From Desulfobacterales bacterium (GTDB lineage: Bacteria > Desulfobacterota > Desulfobulbia > Desulfobulbales > BM004): DNA of 37,395 nt. Position numbers and translations under genes: made by a program. Shown here one piece after another: positions 1 through 37,395 of this stretch. The stretch lies in assembly GCA_021647905.1 (NCBI GenBank), contig JAKITW010000019.1, forward strand, positions 1-37,395, in the 5' to 3' direction. Within the stretch, counting starts at the first letter, position 1. Every line of letters begins with the position of its first letter. The notes under the pieces were generated by a model. It saw only the letters and a program-made list of their open reading frames with translations. It did not search any database and was not told where the DNA came from.

Positions 1-117
1 GGCGAAGCGAGTTCCTGCTTGATAGCCTGTTTATGAACAGCCGGCCCTTCTCAATGGAGCGGCCGTTGGTAGAAGAAAACCCCTTTCCCGATAGGAGGGG
101 GTTTACTGAATGTTTAC
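1..117 (+). repeat. Right part of ~277-bp dispersed repeat (copy 1, cut by window start)
   Basis: Positions 1-117 align without gaps to 30896-31012, with two mismatches that I can see. The full copy is at 30736-31012 and a left-part copy is at 37244-37395, all in the same orientation. The right end carries a hairpin (AAACCCC near 78-84 pairing with GGGGTTT near 98-104) and stops at GTTTAC (112-117). The antitoxin Shine-Dalgarno begins directly after it. No transposase is encoded in the element, so it is a non-autonomous repeat or a structured noncoding unit. Confidence 0.85.
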
Positions 118-129
118 AGGAGTATTCAT

Positions 130-333
130 ATGGATACACAAGAAATTTCAAGGTCGGAACTCAGGGAATTGATGAAAGAGGCTTTTGTCAGCGTTCTGAC
201 GGAAAGAAAGGATTTATTGGAAGATGCTGTATCCGAGGCTATCTTGGATATGAAACTCGGCGTGGCTATAGAGGAAGGAGATACAGGAGAATATGTCGCG
301 GAAGAAAATATCCTTTCAAAGCTGCGGGCATAA
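130..333 (+). CDS. Antitoxin of a RelE-type toxin-antitoxin pair
   Basis: This is a 67-residue acidic protein. Its ATG lies 7 nt after an AGGAG ribosome site (118-122). The N-terminal part is predicted helical (SRSELRELMKEAF) and the C-terminal part is acidic, as expected of an antitoxin that wraps its toxin. The stop is 5 nt before the toxin GTG start, so the two are co-translated in the usual antitoxin-first order. I do not recognise a specific DNA-binding fold; the antitoxin call rests mainly on size and on the RelE-like neighbour. The ribosome site directly abuts the end of the dispersed repeat, so transcription may start inside the repeat. The partner is expected to inhibit translation unless bound by this protein. 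Confidence 0.7.
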   Translation: MDTQEISRSELRELMKEAFVSVLTERKDLLEDAVSEAILDMKLGVAIEEGDTGEYVAEENILSKLRA

Positions 334-338
334 GTGCC

Positions 339-608
339 GTGAAGATTCGATACACAAAGAAGTTCAGCAAAGACCTCGACAAAATCAAGGACCAGGCTAT
401 CGTAAAGAAACGCCTTTTGGTACTTATTCAAACGATGAAAGAAGTTGACGAATTAACCGTGCTAAAGGATGTTAAAAAGATCCAAGGATACACAGAATAT
501 TTCAGGCTCAAGGTTGGGGATTATCGGCTTGGTCTTAAAATGACCGAAGGTGCCATAGAAATGATACGTTTTTTGCACCGTAAAGATATTTATAGGCGTT
601 TTCCTTGA
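339..608 (+). CDS. RelE/ParE-superfamily toxin
   Basis: This is an 89-residue basic protein with the RelE fold signature: an N-terminal YTKKFSKDLDKI helix, then FRLKVGDYRLGLKM strands and a C-terminal RFLHRKDIYRRFP motif. Family members cut mRNA at the ribosome (RelE) or poison gyrase (ParE). The His-Arg and Tyr-Arg residues near the C-terminus favour a RelE-like ribonuclease. The start is GTG at 339, 5 nt after the antitoxin stop; the open frame extends further upstream, but that part overlaps the antitoxin and the repeat and is not protein-like. The pair lies between inverted copies of the dispersed-repeat end (94-117 and 623-646). Confidence 0.8.
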   Translation: MKIRYTKKFSKDLDKIKDQAIVKKRLLVLIQTMKEVDELTVLKDVKKIQGYTEYFRLKVGDYRLGLKMTEGAIEMIRFLHRKDIYRRFP

Positions 609-622
609 TTATTTGAGAATTT

Positions 623-646
623 GTAAACATTCAGTAAAACCCCTCC
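623..646 (-). repeat. Inverted solo copy of the dispersed-repeat end
   Basis: These 24 bases are the reverse complement of 94-117 with one mismatch (GTAAACATTCAGTAAA... form). They lie 14 bp after the toxin stop. With the left copy they bracket the toxin-antitoxin module as a 24-bp inverted repeat. No further similarity to the element is visible beyond about 655. Confidence 0.8.
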
Positions 647-843
647 TGCTACCAGCCCCGCGCCTATGTGGTACAAATAAGTGGTTTTTCCGCTCGGACT
701 GCTCCCTGGATCAAAAAAAACAAATCTTCTCTCGCATGGATACATGACTCCCTGGCTCTCGATTGGAACAGAAAAATTTGACTCAAAGAAACTAGTGAAG
801 TCTAAGTCCCATGTCCCTGTGAATGCCCAGATGCATAATCCGT

Positions 844-957
844 GAACAATCTTTTTCTCCCGTGCATAACGGCGTGCGCCTGGCCAGAGATGACGAGGCG
901 GGCAGGGAGACGCTGGCCTAATATGTACTGAGCCTTTTTTGTCGGTCTCGCAACAAC
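844..957 (+). pseudogene. Remnant of a Y2/IS91-type transposase
   Basis: The frame through 859-918 reads PVHNGVRLARDDEAGRETLA, then a TAA, then YVLS. This resembles the C-terminal part of the Y2_Tnp transposase family, where a His-Asn/Ala-Gly-Val block is followed by an R-Y-x-x-R/L-P motif about 20 residues later. The stop at 919-921 would be a CAA or CAG codon in an intact gene. Nothing convincing remains on either side. The match is from memory of the family pattern, so confidence is moderate. Confidence 0.4.
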
Positions 958-1179
958 CCGCTCGACGGACGTGATTCGTCTTGTAACTTGTTGATTTTAT
1001 TGGGTGGCATTTGAAGCCTTTCGGGTTGTTACGAGTTCATCTTTTTTGGATCCGGCCGAAAAGCGATTTCTTATCACCCGCCCTTATTATCACCACCACC
1101 TTGTTAAATAACTTGCCTTTTGTGACTATAATCCGGAGAATTCCGTCAATTCAATGACGGAGATTCCCATGTATGTCGT

Positions 1180-1317
1180 ACAAAAACAGATTGCCGTTAT
1201 TATTTCCTGGATTGCGGTATCCGCAACGCCTTGATTAACAATTTCAATCCCCTGCAACTGCGAAACGATATCGGCGAGCTATGGGAGAACTATCTCGAGT
1301 TCATTGGCGCAGGTTAA
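1180..1317 (+). pseudogene. C-terminal fragment of an AAA+ ATPase with DUF4143 domain
   Basis: The frame ending with TAA at 1315-1317 reads YYFLDCGIRNALINNFNPL and then RNDIGELWENYLEF. This is the characteristic DUF4143 block (Y-F-x-D-x-G-I-R-N-A, N-N-F-N-P-L, R-D/N-x-G-x-L-W-E-N). The whole AAA+ ATPase region is missing upstream and the domain is cut short downstream, so this is a gene remnant. Such ATPases are frequent in accessory regions of anaerobes, in line with the other debris here. Confidence 0.7.
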
Positions 1318-1331
1318 CCCCACTTATCACC

Positions 1332-3305
1332 TCACCTGTCGCCGGCAGTGAGGGCGGCCAGCTGGTCGAGCCGTTCCCGCACGTTCGGAAAAAGGGAAAG
1401 GTCGGTATGGGGGAGGAAAAGTGAGGCCACGTACTGGTCCTTGAACCGGACCACCTCCGACAGTTCGAAGCTGGTCATCCGGCGCACCACCTCCACCACG
1501 TCCCTGCGGATATGGTTGCTCATCTCGCTCATCCAGGAGCCGAGCAGGGAGCCGTTGCCCACGTAGAGGATCCGCTCCGGCTCCACCTCGGGCAGCAATC
1601 CCACTGTAATGGCGCTGTCCAGGTCGATAAAACTGCCGAATGCGCCGGCCAGGATGATCTGTTCGATGTCGGTGAGCTGCAGCCCCACCTCTTCCACCAG
1701 GGTCTTGATCCCCGAGAAAATAGCGGCCTTGGCCCGGATGAAGTTGTCGATATCCACCTCGTTGATAACAATGTCGCGCTTAAGTCCCGTCTCGTCCGCC
1801 CAGGCCAGCACGTACTCGTAGCCGCTCTTTCCTGCCCGGATCCGCGGGGTGTCCAGGCTGCGGTTGAACTTGCCCCGGGGATCGATCACCCGGTATTCCA
1901 GCAGGCTGGCCACGATGACCAGCAGTCCGGAACCGCAGATGCCGAGGGGCGGCCGGTTGCCGATGGTGATGTTCATCGGTTCCAGGGTGCGCGGATTAAT
2001 GCTGAAGTCGCTGATCGCCCCGGCCGCGGCCCGCATTCCGTGGGTGATGCCGCCGCCCTCAAAGGCCGGCCCGGCCGAGCAGGCGGCGCAGACCAGCCAT
2101 TCCCGGTTACCGATAACGATCTCGGCATTGGTGCCGATGTCCACGTACAGGGTGAGCTTGTCGGTGCGATAGATGCCGGAGCCCATGATCCCGGCGACGA
2201 TATCGCCGCCCACATAGCTGGAGATGGACGGATAGAGCAGGGCCACCGCATGGTCGCCCAGGTTCAGGTTCAGGTCGGTGGCCCGGATCGGCGGGAAGAA
2301 GATGCTGGCCGGCACATAGGGGGCCCGCCGGATGTTGTCCGGCTCCAGTTCCAGGAGCAGATGGGTCATGGTGGTGTTGCCGGACAGGGTGATCGAGGTG
2401 ATCTCATCGGTGTCGATGCCGGTTTTCTTGAGCATTGTGGCGATGATCCCGTTGATGGTCTCTGCCACCAGGCCCTGCATCATTGCCAGGCCGCCGGGTT
2501 TTTCCGCCTGGATGATCCGGGAGATCACGTCCTCGCCGTAGCCGAGTTGGCCGTTGTAGTTGCTGCCGCTGGCCAGCACCTTGCCGGTCTGGATGTCAAG
2601 CAGGTTGCCGTACACCGTGGTGGTGCCGATATCAAAGGCCAGGCCGTAGCTGCGGTTCACCCAGTTGCCGGGCTGGATGTTGACCATCATGTTCTTGCCC
2701 TGTTCGTTCACCGGCCGGGCCAGGGTCACGGTCACCAGGAAGTCGCGCTGGCGCAGGCTGCGGCTGATCTTGCGCAGGGAGGCCAGGGTGATCACGATCC
2801 GCCGTTCGTCATACTGGTTCTTCAGCCCCTGGAGCAGGCGGCCGGCATCGGCCATGTTGTCGTTGGCCGCCGGCGGCGGCAACTCCAGGCACATCTTTTC
2901 CACCGGCGGGATAAAGACCCCCTCTCTTTTCAGCTCCCCGACGTTGAAGATCCGGATCCCGGCCCGGTGGCGGGGGGGCACCTCAACGGTGAGTCCGCCG
3001 GTTCCCAACGAGGACTCGGCCGGGATCCGGACGGTGAGATCGTTGTCGACCAGGGCCAGGCATGCCTGGCGGAAACCCCGGGCATAGTCCGCTTCGGTCA
3101 GTTTCTCGTTGCGGCCGCCGGTTACCTCGCCCTGTTCGAGGATCACCCGGCACTTGCCGCACAGGCCGCTGCCGCCGCAGGATGCGTTGATATGGATCCC
3201 GGCCTGCCGGGCCGCCTGGAGCAATGAAATCCCGGTCTCCACTTTCACCACCCGGCCCGAGGGCTCAAAGCGAATTGAGAATGTTTTTTTTGTCTCGTCG
3301 TTCAT
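1332..3305 (-). CDS. RACo-like 2Fe-2S ferredoxin / ASKHA ATPase (DUF4445)
   Basis: 657 residues. The N-terminal ferredoxin domain has a plant-type 2Fe-2S motif: C43, C49, C52 and C82. The large C-terminal domain has ASKHA features: FDIGTTTVYGNL, a second phosphate loop VDIGTNAEIVIGN, an ICGSGL motif and AGAFGSFIDLDSA. This is the architecture of RACo, the ATP-dependent reductive activator of corrinoid proteins, and of methyltransferase activators. The start is the ATG at 3305, which overlaps the upstream stop as ATGA; the open frame continues upstream but is out of phase with the neighbour's real coding sequence. It is the last gene of the formate dehydrogenase operon. No corrinoid protein or methyltransferase lies in the window, so its partner here is unknown; it may feed low-potential electrons into, or activate, a component of the dehydrogenase. 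Confidence 0.85.
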   Translation of the reverse strand: MNDETKKTFSIRFEPSGRVVKVETGISLLQAARQAGIHINASCGGSGLCGKCRVILEQGEVTGGRNEKLTEADYARGFRQACLALVDNDLTVRIPAESSLGTGGLTVEVPPRHRAGIRIFNVGELKREGVFIPPVEKMCLELPPPAANDNMADAGRLLQGLKNQYDERRIVITLASLRKISRSLRQRDFLVTVTLARPVNEQGKNMMVNIQPGNWVNRSYGLAFDIGTTTVYGNLLDIQTGKVLASGSNYNGQLGYGEDVISRIIQAEKPGGLAMMQGLVAETINGIIATMLKKTGIDTDEITSITLSGNTTMTHLLLELEPDNIRRAPYVPASIFFPPIRATDLNLNLGDHAVALLYPSISSYVGGDIVAGIMGSGIYRTDKLTLYVDIGTNAEIVIGNREWLVCAACSAGPAFEGGGITHGMRAAAGAISDFSINPRTLEPMNITIGNRPPLGICGSGLLVIVASLLEYRVIDPRGKFNRSLDTPRIRAGKSGYEYVLAWADETGLKRDIVINEVDIDNFIRAKAAIFSGIKTLVEEVGLQLTDIEQIILAGAFGSFIDLDSAITVGLLPEVEPERILYVGNGSLLGSWMSEMSNHIRRDVVEVVRRMTSFELSEVVRFKDQYVASLFLPHTDLSLFPNVRERLDQLAALTAGDR

Positions 3306-4156
3306 GGGTGCAGCTCCATCACGTCCAGCTCCAGCAACTGGGCCATGGTATATACCGGGCCGTCCACACAGACCAGTTGGCCGTCCATGTGGCAGTGGCC
3401 GCAGATCCCCAGACCGCACTTCATCTGCCGTTCCAGGGTGGTGATGATGTTTTTTTCCTTGAGCCCGATGCGGCTGAGCCGGGCCAGGACAAAGCGGATC
3501 ATCAGCGGCGGGCCGCAGACCAGGGCCACGGTGTTGGCCGGGGTGACCTCGATTGCATCGAGCAGGCCGGTAACCACCCCCACCGGGCCGTCCCAGCCCG
3601 GCCGGGTCTGGTCCACGGTCAGCAGACAGGTGGCCCTGGGGTGTTGCCGCCACAGGTCCAGGTCCCTTTTAAAGGCAATATCATCCGGGGTGCGGCTGCC
3701 GTAAAGAATGGTCAGCCGGCCATAGCTGTTGTCCTGGTCCAGGCAGTAATTGATCACCGAGCGCAACGGCGCCAGGCCGATGCCGCCGGCCACGAACAGC
3801 AGGTCCCGGCCAATGATTCTGTCCAGGGGAAAGGGGCGGCCGAACGGGCCGCGCAGGCCGACCATCGCCCCGGTCCCCAGTTGATGCATCGCATCGGTGA
3901 GTCTGCCGGCCCGGCGGACGCTCAGCTGGATGGTCCCCGGCCGGCTGGGGGTGGAAGAGAATGAGATCGGCGCCTCGCCGCAATGGGGGATCGAGACCAT
4001 CATGAACTGGCCCGGCCGGTAGGAAAAGGAGCGGTTCAACTCCTGGTCGGCAAAGCTAAGGACAAAGGTCTTGATCCGGGAGTTTTCCTCGATTACCTCG
4101 CTGATCCGGGCCGGCCGGGGCAGATAGCTGTTCTCAATGGTGTGGTTGATTGTCAT
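3302..4156 (-). CDS. FAD/NAD(P)-binding oxidoreductase subunit (HydG/AsrB-like)
   Basis: 284 residues of the ferredoxin-NADP reductase superfamily. The flavin-binding part has YRPGQFMMVSIP and the FAD motif SFSSTP; the nucleotide-binding part has FVAGGIGLAPLRS and a C-terminal CGPPLM. Near the end a 2Fe-2S cluster site reads CGLGICGHC followed by LVCVDGPV. The layout matches sulfhydrogenase gamma (HydG) and anaerobic sulfite reductase subunit B. Its expected role is to pass electrons between a pyridine nucleotide and the iron-sulfur subunit encoded just upstream. It starts 3 nt after that gene and overlaps the next by 4 nt, so it is translationally coupled on both sides. Confidence 0.88.
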   Translation of the reverse strand: MTINHTIENSYLPRPARISEVIEENSRIKTFVLSFADQELNRSFSYRPGQFMMVSIPHCGEAPISFSSTPSRPGTIQLSVRRAGRLTDAMHQLGTGAMVGLRGPFGRPFPLDRIIGRDLLFVAGGIGLAPLRSVINYCLDQDNSYGRLTILYGSRTPDDIAFKRDLDLWRQHPRATCLLTVDQTRPGWDGPVGVVTGLLDAIEVTPANTVALVCGPPLMIRFVLARLSRIGLKEKNIITTLERQMKCGLGICGHCHMDGQLVCVDGPVYTMAQLLELDVMELHP

Positions 4157-4159
4157 TTT

Positions 4160-5197
4160 CTATTCCTCGCAGACCATGGCGACAAAGCGGGCCATGTCCA
4201 CCCCGCCGAAGCAGATATCAATGCAACGGCCGCAGCCCACGCAACTCGGCCGGCCGTGTCTGGTCACGTCGTGCAGAAGTTTATGCCGGAACCGCCGGCG
4301 GATCGCCTGAGTCTGGTGGTCCACCGGATTATGGCCCCCGGCCATTCTGGTGAACCCGGCAAAGGTGCAGGCATCCCAGTTGCGGATCCGCAGTCCGGAG
4401 TCGGCGGTGACCGCCTGATCGCGGATGGTGAAGCAGGTACAGGTCGGACAGATATAGGTGCAGCCGCTGCAGTCCTGGCAGCGGCGGGAAAGCGCCTCCC
4501 AGATCGCGTCCGGAACCCGGTCCTCCCGCAGCCGGCGGATCGCCCGTTCCACCTGGACCTGGCGATGGAAATTGCCCCGGGCCTCCAGGGAGAGCTGGTA
4601 CTGTGCCTTTTTATCCTCCTCCCGGGCCGGGGTAAAGAAATGACCCAGCCGGGTAATCAGTTCCCGGCCCCTGATCCGGCCCACCTCGACAAAGTAGCGG
4701 TCGCCGAGGTCGGTGAACTGGAGATCATAGCCCATTTCGAGGAAGGGTCCGCTTTTGGTGGCGTTGCAGAAACAGTTGGCAAAGGGCTGGGTGCAGCCGA
4801 TGCTGATCAGGATCGCGTTTTCGCGGCGTTTCAGGTAATAGGGATCCTTGGCCTGGCCGAGAAAGGTCACGTCCATGTAGAGGATCGCCGCCAGATCGCA
4901 GGAGCGCAGCCCGAAATAGATGGTGTCCGCGGCCGAGTTGAGCGGGGTGAACCGGTAGTCGCCGGCCGCTGATATCTCATAGGTGAACAGGGTCTCCTGC
5001 TGGGGGAAGAGGTAGGGCTTGGCCGAGGCGATTGCCTGGTTTTCCAGATCAATGTCGACCTGGTCCAGTTCCTGGATCAGGGTGAACAGGGTGTCGCCCT
5101 GGCGGTTGCGGACCGGCGCCACCAGCCGGTGGTTTTTCTTCAGCCGCCGGAGCAGGGACGGCAGATGGTCTTTTCCGAGGATACAGGTTTCAAGCAT
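4160..5197 (-). CDS. 4Fe-4S electron-transfer subunit (HydB/AsrA-like)
   Basis: 345 residues. The C-terminal third has two cysteine clusters: C240, C243, C246, C250 (with further Cys at 253 and 255) and C319, C322, C325, C329, each fit for a 4Fe-4S centre. The N-terminal part has YFGLRSCDLAAI, typical of the sulfhydrogenase beta and AsrA family. Its expected role is to link the formate dehydrogenase catalytic subunit to the flavoprotein. It overlaps fdhA by 8 nt (ATGCTTGA) and ends 3 nt before the flavoprotein gene. The set resembles the beta-gamma electron-transfer module of soluble hydrogenases joined to a formate dehydrogenase. Confidence 0.88.
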   Translation of the reverse strand: MLETCILGKDHLPSLLRRLKKNHRLVAPVRNRQGDTLFTLIQELDQVDIDLENQAIASAKPYLFPQQETLFTYEISAAGDYRFTPLNSAADTIYFGLRSCDLAAILYMDVTFLGQAKDPYYLKRRENAILISIGCTQPFANCFCNATKSGPFLEMGYDLQFTDLGDRYFVEVGRIRGRELITRLGHFFTPAREEDKKAQYQLSLEARGNFHRQVQVERAIRRLREDRVPDAIWEALSRRCQDCSGCTYICPTCTCFTIRDQAVTADSGLRIRNWDACTFAGFTRMAGGHNPVDHQTQAIRRRFRHKLLHDVTRHGRPSCVGCGRCIDICFGGVDMARFVAMVCEE

Positions 5198-7220
5198 GGG
5201 TCACCTTTTCGATCCGGACCGCGCATATCTTGTATTCCGGGCATTGGGCCTTGGGATCCCGGGCATCCACGGTCAGAAAGTTAACCGGCGCCTCGGTAAA
5301 GTGGAAGCTGGTAAACAGCGCCCCTGGCACGACCCGGTCGGTTATCTCGGCCCGGAGCTCGATCTCCCCCCGGCGGGAGACCAGCCGCAGCCAATCGCCG
5401 TTGCCGATCTTGTGGCGGCCGGCGTCAACCGGGTTGATCTCCAGCCGGGCCCTGCCCCCCTCGCGGACCAGCATCGGGCTTTTCCTGGTCATGGTCCCGG
5501 TGTGAAAGTGGTGATAAAGGCGGCCGGTGTTCAAAACAAAGGGATAGTCCTGGTCCGGTCTTTCACTGGGCCGCTGGTGACGGGTGGGCACGAACCGGCC
5601 CCGGCCCCGGGTAAAGGCGTACTTGTGCAGATAGGGGGTGCCGGGATGGGAGCGGTCCGGGCAGGGCCACTGCAGGCCCCAGGAATCCTCCAGCCGGTTG
5701 TGATAGATCCCGCCGTAGATCGGGGTCAAGAGGGCGATCTCCTCCATGATCTCGGCTGCTGATTCATAGTCCATCTCATAGCCCAGGCAGCGGGACAGGC
5801 CGATGACGATCTCCGAGTCGGAGCGGCTGGAACCAAGGGGATCAATGGCCTGGCGAACCAGTTGCACCCGCCGTTCGGAACTGGTGATCGTGCCGGTTTT
5901 TTCGGCAAAGGAGGCAGCCGGAAAAACCACGTCGGCCAGGGTTGCGGTCTCGCTGAGAAAGAGATCGGAAACCGCCAGAAACTCCAGTTGCTCCAGCTTC
6001 TTTTTCACCTTGGCCAGGGTGGGGTCGCTCCGCATCGGATTCTCGCCCATGATCAGCATTGCGCGTACCTGGTCGCCATGGGTCATATCCAGCAGGGTCA
6101 GGCCCGGCCCGGCGGGCAGCTCGGTCTGCCAGGCCCGGGCGAATTTCGCCCGGACATCCGGATCGGCCACCGACTGGTAGCCGGGCAGGACCGCGGGCAG
6201 GGCGCCCATGTCGCAGGCCCCCTGGACATTGGAGTGGCCGCGCAGGGGATCGACCCCGGTATCCTCCTGCTCCACATGGCCGGTGAGCATGGCCAGGTTG
6301 GAGTAGGACTGGACATTGTCGGTGCCGCAGATATGCTGGGTCACTCCCAGGCAGTAGCAGATCACCGCCTTGCTCGCCCGGGCGTAAAGCTTGGCCGCCC
6401 GGGAGATCTCGTCCAAGGCCAGCCCGGTCAGGGACGCGGTCTCCTTCAGGTCGATTCGCAGGAGCATGTCGCGCAGGGCATGAAAGTTCTCGGCCCGCAT
6501 CTCGATGAACACGTCATCGATCATGTTTTCGTCAAGGATGATCCGCATCATCGCATTGACCAGCGGGATATCGGTGCCCGGCCGGATTGCCAGGTGGATA
6601 TCGGCATGCTCGGCCATGAAGGTGCGGCGGGGATCAATGACGATCAACCTGGCGCCCCGGTCCCTGGCATCCATGATCCTCCGGGCCACCTGGGGATGGG
6701 TCGCGGAGGTGTTGGAGCCCGAGACCAGGATCACCTGGCTGTTCTCGATCTCATTGATCGAGTTGGTCATCGCGCCGCTGCCAAAGGTGGTGGCCAGACC
6801 GGCCACCGTGGGCGCGTGTCAGAGCCGGGCGCAGTGGTCGACGTTGTTGGTCTTGAGCACTGCCCGGGCGAATTTCTGCAGCAGATAGTTTTCCTCGTTG
6901 GTGCATTTGGCCGAGGCCAACACCCCCAGGGCGCGGCCGCCGTGCCGGTCGCGGATCCGGGCAAACGCGGTTGCGGTCGCGGTCAGGGCCTGGTCCCAGG
7001 AGACCGGTGTCAGCTCGTTGTTTTTTCTGAGCAACGGGGTCTGCAGCCGGGCCGGGTCATGGATGAACTCGTGGATGTGCCAGCCCCGCACGCAGAGGTT
7101 GTTGCGGGTGACCGGGTGGCCGCGGCTGGGCATGACCCCGGTCACCCGGTTGTCAACGACCCGCAGGTACAGGCCGCAGCCGCAGCCGCAGTAACAGCAG
7201 GTAGTCAGTACATCCCGCAT
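5190..7220 (-). CDS. fdhA: Formate dehydrogenase catalytic subunit, selenocysteine-containing
   Basis: 676 residues when the UGA at 6821-6819 is read as selenocysteine 134. It belongs to the molybdopterin oxidoreductase family and oxidises formate or reduces CO2. The N-terminus has the 4Fe-4S motif CCYCGCGC (C8, C11, C15) with C43. The active-site segment reads HCARL-U-HAPTVAG, followed by GSGAMTNSINEIENS, matching the FdhF pattern around Sec140. A SECIS hairpin lies directly downstream. Later come LVSGSNTSATHP and a C-terminal molybdopterin-dinucleotide domain. No Tat signal is visible, so it is probably cytoplasmic. The start ATG has an AGGGGGG ribosome site 6 nt upstream. It heads a four-gene operon with HydB/HydG-like subunits, suggesting an NAD(P)-linked soluble enzyme. 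An automatic gene call would split it into two frames at the UGA. Confidence 0.95.
6789..6807 (-). promoter_or_regulatory. SECIS element of fdhA
   Basis: On the minus strand the sequence GGUGGCC-GGUCU-GGCCACC forms a 7-bp stem with a GGUCU loop. It begins 12 nt after the UGA, with the loop guanines at +19 and +20. This is the same position and loop sequence as in the well-studied E. coli fdhF element that SelB binds, so read-through at 6819-6821 is expected. Confidence 0.92.
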
Positions 7221-7245
7221 GGAAACCCCCCTTAGGAAGGTAGAA

Positions 7246-7371
7246 TTATGAATGTAGGTAAGCGTTCACCAGCACCTCATCTTCGCCCATTTTGGCCTGC
7301 TCGAATAGCACCAGTATGCTTCGCAGTCCCAAATGAACGAATCTAAGCCACTGGTAAACGCTTACGGGCAT
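7246..7371 (-). CDS. Possible 41-residue ORF inside the inverted-repeat element
   Basis: An ATG at 7371 opens a frame MPVSVYQWLRFVHLGL... ending ...DEVLVNAYLHS with TAA at 7248-7246, 25 nt before fdhA. There is no clear ribosome site. Both ends of the frame coincide with the inverted repeat, so it may be only a fortuitous frame in a repeat, or a small protein carried by it. I do not recognise a family. Confidence 0.2.
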   Translation of the reverse strand: MPVSVYQWLRFVHLGLRSILVLFEQAKMGEDEVLVNAYLHS

Positions 7372-7417
7372 AAGATTACCGTAAATCCGTACCCCCGGTG
7401 AACGGTTATGAATGTAG
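7246..7417. repeat. Small inverted-repeat element upstream of fdhA
   Basis: A 15-bp inverted repeat with one mismatch (7258-7272 GTAAGCGTTCACCAG and 7351-7365 CTGGTAAACGCTTAC) lies inside a 12-bp direct repeat TTATGAATGTAG (7246-7257 and 7406-7417). A further GGTGAACG sits at 7397-7404. The arrangement looks like a small non-autonomous insertion with flanking duplication, although 12 bp is long for a target duplication. It fills most of the 305-bp gap between fdhA and the PPDK-like gene, so any fdhA promoter must lie in or beyond it. Confidence 0.5.
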
Positions 7418-7447
7418 AATATCGAACCGCAGAATGTTGCGGTATCG

Positions 7448-7526
7448 GGTTATTGGTTAGAGGTTAGCGGCAGTCCCCCATCCCTTTTTTTATCACCCAT
7501 AACCCATCACCTCTTACCCGTCATCT
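7448..7526. repeat. Two short heptamer arrays
   Basis: Positions 7448-7468 are three period-7 units (GGTTATT, GGTTAGA, GGTTAGC). Positions 7492-7526 are five (ATCACCC, ATAACCC, ATCACCT, CTTACCC, GTCATCT). The second array runs into the stop codon of the PPDK-like gene. They are members of the heptamer-repeat pattern seen across the window. Confidence 0.65.
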
Positions 7527-10500
7527 TATATCGGCAGGATATGCACCTCTTCGGTTATCGGATGATGGCCCTTGAGAAACAGTCCCTTGCGGCCGTCGAT
7601 GGATACCGGCTCACCGAAGCGGATGACCTGGCCGTTGATCTCGCAGTACTCGGCCGACTCGTATACCTTGAGGGTCTTGCAGCCCACCACGCAGGTCTTT
7701 TCCAGTTGGGTGGCAACCACCGAGGCATGGGAGGTCTGGCCGCCGCGGGCGGTGAGCAGGCCGTCGGCCGCGGCGATCTCCTTGATGTCCTCGGGCACCG
7801 TGTCCTGGCGGATGAGGATCAAGGGGGTGTCCGGGTCCTCCCGGCGCAGCTGGGCAAGGTTCTGGGCGGTGAACACGGCGCGGCCGGCCAGGGCGCTGCC
7901 CGAGACCCCGATGCCGGTGCCGAGCAGCGCGGTTGTCACTGCCTCGGGATTGACAAAGACATAGACGTTTTCTTTTTTCTTGATAGTAATCATGTCCCGG
8001 GTCTGGAGGATGGACAGGGCCTCGGCCCCGGGTCCCTCAAAGGTAAACTCGATCTCCTGGGGGTCCCACCGCTTGTCGTAGACCAGCTCCCGGGCCAGGG
8101 CCAGTAATGCCCGGTAGATTTCCGGGAACCGCACTTCAAGGGAAAAATCCTTGGACCGGCCGTCAAGCTCCGATTGTTCCACCGAGATGGGGTAGGTGGT
8201 GACCAGGCCGCTGACAATATCCTCGCCCTGGTCGCCCATGGCATAATCGCCCCACAACGCCACCCGCCGCACCTTGCGATAGGGATGGGCGGTGAACAGC
8301 AGGCCGCTGCCCGCGTCGGGGCCCAGATTGCCGAAGACCATCGCCTGGACGATGACCGCGGTGCCCCAGGCGTCGGAGGTGCCCATCAGCTCGCGGTAGT
8401 CCCTGGTTTTCTTGGTGTTCCATGAGTCAAGCACTGTTTCCACGGCCCCGATCAGTTGCAGCCAGGGGTCCTCGGGAATACCGATCCCCACGCTGCGGAT
8501 CGTCTTCTGGTACTCCAGGGCCAGTTCCCTCATCCGGGCCGGGGTGAACTGGCTTTTGAACTGGACATTATGCCTGGCCTTGGCCGCGTTCATCAGGTTC
8601 TGGAAGGTGTCCCGGCCCACGCCCTTGGTCATGGCCCAGGACTGGAGAAAACGGCGGTAGTTGTCCCAGGCCAGATACTCCTGGCCCGAGAGTCTGGCAA
8701 ACTCCTCGACCAGGTCCTGGTTCAGGCCGACATTGTGGACCGTGGCCATCATCCCGGGCATGGAGATGGGGGCGCCGCTCCGGATCGACAACAGCAGCGG
8801 ATTGGCCGGGTCGCCGTAGCAACGGCCGCTCTGCTCCTCCACCGCGCTCAGTTCCTTGCGTACCTGGCGCATGAACTCTTCGCGGGCCATCTGGAAACCG
8901 CGGACCACCGGCCAGCAGCGGAAGATCTCGGTGGTAACGATGAAACCCGGCGGCACCGGTTTGTTTTCCTCGGCCAGCACGGTGAGGTTGAAGCCCTTGT
9001 TGCCGAGTTGGATCAGGTTGTTGGTGCGGGGGTTCCGGTGGTGCAGGGAACTTACCGCCATCTCCGGGTTATAGGTCATCAACAGGTCAAGGTCCTTTTC
9101 GTCCAGCACCTCCTTCTGCCGTTCCAGGGTCTGGATGATCCGGGTGATGAAGTTGTCCAGGTGCTGGAGTCCGAAGGTGGAGGCGATCAGGTTGCGGAAA
9201 AAGGCCTCGGACAGCCGGAGGATGCTGGAGTTGATGTCAGTGTCGTCCCAGAGGGGGCGGTACTTGGTGAGCAGGTTGGCCGCGCCGATCTGGGGGATGA
9301 TGATCGACAGATTGTTCTGATGGATATTGGTGTAGTAGGCGTAGATTACATCCTTGACCCCCTCGGACAGGCCGCGGAAGATGTCCAGGTACTGGGTGTA
9401 GGAGAAACGCTTGATTCCCAGCGAGCTTGACAGCAGCTGGACCGATGTCTCCAGGCGGCGGCTGACAATGCCGTCGATCTTCAGGGCCCGCAGGTAGAGA
9501 CGGAGACACTTGATGACCCGGATAAAGGTCGCCCGGGTGATGAACGAGAGGTTGGCTGTTTCCGGCAGTTTTTCCAGGTAGATGTTGGCCAGGTTCTCCA
9601 GCCGGAAGGTAAGGCCCAGGGCATCGAACTTTTTTTCCCGGTACCGGCCGTACACCGAGGGGATGTCCACCGCGATATGGCGCTTGTAGTAGATGTCCTC
9701 CCTGGCCTCGAACACCTGGTCGCTCAGGATGATCCCTTTCAACTTTTCAAGGTGGCTGAGCAGGGCGTTCAGGCACTGGTGGGTGTCGCAGATTTCCAGA
9801 TCGGCCAGCAGCTGTTCCATCTCCGGGAAGCCGCCCTTGGCCGCCTGTTCCAGTTGAATCCGCAACTCCTGGAAACCGAGGTTGTACTTCTGGTGCAGGA
9901 GCTTGTACATCCTGACCAGTAGGTCGAACCGTTTTAGTTCCGTGCCGGGCAGGTCCTTCTGCTGGGCGAGGAAGGTGGCCCGCCGGGACTCGTCCCATCC
10001 GAGCAGATCCCCGATGGTTTCGATTTCATCCAGTTCCATGATTCTCTTCATCAGCCGGCGCAGGTCATCGACAAAGGGTCCGTGCCGGTCTACCTGGCCC
10101 AGCACCTCCTCCGGCAGAAAGGGGGCAAGCAGCTCCTTGTCGCCGCCCTGCCAGAAGGCGAAGATCGCCTCAATGAAGTCAACGATCAGGTTGCTGCTTT
10201 CCACATGGCTCTGTTTGCGGAGAAAGTGGATAAGCTGGTCCTGGCGTTTGTGGATCTCGTCCAGGTCAGTGGATACGTCCCGCAGTTCACCCTCGGCGCC
10301 GATCTCGTTGAAGAATACCGGCATCAGCTTGGCAAACTGCTTGAACAGGTTGTAGATCGGCTCAATGGGATGGTTGAGCAGCCGGCTGATATCCCGTTGG
10401 AACAGGTCGGTATCCTTGACGCAGGTGCCTGACAGCTTGAGGTTGATGATCAGGGCGGAGAACAGGGTGGAGCACCATTTCGGCTCCTGCACGATCAGGT

Positions 10501-11806
10501 TGGTCCAGACCCGGATGTTGGCCAGGTGGGCCGGGTTGGTGATCGGCTGCCAGTCCTCGTCCACCCCGGTAACATTGGCGTACTGGAAGCCGAAACGAAC
10601 CGACTCCCAGAGAAAGGCCTCCACCAGCCGGCTGTTGCCCCGGTTGAAGACCTCGGTGCCCAGGACCTGGATGCATTGCAGCGAGGTGTGCGGGTAACGG
10701 CGGACATTGACCTTGAGCAGCTGGAAGGTGGTGAGCAGAAAACTCTCGATCTCCTCAAAGCTCTGCTGCCGGATAAGCAGCACCAGGCTGCGGTTGATCT
10801 CCCGCAGGGTCTCTTCGTGGATCAGGGCCAGGCCCGAGGTCTCCATGATCCGGAAGAGGAAGAGGAGCTTGCGGTTCTCGGCAAAACGGTCGGCCGGCGC
10901 GGATCCGGTGGTTGCCGGCCCTTTGTTGCTTTCGCCGAGTTTGCCGGTGATCTCCTTGTAGAGCCGGACAAAATCAACGTGGGAGGGCATGGTCAGCAGC
11001 CGGCCCAGGGCCGCGGCCGGGTCCTTTTCCACCGCCACCTCCTGGAGGCGCTCCAGGTGGCCGCGGATCCGGCGGTGGGAGATGGCGTTGAAGAGCTTGC
11101 CCGCCTCCCAGCCCTCGCACATGGTGCCGCAGGCCTCCTCGAACCAGGCCATGGTATCTTTTTCACTCAACCAGTATTGGTAGTTCAGGGTCAGGACCCG
11201 CTGCATCAGCCGGGCCAGGGGAAGAAAGTCATAGGTTGTTGTGTCCGGCTGTTGTTTGGCAATTTCCAGGAGCCGGAAGGCAATGGCCTTCATCGGATGA
11301 TGACCCTGGACCATGAACATGAAGGTTTTCTCGTCCAGGCCGTGCAGCCGGACAAAGCAGCCGGCCAGGGCCTGTTCGTAACGGGCCAGGCCAGCCGGGT
11401 CGAGCAGGCCGGTCAGTTTGTCCACATAGGCCAGCAGCGCCTCCATGGTCTGGCCGAGCAGGGTGTTGTTCCGCTGTGATTCGGCCAGGGCGGTAAAGAA
11501 CAGGGCGGTGAAGCGGGTAAAGGCCTCCGGACCCCGTTGGTGGGGCAGATAATGGCTGATGTTCTTGAGGACAAAGGAGCGCAGCCTGGGGATGATGATC
11601 GTCCAGTTGCGGAAGGGGTGGCTGCTCTCGTAGAGCAACTCGTCGATACCCTTGCGGATTCCCCGGAACCGGCCCACTATTTCGGAAAGAACCCGAAAGC
11701 AAGGGTCGATGGTCACTTCCCTGGTGGCGGTTTCCTCAAGATTGACCCGCAGGGCATCGGATTCGATGACCTGGTCAGGGGTCGGTTTCTTTTCTGCCAT
11801 GGACAT
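7526..11806 (-). CDS. PPDK/PEP-synthase-like protein with a large N-terminal domain and no PEP-binding barrel
   Basis: 1426 residues. About residues 1-900 are a helix-rich region that I cannot assign. From about 930 there is a PPDK-type ATP-binding domain: LGNKGFNLTVLAEE, PPGFIVTTE, then LSIRSGAPISMPGMM. The mobile phosphohistidine domain ends the protein with GGQTSHASVVATQ, in which His1360 is the expected phosphoryl carrier. The protein stops about 65 residues later, so the PEP/pyruvate TIM barrel of true PPDK is missing. The acceptor is therefore unknown: it could be a separate subunit or a different substrate, as in water dikinases and rifampicin phosphotransferases. The next genes upstream are GAPDH and glycogen synthase, hinting at carbon-storage metabolism. 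The start could be the ATG at 11806 or at 11800; neither has a strong ribosome site. A heptamer array lies upstream. Confidence 0.8.
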   Translation of the reverse strand: MSMAEKKPTPDQVIESDALRVNLEETATREVTIDPCFRVLSEIVGRFRGIRKGIDELLYESSHPFRNWTIIIPRLRSFVLKNISHYLPHQRGPEAFTRFTALFFTALAESQRNNTLLGQTMEALLAYVDKLTGLLDPAGLARYEQALAGCFVRLHGLDEKTFMFMVQGHHPMKAIAFRLLEIAKQQPDTTTYDFLPLARLMQRVLTLNYQYWLSEKDTMAWFEEACGTMCEGWEAGKLFNAISHRRIRGHLERLQEVAVEKDPAAALGRLLTMPSHVDFVRLYKEITGKLGESNKGPATTGSAPADRFAENRKLLFLFRIMETSGLALIHEETLREINRSLVLLIRQQSFEEIESFLLTTFQLLKVNVRRYPHTSLQCIQVLGTEVFNRGNSRLVEAFLWESVRFGFQYANVTGVDEDWQPITNPAHLANIRVWTNLIVQEPKWCSTLFSALIINLKLSGTCVKDTDLFQRDISRLLNHPIEPIYNLFKQFAKLMPVFFNEIGAEGELRDVSTDLDEIHKRQDQLIHFLRKQSHVESSNLIVDFIEAIFAFWQGGDKELLAPFLPEEVLGQVDRHGPFVDDLRRLMKRIMELDEIETIGDLLGWDESRRATFLAQQKDLPGTELKRFDLLVRMYKLLHQKYNLGFQELRIQLEQAAKGGFPEMEQLLADLEICDTHQCLNALLSHLEKLKGIILSDQVFEAREDIYYKRHIAVDIPSVYGRYREKKFDALGLTFRLENLANIYLEKLPETANLSFITRATFIRVIKCLRLYLRALKIDGIVSRRLETSVQLLSSSLGIKRFSYTQYLDIFRGLSEGVKDVIYAYYTNIHQNNLSIIIPQIGAANLLTKYRPLWDDTDINSSILRLSEAFFRNLIASTFGLQHLDNFITRIIQTLERQKEVLDEKDLDLLMTYNPEMAVSSLHHRNPRTNNLIQLGNKGFNLTVLAEENKPVPPGFIVTTEIFRCWPVVRGFQMAREEFMRQVRKELSAVEEQSGRCYGDPANPLLLSIRSGAPISMPGMMATVHNVGLNQDLVEEFARLSGQEYLAWDNYRRFLQSWAMTKGVGRDTFQNLMNAAKARHNVQFKSQFTPARMRELALEYQKTIRSVGIGIPEDPWLQLIGAVETVLDSWNTKKTRDYRELMGTSDAWGTAVIVQAMVFGNLGPDAGSGLLFTAHPYRKVRRVALWGDYAMGDQGEDIVSGLVTTYPISVEQSELDGRSKDFSLEVRFPEIYRALLALARELVYDKRWDPQEIEFTFEGPGAEALSILQTRDMITIKKKENVYVFVNPEAVTTALLGTGIGVSGSALAGRAVFTAQNLAQLRREDPDTPLILIRQDTVPEDIKEIAAADGLLTARGGQTSHASVVATQLEKTCVVGCKTLKVYESAEYCEINGQVIRFGEPVSIDGRKGLFLKGHHPITEEVHILPI

Positions 11807-11849
11807 AAGGACGCCGCGTCGGTCTGGTTAAATGGTGAGCAAAGTTTCA

Positions 11850-11870
11850 GCCAAAGGCGCAAGGCATAAG
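11850..11870. repeat. Heptamer array (GCGCAAG type)
   Basis: Three period-7 units, GCCAAAG, GCGCAAG and GCATAAG, lie between GAPDH and the PPDK-like gene. The same unit recurs at 32821-32841. Confidence 0.55.
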
Positions 11871-11883
11871 GCGCCCGCATCCC

Positions 11884-12888
11884 TTACAGCGCTTTGTTGG
11901 CCTCCATGTGCAGGATCAGGTCCAGGACCCGGTTGGAATAGCCCCATTCGTTGTCATACCAGGTGAGTACCTTGACCGTGGTGCCGACCACCTTGGTGGA
12001 CAGGCCGTCAACCACCGATGAGTGGGGGTTGCCCTGGTAGTCGATGGAGACCAGCGGTTCGTCGGAATAGCCGAGGTAGCGGTTGGTCGCCTCCTTGAGG
12101 GCCCGGTTGATCTCCGCCGGGGTGGTCTCCCGTTCCACCTCCATCACCGCGTCAACCAGCGAGACGTTGGGGGTGGGCACCCGGACCGAGAGCCCGTCGA
12201 ACTTGCCCTTCAGTTCCGGGATCACCAGGGCCAGGGCGGTGGCGGCCCCGGTTTTGGTGGGGATTATCGACAGGGCCGCGGCCCGGGCCCGGCGCGGATC
12301 GCTGTGGGCAAAATCAAGGATGCGCTGATCATTGGTATAGGAATGCACCGTGGTCATCAGTCCCCGCTTGATCCCGAACCGGTCGAGGATCACCCGGACC
12401 ATGGGCGCCAGGCAGTTGGTGGTGCAGGAGGCGTTGGAAACCACATGGTGTTCAGTGGGATCGTATTCGTCCTCGTTCACCCCCATGACAATGGTCTTGA
12501 TCTCGCCCCTGGCCGGCGCCGAGATCACCACCTTGGCGGCCCCGGCCTCGATATGGGCGTGGGCCTTGTCTTTTTCGGTGAACCGGCCGGTGGACTCGAT
12601 CACATAGTCCACCCCCAGATCACCCCAGGGGATGTCCCGCGGCTGCCGGTGGTTGAAGACTTCCACCCGGCGTCCGTTCACGGTGATGCCGCGTTCGTCC
12701 TCCCGGACCTGTTGCTGGAAGATGCCCATCACTGAATCATACTGGAGAAGATGGGCAATGCTTCGATTGTCGGTGAGATCGTTAATGGCCACGATTTCGA
12801 CATCGGCAAAGGCCGCATCCATGTCCTGGGCCCGGAAAATGCTTCTGCCGATCCTGCCGAACCCGTTGATTCCGACTCGAATTGTCAT
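11884..12888 (-). CDS. gap: Glyceraldehyde-3-phosphate dehydrogenase, type I
   Basis: 334 residues, full family length. It interconverts glyceraldehyde-3-phosphate and 1,3-bisphosphoglycerate in glycolysis and gluconeogenesis in the cytoplasm. The Rossmann motif is VGINGFGRIGRSIFRA, the catalytic cysteine is C155 in SNASCTTNC, and the C-terminus has WYDNEWGYSNRVLDL. An Asp in the AINDLTD segment suits NAD rather than NADP. The ATG has an AAGGAG ribosome site upstream. It follows glycogen synthase by 55 bp on the same strand, and the heptamer array that forms the end of that gene sits just upstream, so the two may be co-transcribed. A CTGAT-ACTA-ATCAG palindrome lies in the gap. Confidence 0.96.
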   Translation of the reverse strand: MTIRVGINGFGRIGRSIFRAQDMDAAFADVEIVAINDLTDNRSIAHLLQYDSVMGIFQQQVREDERGITVNGRRVEVFNHRQPRDIPWGDLGVDYVIESTGRFTEKDKAHAHIEAGAAKVVISAPARGEIKTIVMGVNEDEYDPTEHHVVSNASCTTNCLAPMVRVILDRFGIKRGLMTTVHSYTNDQRILDFAHSDPRRARAAALSIIPTKTGAATALALVIPELKGKFDGLSVRVPTPNVSLVDAVMEVERETTPAEINRALKEATNRYLGYSDEPLVSIDYQGNPHSSVVDGLSTKVVGTTVKVLTWYDNEWGYSNRVLDLILHMEANKAL

Positions 12889-12943
12889 GAATATGCTCCT
12901 TATGGTTTACAACAGTTTGTTTATGTAGTGTATCTGATTAGTA

Positions 12944-14620
12944 TCAGTCTTCAGTCCTCTGTCCTCTGTCCTCTGTCCTCTGTCTTCCGTCTTCTGTCTT
13001 CCGTCTTCCGTCCTCTGTCTTCCGTCCTCCGTCCCCGGTCATTTCCACGGCGGTCCGGTACAACTCCAGGTAGCGGTTCCGCACCTTGGTCCAGGTGTAG
13101 TGGCGGTTGATCGTCCGGATCGCCGCGACCTGCATCCCGGCAAGTTTTGCCGGCTGCTCCCGGAAGAGGGTGAGGGCCCGTTCCATGGTCTCCAGCAGGG
13201 CCCGGGGCGAGTGTTCGCTATAGGCCAGGCCGGTGACCCCGTCAATCACCTTGACCAGGCCGCCGGTATGGCGGACAATGGGGAGGTTGCCGGCCAGTTG
13301 GGCCACATAATCGGTAAGGCCGCAGGGCTCATACCGGGAAGGGATAAGAAGGAAATCGCCGGCCGCATAGACCTGGTTGGCCAGGCCGGGGTCATAGCCG
13401 TGCAGAACACAGATCCGGTTGGCAGTGGCCGGGGCCAGGGCCAGCTGATCAAGGGCCAGCTCCAGTTCCCGGGCCCCGGAGCCCAGCAGCAGGACCTGAA
13501 AGTCTTTGTCCCGGCCAAGGAGTATCCTCAGGGCATCAATCAGGATGTCCACGCCCTTCTGGGAGGTCAAACGGCCGACCATGGTGAACAGGGGCTGAAG
13601 AGGGTCAACGGCCAGGCTCCCGACCTGGATCACCCCGCTGATTCGCCTGGCATTGATGTCGGCCAGTAACGCCTTCTTGCACAGCTTCTTGCCCTTTAAA
13701 TCGCCCCGGCCCGGGGCAAAGGCAGCGGCCAGCCCCAGTTTTTCCGGATGGCGGGGATCGAAATCCGCCGGGTTGATCCCGTTGGTGATTCCGGCCAGGA
13801 CGACCCCGTCCGCCAGCAGCCGCCGGCCCAGCCAGCCGGTGAGCATGTCGTCCTCGGTCTCCTGCAGTTCCCGGGCATAGTTCTCGCTTACCGTGTTCAG
13901 TACTGCGTAGCGTGAGGCAACGAGCAAGGGATCGAAACGGTCGGCCAGCAGATTATCCATTACCACCTGCTCGGGCAGACCGCAGATGGCCCGGGCAAAG
14001 GGCAGGTCTTCCACCTCCTGGTGGTAGCCGACCCCGGCATTGTGGATGGTGACCACGGCGCCGGTTCCGCGGAAATAGTGGCGGAACCCTTCCATCTCGT
14101 GCATCATCGCCGGCAGGATGGCGGTGTGGCCGTCCTGGCAATGGATCACCCCTGGTTTTTCGCCCAGCCGGACCATGAGCGCCAGCCCGCTCTTCTGCAG
14201 GAGTACGTTCATGGCGAAATAGTCGAAATAGGCAGTGCCCTGTTTGTGCCAGGGGATGGCCGCCTCTTCGTCGGCGGTATAGGTGTAGATTCCCCTTTTT
14301 TCCCGGTACCGTTCGCTGTCAACCAGAAAGATCCTGACCCGGTTCAGCTCTTGCTGGTGGATGGAGACCTCTTCCCGCCGCTCCTTGAGGGCGTAGTTCA
14401 TGTCCACCTGGAACCGGTCGGTTTCAATAAAGCCGAGGGCCTCGGGATCCATGAATCCATAACAGGGCAGGACCACCGATATCCTGCGCCGGGTCCGGGC
14501 CAGGGCCTCGGCCAGTTGCCGGCACACGTCCTTGACCCCGCCGGCGCCGGCCAGTCCGGCATACTCCCGGGTGACCAGCCAGATGTTATGTATTTTTTCG
14601 ATTTGTTTATTGGTAGCCAT
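12944..14620 (-). CDS. glgA: Glycogen/starch synthase (GT5)
   Basis: 558 residues. It transfers glucose from ADP- or UDP-glucose to a growing alpha-1,4-glucan. The N-terminal GT5 domain begins HNIWLVTREYAGLAGAGGVKDV and contains HCQDGHTAILP; the GT-B C-terminal domain has VGRLTSQKGVDIL and PSRYEPCGLTDY. The KTGGL motif that holds the substrate lysine reads G25-A-G-G-V here, so the usual lysine is missing, although K30 is close. The last ~30 residues repeat RKTEDGR-like heptapeptides because the coding sequence ends inside a 7-bp tandem DNA array. I chose the ATG at 14620, 14 nt after aroC; longer frames overlap aroC. It probably forms an operon with aroC. Confidence 0.85.
   Translation of the reverse strand: MATNKQIEKIHNIWLVTREYAGLAGAGGVKDVCRQLAEALARTRRRISVVLPCYGFMDPEALGFIETDRFQVDMNYALKERREEVSIHQQELNRVRIFLVDSERYREKRGIYTYTADEEAAIPWHKQGTAYFDYFAMNVLLQKSGLALMVRLGEKPGVIHCQDGHTAILPAMMHEMEGFRHYFRGTGAVVTIHNAGVGYHQEVEDLPFARAICGLPEQVVMDNLLADRFDPLLVASRYAVLNTVSENYARELQETEDDMLTGWLGRRLLADGVVLAGITNGINPADFDPRHPEKLGLAAAFAPGRGDLKGKKLCKKALLADINARRISGVIQVGSLAVDPLQPLFTMVGRLTSQKGVDILIDALRILLGRDKDFQVLLLGSGARELELALDQLALAPATANRICVLHGYDPGLANQVYAAGDFLLIPSRYEPCGLTDYVAQLAGNLPIVRHTGGLVKVIDGVTGLAYSEHSPRALLETMERALTLFREQPAKLAGMQVAAIRTINRHYTWTKVRNRYLELYRTAVEMTGDGGRKTEDGRRKTEDGRQRTEDRGQRTED
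12945..13035. repeat. Heptamer tandem array, 13 units, inside the 3' end of glgA
   Basis: Units follow the pattern (C/T)(T/C/A)GTC(C/T)T, for example CTGTCCT and CCGTCTT, repeated 13 times in perfect 7-bp register. The reverse complement is the AGAGGAC/GGAAGAC type found at 34324-34386, 28984-29018 and 30595-30615. The glgA stop codon TGA is formed by the array edge (12944-12946). Confidence 0.9.
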
Positions 14621-14634
14621 GAAAAAACCGCTTT

Positions 14635-15687
14635 TCAGGAGATGGCCCGCTGACGGAGCAGGTGGTCGGCCAGGGTCAGGCAGACCATGGCCTCGCACAC
14701 CGGCACGATCCTGGGGATGGCCGAGATGTCGTGCCGGCCGCCGACCCGGATGGTGACCGGATTGTTGTCCAGGTCAACGGTCTGCTGTTCCCGGCCGATG
14801 GACGGGATCGGCTTGACCGCCACCCGGGCGATGATCGGATCGCTGTTGGAGATCCCGGCCAGGATGCCGCCGGCCCGGTTGGAGGCAAATCCCTGCGGAG
14901 TGATCGGGTCGTTGTTCGTGGAGCCGGTGAGCCGGGCCGCCTCGAAACCGGCGCCGATCTCCACCCCCTTGACCGCGCCGATGGACATCAGCCCGTGGGC
15001 CAGGGTGGCGTCCAGCTTGTCGAATACCGGGTCACCCAGCCCGGCCGGGCAGCCGGAAGCCTGGATTTCGACGATTCCGCCCAGGGAGTCGTTGTCGGCG
15101 CGCACAGCATTGATATGCTCCTCCATCCGCGCCGCTGCCTCGTTGTCCGGGCAGAAGAGCCGGTTGTCATTGATCCGGTCGAGGTCGCGCCGGCTGGTTT
15201 CGATCTTGCCCAGGGCCACGGTATAGGCCAGCACCGAGATCCCGGCCGTGGCCAGGAGGGTCCGGGCCACGCTGCCGGCCGCCACCCGGGCCGCGGTTTC
15301 CCGGGCCGAGGCCCGGCCGCCGCCGCGGTGGTCGCGGATTCCGTATTTTTTGAGATAGGTGATGTCCCCGTGGCCGGGCCGGAATATTTTTTCTAAGTGA
15401 TCGTATGACTTGCTGTGGGCGTCCTTGTTATGGATGAGCAGCGCAATCGGGGTGCCGGTGGTCATCCCCTCGAACACCCCGGAGAGGATCTCCACCCGGT
15501 CCGGTTCCTGGCGCGGGCTCTCGCCGCCGCCCTTGCCGGGCCGCCGCCGGTCCATGTCTTTCCGGATACCGGCCGGGTCCAGGGGCAGACCCGGCGGGCA
15601 GCCGTCGATTACCGCGCCCACCGCAGTGCCGTGGGACTCGCCCCAGGTGGTGACCCGGAAAACCTTGCCATAGGTGTTGCCTGCCAT
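14635..15687 (-). CDS. aroC: Chorismate synthase
   Basis: 350 residues. It converts 5-enolpyruvylshikimate-3-phosphate to chorismate with reduced FMN, the last step of the shikimate pathway. Signatures are TTWGESHGTAVGAVIDGCPPG near the N-terminus, RRRPGKGGGESPRQEPD and YGIRDHRGGGRASARETAAR. The chosen ATG at 15687 has a GGAAGGA ribosome site 8-9 nt upstream and gives the conserved MAGNTYGKVFRVT start; an upstream in-frame ATG would add 19 unconserved residues. A strong promoter lies 70-100 nt upstream. glgA follows after 14 bp. Confidence 0.97.
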   Translation of the reverse strand: MAGNTYGKVFRVTTWGESHGTAVGAVIDGCPPGLPLDPAGIRKDMDRRRPGKGGGESPRQEPDRVEILSGVFEGMTTGTPIALLIHNKDAHSKSYDHLEKIFRPGHGDITYLKKYGIRDHRGGGRASARETAARVAAGSVARTLLATAGISVLAYTVALGKIETSRRDLDRINDNRLFCPDNEAAARMEEHINAVRADNDSLGGIVEIQASGCPAGLGDPVFDKLDATLAHGLMSIGAVKGVEIGAGFEAARLTGSTNNDPITPQGFASNRAGGILAGISNSDPIIARVAVKPIPSIGREQQTVDLDNNPVTIRVGGRHDISAIPRIVPVCEAMVCLTLADHLLRQRAIS

Positions 15688-15755
15688 GTTCCGTTCCTTC
15701 CGAGGCCGGTAGCCGGTTAAAATAACTTTCTTTTTCCCATCCAATATCTGGCCGC

Positions 15756-15784
15756 ATTAAAGTGCTTTTGGTCCGAGCTGTCAA
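15756..15784 (-). promoter_or_regulatory. Sigma-70 promoter for aroC-glgA
   Basis: On the minus strand TTGACA (15784-15779) and TTTAAT (15761-15756) are separated by 17 nt, a near-consensus match. The aroC start is about 70 nt downstream. Confidence 0.7.
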
Positions 15785-15826
15785 GCGTCTGTTCCGCTCT
15801 CCGCACAAGGGGGAGCGGGGAAGGAA

Positions 15827-15855
15827 TTGATTATCCCCTTTTTGCCTGGTATAGT
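15827..15855 (+). promoter_or_regulatory. Sigma-70 promoter for endonuclease IV gene
   Basis: TTGATT (15827-15832) and TATAGT (15850-15855) are separated by 17 nt. The start codon is 40 nt downstream. It diverges from the aroC promoter, with about 42 bp between the two -35 boxes. Confidence 0.65.
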
Positions 15856-15894
15856 GGCGCTGGTTTGAACGGAAACCTTTGTCAGGGAGGAGTG

Positions 15895-16746
15895 ATGCCT
15901 TTTCTAGGCGCGCACATGTCAGTGGCCGGCGGCCTCCATCTCGCCCTGGAGCGGATGCACCGGGCCGGGGCTGAATCCCTGCAGCTCTTCACCAGGAACC
16001 AGCGACAGTGGCGGGCTTCATCGCTTGCTCCCAAAGAGATCGCCCTTTTTAAAACAGCCTGGGAAGAGGCGGGCCGGCCGTTGGTCGCGGCCCATGATTC
16101 CTATCTGATCAATCTTGCCTCGCCTAAGACGGAGATTGCGTCCAAGTCAATTACCGCCCTGGCCGATGAGCTTGACCGCTGCGCGGCCCTGGCCATCCCC
16201 TGGCTGGTGATGCATCCCGGCGCCCATCTCGGCGACGGCCCGGAGCAGGGGCTCCGCCGTTTTACCGGCAATCTCGATCTGGCCCTGGAGCAGGCCGCCG
16301 GGGCCGAAGAGGTGATGGTGCTGCTTGAGACCACTGCCGGTCAGGGTACCAGTCTCGGCGCCTCGTTCGAGGAACTGGCCGCGATCATCGAACAGTCCCG
16401 TCATGGCGCGCGACTGGGGGTCTGCTTTGATACCTGTCATGCCTTTGCCGCGGGCTACGATCTCCGCACCCCGGAGAGCTACGCGGCAACCTTTGCCGAA
16501 TTTGACCGGGTGGTGGGGCTTGACCGGCTCAAGTTTTTTCACTTGAACGATTCGATCAGGCAACTGGGCAGCCGGGTTGATCGTCATACCCATATCGGCC
16601 GGGGCGCCATCGGTCGTACCGGCTTTGCCCTGCTGGTCAACGACCCCCGCTTCGCCCGCCATCCCATGACCCTGGAGACCCCCAAGGGCAAGGACCTGAA
16701 GGAAGATATCGAGAATCTGGCCCTGCTGCGTTCCTTGCAGCAATAA
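15895..16746 (+). CDS. nfo: Endonuclease IV (AP endonuclease)
   Basis: 283 residues, the family length. It cuts the phosphodiester bond 5' of abasic sites in base excision repair with a Zn cluster. Metal-site motifs are visible: LGAHMSVAGG, VMHPGAHLGDG, LLETTAGQG, VCFDTCHAFAAGYD, FFHLNDS, DRHTHIGRGAIG and LETPKGK. The ATG at 15895 has an AGGGAGGAG ribosome site; an upstream in-frame ATG would add ten residues before the conserved start. It has its own promoter and diverges from aroC. Confidence 0.96.
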   Translation: MPFLGAHMSVAGGLHLALERMHRAGAESLQLFTRNQRQWRASSLAPKEIALFKTAWEEAGRPLVAAHDSYLINLASPKTEIASKSITALADELDRCAALAIPWLVMHPGAHLGDGPEQGLRRFTGNLDLALEQAAGAEEVMVLLETTAGQGTSLGASFEELAAIIEQSRHGARLGVCFDTCHAFAAGYDLRTPESYAATFAEFDRVVGLDRLKFFHLNDSIRQLGSRVDRHTHIGRGAIGRTGFALLVNDPRFARHPMTLETPKGKDLKEDIENLALLRSLQQ

Positions 16747-16934
16747 CTGCTCGCCGCGATCAACCGGATTCGATTTTTAATCTTGTGTCGGTCATGTTGC
16801 CGGCATTGTACCCGGTTCCAGACAGAGACCAACCTGAAAATATGCTATCTATAAGTAACAGTTTAATTTAAAATCAACGAATAAGGATTACGGATCAGGT
16901 TGAAAACCTTGGATGGGTTGGAGGAGGTAAGTAG

Positions 16935-17345
16935 ATGCCGTTGATTGAATGGAATGACTCCTTAAGCGTGGGAAATGATGAGATCGATACGCAACATAAA
17001 AAATGGATCAGGATGACCAATGAACTGCATGAGGCCCTGCTGAATTCAGATGCCGGTGAACTCCGTGAAGTGGCGCTCCGCGCGTTGAAAGAGATGAGAG
17101 AGTATGTGCGTTATCATTTTGACCACGAAGAAGAGTACATGCGGCAGATTGACTATCCCGGCCTGGGGGAGCACAAGAAGATCCATGCGGTGTTCTATGT
17201 CCGGATCATCGATTATTATAATCAGGTCCAGGAGGGGAAGATGGTCTTGAATACCCAGATCATGAAAACATTGAGAAACTGGCTTGAACACCATATTATG
17301 AATGAGGACAAGAAATATGGGGATTTCGCTGCCCGGCGGAAATAA
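16935..17345 (+). CDS. Bacteriohemerythrin
   Basis: 136 residues, a single hemerythrin domain with all di-iron ligands in order: H21 (DTQHKKW), H61 and E65 (HFDHEE), H80 and H84 (EHKKIH), H120 and D125 (HHIMNED). Such proteins bind O2 reversibly and in anaerobes may serve oxygen sensing, storage or protection. A GGAGGAGG ribosome site precedes the ATG. A second hemerythrin follows after 89 bp on the same strand. Confidence 0.93.
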   Translation: MPLIEWNDSLSVGNDEIDTQHKKWIRMTNELHEALLNSDAGELREVALRALKEMREYVRYHFDHEEEYMRQIDYPGLGEHKKIHAVFYVRIIDYYNQVQEGKMVLNTQIMKTLRNWLEHHIMNEDKKYGDFAARRK

Positions 17346-17434
17346 CCGGCTTTAATCCCGGGATGGATGCCGGGCGGATGGAAAAGGAGTAAGGGATCCG
17401 GAAAATACCGGGTCCCTGAAGGAGGCCACGGATC

Positions 17435-17959
17435 ATGGAACGTTTGCAACTCACCGAGGATCTTCTCACCGGTATTGAAGAGATCGACAACCAGCACCGG
17501 GAGCTTTTTGCCCGGGGAAACGCGGTGCTCTTCCCGGAAGGCGGAAAGGAGAACGTCCGGGATATCGTCAATGCGCTGGCCTTTCTCATGCTGTACGTGG
17601 ATGAGCATTTTGCCGCTGAGGAGCGGATGATGAAGCTTTATAAATATGATCGCCTGGAGGGCCACCGGAAACAGCATCAAAGACTGCGGAAAGACGTTGA
17701 AGCCCTGTACCGCCGGACAAAAGAAGAGGGAACGATCAAGGGGTTGGCCTCTGAACTCTATTACCTGTTCGGCGACTGGTATGTCTATCATATCAAGGAA
17801 TGGGACAGGGCCTATGCCGCTTTTCTGCAAAAACGCATAAAGCTTGCCTCGGTCTTGATCCCCGGCCTGGAGGACATCGACGACAGCCAGGTGGAGGTGT
17901 TGAAATTCGACGGCGAGATCTCCCCGGCCGAATTAAAGGCCCGCAGGAACCGCCGCTGA
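17435..17959 (+). CDS. Hemerythrin-domain protein with C-terminal extension
   Basis: 174 residues. The hemerythrin ligand pattern is complete: H21 (DNQHREL), EHFAAEE, EGHRKQH and YHIKEWD. About 35 extra residues follow the domain (IPGLEDIDDSQVEVLKF...), which I do not recognise. The ATG follows an AAGGAGG site. It diverges clearly from the first hemerythrin, so the pair is an old duplication or two separate recruitments. Co-transcription with the upstream gene is likely. Confidence 0.88.
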   Translation: MERLQLTEDLLTGIEEIDNQHRELFARGNAVLFPEGGKENVRDIVNALAFLMLYVDEHFAAEERMMKLYKYDRLEGHRKQHQRLRKDVEALYRRTKEEGTIKGLASELYYLFGDWYVYHIKEWDRAYAAFLQKRIKLASVLIPGLEDIDDSQVEVLKFDGEISPAELKARRNRR

Positions 17960-18132
17960 TTGGTTGCCCCCCTCCTTACCCTCTGCCCCCCCTTTTTTTA
18001 TTGCCGGTAAAGATCCTCTTTTATTTTTTATCCGAAGCTCACCAGTCTGCCTACGCACACCCGGACCACTGCCGAACGGTTGCGGTTTCGGTGGTGTTGC
18101 TGATTTTGCGCCCTTGTTGAACGGTTACGTCC

Positions 18133-20049
18133 ATGGCACTAATTACCTTTCAGGAGGTCTGTCTCGGTTTTGGCAACGCTCCGCTCCTTGACCGGGTTTC
18201 CCTGCGGATCGAGCCCGGTGAACGGGTCTGTCTGAAGGGCCGCAACGGAGAGGGCAAGTCCACCTTGATGAAGCTGATGGCCGGCGATCTGGTCCCGGAC
18301 AGCGGCCGGGTGCTGCGCCGGCCGGGCCTGCGGATCGGCCGGCTGGATCAGGAGGTGCCCGGATCTCTGACCGGGAGTGTCTTTGATGTGGTGGCTGGCG
18401 GCCTGGGCGGGATGATGGGGCCTCTTGCCCGCCATCATGCGCTGATCACCCGCCTGGCCGGGGAGTCCGGCGAATCCCTGCTTAATGATCTGGCAGCGGT
18501 GGAGCAGGAACTTGAGACCAGCGGGGCCTGGAGCTTCCAGCAGCGGATCGATACCGTGCTGACCCGGCTCAAGCTTGAGCCGGGTCAGCTGTTCGAGCAT
18601 CTGTCCGGCGGGATGAAACGGCGGGTGTTGCTGGCCCGGGCCCTGGCCATCGGCCCGGACCTGCTCCTTTTGGACGAGCCCACCAACCATCTTGATATCG
18701 AGTCCATTGCCTGGCTGGAGGAATTTTTGCTCAACAGCGGCCCGGCCCTGCTCTTTGTCACCCATGACCGCTGGTTTTTACAGAAGCTGGCCACCCGGAT
18801 ACTCGATCTGGACCGGGGCCGGGTGACCAGTTGGCCGGGTGATTACGAGACCTATCTGCGGCGCAAGGAGGAGTCCCTGGCCGTTGAGAGTGCCCACCAG
18901 GCCGAGTTCGACCGCAAACTGGCCCGGGAGGAGGTCTGGATCCGCAAGGGGATCAAGGCCCGCCGGACCAGAAACGAGGGGAGGGTGCGGGCCCTGGTCG
19001 AAATGCGGCAGGAACGCCGGGCCCGGCGGGAACAACTGGGCCGGGTGCGGATGGAGGTGGCCGGGGCCACCATGTCCGGCAAGCTGGTGGCAAGCCTGCG
19101 GAAGGTCTCCTACAGCTTTGCCGATACCGGCAAGGAGATCATAAAAGATCTGACCGCCACGGTTTTCCGGGGCGACAAGATCGGCCTGATCGGCCCCAAC
19201 GGGATCGGCAAGACCACCCTGCTCCGCCTGCTGCTCGGCGAACTTGCCCCCACAAAAGGACAAATCCGGCTGGGCACCAACCTTGCGCCCGGCTATTTCG
19301 ATCAGCAGCGCGATCAGCTTGACAGGGAGAAGAGCGTGATCGACAACCTGGGGGACGGCACCGAGTTTGTGGAGATCAACGGCCGGCAGCGCCATATGAT
19401 CGGTTATCTGCGCGATTTTCTCTTTACCCCGGACCGGGCCCGCTCGCCGGTTAAGATCCTGTCCGGCGGCGAGCGCAACCGGCTGCTCCTGGCCAGGCTC
19501 TTTGCCCGGCCGTCAAACATCCTGGTACTGGACGAGCCCACCAATGACCTGGATATGGAGACCCTGGAACTGCTGGAAGAGCTGCTCCTGGACTACAGCG
19601 GCACCGTGCTGCTGGTCAGCCATGACCGGGCCTTTATCAATAACGTGGTCACCAGCACCCTGGTCTTTGAGGGCAACGGCCTGGTCCGGGAGTATGCCGG
19701 CGGCTATGATGACTGGCTCCGGCAGCGGGCAACGCCGGAACCGGACAAGGGGACGGCTGGAACGATCAAAAAGGAACGGGTGAAGTCACGGGCCAACGGA
19801 CCGCGCAAGCTTACCTTTAAGGAGGCCCGGGAACTGGAAGGGCTGCCCGGCCGGATTGAGGCCCTGGAGCAGGAGCAGGAAAAACTCTACGCTACCATGG
19901 CCGGTCCGGCGTTCTACCAGGGCGATGGGGCTGAGATCGCCCGGGCCAGGGAGCGGTTGGCGGAACTGGAGAGGATTGTGGCTGCCGCCTATGACCGCTG
20001 GGAGGGGCTGGAGTCGGTTCAGGAGCAATACCTGGCGGCAAAGGGCTGA
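18133..20049 (+). CDS. uup: ABC-F ATPase, Uup type
   Basis: 638 residues with two ABC domains in one chain and no membrane part. The first has Walker A GRNGEGKST (from 36), LSGGMKRRVLLARAL and DEPTNHLD; the second has GPNGIGKTT (from 354), LSGGERNRLLLARLF and DEPTNDLD. The interdomain linker is basic and the C-terminus is a coiled coil (IEALEQEQEKL... ARERLAELERIV) typical of Uup. Family members act on the ribosome or on branched DNA; Uup loss raises transposon excision. There is no clear ribosome site before the ATG, but MALITFQEV matches the usual family start. It is convergent with the helicase gene, 24 bp away. Confidence 0.92.
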   Translation: MALITFQEVCLGFGNAPLLDRVSLRIEPGERVCLKGRNGEGKSTLMKLMAGDLVPDSGRVLRRPGLRIGRLDQEVPGSLTGSVFDVVAGGLGGMMGPLARHHALITRLAGESGESLLNDLAAVEQELETSGAWSFQQRIDTVLTRLKLEPGQLFEHLSGGMKRRVLLARALAIGPDLLLLDEPTNHLDIESIAWLEEFLLNSGPALLFVTHDRWFLQKLATRILDLDRGRVTSWPGDYETYLRRKEESLAVESAHQAEFDRKLAREEVWIRKGIKARRTRNEGRVRALVEMRQERRARREQLGRVRMEVAGATMSGKLVASLRKVSYSFADTGKEIIKDLTATVFRGDKIGLIGPNGIGKTTLLRLLLGELAPTKGQIRLGTNLAPGYFDQQRDQLDREKSVIDNLGDGTEFVEINGRQRHMIGYLRDFLFTPDRARSPVKILSGGERNRLLLARLFARPSNILVLDEPTNDLDMETLELLEELLLDYSGTVLLVSHDRAFINNVVTSTLVFEGNGLVREYAGGYDDWLRQRATPEPDKGTAGTIKKERVKSRANGPRKLTFKEARELEGLPGRIEALEQEQEKLYATMAGPAFYQGDGAEIARARERLAELERIVAAAYDRWEGLESVQEQYLAAKG

Positions 20050-20073
20050 GGGGAAGGACTGTTACGGTTGTTT

Positions 20074-21801
20074 TCAGCCTTTTGCAGGGATGCGGGGCTG
20101 TTTCCTTTTCAGGCCAAAGGGCTTGGTTTTTTTAAATGGTTTGCGGCTGTTGGTTTTCAGCCCTTTTTCCTCCCGGTCCCGGCCCGTTTCGATGACAACG
20201 TGTTTGCCGTTGATCATCAGGTACTGAAAGGCGCGGACCACCTGGGGGCTGAAGCGGCTGTCCGCCTCCAGCATGGTGGTGTGCTCGCTGACCTCTATTT
20301 TGCCGACCCTGATCCGCGGACCCATGATTTCATTGATTTGCCCGATCAGCCGTCTGGGCTGCATCCCGTCCTTGTATCCCACGTTGAGCCGGAACCGGGT
20401 GAACCGGGTCCGGCCGCCATGCCGGTCCGGCCCGGGTCCTGGCTGTTGCTTCGGCGGTCCCTGGCTACGACTATCGGGCACATTGAGGTCAGGGGCGTTG
20501 CGATAAGCCGCCAGGGTCTCCTTGAACGCCAGGGAGACGAACCGCTTGATCAGCTCATCCCGCTCCAGACCGGCAAGCCGGGCCGAGATAACCGGCCAGA
20601 AGGGCTCGATGGCGGCATGATCCACTGACTCGGCTTCCACGGTATCGATCAGGCCCAGCAACCGTTTCTCGCAGACCTCAAGGCCGGTGGGCACCCGGGC
20701 CTTTTTGAACTTGACCTTCAGCCGGCTTGCAATTTCCCTGATCTTGTACTGCTCCTTTAAATGGATCAGGGCGATGGAGACGCCGGCCTTGCCGGCCCGG
20801 CCGGTCCGGCCGCTGCGGTGGGTGTAGTTGTCAGCGCTGTCCGGCAGGTTGTAGTTGATTACATGGGTGAGATCATGCACGTCCAGGCCCCGGGCCGCCA
20901 CATCGGTGGCCACCAGCAGCTCTACCTGGCGGCAACGGAATTTGTTCATCACCTGGTCGCGCTGGCCCTGGGACAGGTCGCCGTGCAGGGCGTCGGCCCG
21001 GTAGCCGTCCCGGACCAGCCGGTCGGCCACCTCCTGGGTCTCCTGCCGGGTCCGGCAGAAAATGATCGCATAGAGACCGGGGATGCTGTCGGCAATGCGC
21101 CGCAAGGCAGGGTAGCGGTCCCGGGCCTGGACCAGGTAAAAGAGATGACTGACGGTATCCACCCCGCCGTTGCGGCGGCCGACCACGATCTCCCGCGGCC
21201 GGCGCATGTAGCGGCCGGCTATCCCGGCCACCTCCCTGGGCATGGTCGCGGAAAAGAGCAGGCAGGTCTTGTTGTCCGGGGTCTGGCCGAGGATAGCGTT
21301 GAGTTCGTCCTGGAAACCCATCTGCAGCATCTCGTCGGCCTCGTCCAGCACCACGGCGTGGAGGGCGGACAGGTCGGCCACCCCCCGGCGGAGCAGGTCG
21401 TGGAGACGGCCGGGGGTGGCGACAATGATCTGTACCCCCTGGCGCAGGGCCTTGATCTGGCGGTCGATGGGCGCGCCGCCGTACACCGGGACCACTGTGA
21501 TCGCCGCCTGGAAGCGGCTGAAACCGGCCAGGTCCCGGGCCACCTGGAGGCAGAGTTCCCTGGTCGGGCAGAGGACCAGGGCCTGGGGTTTTTTCCGGCC
21601 GGGATCGCATAGCTGGAGCAGGGGGATGCCAAAGGCGCCGGTCTTGCCGGTGCCGGTCTGGGCGAGCACCACCAGGTCGGCCCGTTCCTCCAGGGCCGTT
21701 GGGATTACCTGCTCCTGGACCGGGGTGGGCTCGGTAAAGCCCAGTTCCTCCAGGCCGCGGATGATATCCGGGTGGATGCCGAGTGCTGCGAATGAGGTCA
21801 T
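20074..21801 (-). CDS. DEAD-box RNA helicase with DbpA-type RNA-binding domain
   Basis: 575 residues of the DeaD/CsdA type. Helicase motifs in order: Q motif PTPVQEQVIP, AQTGTGKTGAF, PTRELCLQV, ATPGRL, DEAD, SAT, FCRTRQET, ATDVAARGLD and HRSGRTGRAGK. Near the C-terminus is an RRM-like DbpA domain (FRLNVGYKDGMQPRRLIGQIN...), followed by a basic tail. Such proteins unwind rRNA during ribosome assembly and are often cold-induced. The start MTSFAALG has an AGGAAC site about 9 nt upstream; the open frame continues upstream but runs through terminator sequences. Two intrinsic terminators in the leader suggest attenuation. Confidence 0.92.
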   Translation of the reverse strand: MTSFAALGIHPDIIRGLEELGFTEPTPVQEQVIPTALEERADLVVLAQTGTGKTGAFGIPLLQLCDPGRKKPQALVLCPTRELCLQVARDLAGFSRFQAAITVVPVYGGAPIDRQIKALRQGVQIIVATPGRLHDLLRRGVADLSALHAVVLDEADEMLQMGFQDELNAILGQTPDNKTCLLFSATMPREVAGIAGRYMRRPREIVVGRRNGGVDTVSHLFYLVQARDRYPALRRIADSIPGLYAIIFCRTRQETQEVADRLVRDGYRADALHGDLSQGQRDQVMNKFRCRQVELLVATDVAARGLDVHDLTHVINYNLPDSADNYTHRSGRTGRAGKAGVSIALIHLKEQYKIREIASRLKVKFKKARVPTGLEVCEKRLLGLIDTVEAESVDHAAIEPFWPVISARLAGLERDELIKRFVSLAFKETLAAYRNAPDLNVPDSRSQGPPKQQPGPGPDRHGGRTRFTRFRLNVGYKDGMQPRRLIGQINEIMGPRIRVGKIEVSEHTTMLEADSRFSPQVVRAFQYLMINGKHVVIETGRDREEKGLKTNSRKPFKKTKPFGLKRKQPRIPAKG

Positions 21802-21856
21802 GTCTTTTGTTCCTGGGAAATGGGGGGGCAGGGGCCGCAGGGGCCGGCGCTGCAAT

Positions 21857-21883
21857 AAAAAAAAGCCCCGCCACATGCGGGGC
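21857..21883 (-). terminator. Intrinsic terminator T2 in helicase leader
   Basis: On the minus strand GCCCCGC-ATGTG-GCGGGGC is followed at once by eight T. It lies about 56 nt upstream of the helicase start codon. On the plus strand there is no T tract, so it acts on leftward transcription only. Confidence 0.85.
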
Positions 21884-21930
21884 TGCGTCTCTTCTTTTCC
21901 TGCCTGTAATGGGTCCAGCCGCCATGGTAT

Positions 21931-21979
21931 AAACAAAAAAACAAAAAAACCGCACCCTCGGTAAAAGAGGATTGTGCGG
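21931..21979 (-). terminator. Intrinsic terminator T1 in helicase leader
   Basis: On the minus strand CCGCAC (21979-21974) pairs with GTGCGG (21955-21950), with an inner CCTC/GAGG stem, followed by T7-G-T7. It lies about 70 nt upstream of T2 and 150 nt upstream of the helicase start. No minus-strand gene lies between it and the rmuC region. Confidence 0.85.
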
Positions 21980-22246
21980 CCGGCAAGGTGTACTTTTCAT
22001 CCATTCAAGCAAGAGATACTGCACAAGTGTGCGACTCATCTACCATGGAGTTCTCAAAAAAGCAAAACCTTTCTCGCGAATCGTCCCAATGAAACAAGCT
22101 TACCATGCCGGCCCTGGGAAAAGAAGCTGGCCCGGCCTTGACCGCCGCGGCCCGGGCGGGCGAACATGAATTGCCTGGCAAATGGCTGGTTGACAATGCT
22201 ATGGTGGACCCAGGAATTTACTATTGATTCGGAGGTGCGGCAGCAG

Positions 22247-23746
22247 ATGGTCGAAACAATTGATATTCTCTTTGTCCTGGCCGGGCTGGTGGGCGGCTTC
22301 GGCATTGCCTGGTTTATCCTCCGGGGCCGGCGGCGGCTCTTTGAGGAGCAGGTCCGGGGCGAACGAACCGCAACGGCCCGGTTGCTCCAGGACCGGGAGC
22401 AGCAACTGGCCGAGGCCCGGGAGTCGGCCCGTCTGCTCCGGGAAGAACTGGATGGTCTGCTGACCCGGTTCCGGGAACAGGGCGAGCGGCGGGCCGCGGC
22501 CGAGGAGAAGTGCGGCCGCATTGCGGAGCTGGAACAGGCCCTTGATGACCGGGAAAAGGCGGCCCGGGCCCTGCGGGATGAGAATACCGGGTTAAAGACC
22601 AGGCTCTCCGGGCTTGAGACCCGGCTGGTTGAGGAACAGAAGCGTTCCGAGGAGAAACTGCTTCTGCTCGCCGAGGCCCGGGACCAGTTGAAGATCGAAT
22701 TTCAGAATCTGGCCCAGAAGATCTTTGAGGAAAAGGGGCAGAAGTTCACTGAGCAGAACCGGGTCAACCTGGACGGGGTACTCCGGCCGATGCGGGAACA
22801 ACTGGCCGAGTTCAAGAAACGGGTCGAGGACGTCTATGACAAGGAGTCCAAGGAGCGGCTTTCCCTGCTCCACGAGATCGGTACCCTCAAGGCCCTGAAC
22901 CAGCGGATCAGCGAAGACGCTGTCAACCTGACCAATGCCCTGAAGGGCCAGAGCAAGACCCAGGGGGCCTGGGGCGAGATGATCCTGGAGCGGGTCCTTG
23001 AGGAGTCCGGCCTGCGCAAGGGGCGGGAATATGAGAGCCAGTCCGGTTTTACCGGTGAGCAGGGGCAACAACTGCGGCCCGACGTGGTGGTGCACCTGCC
23101 CGAGGGCAAGGACGTGGTCATAGATTCCAAGGTCTCGCTCACTGCTTATGAACGTTTCTGCGCCGCGGCCACGGAGGAGGAACGGGCCCGGCAGCTCAAG
23201 CTGCACATCGCCTCGCTCAGGGCCCATGTCAAGGGGTTGAGCGACAAGAACTACACCGGGTTGGCCGGGATCCGCTCCCTGGACTTTGTCCTCCTGTTCC
23301 TGCCCGTTGAGGGCGCCTTTCTGGCGGCCGTTGACAGCGACTCCGGTCTGTTCAACGACGCCTTAAGCAAAAACATTCTTCTGGTCTGTCCCTCCACCCT
23401 GCTCGCCACCCTGCGCACCATCCAGAATATCTGGCGCTACGAGTATCAGAACCGCAACGCCCTGGAGATCGCCAAAAAGGCCGGTGACCTCTACGATAAG
23501 TTCGTCGGCTTTGTCGAGGCCCTGGAGGATGTGGGCCACAAGATCGCCAAGGCCCGCGATGCCTATGACACGGCCCATAAGCGGTTGGTCAGCGGCCGGG
23601 GCAACCTGATCAGGAGGGCCCGGGACCTGGAACGGCTCGGGGTCAAGGCCCGCAAATCCCTGCCCGGGGAACTGGTCAATGAGGCGGAGCCGGACCAGGG
23701 GCCGGACGCCGGAGGAGGCAACTCTCCGGCAGACACTAACTCCTAA
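22247..23746 (+). CDS. rmuC: RmuC-family DNA recombination protein
   Basis: 499 residues. An N-terminal membrane helix (IDILFVLAGLVGGFGIAWFIL) is followed by a long coiled coil (RTATARLLQDREQQL... to about 180) and the nuclease-like RmuC domain (GAWGEMILERVLEESGLRKG, RPDVVVHLPEGKDVVIDSKVSL, FLPVEGAFLAA). RmuC limits recombination at inverted repeats, fitting in a repeat-rich genome. I chose the ATG at 22247, which has GGAGGT 10 nt upstream; the open frame starts at 22166, but the extra 27 residues look non-coding. It overlaps mtnA by 4 bp tail to tail. Confidence 0.88.
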   Translation: MVETIDILFVLAGLVGGFGIAWFILRGRRRLFEEQVRGERTATARLLQDREQQLAEARESARLLREELDGLLTRFREQGERRAAAEEKCGRIAELEQALDDREKAARALRDENTGLKTRLSGLETRLVEEQKRSEEKLLLLAEARDQLKIEFQNLAQKIFEEKGQKFTEQNRVNLDGVLRPMREQLAEFKKRVEDVYDKESKERLSLLHEIGTLKALNQRISEDAVNLTNALKGQSKTQGAWGEMILERVLEESGLRKGREYESQSGFTGEQGQQLRPDVVVHLPEGKDVVIDSKVSLTAYERFCAAATEEERARQLKLHIASLRAHVKGLSDKNYTGLAGIRSLDFVLLFLPVEGAFLAAVDSDSGLFNDALSKNILLVCPSTLLATLRTIQNIWRYEYQNRNALEIAKKAGDLYDKFVGFVEALEDVGHKIAKARDAYDTAHKRLVSGRGNLIRRARDLERLGVKARKSLPGELVNEAEPDQGPDAGGGNSPADTNS

Positions 23747-24846
23747 CGATACTCGGGGTACAGGGCCAGGATCGACGATTCATCGGCCGCCATCACCCCC
23801 CGTTCACTGATCAGGCCGGTGATCAGCCGGGCCGGGGTGATATCAAAGCCGTAGTTGGCCGTCCGGGTATCCGGCGGACTGATCAACACCGTGGCCGGGG
23901 TCCGGTCCGGACCCAGGCCGGTGACATACCTTATCTCGTCGCCGCTTCGTTGCTCAATCGGAATCTCGGTCAGGCCGTGCCGGATGGTCCAGTCAAAGGT
24001 GGAGGAGGGCAGGGCCACATAAAAGGGGACCCCGCAGTCCATGGCCGCCAGGGCCTTGAGATAGGTGCCGATCTTGTTGGCCACGTCACCGGTGCGGGTG
24101 GTCCGGTCGGTGCCGACGATCACCAGATCGACCAGACCATGCTGCATCAGGTGGCCGCCGCAGTTGTCAACGATCAGGGTATGGGGAACCCCCTCCTGGC
24201 CCAGTTCCCAGGCGGTCAGCCGGGCGCCCTGGTTCCAGGGCCTGGTTTCGTCAACCCAGACATGGACCGGAATTTTCTCTTGATGCGCGGCATATATCGG
24301 CGCGGTGGCTGAGCCGTAATCCACAAAGGCCAGCCAGCCGGCATTGCAGTGGGTGAGGATGTTGACCGCTGTCCCGTCCTTGCGTCTACTGATTTCCTCG
24401 ATGATTTTCAAGCCGTGCTCACCGATTCTCCGGCAGAATTCCGCATCCTGGTCGGCAATGGCGCAGGCAGTGGCAAAGGCGGTGTTGATCTTGTCCGCCA
24501 CTGTGGCGGCCCCGGCCATGGCGGCCAGTTGCCGTTGCACGGCCCAGGCCAGGTTCGCGGCCGTGGGCCGGGTGGCGATCAGCCGGTCGGCCGCGGCCCG
24601 GATATCCCGGTCGAAATTATCCGGTTGCGCGGTCAGGGCGGCGATGTACATCCCGAACCCGGCGGTGGCGCCGATCAGCCCGGCGCCGCGGACATGCATC
24701 TCGCGGATGGCGGTCGCGAAATCTTCCACCGTGGCCAGGTCCTTGATCACGAACCAATGCGGCAGCTGGCGTTGATCGATGATCTGGATCGTCTTTTTAT
24801 CTTCAGCCGGCCAGATGGTCCGGTAATGGGTATTGTCAACGTTCAT
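23743..24846 (-). CDS. mtnA: S-methyl-5-thioribose-1-phosphate isomerase-like protein
   Basis: 367 residues of the MtnA/eIF2B-alpha family, which isomerises methylthioribose-1-phosphate to the ribulose form in methionine salvage or related 5-deoxypentose shunts. The catalytic cysteine is C167 (THCNAGW) and the aspartate is D247 (VGTDRTTRTGDVANKIGTY). An RGAGLIGATA phosphate loop lies near residue 55. The TDRTTRTGD form differs from the common ADRIAANGD and suggests a distinct subgroup. No other salvage gene is nearby. It is the third gene of a leftward operon, 20 nt after the small UGA-containing gene. Confidence 0.88.
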   Translation of the reverse strand: MNVDNTHYRTIWPAEDKKTIQIIDQRQLPHWFVIKDLATVEDFATAIREMHVRGAGLIGATAGFGMYIAALTAQPDNFDRDIRAAADRLIATRPTAANLAWAVQRQLAAMAGAATVADKINTAFATACAIADQDAEFCRRIGEHGLKIIEEISRRKDGTAVNILTHCNAGWLAFVDYGSATAPIYAAHQEKIPVHVWVDETRPWNQGARLTAWELGQEGVPHTLIVDNCGGHLMQHGLVDLVIVGTDRTTRTGDVANKIGTYLKALAAMDCGVPFYVALPSSTFDWTIRHGLTEIPIEQRSGDEIRYVTGLGPDRTPATVLISPPDTRTANYGFDITPARLITGLISERGVMAADESSILALYPEYR

Positions 24847-24866
24847 CTTGCGTAAGTTCGGGTTGG

Positions 24867-25031
24867 TTATGAGAGCAGCATCCTGAGCAGGATAAATGAG
24901 ATGAGGCCGATACCTATCGAGCCGTAGGCCAGCAGTCAGGGGATGCAGTCGCTGCGCATCCGCCGGGCCAAGAGGGCAAAGGTGAGGGCGGCAATAGCAA
25001 AGGAGAGTATAAAGAGAACGATGTCCGGCAT
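24867..25031 (-). CDS. Candidate 54-residue membrane selenoprotein (in-frame UGA)
   Basis: The ATG at 25031 opens a frame of 31 codons, a TGA at 24938-24936, then 22 codons and TAA. Read through, the product is 54 residues: helix 1 (IVLFILSFAIAALTFALLA), a basic loop RRMRSDCIP, Sec32, then helix 2 (LLAYGSIGIGLISFILLRML). C29-I-P-U32 is a Cys-x-x-Sec redox-type motif at the membrane edge. A SECIS-like hairpin follows the UGA. The frame fits neatly between neighbours on the same strand: 22 nt after the upstream stop and 20 nt before mtnA. There is no strong ribosome site, so translational coupling is likely. The organism uses selenocysteine (fdhA). The alternative is a Trp codon (TGG) mutated to TGA in a normal small protein. 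I recognise no family. Confidence 0.5.
24905..24923 (-). promoter_or_regulatory. SECIS-like hairpin of the candidate small selenoprotein
   Basis: On the minus strand GGC-U-CGAU-AGGU-AUCG-GCC folds as a 3+4-bp stem with one bulged U and an AGGU loop. The loop guanines are 22-23 nt after the UGA, against 19-20 nt in fdhA. A loop G pair and a bulged U are hallmarks of bacterial SECIS elements. The stem is short, so the fold needs testing. Confidence 0.45.
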
Positions 25032-25053
25032 GGCAGGTGTTTTTTTGTCCAGG

Positions 25054-27315
25054 TTAGGTTGACCGGGCTATCCGGGGTGTGGGCTGGCCCTGGCCGAAGA
25101 AGCGGACGAATTCCCGGGCCGGCAGCGGTTTGCCGAACAGGAAACCCTGGATATTGAAGCAGTCCTGTTTGTGGAGCAGGGCAAGCTGGGCCTCAAGTTC
25201 AACCCCCTCGGCCGTGGTATGGAGGTTCATGTTGCGGGCCAGGGCGATGATCGAGGAGACGATCACCGCATCGTTGGGATTGGTGTGAATCTGTTTGATA
25301 AAGGAGCGGTCGATCTTGAGCCTGGTGATGGGAAAGAGCCGCAGGTAGCTGAGCGAGGAGTAACCGGTGCCGAAATCGTCAATGGCGATCTGGATGCCCA
25401 TGTCCGCGATTTTGTTCAGGATGCGGATATTTTTCTCAACATCCTGAACAATGATGCTTTCGGTGAGTTCCAGTTCGAGAAACCGGGGGTCAAGACCGGA
25501 CCTGGCAAGGATATCGGTCACCAGCCCGTAAAAATCCCGCTGCCGGAACTGGCGGCCGGAGACGTTGACCGCCATGGTGATCGGCGGGAAGCCCTGTTCC
25601 TGCCAGGCCTTGTTCTGGGCGCAGGCCGTGCGCATCACCCATTCACCGATGGGCTCGATCAGGCCGGTCTCCTCGGCCAGCGGGATGAAGTTTCCCGGGG
25701 CGAGCAGGCCCTTTTCCGGATGATGCCAGCGGACCAGGGCCTCGGCGCCCATCAGGCGATTGGCCGCGGTGTCGAACTGGGGCTGATAGTAAAGGGTCAG
25801 TTCGTCCAACTCCAGGGCCTTGCGCAGTCCGTTCTCCAGCAGCAGGAATTCAAAGGCCCGGGTATTGGTGCCCGCGGTGTAGAACTGGTAATTGTTGCGG
25901 CCGGACTCCTTGGCCCGGAACATGGCCGAGTCAGCGCACTGCATCAGCCCGTCGCTGTCAACGCTGTCCTCGGGATAGAGGCTGATGCCGATGCTGGTGG
26001 AGACAACCAGTTCGAACTTTTCGATCAGAAACGGTTTGGCCAGGGCCGCCATGATGTTGCGGGTGACCACGGTCACATACTTGGAGTCCTTGATGTCGTC
26101 GAGAATTATGCCGAACTCGTCGCCGCTCAGCCGGGCCACGGTATCACTCCGGCGCAGGCAGCCCTGCAGCCGGCCGGCGATCTCCCGCAGTACCTTGTCG
26201 CCGGCCTCATGGCCCAGGGTCTCGTTGATCTTCTTGAATCGGTCCAGGTCGAGAAACAGGACCGCCACCAGGTTCTTGTGGCGCTGGGCCTTGGCCATCA
26301 GCATCTGCAGCCGGTCCTGAAACAGCATCCGGTTGGGAAGATTGGTGAGCGGGTCGTGCTGGGACAGGTAGTAGAGGCGCGATTCATCATTACGCAGTTC
26401 AGTCCTGGCCGTCTCGTCGGCCGACTGGTTCCGGAAGATCTCAAGGCACCCGCTCAGGGTGCCCTCTTCATTCCACAGGGGCGAGGCCTTGATCTCACAG
26501 ACATTTTCCTCGCCATTGTCACCGGGCCGGGTCTGGACGATTGTGACCGGCCGGCCGGTTTTTTTAACATCCTCCAGGGGGCACTGGTGCATGTTTTCGG
26601 AACAGGAGGCGCTGAAACGGGGAACGGTCTGATAACAGTACAGTTCCTCTTGCTCCAGGAGTTCGGCGGACAGAAGGTCCCGGGCCGCCTGGTTCATCAT
26701 CAGCACCTTTTTGTTCAGATCGATCAACTGGGCCGGCTCGATTAACCCGTCGATGATGGTCTGGAGAAAATGGTGGTCAAGGGGAGCGGTATTTTCTTCC
26801 GGCCCGGAGTTGTCAGCAGGCGTTGTCGCAAGGTCCGGACCGGTCTTTTTCTTCCCCTGCTTCTTTTCCTCTTCGTCAAGCCGGGCCTGATACCGTTGGG
26901 AGAGGCGAAGCAGCTCCGCCCGCTCCCTGGCCTTGTCAATGGCATGGAGCAAGAGCGCCGGGGAATCAGCAACGGATCTGGCAACCAGGTCCCAGGCCCC
27001 GAGACGCAGGGCCTGGAGCGCGTCGGCGATATGCTCCTGGTCGGACAGGACGAGCAGCGGCGTTTGCAACGAGTCGCGGGTAAGGGTCCGCACCATCTCC
27101 AGGGGATCGGCACCTGGAAGCTGCAGATCAAGGAGCACCAGGTCCGGTTTGTTCGTTTCCATGATCCCGGCATATTGGCTGCTGTTTTCAGCCTCAAGGA
27201 CAGAGAAGTTCCGGCTGACGAGAAGAGAGGTGATGGAGAGACGCGTTTTACCGGGGGCAACAACGGCCAGAACCGTGTAGCTGGAGCGGCAGGACGTCTG
27301 GGATGGATCTGTCAT
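25054..27315 (-). CDS. REC-PAS-GGDEF-EAL cyclic-di-GMP protein with degenerate receiver
   Basis: 753 residues. A receiver-like domain (1-~125) keeps the Asp (D63 in LLDLQLPG), but the usual acidic pair is replaced (VVAPGK) and the conserved Lys near the end is not seen (DLVARSV), so normal phosphorylation is doubtful. A charged linker and a PAS domain with several cysteines (CYQTVPRFSASCSENMHQC) follow. The GGDEF motif is SGDEF at 397-401; the EAL domain is well conserved (EAL 525-527, NVSGRQF, ELTES, IDDFGTGYSSL, KIDRSFI). The protein may make or degrade c-di-GMP; the intact EAL residues favour hydrolysis. It is cytoplasmic, with no membrane helix. It heads the operon with the small UGA gene and mtnA. 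Confidence 0.92.
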   Translation of the reverse strand: MTDPSQTSCRSSYTVLAVVAPGKTRLSITSLLVSRNFSVLEAENSSQYAGIMETNKPDLVLLDLQLPGADPLEMVRTLTRDSLQTPLLVLSDQEHIADALQALRLGAWDLVARSVADSPALLLHAIDKARERAELLRLSQRYQARLDEEEKKQGKKKTGPDLATTPADNSGPEENTAPLDHHFLQTIIDGLIEPAQLIDLNKKVLMMNQAARDLLSAELLEQEELYCYQTVPRFSASCSENMHQCPLEDVKKTGRPVTIVQTRPGDNGEENVCEIKASPLWNEEGTLSGCLEIFRNQSADETARTELRNDESRLYYLSQHDPLTNLPNRMLFQDRLQMLMAKAQRHKNLVAVLFLDLDRFKKINETLGHEAGDKVLREIAGRLQGCLRRSDTVARLSGDEFGIILDDIKDSKYVTVVTRNIMAALAKPFLIEKFELVVSTSIGISLYPEDSVDSDGLMQCADSAMFRAKESGRNNYQFYTAGTNTRAFEFLLLENGLRKALELDELTLYYQPQFDTAANRLMGAEALVRWHHPEKGLLAPGNFIPLAEETGLIEPIGEWVMRTACAQNKAWQEQGFPPITMAVNVSGRQFRQRDFYGLVTDILARSGLDPRFLELELTESIIVQDVEKNIRILNKIADMGIQIAIDDFGTGYSSLSYLRLFPITRLKIDRSFIKQIHTNPNDAVIVSSIIALARNMNLHTTAEGVELEAQLALLHKQDCFNIQGFLFGKPLPAREFVRFFGQGQPTPRIARST

Positions 27316-27469
27316 CGGGTAACTCTCACGGGTTGCGTACCAGACCGGAGTTATAAAGGGAAAGACCGCGGGTTGTCACGGGTGGTGCGGGCAAGCGCGG
27401 ACTCCGGGTGCCGTTCGTGAGTACTAGCGTCATGGGGTGTGTCCGGGCGATGCTGTTTTCCCAGGGGCA

Positions 27470-27498
27470 TTGACAGGGGAATAGGTTGATATCATAAC
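27470..27498 (+). promoter_or_regulatory. Putative promoter of the SF2 helicase gene
   Basis: TTGACA (27470-27475) and CATAAC (27493-27498) are 17 nt apart in the 247-268-bp divergent gap. The -35 box is perfect, the -10 weak. Nothing else in this gap (27316-27562) is recognisable. Confidence 0.4.
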
Positions 27499-27583
27499 CG
27501 GAAACAGGTACCTTTACCCTGATAAGTTATGCAATAAAAAAGGAAAAATTACAACGATTCTTTTGACGGCAGGCCGGCGGGGC

Positions 27584-28978
27584 ATGGAGAGACGAGCTGA
27601 AGGAGGCGATGGGGCGCCACTGATCCGGGATCGGACGCGACCGGTCCTGGTGGTCGGTTCCGACGGTTTTTTGCTGGGTGCCCCGGCCACCCTGGTTCAG
27701 CGGCTCAAGGAACTGCTCACCATTGACAACCCCAAGTATAAGGATGCCAGGAAGTACGCCCGCTGGGTGGGGAAAAATTTCAAGCGCAAACTATATTTCT
27801 ATGAACTGGAAAAGGAGGGGATCCGGTTCCCGCGTGGTTTTGCCAATCATGTGGTGGACCTCTGCCGCCGCCTGACCGGGCAGGGGCCGCGGATCGTCGA
27901 CCAGCGGCGGCTGCTGCCCGAGGTGGAGTTCAGTTTTCAGGGCCAACTGCGGCCCTATCAGGACGAGGCGGTCAAGGCGGTGATGGCGCGTCAGTTCGGG
28001 GTGCTGGTGGCCGGCACTGGTTCCGGCAAGACGGTGATGGCCCTGGCGGTGATCGCGGCCCGGCGGCAGCCGACCCTGATCCTGCTCCACAACAAGGAGT
28101 TATTGTACCAATGGCAGGCCCGGGTACGGCAGTTTCTTGATATCGAGCCCGGCCTGATCGGCGACGGCCATTATGATGTCCAGCCGGTGTCAATCGGTAT
28201 TGTCAACACGGTGCGCAAGCATCTTGATGAACTGCCAGGCTGTTTCGGCCAGCTCATCGTCGATGAGTGTCACCGGGTGCCGGCCAGCCTGTTCACCGGG
28301 GTGGTCACCGCCTTTGACTGTCAGTACTCCCTGGGGCTGTCCGCCACTGCCTTTCGCCGCGAGGACGGGATGACCCGCCTTATCTATCTCTTTATGGGCG
28401 AACGGGTCCACCAGGTCGATCCCCGGGAACTGGAGGCGGTGGGCGCCGTGCTCCGGCCCGAGTACATCCAGCATCCCACCGGGTTCCGCTATTCCTTTCG
28501 TGGTGATTACCAGGCCCTGATGACCGCCCTGACCGCGGACGAGGCCCGCAACCAACAGATCGCCGCTGACGTGGCCCGGGAGGTGGCCGCTGGCCAGGGG
28601 GTGGCGCTGGTGGTCAGTGACCGGGTGGCCCATTGTCAGTATCTGGCTGATCTGCTGGTCGAGCGCGGGATTAACGCAGTGGTGTTGACCGGCCGGCTCT
28701 CCGGCGAGGAGCGGGCCCGGATCGTCGAGGCGGTAAGGGGAAACAGGGTCCAGGTTCTGGTCTCCACCCTGCAGCTGGTGGGCGAGGGGTTTGACGTTGC
28801 CGGCCTGACCTCTCTCTTCCTGACCACGCCGATTAAGTTTACCGGCCGGCTGCAGCAGGTGATCGGCCGGATTCTCCGGCCGGCTACCGGTAAACAGCCC
28901 CGGGTGATCGATTACGTTGACGAGCAGGTCGGGGTGCTTCGCGCCTCAGCCCGGAACCGGCGGCTGATTTACAGTTAG
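27584..28978 (+). CDS. SF2 DEAD/DEAH-type DNA helicase (XPB/RadD-like)
   Basis: 464 residues. Helicase core: LRPYQDEAVKAV, Walker A GTGSGKT (144-150), DECH box, LSATAFRRED, VVLTGRLSGEER, VSTLQLVGEGFD and motif VI QVIGRILRP. The N-terminal ~110 residues (TIDNPKYKDARKYARWVGKN...) resemble the damage-recognition-like lead found in bacterial XPB-type and phage helicases. Its expected role is in DNA unwinding or repair; the substrate is unknown. The start is uncertain: ATG at 27584, or a TTG at 27563. A heptamer array begins 5 bp after the stop. Confidence 0.85.
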   Translation: MERRAEGGDGAPLIRDRTRPVLVVGSDGFLLGAPATLVQRLKELLTIDNPKYKDARKYARWVGKNFKRKLYFYELEKEGIRFPRGFANHVVDLCRRLTGQGPRIVDQRRLLPEVEFSFQGQLRPYQDEAVKAVMARQFGVLVAGTGSGKTVMALAVIAARRQPTLILLHNKELLYQWQARVRQFLDIEPGLIGDGHYDVQPVSIGIVNTVRKHLDELPGCFGQLIVDECHRVPASLFTGVVTAFDCQYSLGLSATAFRREDGMTRLIYLFMGERVHQVDPRELEAVGAVLRPEYIQHPTGFRYSFRGDYQALMTALTADEARNQQIAADVAREVAAGQGVALVVSDRVAHCQYLADLLVERGINAVVLTGRLSGEERARIVEAVRGNRVQVLVSTLQLVGEGFDVAGLTSLFLTTPIKFTGRLQQVIGRILRPATGKQPRVIDYVDEQVGVLRASARNRRLIYS

Positions 28979-28983
28979 GGCCC

Positions 28984-29018
28984 AAAAGACGGAGGACAGT
29001 GGACGGTGGGCAGAGGAC
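28984..29018. repeat. Heptamer array (AGAGGAC type), 5 units
   Basis: Units are AAAAGAC, GGAGGAC, AGTGGAC, GGTGGGC and AGAGGAC. The array lies directly between the helicase stop and the 73-bp repeat. Confidence 0.6.
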
Positions 29019-29091
29019 CCGCCTGCGCCATCCTCCTTCGCCTGAAGGCTACGGCGGATAAAAGGCTTCGGCGTGGCACGCAGTGGACGGT
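29019..29091. repeat. 73-bp palindromic repeat, copy 1
   Basis: This copy differs from 30616-30688 at two positions that I can see. It contains the hairpin GCCTTC-GCCT-GAAGGC type core (here CCTTC-GCCT-GAAGG) and a GGCTTCGGCGTGGC tail. It resembles REP-like palindromes. Both copies are in direct orientation and flank the dynamin-like gene. Confidence 0.85.
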
Positions 29092-29137
29092 GAAAAAATA
29101 TGTGGCTGTAATCATGGCCCGGAATATAATATTTTTT

Positions 29138-29179
29138 TGACCCCTGACCCCTGACCCCTGACCCCTGACCCCTGACCCG
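29138..29179. repeat. Heptamer array (TGACCCC), 6 units
   Basis: Five perfect TGACCCC units and one TGACCCG lie 28 bp upstream of the dynamin-like gene start. A T tract precedes them. Confidence 0.9.
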
Positions 29180-29207
29180 TACCCTTTAATACGAGGATAA
29201 CGAGATA

Positions 29208-30596
29208 ATGAATCTGAAAGAATTCTTTTTTGGCAGGAACAAGACCGCCGAAGCGGTGATCCGTGATGTGGACAAGATCCTCAGGCGGAAGATGTCTCCT
29301 GTTTTCAAGCAGTACGGGGTGGAGGCGGAGACCTTTATGACCCCGCTCAAGTGGCAGCCGCTGGTGCTGGTGATCGGCAACTACTCCTCCGGCAAGTCCA
29401 CCCTGATCAATGAACTGCTCGGCAAGCAGGTCCAGCGCACCGGCCAGGCGCCCACGGACGACTGCTTCACCATTCTCACCGGACTTGGTCCCAACCAGGA
29501 AGAGTCGCCCGAGGTGCCTGGTTCCACCTTGGTCAATGATGAACAACTGCCATTTGCCTCGCTGCGGCAGTACGGCGAGAGTCTGCTTGCCCACCTGCGG
29601 CTCAAGCGGGTCGATGCCCCGATCTTGAAGGACCTGGCGATCATCGATACCCCGGGAATGCTCGATTCGGTTACTGAAAAGGACCGGGGCTACGACTACC
29701 TCGGCGTGGTGCGCGAACTGGCCCGCCTGGCCGACGTGATTCTATTGATGTTCGATCCCCACAAGGCCGGGACGATCAAGGAGACCTACCGGGCGATCCG
29801 CTCCACCCTGCCGGAGGCGGCCGGTGAAGACCGGGTGCTCTACGTGCTCAACCGGATCGACGAGTGCGATAACATCGCCGACCTGGTCCATTCCTACGGC
29901 ACCCTGTGCTGGAACCTGTCCCAGATGACCGGCCGCAAGGACCAGCCCCGGATATACCTGACCTATGCCGAGGGCGGTTCAGCAGTGAACCACGGGGTCT
30001 CGGTATGGGCCGCTGAACGGGAAAAGCTGAAGCAGGCGGTGAAAACAGCGCCGCAGATGCGCCTCAATCATATTCTCAACGAGGTGGACCGGGGGGGCAG
30101 GGAGTTTTCCCTGATGGTGGAGGCCATGGCAAACTTTAAAAAGGGGTTTTCCCGCCGCCTGGGCCAGGTCACCCTGACCGGGATCATTGCCTCGCTCCTG
30201 GCCTTCCTGTTCGGCGACATGGCGGTGAGCATGTTGACCGGCGTGCCGGATATTTTTTTGATCAAGGCGGTGGTGACCGGCAAGTTTGCCCCCAGCCACC
30301 TGGTCTGGCCCCTGACCGGGGTCTTTCTCGTACTGGGCCTGGTGTCGATTGTCCTGCACCGGTGGCTTTTTCCCGGGTATGTGAAAAGGGTGCTGGCGGA
30401 TATCGACTGCCTGCTCCCCCTGGAAACCGCCTATAAAAAAGACCTGTGGCAGCGGATCCGCAACCGGGTGGAGGAACTTGTCCGCAGCCATCCCTGGAAG
30501 CAGGCCCGGATCGGGCATGAACGTAATCTGCAACGGGTCGAACAGTTCCTGGAACACGATCTGCCGCTTCTCTATGACCGGATCATGAAAGGATAG
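29208..30596 (+). CDS. EHD/dynamin-like membrane GTPase
   Basis: 462 residues. GTPase motifs: G1 GNYSSGKST (from 57), an APTDD switch like that of EHD proteins, G3 DTPG and G4 NRID. Two hydrophobic segments follow at about 315-345 and 365-390 (LTGIIASLLAFLF and LTGVFLVLGLVSIVL), then a helical tail. The pattern fits bacterial dynamin-like proteins that remodel or guard the inner membrane. A GAGGATAACGAG ribosome region precedes the ATG. No second dynamin partner is adjacent. The gene is framed by two 73-bp direct repeats and heptamer arrays. Confidence 0.85.
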   Translation: MNLKEFFFGRNKTAEAVIRDVDKILRRKMSPVFKQYGVEAETFMTPLKWQPLVLVIGNYSSGKSTLINELLGKQVQRTGQAPTDDCFTILTGLGPNQEESPEVPGSTLVNDEQLPFASLRQYGESLLAHLRLKRVDAPILKDLAIIDTPGMLDSVTEKDRGYDYLGVVRELARLADVILLMFDPHKAGTIKETYRAIRSTLPEAAGEDRVLYVLNRIDECDNIADLVHSYGTLCWNLSQMTGRKDQPRIYLTYAEGGSAVNHGVSVWAAEREKLKQAVKTAPQMRLNHILNEVDRGGREFSLMVEAMANFKKGFSRRLGQVTLTGIIASLLAFLFGDMAVSMLTGVPDIFLIKAVVTGKFAPSHLVWPLTGVFLVLGLVSIVLHRWLFPGYVKRVLADIDCLLPLETAYKKDLWQRIRNRVEELVRSHPWKQARIGHERNLQRVEQFLEHDLPLLYDRIMKG

Positions 30597-30615
30597 ATGA
30601 CAGAGGACAGTGGAC
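30595..30615. repeat. Heptamer array (AGAGGAC type), 3 units
   Basis: AGATGAC, AGAGGAC and AGTGGAC, in register. The array begins within the stop codon of the dynamin-like gene and leads into the second 73-bp repeat. Confidence 0.6.
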
Positions 30616-30688
30616 CCGCCTTCGCCATCCGCCTTCGCCTGAAGGCTACGGCGGATAAAAGGCTTCGGCGTGGCACGCAGTGGACGGT
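30616..30688. repeat. 73-bp palindromic repeat, copy 2
   Basis: Direct copy of 29019-29091. The core hairpin is GCCTTC-GCCT-GAAGGC inside a TCCGCC/GGCGGA stem. Confidence 0.85.
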
Positions 30689-30689
30689 A

Positions 30690-30710
30690 AACCAAGAACC
30701 AAGAACCAAG
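30690..30710. repeat. Heptamer array (AACCAAG), 3 units
   Basis: Three perfect AACCAAG units follow the 73-bp repeat directly. A related type (CAAGCAC/CAGGAAC) occurs before mutS. Confidence 0.75.
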
Positions 30711-30735
30711 AACGGAAGCTGGAAAAAACCGTGGG

Positions 30736-31012
30736 CGTAAGGTTTCGGTAAACCCCGTACGTTTGAGATTGGACCGGGAAAGGGGTTTTCTTATACCGAA
30801 CGGTGTAGCGGACCCTGAGCCGCAGCCGTGATGGCAAAAGCGGAAATTGAAACAACTTCCGCATGATATGCTTATGGCTTTCGAGTCGCCGTTGCGGCGA
30901 AGCGAGTTCCTGTTTGATAGCCTGTTTATGAACAGCCGGCCCTTCTCAATGGAGCGGCCGTTGGTAGAAGAAGACCCCTTTCCCGATAGGAGGGGGTTTA
31001 CTGAATGTTTAC
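30736..31012 (+). repeat. ~277-bp dispersed repeat, full copy
   Basis: The left part matches 37244-37395 (about ten differences in 152 bp) and the right part matches 1-117. The ends are imperfect inverted repeats: both read TTC(G/A)GTAAACCCC inward, then GGGAAAGGGGT(T/C)TTCTT. Each end can fold by itself as AAACCCC...GGGGTTT. Internal hairpins include GCGGAA...TTCCGC and TCGCC...GGCGA. No convincing coding frame is shared between copies; the two differences between copy 1 and this copy change the encoded residues. It sits 50 bp past the end of epmA. Confidence 0.9.
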
Positions 31013-31062
31013 CCGTGGGCAGTGATCGTGGCCCGGATATCATATTTTCAGTACTCGGATTT

Positions 31063-31986
31063 TTATAATTCCTCCGGCACAAAGGTAACCACATCATCGA
31101 TCCGGCCGGTGTCTAAGAGGAGCATGAGCAGCCGGTCCACCCCCAGGGCGATGCCAGCGGACTCGGGCATGTCTTGCAAGGCAACGAGAAATCGTTCCGG
31201 CATGGGCCCGGGTTCCCGGCCCTGTGCCCTGATTTTTTCCCGCTCCAGTTCAAAGCGGCGTCGTTGTTCGCCGGGATCGGTCAGTTCGGAGAACCCATTG
31301 GCCAACTCCAATCCGTTGATATAAAGCTCGAACCGTTCGGCAACCCCTGGATCGCTCGATTTCAGCCGGGCCAGGGATCCGAGTTCCGCCGGGTAGTCGT
31401 GGAGCAGGCAGGGCCGGCCATGGCCCAGCCGGGGTTCGATCTCCTGGCAGAGAATTTCATCGAACCGGTCGCTTGCCAGGGCCTCGACCGGGGCGGAGGT
31501 GGTGTATCGGGCAAAGGCCCGGGCCACGGTGAGCCGTTCCCAGGGCGGGCTCAGCTCGATTCGTTGGCCGCCGACCAGCAGGGCCGAGCCCCGGCCCGTT
31601 ATCCCGGGAAAGGAAGCGCATTCCCGGGCCAGGAAATTTAACAAAGATTCGCAGTCAGCCATCAGGTCCTGATAACTGCTTTCACTCCGGTACCACTCCA
31701 GCATGGTGAACTCTTCAAGGTGACGCTCTCCCCTTTCGCCTTGGCGGAAGCATCCGCAGATCTGGAATATCCTCGGGCAGCCGCCGGCCAGCAGCTGTTT
31801 CATGTAAAGTTCGGGCGAGGTCTGCAGGTACCAGGAGCCGGCCGGTATCGGTTCGATGCAGGCCTCGGGCGCCGGGGCCGGGGTCCGCGCCGGGGTGTCC
31901 ACCTCCAGGAAATCCCGGTCAAGAAAAAAACAGCGGATCGCCCGGATAAGGGCGGCCCGCCGCTGCAGTGTCTGAAAAGTAAGCAT
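31063..31986 (-). CDS. epmA: EF-P (R)-beta-lysine ligase
   Basis: 307 residues, a class II lysyl-tRNA-synthetase core without the anticodon domain, as in EpmA/GenX/PoxA. Motifs: FLEVDTPARTPAPAPE, LQTSPELYMKQLLAGG, RIFQICGCFRQGERGERHLEEFTMLEWYR, and the C-terminal GIALGVDRLLMLL. It attaches beta-lysine to a lysine of elongation factor P, which eases translation of polyproline stretches. The target gene efp lies 85 bp upstream on the same strand. The aminomutase partner epmB is not in the window. There is no clear ribosome site; the ATG at 31986 gives the usual family start. Confidence 0.92.
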   Translation of the reverse strand: MLTFQTLQRRAALIRAIRCFFLDRDFLEVDTPARTPAPAPEACIEPIPAGSWYLQTSPELYMKQLLAGGCPRIFQICGCFRQGERGERHLEEFTMLEWYRSESSYQDLMADCESLLNFLARECASFPGITGRGSALLVGGQRIELSPPWERLTVARAFARYTTSAPVEALASDRFDEILCQEIEPRLGHGRPCLLHDYPAELGSLARLKSSDPGVAERFELYINGLELANGFSELTDPGEQRRRFELEREKIRAQGREPGPMPERFLVALQDMPESAGIALGVDRLLMLLLDTGRIDDVVTFVPEEL

Positions 31987-32071
31987 CGGAGAAACAGGTA
32001 GGACCGAAGCGGTCCAGTCTATTTTTTGTAACCGTCCACCAGGGGCAGTTCCCCGGGCCCCCTGTGTTTTT

Positions 32072-32635
32072 CTATTTTTTTACCCGGGTCATATAGGAGC
32101 CGGTCCGGGTATCGATCTGAATCATTTCGCCCTCTTCAATGAACGGCGGCACCTGGAGGACATGGCCGGTCTCCACGGTTACCGGTTTGGTGTCGCTGCC
32201 CGAGGTGTCGCCCTTGACCCAGGGATCGGCCCTGATCACGGTGAGGTTGACGAAGTTGGGCAGGGTGACGCCGATCGGCCGTTCGTTGAAAAGCAGCACC
32301 TGCACCTCCATGTTGTCGATCAGGAAGTTGACGCTATCACCCATCTGTTCAGCGCTGATGGCCAGCTGTTCGTAATTGGCGAGATCCATGAAGTGGAATT
32401 CGTCGCCCTGGGAGTAGAGGAACTGCATGTTCCGCTCGGCCAGGTCCGGCTTGTCGAATTTGTCGTTGGAACGGAAGGTGCGCTCGAACTGGTTGCCGTT
32501 GAGCATATTGCGCAGCTTGGTCCGGTACAGGGCCTGTCCCTTGCCCGGCTTGGCAAATTGGAAATCGATGACCAGGTAGGGGTCGCCGTCGATCTCTATT
32601 TTTAAACCCTTGCGTAAATCAGATGCAGTGTACAT
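32072..32635 (-). CDS. efp: Elongation factor P
   Basis: 187 residues, full length, three-domain EF-P. It binds between the ribosomal P and E sites and promotes peptide bonds at polyproline. The modification site is K32 in KPGKGQA, equivalent to K34 of E. coli, in accord with the adjacent epmA. The C-terminal signature DTRTGSYMTRV is typical. The ATG has an AAGGAG site 10 nt upstream and a promoter about 70 nt upstream. Confidence 0.97.
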   Translation of the reverse strand: MYTASDLRKGLKIEIDGDPYLVIDFQFAKPGKGQALYRTKLRNMLNGNQFERTFRSNDKFDKPDLAERNMQFLYSQGDEFHFMDLANYEQLAISAEQMGDSVNFLIDNMEVQVLLFNERPIGVTLPNFVNLTVIRADPWVKGDTSGSDTKPVTVETGHVLQVPPFIEEGEMIQIDTRTGSYMTRVKK

Positions 32636-32707
32636 GGTGAAATATCTCCTTCAATTATATAAGCGCGGCCCGTGGTCCGGCCCGGGATTATGGTGAACAG
32701 GGCGCTC

Positions 32708-32737
32708 ACTATACTGTTTCTTTGCGGATTTTAGCAA
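32708..32737 (-). promoter_or_regulatory. Sigma-70 promoter for efp-epmA
   Basis: On the minus strand TTGCTA (32737-32732) and TATAGT (32713-32708) are 18 nt apart. The efp start is about 72 nt downstream. Confidence 0.5.
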
Positions 32738-32785
32738 CTGTTTCAAGGAGGCAACCCCGGGTTCAGGGCCTGGTCCAAGCTTTTT

Positions 32786-32814
32786 TTGAAGTTTCGTTGT
32801 CAGTGGGGTATAGA
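32786..32814 (+). promoter_or_regulatory. Sigma-70 promoter for the DUF4139 gene
   Basis: TTGAAG (32786-32791) and TATAGA (32809-32814) are 17 nt apart, 56 nt before the start codon. It diverges from the efp promoter. Confidence 0.55.
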
Positions 32815-32820
32815 ATATGG

Positions 32821-32841
32821 GCGCAAGGCGCAAGGCTTAAG
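32821..32841. repeat. Heptamer array (GCGCAAG type), 3 units
   Basis: GCGCAAG, GCGCAAG and GCTTAAG lie at the expected transcript start of the DUF4139 gene. The same unit type is at 11850-11870. Confidence 0.6.
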
Positions 32842-32870
32842 GACAAAAGATTCTGACAAGGAGATGGACG

Positions 32871-34322
32871 ATGAGACGGTTATCAATGGCAGGGGTATTG
32901 TTGGTGTTTCTGGTCGCTCTGTTTCAGCCGGTTGACGGCCGGTCCCAGGACCGGGAGCTGGTGAGTACCCTGGCGGACCAGACCGGGGTGAGCGTGACCA
33001 TTTACAACGACAACCTGGCCCTGATCAAGGATGTGCGGCAGCTTGTCCTGCCGCAGGGAACAAGCAGCCTGGCCTTCCGCGAGGTGAGCGGTCAACTGCG
33101 GCCGGAAACGGCCCTGATGCGGAGTATCAGTCATCCATCCGCCCTGACCGTGCGGGAACAGAACTTTGATTTTGATCTCCTGACCCCGCAGAAGCTGCTC
33201 GAAAAGTATGTGGGCCGCGAGGTGACCCTGGTGCGGACCAATCCCACCACTGGTGAAGAAACAATGCGCCGGGCCCGGGTGTTGAGCGCCAATAACGGGG
33301 TGGTGCTCAGGATCGGCGAGCATATCGAGACCGGGATTCCGGGACGGCTGGTTTTTCCGGACGTGCCGGACAACCTCCGGGACCGGCCCACCCTGGTGAT
33401 GACAGTGGACTCCCGGACCGGGGCCGAGCAGACCGTTGAGCTGAGCTATCTTACCGGCGGCCTCGGCTGGCAGGCCGATTACGTGGCCGCCCTGGCCCGG
33501 GATGAGACCCGGCTCGACATCAACGGCTGGGTCACGCTTACCAATACCAGCGGCACCTCGTTTCCCAATGCCCGGCTGCAGTTGATGGCCGGCGATGTGA
33601 ACCAGGTGCGGCCGGAGGAGATGTCCCGTTACGAGATCATGATGCTCGACAAGGCCGCGGCCGCGGCCGCGCCGGCAATGGCCGAGGAAAGCCTGTTCGA
33701 GTATCATCTCTATACCCTGCCGCACCCGACCACCATCCGCGAGAACCAGACCAAGCAGGTCGCCCTGCTCCAGGCCGGCGGCGTGGTCTGTGACAAGGAG
33801 TACCTGCTCCAGGGCCAGGAGTACTATTACCAGAATCGCGTACCTGACAGCGATTCCAAACTCAAGGTCGGGGTATATCTCCAATTCCGCAACCGCCGGG
33901 CCGATAATCTCGGCCTGCCCCTGCCCAAGGGGATTGTGCGGGTATACAAAGAGGACGGCCAGGGCCATATCCAGTTCGTGGGCGAGGACCGTATCGATCA
34001 CACCCCGGAGAACGAGACGGTGCGGCTTAAGCTGGGTGATGCCTTTGACCTGACCGCGGAGCGGAAACAGACCGAGTTCAGGAAACTTGCCGGTTTTACT
34101 CGCTATGACCATGTTCTTGAGAGTGCCTATGCAATCAAGCTCAAGAACGCCAAAAAAGAGGCCGTGGTTGTCAAGGTGCTGGAATCCCTGCCCGGCGATT
34201 GGACAATACTCTCTGAGAGTCATGCCCACACCAGGGAGTCGGCCTTTCAGGCGGCCTGGCAGGTTCCGGTGCCGGCCAAGGGCGAGGCGACCCTTACCTA
34301 TCGGGTCCGGGTCCGGTACTAA
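32871..34322 (+). CDS. Secreted DUF4139 domain protein
   Basis: 483 residues. An N-terminal signal peptide (MRRLSMAGVLLVFLVALFQP...) points to export. The body is of the DUF4139 family: VTIYNDNLALIKDVRQL near the N-terminus, YLTGGLGWQADYVA in the middle, and a beta-rich C-terminus with SLPGDWTILSES. The function of the family is unknown; members are beta-sandwich proteins of the cell envelope. An AAGGAG site lies 7 nt before the ATG. It has its own promoter; mutS follows after a heptamer array. Confidence 0.88.
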   Translation: MRRLSMAGVLLVFLVALFQPVDGRSQDRELVSTLADQTGVSVTIYNDNLALIKDVRQLVLPQGTSSLAFREVSGQLRPETALMRSISHPSALTVREQNFDFDLLTPQKLLEKYVGREVTLVRTNPTTGEETMRRARVLSANNGVVLRIGEHIETGIPGRLVFPDVPDNLRDRPTLVMTVDSRTGAEQTVELSYLTGGLGWQADYVAALARDETRLDINGWVTLTNTSGTSFPNARLQLMAGDVNQVRPEEMSRYEIMMLDKAAAAAAPAMAEESLFEYHLYTLPHPTTIRENQTKQVALLQAGGVVCDKEYLLQGQEYYYQNRVPDSDSKLKVGVYLQFRNRRADNLGLPLPKGIVRVYKEDGQGHIQFVGEDRIDHTPENETVRLKLGDAFDLTAERKQTEFRKLAGFTRYDHVLESAYAIKLKNAKKEAVVVKVLESLPGDWTILSESHAHTRESAFQAAWQVPVPAKGEATLTYRVRVRY

Positions 34323-34323
34323 C

Positions 34324-34435
34324 GGAAGACGGAAGACAGAGGACAGAAGACGGAAGACAGAGGACAGAGGACAGAGGACAGAGGACGGAAAACCAAGCAC
34401 CAAGCACCAGGCACCAGGAACCAGGAACCAATAAA
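34324..34435. repeat. Compound heptamer array between the DUF4139 gene and mutS
   Basis: Nine AGAGGAC/GGAAGAC units (34324-34386) continue without loss of 7-bp register through GGAAAAC into CAAGCAC/CAGGCAC/CAGGAAC units (34394-34428). The array starts 2 bp after the DUF4139 stop and ends 2 bp before the mutS ATG. It is the largest array in the window. Confidence 0.9.
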
Positions 34436-34437
34436 CA

Positions 34438-37128
34438 ATGACAGCCACTGATTCCCTCAAGATCACCCCCATGCTCCAGCAGTATATGGAGATCAAGAGC
34501 CGCCACGAAGACGCATTGCTCTTCTACCGGATGGGCGATTTTTATGAGATGTTTTTTGACGACGCAGTGACCGCTTCCCGGGCCCTGGGCATTACCCTTA
34601 CCTCGCGCAGCAATAAAGGCGACGCCAACAAGATCCCCATGTGCGGGGTGCCCTATCACGCGGCCTCCTCCTACCTGGCCAAGCTGGTCAAGGGCGGTTT
34701 CCGGGTGGCGATCTGCGAACAGATGGAGGACCCGCGCCAGGTCAAGGGCAAGAAGATCGTCAAAAGGGAGGTGGTCCGGGTGGTGTCCCCGGGAGTAACC
34801 ATTGAGGAGCAGCTCCTGGATGACAAGAGCAACCGCTACCTGGCCGCGGTGGCGGTGAATGAAAAAAAACGGGCAACCGCGACCGGGTCCGGGGATACGG
34901 GCCGTTACGGTTTAAGCCTGCTGGACATCTCCACCGGCGAGTTTCTGATCAGCCAATGCACCGACCAGGAGGAACTCCTGGACGAACTGACCCGCCTCGG
35001 CCCGGCCGAACTGCTGCTCAACGATGGGGCTGAAGAGGAAAACAATGATCTGACCAAGGCCCTGGAGCCGCTGCTGCCCGGGATCTGTATCACCCCGCGG
35101 CCAAGTCACAGCTATTATCCGGAAACCGCCCGGGAGACGCTGCTGGCCCATTTCCGGACGGTCAACCTGGCTGGATTCGGCTGTGAACACCTGCCCCTGG
35201 GAATCAGCGCGGCCGGGGCCCTGCTCCAGTACCTTAATGAGACCCAGAAGGTTGAACTCAACCATATCGAAAAGCTGACCCCGCTTGATTTTAAAGACGT
35301 ACTCCTGGTGGACGACTCTTCCCGGCGCAACCTGGAACTGGTCCAGACCCTGGTCGGGGGCAAGCGGGAGGGTACCCTGCTGGCGGCCCTGGATCATACC
35401 CGCACCCCCATGGGCGCCCGGCTGCTGCGGCGGCGGCTCCTGTTCCCGCTCCGCGACCCGGCCCGGATCAACCTGCGGCTGGACGCGGTGCAACGGCTGG
35501 TAACCGATGCCACGCTTTGCCGGGAGCTGCGCGGGGTGCTTGCCGAGATGTATGATCTGGAGCGGCTGAACAGCCGGGTGGTGCTGGGCAGCGCCAATGC
35601 CCGGGACCTGACCGCCTTGAAGCTCTCCCTGGCCCGGCTGCCCCGGGTGCGGGAGTTGCTGGCCGGCATTGATACCGGTCTGCTGGGGGAGATCGGCGCT
35701 GAACCGGACCTGCTTGGCGATATTCACTCCCTGCTGGATAAGGGCATCCGCGAAGACGCCGGGATCACCCTGCGCGAGGGCAAGCTGATCCGGCAGGGGT
35801 TTGATGATGAGCTGGATGAACTGCTGGCCGTTCTCCGGCACGGCCGGCAGATGATCCTCGACCTGGAGGCCCGGGAGCGGGAGCGGTCCGGGATAAACAA
35901 GCTCAAGGTGGGGTTCAACCGGGTGTTTGGCTACTATCTCGAGGTGAGCCGCGGCCAGTTGGACAAGGTGCCGGACTATTTCATCCGCAAGCAGACCCTG
36001 GCCAACGGCGAGCGGTACATCACCCCGGAACTCAAGGAGTTTGAGAACAAGGTGATGGGCGCCCAGGAGAAGCAACTGGAGCTTGAATACCGGCTGTTTA
36101 CCGGGATTCGCCGCCAGGTGGCCCGGGAGAGCGGCCGGGTTCTGGCGACCGGCGCCCGAATCGCCCGGCTGGACTACTTTCTCTGCCTGGCCGAGGTTGC
36201 GGCCGGTTGTCGTTACGTCCGTCCCGAGGTCAATGACGGCGAGGCAATCACCATCCGCGAGGGGAGGCATCCGGTGATCGAGCAGGCCCTGCCCGCCGGT
36301 CGGTTCGTGCCCAACGACGTCCACCTGGATCAAGAGAGCGAGGAACTGCTGATTATCACCGGACCGAATATGGCCGGCAAGTCCACGGTGCTGCGCCAGA
36401 CCGCCCTGATCGTGCTGATGGCCCAGATGGGCGGTTTTGTACCGGCTGATCATGCGCTGATCGGGGTGGTGGACCGGATCTTCACCCGGGTAGGGGCCAT
36501 GGACGACCTGCGCCGCGGGCAGTCCACCTTTATGGTGGAGATGAACGAGACCGCCAATATCCTTAATAACGCCACCGACAAGAGCCTGGTGATCCTGGAC
36601 GAGATCGGCCGGGGCACCAGCACCTTTGACGGACTTTCCATTGCCTGGGCCGTGGCCGAGGACCTGGTGGAAAAGAACGGCAAGGGGGTCAAGACCATGT
36701 TTGCCACCCATTATCACGAACTCACCGAGCTGGCATTGACCATGAAACGGGTAAAAAATTATAATATTGCCGTGCGGGAGTGGAATGATTCCATTATCTT
36801 TCTCCACAAGTTGATGAAAGGGGGCACCAACCGCAGCTACGGCATCCAGGTCGCCGGCCTGGCCGGGGTCCCGTCCCGGGTGGTGAACCGGGCCGGTGAG
36901 ATCCTCAAAAACATCGAAAAAGGCGAGTTTACCCGGGAAGGTGAGCCGCGGATCGCGGCCGGCAAAGGGGTGGGCGGGGAACGGAAAAAGAGCGGTCCCA
37001 ACCAGCTCTCCCTGTTCGCCCCGGTCGAGGATCCGCTCCGGCAACGGCTCCGGGAGATCCGGCCGGACAACCTGACCCCGCTGGAGGCCCTGGCCCTGCT
37101 TTATGAACTGAAGGAGATCGACCCCTGA
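34438..37128 (+). CDS. mutS: DNA mismatch repair protein MutS
   Basis: 896 residues. It recognises mismatches and starts repair with MutL. The mismatch-binding motif is F35-Y-E37 in MGDFYEMFF. The ATPase has Walker A GPNMAGKST (from 642), the DDLRRGQSTFMVEM segment, Walker B LDEIGRGTSTFDG and the ATHYHEL switch. It is slightly longer than the 853-residue E. coli protein. No classical ribosome site is present; the AGGA of the CAGGAAC heptamers, about 9-20 nt upstream, is the only candidate. No mutL is in the window. Confidence 0.97.
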   Translation: MTATDSLKITPMLQQYMEIKSRHEDALLFYRMGDFYEMFFDDAVTASRALGITLTSRSNKGDANKIPMCGVPYHAASSYLAKLVKGGFRVAICEQMEDPRQVKGKKIVKREVVRVVSPGVTIEEQLLDDKSNRYLAAVAVNEKKRATATGSGDTGRYGLSLLDISTGEFLISQCTDQEELLDELTRLGPAELLLNDGAEEENNDLTKALEPLLPGICITPRPSHSYYPETARETLLAHFRTVNLAGFGCEHLPLGISAAGALLQYLNETQKVELNHIEKLTPLDFKDVLLVDDSSRRNLELVQTLVGGKREGTLLAALDHTRTPMGARLLRRRLLFPLRDPARINLRLDAVQRLVTDATLCRELRGVLAEMYDLERLNSRVVLGSANARDLTALKLSLARLPRVRELLAGIDTGLLGEIGAEPDLLGDIHSLLDKGIREDAGITLREGKLIRQGFDDELDELLAVLRHGRQMILDLEARERERSGINKLKVGFNRVFGYYLEVSRGQLDKVPDYFIRKQTLANGERYITPELKEFENKVMGAQEKQLELEYRLFTGIRRQVARESGRVLATGARIARLDYFLCLAEVAAGCRYVRPEVNDGEAITIREGRHPVIEQALPAGRFVPNDVHLDQESEELLIITGPNMAGKSTVLRQTALIVLMAQMGGFVPADHALIGVVDRIFTRVGAMDDLRRGQSTFMVEMNETANILNNATDKSLVILDEIGRGTSTFDGLSIAWAVAEDLVEKNGKGVKTMFATHYHELTELALTMKRVKNYNIAVREWNDSIIFLHKLMKGGTNRSYGIQVAGLAGVPSRVVNRAGEILKNIEKGEFTREGEPRIAAGKGVGGERKKSGPNQLSLFAPVEDPLRQRLREIRPDNLTPLEALALLYELKEIDP

Positions 37129-37154
37129 TGGTCCTGCGGGAAGCGAACCAAGCG

Positions 37155-37170
37155 AGACTTCGAAAAGTCT
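37155..37170. other. Short perfect hairpin after mutS
   Basis: AGACTT-CGAA-AAGTCT forms a 6-bp stem 26 bp after the mutS stop. No T tract follows, so it is not a standard terminator. Confidence 0.35.
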
Positions 37171-37243
37171 GGTCGCACCGCGGAGAGCGCAAAGGTCACA
37201 AAGTTAAATCAATAAGTTACAACATAAGTCAGGTCCGTCTCAT

Positions 37244-37395
37244 CGTAAGGTTTCGGTAAACCCCGTACGTTTGAGGTTGGACCGGGAAAGGGGTTTTCTT
37301 ATAGCGAACGGTGTAGCGGACCCTGAGCCGCGGCCGTGACGGCAAAAGCGGAATTTGAAACAACTTCGGCAGGATATGCTTATGGCTTCCGAATC
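37244..37395 (+). repeat. Left part of ~277-bp dispersed repeat (copy 3, cut by window end)
   Basis: Matches 30736-30887 with roughly ten substitutions and no visible gap. Similarity begins at CGTAAGG, which sets the left boundary of the element in both copies. Confidence 0.88.

Follow-up and report, generated by a model that had tools for sequence, protein, structure and literature searches.

Four genes follow one another on the minus strand of the window, the 37,395-nucleotide stretch of a Desulfobacterales contig (JAKITW010000019.1) that was analysed as a whole. The first, aroC (14635..15744), encodes chorismate synthase by Pfam and NCBIfam; its start is uncertain and it overlaps glgA. The second is a glgA-like glycogen/starch synthase gene (12944..14698), matched by Pfam and NCBIfam, scoring under the TIGR02095 cut-off, and a neighbour mainly in this lineage. 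The third, gapA (11884..12888), encodes a canonical type I glyceraldehyde-3-phosphate dehydrogenase (GAPDH; Pfam, and NCBIfam TIGR01534 above cut-off) and lies 77 bp upstream of the start of the last gene (7526..11806). This gene begins with ATG, stays open throughout and encodes a protein of 1,426 amino acids, here called P0001, in which a helical region is followed by an ATP-grasp domain and then by a phosphohistidine (His) domain.

The PPDK-type half of the protein

Pfam matched P0001 to PPDK_N (residues 974-1215, E 1.7e-25) and to the PEP-utilizers mobile domain (residues 1328-1408, E 6e-17), with nothing beyond these two at E values up to 1. The NCBIfam models for pyruvate phosphate dikinase (PPDK) and PEP synthase both match far under their cut-offs, with the best stretches in the last 500 residues. 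With phmmer, residues 929-1415 align to residues 15-509 of the PPDK structure 1kbl (E 6.8e-78), and the two domains are 33-35% identical to it. In an AlphaFold model of residues 230-1426 (38-row alignment, mean pLDDT 85.2, pTM 0.71), residues 915-1426 superpose on 1kbl 2-520 with Z 40.2 and an rmsd of 2.4 Å over 481 residues, compared with Z 23.3 for rifampin phosphotransferase (RPH), which aligns over the same ATP and His domains, and Z 20.1 for a PEP synthase structure. Both domains are of PPDK type, not PEP-synthase type. With approximate boundaries, the ATP-grasp domain covers residues 929-1290 (7937..9022, minus strand; Pfam, phmmer and superposition) and the swivelling phosphohistidine domain residues 1291-1415 (7562..7936, minus strand; PF00391 and superposition).

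The predicted phosphohistidine, H1360, lies in the motif RGGQTSHA (codon 7727..7729, minus strand). Across 117 homologues, K937, R1009, E1253, Q1268, R1270 and H1360 are identical in every sequence; we take these to correspond to the catalytic PPDK residues K22, R92, E323, Q335, R337 and H455. The position matching PPDK D321 is Glu in 115 of the 117. Because the catalytic positions are invariant, the machinery for phosphorylating H1360 is, judged from this alignment, under strong selection. The intact ATP-binding domain and the phosphohistidine named in the preliminary description are therefore both borne out. The model is closer to 1kbl and 1dik (Z 40.2 and 39.6) than to 2r82 (Z 28.9), which is titled as the second conformational state. 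If, as we assume, the His domain faces the PEP side in 1dik and the nucleotide side in 2r82, then the predicted pose would be acceptor-facing, as given by a predictor that was surely trained on 1dik or 1kbl.

As the same description had proposed, the chain carries no PEP/pyruvate barrel: Pfam finds no PEP-utilizers_C domain (PF02896) in it, and on 1kbl it stops at about PPDK residue 520. A split partner gene elsewhere could have supplied the missing barrel, but the search of its own genome (G000; 2.73 Mb in 118 contigs, 98.4% complete) with PF02896 found no free barrel. The only PF02896 match there is within a full-length 896-aa frame on contig C32, whose motifs read as those of a PEP synthase. 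Four proteins in this genome match PPDK_N, namely P0001, the C32 protein and one each on contigs C24 and C35, the last two having no PF02896 match.

P0001 is neither a chance reading frame nor an assembly fusion, since homologues were matched in 94 of 96 relatives, most of them from the same order, and these are mostly full length with 61-80% identity. We consider it virtually certain that the architecture consists of PPDK ATP and His domains behind an N-terminal helical domain, with no barrel.

The helical N-terminal region

Searches of Pfam, NCBIfam and PDB sequences gave no match to residues 1-928 (9023..11806, minus strand), so the large unassigned region noted earlier stands, and we propose it as an acceptor or partner domain. 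AlphaFold predicts residues 16-915 (30-row alignment, mean pLDDT 81.8, pTM 0.64) as helices plus two short strands, at 702-708 and 717-723. Since the region is predicted to be all-helical, no barrel is hidden in it according to the model, and structure prediction, which had been suggested as a check for a PEP-binding domain here, gave no such domain. Foldseek against the PDB returned nothing at E values up to 0.001 for residues 16-915. With VIA-align, the helical region reached Z values of at most 10.3 with an rmsd of 17 Å, mostly to solenoids and helical repeats of HEAT-like form, with residues beyond 627 barely covered; for helical models such as this one, these matches are within chance level.

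Conservation is unevenly spread over the region. In the 117-sequence alignment, residues 1-310 are loosely conserved (mean 0.39), and the most conserved block is at residues 401-550 (10157..10606, minus strand), with a mean of 0.79 and 30 of 150 positions invariant. A second invariant block, a hairpin at residues 701-760 (9527..9706, minus strand) seen in the alignment and in both models, also has a mean of 0.79, with 16 of 60 positions invariant; both AlphaFold models place its tip with low confidence. Both blocks are on average more conserved than the ATP domain (0.62, 65/362 invariant); the His domain has a mean of 0.66 (22/125 invariant). The invariant charged residues are D465, D467, K489, E505, R509, D516, E517, R521, R530, K531, H534 and E536 in the first block, and K708, R709, H710, E724, K726, R735 and E737 in the second, where S717, Y719 and Y722 are invariant as well. 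Given this clustering of invariant charged residues, the two blocks are expected to form a putative binding or catalytic site, rather than a mere spacer.

Co-occurrence with a divergent GAPDH

Beyond the close relatives, the search for proteins of the same architecture reached 128 of 394 Desulfobacterota genomes with a profile of the N-terminal region (A1). The matched frames are about 1,400 aa long, except at contig ends or in split genes; among the A1 matches in these 394 genomes, the N-terminal helical domain was never seen on its own. Gene neighbourhoods were compared in 40 loci from distant families (the distant set) and in 80 loci from a GTDB-wide scan (the near set); the scan used short P0001 peptides, which reach close relatives only, and the near set is the best 80 of its 114 relatives. 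Most titles in the near set are Desulfobulbaceae and kin, including Desulfobulbus, Desulfocapsa and the cable bacterium Electrothrix, or Deltaproteobacteria; a single match in a Methyloceanibacter bin (L046) was taken for contamination. A search of plasmids gave no match to P0001.

The gene gap2 encodes a divergent GAPDH of about 420 aa. In 30 of the 40 distant loci it lies 26-372 bp downstream of the P0001 gene on the same strand, and in two more it adjoins on the opposite strand, with some of the other eight being cut by contig ends. It is adjacent in none of the 80 near loci. By comparison, gapA lies at most 500 bp upstream of the P0001 gene in 31/80 near and 17/40 distant loci. The longest cluster reads rpoN-hpf-ptsN-rapZ-EIIA-rimI-gapA-P0001-gap2-pgk-tpi-secG, and others are of the form gapA-P0001-gap2-pgk-tpi-secG; except for gapA, these names were given to exemplars by eye and spread by similarity. 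In the genome of the window, gap2 is unlinked to P0001 and precedes pgk and tpi on another contig (G000:C12:10726-11940).

A Gap2 profile at E values up to 1e-90, well beyond the reach of gapA in a small test set (1.8e-53 and 3.1e-56 for two gapA), also finds 128 of the 394 phylum genomes. These are the same 128 that carry P0001, with no others, in a sample of one phylum where shared ancestry inflates the co-occurrence; a Fisher test takes no account of that ancestry, and its value is not usable as a probability here. The hint of a nearby GAPDH in the preliminary description was thus right, and the association is much stronger than it had suggested. Genomes in which the two genes lie apart, this one included, show the correspondence as well. 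At least six families (f16, f21, f22, f44, f60 and f65), read by eye, are mixed for P0001 and Gap2, two of them within a genus, and in each mixed family or genus both proteins are present or both are absent, so that P0001 and Gap2 change state together. Mirror-tree correlations did not single out Gap2 as the partner, in the 12 and 11 distant loci of the 40 with all three genes found: P0001 gave r 0.90 with gapA and 0.81 with Gap2 in the 12 loci, and 0.88 with pgk and 0.85 with Gap2 in the 11.

Gap2 scores 333.8 bits against the NCBIfam type I GAPDH model, under its cut-off of 367.2, and 28/28 sequences retain the Cys and His of the active site. With these residues kept, and with no other protein of the closed genomes G119 and G154 matching the GAPDH C-terminal domain, Gap2 probably works as a GAPDH. 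Position 44 is Arg in 28/28 Gap2 and Asn in gapA, and the position beside it is Asp in 20/20 gapA versus 4/28 Gap2, perhaps a sign that the preference for the cofactor has shifted. Position 356 (numbering of locus L149) is His in 28/28 Gap2 and in 0/20 gapA.

Taken together, a functional pairing of P0001 with Gap2 is strongly supported. Co-occurrence and adjacency show linkage, not mechanism or regulation; what the link suggests is an enzyme or a system of control, as yet undescribed, acting at the GAPDH step.

Possible roles and relation to known dikinases

Our tentative reading of the whole chain, possible yet short of probable, is a PPDK-derived dikinase that partners Gap2 and has 3-phosphoglycerate (3PG) or 1,3-bisphosphoglycerate (1,3-BPG) as its acceptor. 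As in PPDK, the ATP-grasp domain would phosphorylate H1360 from ATP and Pi, with release of AMP and PPi; we infer this step from the invariant catalytic positions, and phosphorylation of H1360 by ATP is very likely. The His domain would then leave the ATP site and swing over to the helical domain, where the phosphoryl group would pass either to 3PG/1,3-BPG or to Gap2 itself. The first-choice acceptor would be 3PG, giving 1,3-BPG that Gap2 would reduce to glyceraldehyde 3-phosphate; in the alternative direction, the reverse reaction would regain ATP from AMP and PPi. That the acceptor is a small molecule of the 3PG/1,3-BPG node is a candidate reading, which we put forward with some reserve. The complete two-protein system for the GAPDH/PGK step, in which a 3PG dikinase (ATP + Pi + 3PG <-> 1,3-BPG + AMP + PPi) with a new helical acceptor domain would work with its own GAPDH, is rather doubtful as a whole. 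If true, its forward direction would drive gluconeogenesis in anaerobic autotrophs, and its reverse would recover ATP from the AMP and PPi that sulfate activation leaves. Against 3PG as the acceptor, PGK is present in 78/78 carriers tested, of the 128, which makes another route to 1,3-BPG unnecessary for viability; and proteins are common ligands of HEAT-like helical folds, a point in favour of regulation.

Two neighbouring proposals were rejected in their own right: replacement of PGK, given its presence in all carriers tested, and recycling of sulfate-activation AMP and PPi as the sole role, given that 33 of the 128 carriers have no aprA match. The association with aprA, found in 95/128 carriers versus 77/266 non-carriers, is a tendency and no rule.

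Regulation is the substance of the next explanation, in which P0001 would be a histidine kinase of Gap2: H1360 would be autophosphorylated, the solenoid would bind Gap2, and control would come from phosphorylation or from phosphorylation-dependent binding. There is a precedent in VadK of Mycobacterium tuberculosis, which is reported to autophosphorylate on its His and to have enzymes of the methylcitrate cycle as interaction partners (PMC12636432). The perfect co-occurrence with Gap2 and the solenoid-like look of the modelled helical domain fit such a role, and the subfamily-specific H356 of Gap2 would be a candidate site. Against it, most known dikinases of the superfamily act on small molecules, and the blocks of invariant charged residues are dense for a surface that serves docking alone; we regard it as somewhat unlikely. 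A 3PG dikinase and a regulator of Gap2 predict oppositely, with the phosphate going to a metabolite in one and to Gap2 in the other.

P0001 might also be a dikinase for some other small acceptor of triose-phosphate metabolism, not 3PG, with Gap2 in the same pathway. The conserved neighbourhood is glycolytic, and acceptor domains vary widely across the dikinase superfamily. Two closed genomes have Gap2 as their sole GAPDH, however, so that it is probably a true GAPDH and the link lies at that step; we judge another acceptor decidedly unlikely.

A glucan dikinase or carbon-storage enzyme, like the plant glucan water dikinases (GWD), had been suggested in the preliminary description from the nearby GAPDH and glycogen synthase genes. 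The glycogen synthase gene adjoins gapA in the window, and glgA lies within 4.5 kb upstream in 33/80 near loci but in only 1/40 distant loci. Adjacency to glgA is therefore lineage-specific, and on this ground the storage role was rejected and is very improbable. Glyco_transf_5 is found in 74 of the 78 carriers tested, several weakly, so that its presence is uninformative; its lack in the other four is a mild argument against this role. GWD combine phosphohistidine and ATP domains with an extra N-terminal region and starch-binding domains, and have the His domain before the ATP domain. Neither that order nor any carbohydrate-binding (starch-binding) domain is seen in P0001, with Pfam at E values up to 1.

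Least plausible of all, to the point of being extremely improbable, is an ATP-fed replacement of PTS enzyme I (EI) that phosphorylates HPr or EIIA: in several lineages the P0001 gene lies within the rpoN-hpf-ptsN-rapZ-EIIA cluster, its own genome has no EI, and 26 of 33 EI-less genomes carry P0001 (nine of these assigned because they do not appear among the listed matches), but HPr and EIIA-Man are each found in just 1/26 of those carriers, with EIIA-Ntr (PF00359) outside the search, so these acceptors are missing as well, and 102 carriers keep EI. As a general role, the PTS relay was rejected on the HPr and EIIA-Man counts. EI was found in 361 of the 394 phylum genomes, with thirteen of the 33 lacking it unlisted and assigned by absence from the match list; the HPr-binding N-terminal domain of EI (PF05524) is absent from both P0001 and its own genome, where HPr was not found either.

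Should the pairing be functional, roughly one in three of the Desulfobacterota genomes sampled would use an additional, undescribed protein at the GAPDH step, and P0001 would spend or regain two phosphate bonds of ATP there. Cable-bacterium records are among these carriers, and many carriers have aprA, which marks dissimilatory sulfur metabolism. This raises a testable question, namely whether the Gap2 step depends on a phosphohistidine protein.

A probable member of the family has already been given a name. In Dissulfurimicrobium hydrothermale, the genome report lists PGK (08510), GAPDH (08515), a phosphoenolpyruvate synthase (LGS26_08520) and a second GAPDH (08525) in succession, and the authors infer that the pathway serves gluconeogenesis since the strain does not ferment glucose (PMC8780430). 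This gene order matches that of locus L180, so LGS26_08520 probably belongs to the same family as P0001. From the domain content, synthesis of PEP by this family is unlikely, and metabolic models built on the PEP synthase name for this probable homologue would then be wrong. We found no description of the P0001 family or of its GAPDH pairing in the literature searched, and the consulted portions of one review (PMC8100219) hold nothing on such variants.

Among known systems, PPDK (EC 2.7.9.1) shares the ATP-grasp and phosphohistidine domains with P0001, which lacks the PEP/pyruvate barrel and has instead a 900-residue helical domain at its N terminus. VadK (Rv1127c), a truncated mycobacterial PPDK of about 50 kDa with ATP and His domains only, resembles P0001 in having these PPDK domains with no barrel in the chain, no free barrel in the genome and ties to metabolic enzymes (PMC12636432). 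It differs in that P0001 has some 900 added residues and in that the reported partners of VadK are methylcitrate-cycle enzymes. The dikinase superfamily has repeatedly gained other acceptor domains, as described for RPH (PMC4844700) and for HpeHI, CreHI and PpsAB (PMC12167813), and these relatives phosphorylate small molecules, an observation that favours an acceptor of that kind. Like P0001, RPH has a second-substrate domain that is not a PEP barrel and a swivelling His domain; in RPH, however, the His domain is C-terminal after the RIF domain, which is built of alpha/beta and helical subdomains, and the products are AMP and Pi (PMC4844700). HpeHI, CreHI and PpsAB likewise put ATP-grasp and swivel domains related to PEP synthase/PPDK to work on new acceptors, but they consist of two chains, act on phenolic substrates and have an ATP-grasp motif nearer to that of PEP synthase than to that of PPDK (PMC12167813). 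The RPH and HpeHI arrangement, either ATP-grasp, acceptor and His domains in that order or acceptor and His domains on one chain, differs from that of P0001. P0001 would add a new acceptor domain to the superfamily, as a further dikinase variant in which PPDK-type ATP and His domains stand behind a large helical domain and are tied to a GAPDH.

Duplicated loci and PGK copies among carriers

The genome G181 encodes the divergent GAPDH paralogue and phosphoglycerate kinase (gap2-pgk) twice. The two copies score identically and lie at 505-508 kb and 1,777-1,780 kb, and one of them is linked to the PPDK-like gene (locus L180). In G455, the P0001 family occupies two loci, L176 and L177; gap2 follows the PPDK-like gene at L177 only, not at L176, and the L177 copy is the more divergent of the two. 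The PGK search of 78 carriers of the family also returned, in some of them, a divergent PGK of approximately 440-485 amino acids scoring half of the usual value, which is the sole PGK match in three genomes (G124, G249 and G287) and a second copy in three others (G160, G168 and G394).

Other PPDK_N proteins of the source genome

Besides P0001, the PPDK ATP-grasp domain (PPDK_N) is present in the picked ORFs of two further loci of the source assembly, L189 on contig C24 (approximately 908 amino acids) and L190 on C35 (approximately 991 amino acids). A search of this genome for the PEP/pyruvate barrel (PF02896) found nothing on either contig.

Other genes in the window

A DUF4139 protein of unknown function (32871-34322, forward strand) adjoins mutS. 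Rfam gave zero matches across the window at gathering thresholds.

On the reverse strand, Pfam and NCBIfam identify an AcsV-like corrinoid activation protein and the FAD/NAD reductase and 4Fe-4S subunits of sulfhydrogenase/AsrAB type, all within 1332-5197. These genes adjoin that for the formate dehydrogenase alpha subunit (fdhA, assigned by Pfam; 5190-7220, reverse strand), an arrangement whose gene content suggests a Wood-Ljungdahl electron-transfer module. fdhA is represented by two pieces in the ORF list and contains an in-frame TGA at 6819-6821, ahead of HAPT, which is the usual selenocysteine position of FdhA.

Follow-up and report, generated by a model that had tools for sequence, protein, structure and literature searches.

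A predicted two-helix membrane selenoprotein with a C-x-P-U motif, kept across two classes of one bacterial phylum

The window analyzed here is the whole 37,395-nucleotide stretch of DNA shown above, a contig from a Desulfobacterales bacterium. On its minus strand, a very short gene is packed between mtnA and a response regulator gene. The features that concern us are the following:

5190-7050, minus strand: fdhA, formate dehydrogenase alpha subunit with Sec (...DHCARLUHAPT...), UGA at 6821-6819
23743..24846, minus strand: mtnA (methylthioribose-1-phosphate isomerase), the downstream neighbor, starting 20 nt after the TAA of the selenoprotein gene
24867..25031, minus strand: predicted small membrane selenoprotein gene, 54 codons plus TAA
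24905..24923, minus strand: SECIS-type hairpin GGC-[U]-CGAU-AGGU-AUCG-GCC, within the coding sequence, +13 to +31 after the UGA
24936..24938, minus strand: in-frame UGA, residue 32, inferred from homologs and dN/dS to be read as selenocysteine
25054..27315, minus strand: 753-codon response regulator with GGDEF and EAL domains, the upstream neighbor, whose stop lies 22 nt before the selenoprotein ATG

The frame 25031..24867 contains a single TGA, at codon 32 (24938-24936), and the standard code reads this 54-residue gene as a 31-codon scrap. With the TGA translated as U, the product is MPDIVLFILSFAIAALTFALLARRMRSDCIP-U-LLAYGSIGIGLISFILLRMLLS, in which the motif C29-I-P-U32 lies between two hydrophobic helices, at the start of helix 2. 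The original prediction had described a 54-codon frame with one TGA, a C29-x-x-U32 motif and tight spacing to both neighbors, and all of this was reproduced at base level.

A search of 58 relatives with residue 32 masked returned a match in 49 of them, and every match to E 0.025 contained exactly one internal stop, a TGA. With a profile of 48 members, 217 of the 258 genomes of the window's class matched at E 0.05, a count that includes a few chance matches (e.g. G155, G196 and G019); among good assemblies, the figure was 138 of 149. In a second class of the same phylum, the profile matched 64 of 297 sampled genomes and a broader one 59 of 277; all second-class matches with E < 1e-6 carry one TGA. 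We take the window's class to be Desulfobulbia and the second class to be Desulfovibrionia, which is an unverified guess. Nothing convincing was found outside these two classes in an evenly drawn sample of the phylum, where weak matches in other classes (G585, G610) were at chance level. Plasmids and phages were both searched without finding the family, and a single-protein scan of genome contigs gave only a weak partial match (L031), probably by chance. Overall, the fetched loci yielded 128 distinct homologous sequences, and their codon 32 is TGA in 126, TGC (Cys) in two and TGG (Trp) in none. The original prediction had looked to homologs with TGA plus a hairpin, or with Cys at position 32, for support, and both kinds exist; the Trp homologs that it said would refute it are absent from this set.

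The two Cys forms (L158:3087-3245 and L159:4991-5153) belong to genus g5 (G025, G012) and lack Y36, G40 and G42. One of them immediately precedes mtnA, an arrangement that it shares with many Sec forms and that supports orthology. SelB was matched in both of these genomes, which rules out the loss of SelB as the cause of the Cys forms. Five genomes of genus g43 (G106-G110) have neither SelB nor the family, while their relatives have both, a pattern consistent with a joint loss of Sec use. The family gene is also missing from some genomes that bear SelB, and two or three copies occur in G193, G839 and G917. In one member only of the 126, Gly replaces the motif Cys and Sec is kept (SSGRPU; L170 around 4988, G257), so that Sec alone may be sufficient there or the gene may be decaying. 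A weak, distant member (L163 around 2979, G776) has two in-frame TGA codons; this copy may be decaying, or may contain a second Sec.

The question of whether the segment after the UGA is translated was approached through selection, computed over 164 pairs with 70-93% DNA identity. Upstream of the UGA the dN/dS ratio was 0.16, and downstream of it 0.19; the final eight codons, which lie beyond the hairpin, gave 0.18, while pN about equaled pS past the genuine stop. The length of the segment is also kept, with 21 or 22 residues following U in 112 of the 126 members. From these sequence comparisons, we conclude that the segment after the UGA is translated; a lack of conservation there was the other outcome that would have refuted the original prediction. 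These results bear directly on the explanation that the TGA is a premature stop, whether a mutated Trp or other codon or the mark of a decaying gene. TGA is one base away from TGG, the original prediction named this as its main alternative, and the member with two TGA codons may indeed be decaying. Nevertheless, none of the 128 distinct homologs has TGG, two classes have retained TGA, and purifying selection runs on to the same downstream stop. The homologs thus rule out a Trp-to-stop mutation, and the chance that a premature stop of any kind explains the gene is, in our judgment, negligible. A genome-wide reassignment of UGA was ruled out as well. TGA terminates nine of the 21 long ORFs of the window and is the genuine terminator of 41 of the 126 family genes, so UGA is not globally reassigned.

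The loci of the 128 sequences have no universal neighbor gene. Upstream, TypA is the neighbor in 51 loci, with members of both classes, and other upstream genes include ComF; TypA (BipA) often precedes the family gene directly, within 10-60 nt (e.g. L183, L141). Downstream, mtnA follows directly in 37 of the 128 loci; in 29 the next gene is a NUDIX gene in convergent orientation, and in eight loci of the second class it is a MazG gene, also convergent. Only the window's family and one other, related family of its order have the GGDEF-EAL gene upstream, and a c-di-GMP link was therefore rejected as a general feature. The c-di-GMP/mtnA operon of the original prediction is accordingly true at this locus and specific to the lineage, with TypA, MtnA or MazG as neighbors elsewhere. 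Close pairing with mtnA or TypA recurs, but no function can be defined from it. In the second-class genome G296, a rubredoxin gene (L093:1641-1815, minus strand) immediately precedes the family gene and overlaps or abuts it; since it directly adjoins the family gene in one genome only, rubredoxin was rejected as a partner. At three second-class loci (L149, L156 and L175), the same strand carries, 21-39 nt upstream of the family gene, a gene for a protein of 62-74 residues that apparently has two membrane helices, and it is possible that this protein is a partner of the family protein.

The gene order is relevant to a second explanation, that the 31-residue product is the functional one and that selenium-dependent readthrough acts as a regulatory switch, for example for the downstream gene. 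Such a switch would fit a gene that is often packed against mtnA or TypA and whose Sec decoding would depend on the selenium supply. By contrast, the constraint on the amino acids after the UGA equals that before it, and in many loci the next gene (NUDIX or MazG) is on the opposite strand, leaving nothing to couple. We regard a readthrough switch as very improbable, and the reading we retain is a full-length selenoprotein.

We then considered the RNA downstream of the UGA. The apical loop of the window's hairpin holds the GGU of the Gly40 codon, with the loop GG at +22. This hairpin is the minimum-energy fold, at -8.2 kcal/mol, once the first 9 or more nucleotides after the UGA are excluded; these would be covered by the stalled ribosome. 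The whole 43-nt fold of the window sequence has a z of -0.65 against shuffles and prefers another hairpin, and the window's hairpin is no better than those of synonymous recodings (p about 0.2-0.3). As a single sequence the hairpin is therefore unexceptional, and the signal comes from the family. In 53 members of the window's hairpin type, aligned on the UGA, 98.1% of cells are paired over eight pairs, and pairing falls to 27-54% when the registers of the same sequences are slid. This set was chosen to fit one register, which biases the percent paired upward, and we consider the double-sided changes to be the stronger evidence. They occur at five of the eight pairs, in 54 cells against 16.6 in shuffled data, and none of 500 shuffles reached 54. 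The pair 18-33 (+15/+30) joins two third-codon positions and varies among C-G, A-U, U-G and U-A. In other members the register is shifted and the loop is of GGUG type, or there is a second hairpin, GGUAUG-GGUCU-CAUAUC, whose loop starts at about +28. For all 126 members, folding after the UGA has a mean z of -1.33 against synonymous recodings, compared with -0.39 for an upstream control region. The hairpin with a bulged U and an AGGU loop in the original prediction is thus present and covaries in the family, although taken alone it is no better than chance. Because the Gly40 GGU sits in the hairpin loop, the conservation of this glycine may partly serve the RNA.

The host genome contains the machinery that such decoding requires, with matches for SelB (5.1e-106) and tRNA-Sec (74.8 bits, gathering score 47). 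It also has two molybdopterin oxidoreductases with an in-frame TGA; the second is at G000:C14:750-2012. The use of Sec in fdhA, put forward in the original prediction, is borne out by the sequence DHCARLUHAPT with its UGA at 6821 on the minus strand. A strong hairpin with a GGUCU loop from +19 follows the UGA of this fdhA, and the GGUCU loop is common to it and to the second hairpin type of the family. Taken together, the occurrence of UGA or Cys across two classes, the covarying SECIS, and SelB and tRNA-Sec in the host show by comparison that UGA at codon 32 is a sense codon. Although there are no 75Se or peptide data, we infer that the gene almost certainly encodes a full-length selenoprotein of 54 residues in which the UGA is read as Sec.

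Several residues stand out in the protein. In the 48-member profile, C29, U32, Y36, G40 and G42 are invariant; Cys is found at -3 from U in 125 of 126 members, and Pro at -1 in 113 of 126. An AlphaFold2 model of low confidence (pLDDT 69, pTM 0.34) places helices at 2-24 and 32-53, and a fold search with this two-helix model gave no match. U32, Y36 and G40, being four residues apart, would lie on one face of helix 2. The 12 residues before U have a mean net charge of +1.65, and this positive charge implies a cytoplasmic loop by the positive-inside rule, a topology that is inferred.

From these features we propose the following mechanism. SelB bound to the hairpin would deliver Sec-tRNA to the UGA, and the product would form a membrane hairpin of helix 1, a positively charged loop and C-x-P-U at the N-terminus of helix 2. 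By the positive-inside rule, C-x-P-U would then sit where the inner membrane meets the cytoplasm. A reversible selenenylsulfide between Cys29 and Sec32 could make the protein a redox relay anchored in the membrane and carrying two electrons, by analogy with the C-x-P-C of thioredoxin. Such a relay might exchange electrons between thiols of the cytoplasm and a substrate in the membrane, for instance menaquinone, a peroxide or a second membrane protein. Substrate, topology and redox step are all inferred, and we offer the Cys29-Sec32 relay, as the simplest mechanism, only tentatively; it may well be correct but we would not call it probable. With no universal genomic partner, only the motif speaks for the redox role. 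For the membrane-edge redox protein of the original prediction, the redox role is still an inference without a partner.

Two further explanations accept the selenoprotein and differ in what Sec does. In the first, the protein would belong to a membrane complex, perhaps a respiratory complex, as a small accessory subunit whose Sec serves in assembly or protection. The small size, the glycine-rich face of helix 2 (G40, G42) and the near-universal presence in the class are in line with such a subunit, and a distant homolog (G857) lies, as judged by eye, among apparent hydrogenase/ferredoxin and membrane electron-transfer genes. Since no partner gene is conserved and the sampled genomes of the other classes of the phylum lack the family, we rate an accessory subunit as a real possibility, though a rather unlikely one. 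Alternatively, CxPU could, rather than catalyze redox chemistry, bind soft metals (Hg, Cu, Zn) or a metalloid as part of a small transporter or chaperone. MerF-type proteins are two-helix hairpins with a Cys pair, which the family resembles. A Sec-bearing MerT-like family with C/SxxU has also been catalogued (PMC13188914). However, no Mer family model matches any of the 48 members, no metal genes were seen recurring alongside, and a family present in nearly all good genomes of the class is more suggestive of a core role than of metal resistance. Neither the negative Mer models nor the near-universality excludes metal binding, and we hold a metal ligand to be improbable without dismissing it. 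Returning to the redox relay, its fullest form would be a new kind of membrane-embedded selenoenzyme of two helices, probably oligomeric, in which the Cys-Sec couple connects the quinone pool, or a membrane substrate, with thiols of the cytoplasm. This enzyme would serve a core function throughout a class of anaerobes, with Sec almost never replaced by Cys. Taken as a whole, this picture is speculative, and we think it unlikely to hold in every part.

We also compared the family with what has been described. The 48 members had no meaningful match in Pfam or NCBIfam (release 20), and none to selenoprotein models. The selenoprotein families of Haft 2023 and Haft & Tolstoy 2025 are reportedly represented in NCBIfam. 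Nothing that fits is listed among the 119 families and subfamilies of prokaryotic selenoproteins catalogued in 2026 (PMC13188914). No description of a two-helix selenoprotein was found in the literature, a search in which subscription papers and GenBank annotations were outside the scope. Given the lack of a match in Pfam, NCBIfam or the catalogue and of a description in the literature, we conclude on sequence grounds that this is a new selenoprotein family, whose protein is predicted to form a hairpin of two helices, with C-x-P-U where the second begins; the word "undescribed" in the original prediction agrees with Pfam, NCBIfam and the 2026 catalogue. Its presence in 138 of the 149 good genomes of the class would place the family among the most uniformly kept selenoproteins there and, in these anaerobes, makes it a candidate for a core membrane function that depends on selenium. 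The main sources of bacterial selenoprotein catalogues are annotated proteins and pairs of Cys and Sec forms, and the family escapes both, which suggests that small membrane selenoproteins are undercounted as a group.

Among known systems, the FeoB-associated Cys-rich membrane protein (PF12669) likewise has one membrane helix and, after it, a basic segment that contains Cys. Its matches were weak and at chance level for four of the 48 members (best E 0.056); unlike it, the family has a second helix with invariant Y36, G40 and G42, and no feoB neighbor was seen. The MerT/MerF mercury transport proteins are also small membrane proteins with Cys pairs, but the MerT, MerF and MerE models matched none of the 48 members and no mer genes were seen adjoining. 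In DsbB and VKOR, a CxxC motif is found at the membrane end of a transmembrane helix, a position that the C-x-P-U of the family is predicted to share. By contrast, DsbB and VKOR have four or more helices and periplasmic chemistry, whereas the family has two helices, a loop predicted to be cytoplasmic and no match to theirs. The resemblance to the CxPC of thioredoxin concerns the redox residues at i and i+3 at a helix N-terminus, with Pro before the second. The criterion of a thioredoxin fold is not met, as there are two helices only (in a low-confidence model) and no Pfam match; the helix of the family lies in the membrane and Sec is the second residue, so the analogy is one of working principle only. 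The three domain-less proteins reported by deep-Sep all have many Cys homologs (PMC12013277), which the present family does not. A further parallel is with bacterial CxxU selenoprotein genes (PMC13188914; NCBIfam), with which the family shares an in-frame UGA, C-x-x-U, Cys forms, SelB and tRNA-Sec, and a hairpin with GGU in its loop about 20 nt downstream. Unlike the catalogued CxxU selenoproteins, the family is about 54 residues long, is mostly membrane helix without a thioredoxin-like domain, and has very few Cys forms (two of 128), so that searches based on Cys/Sec pairs would tend to miss it.
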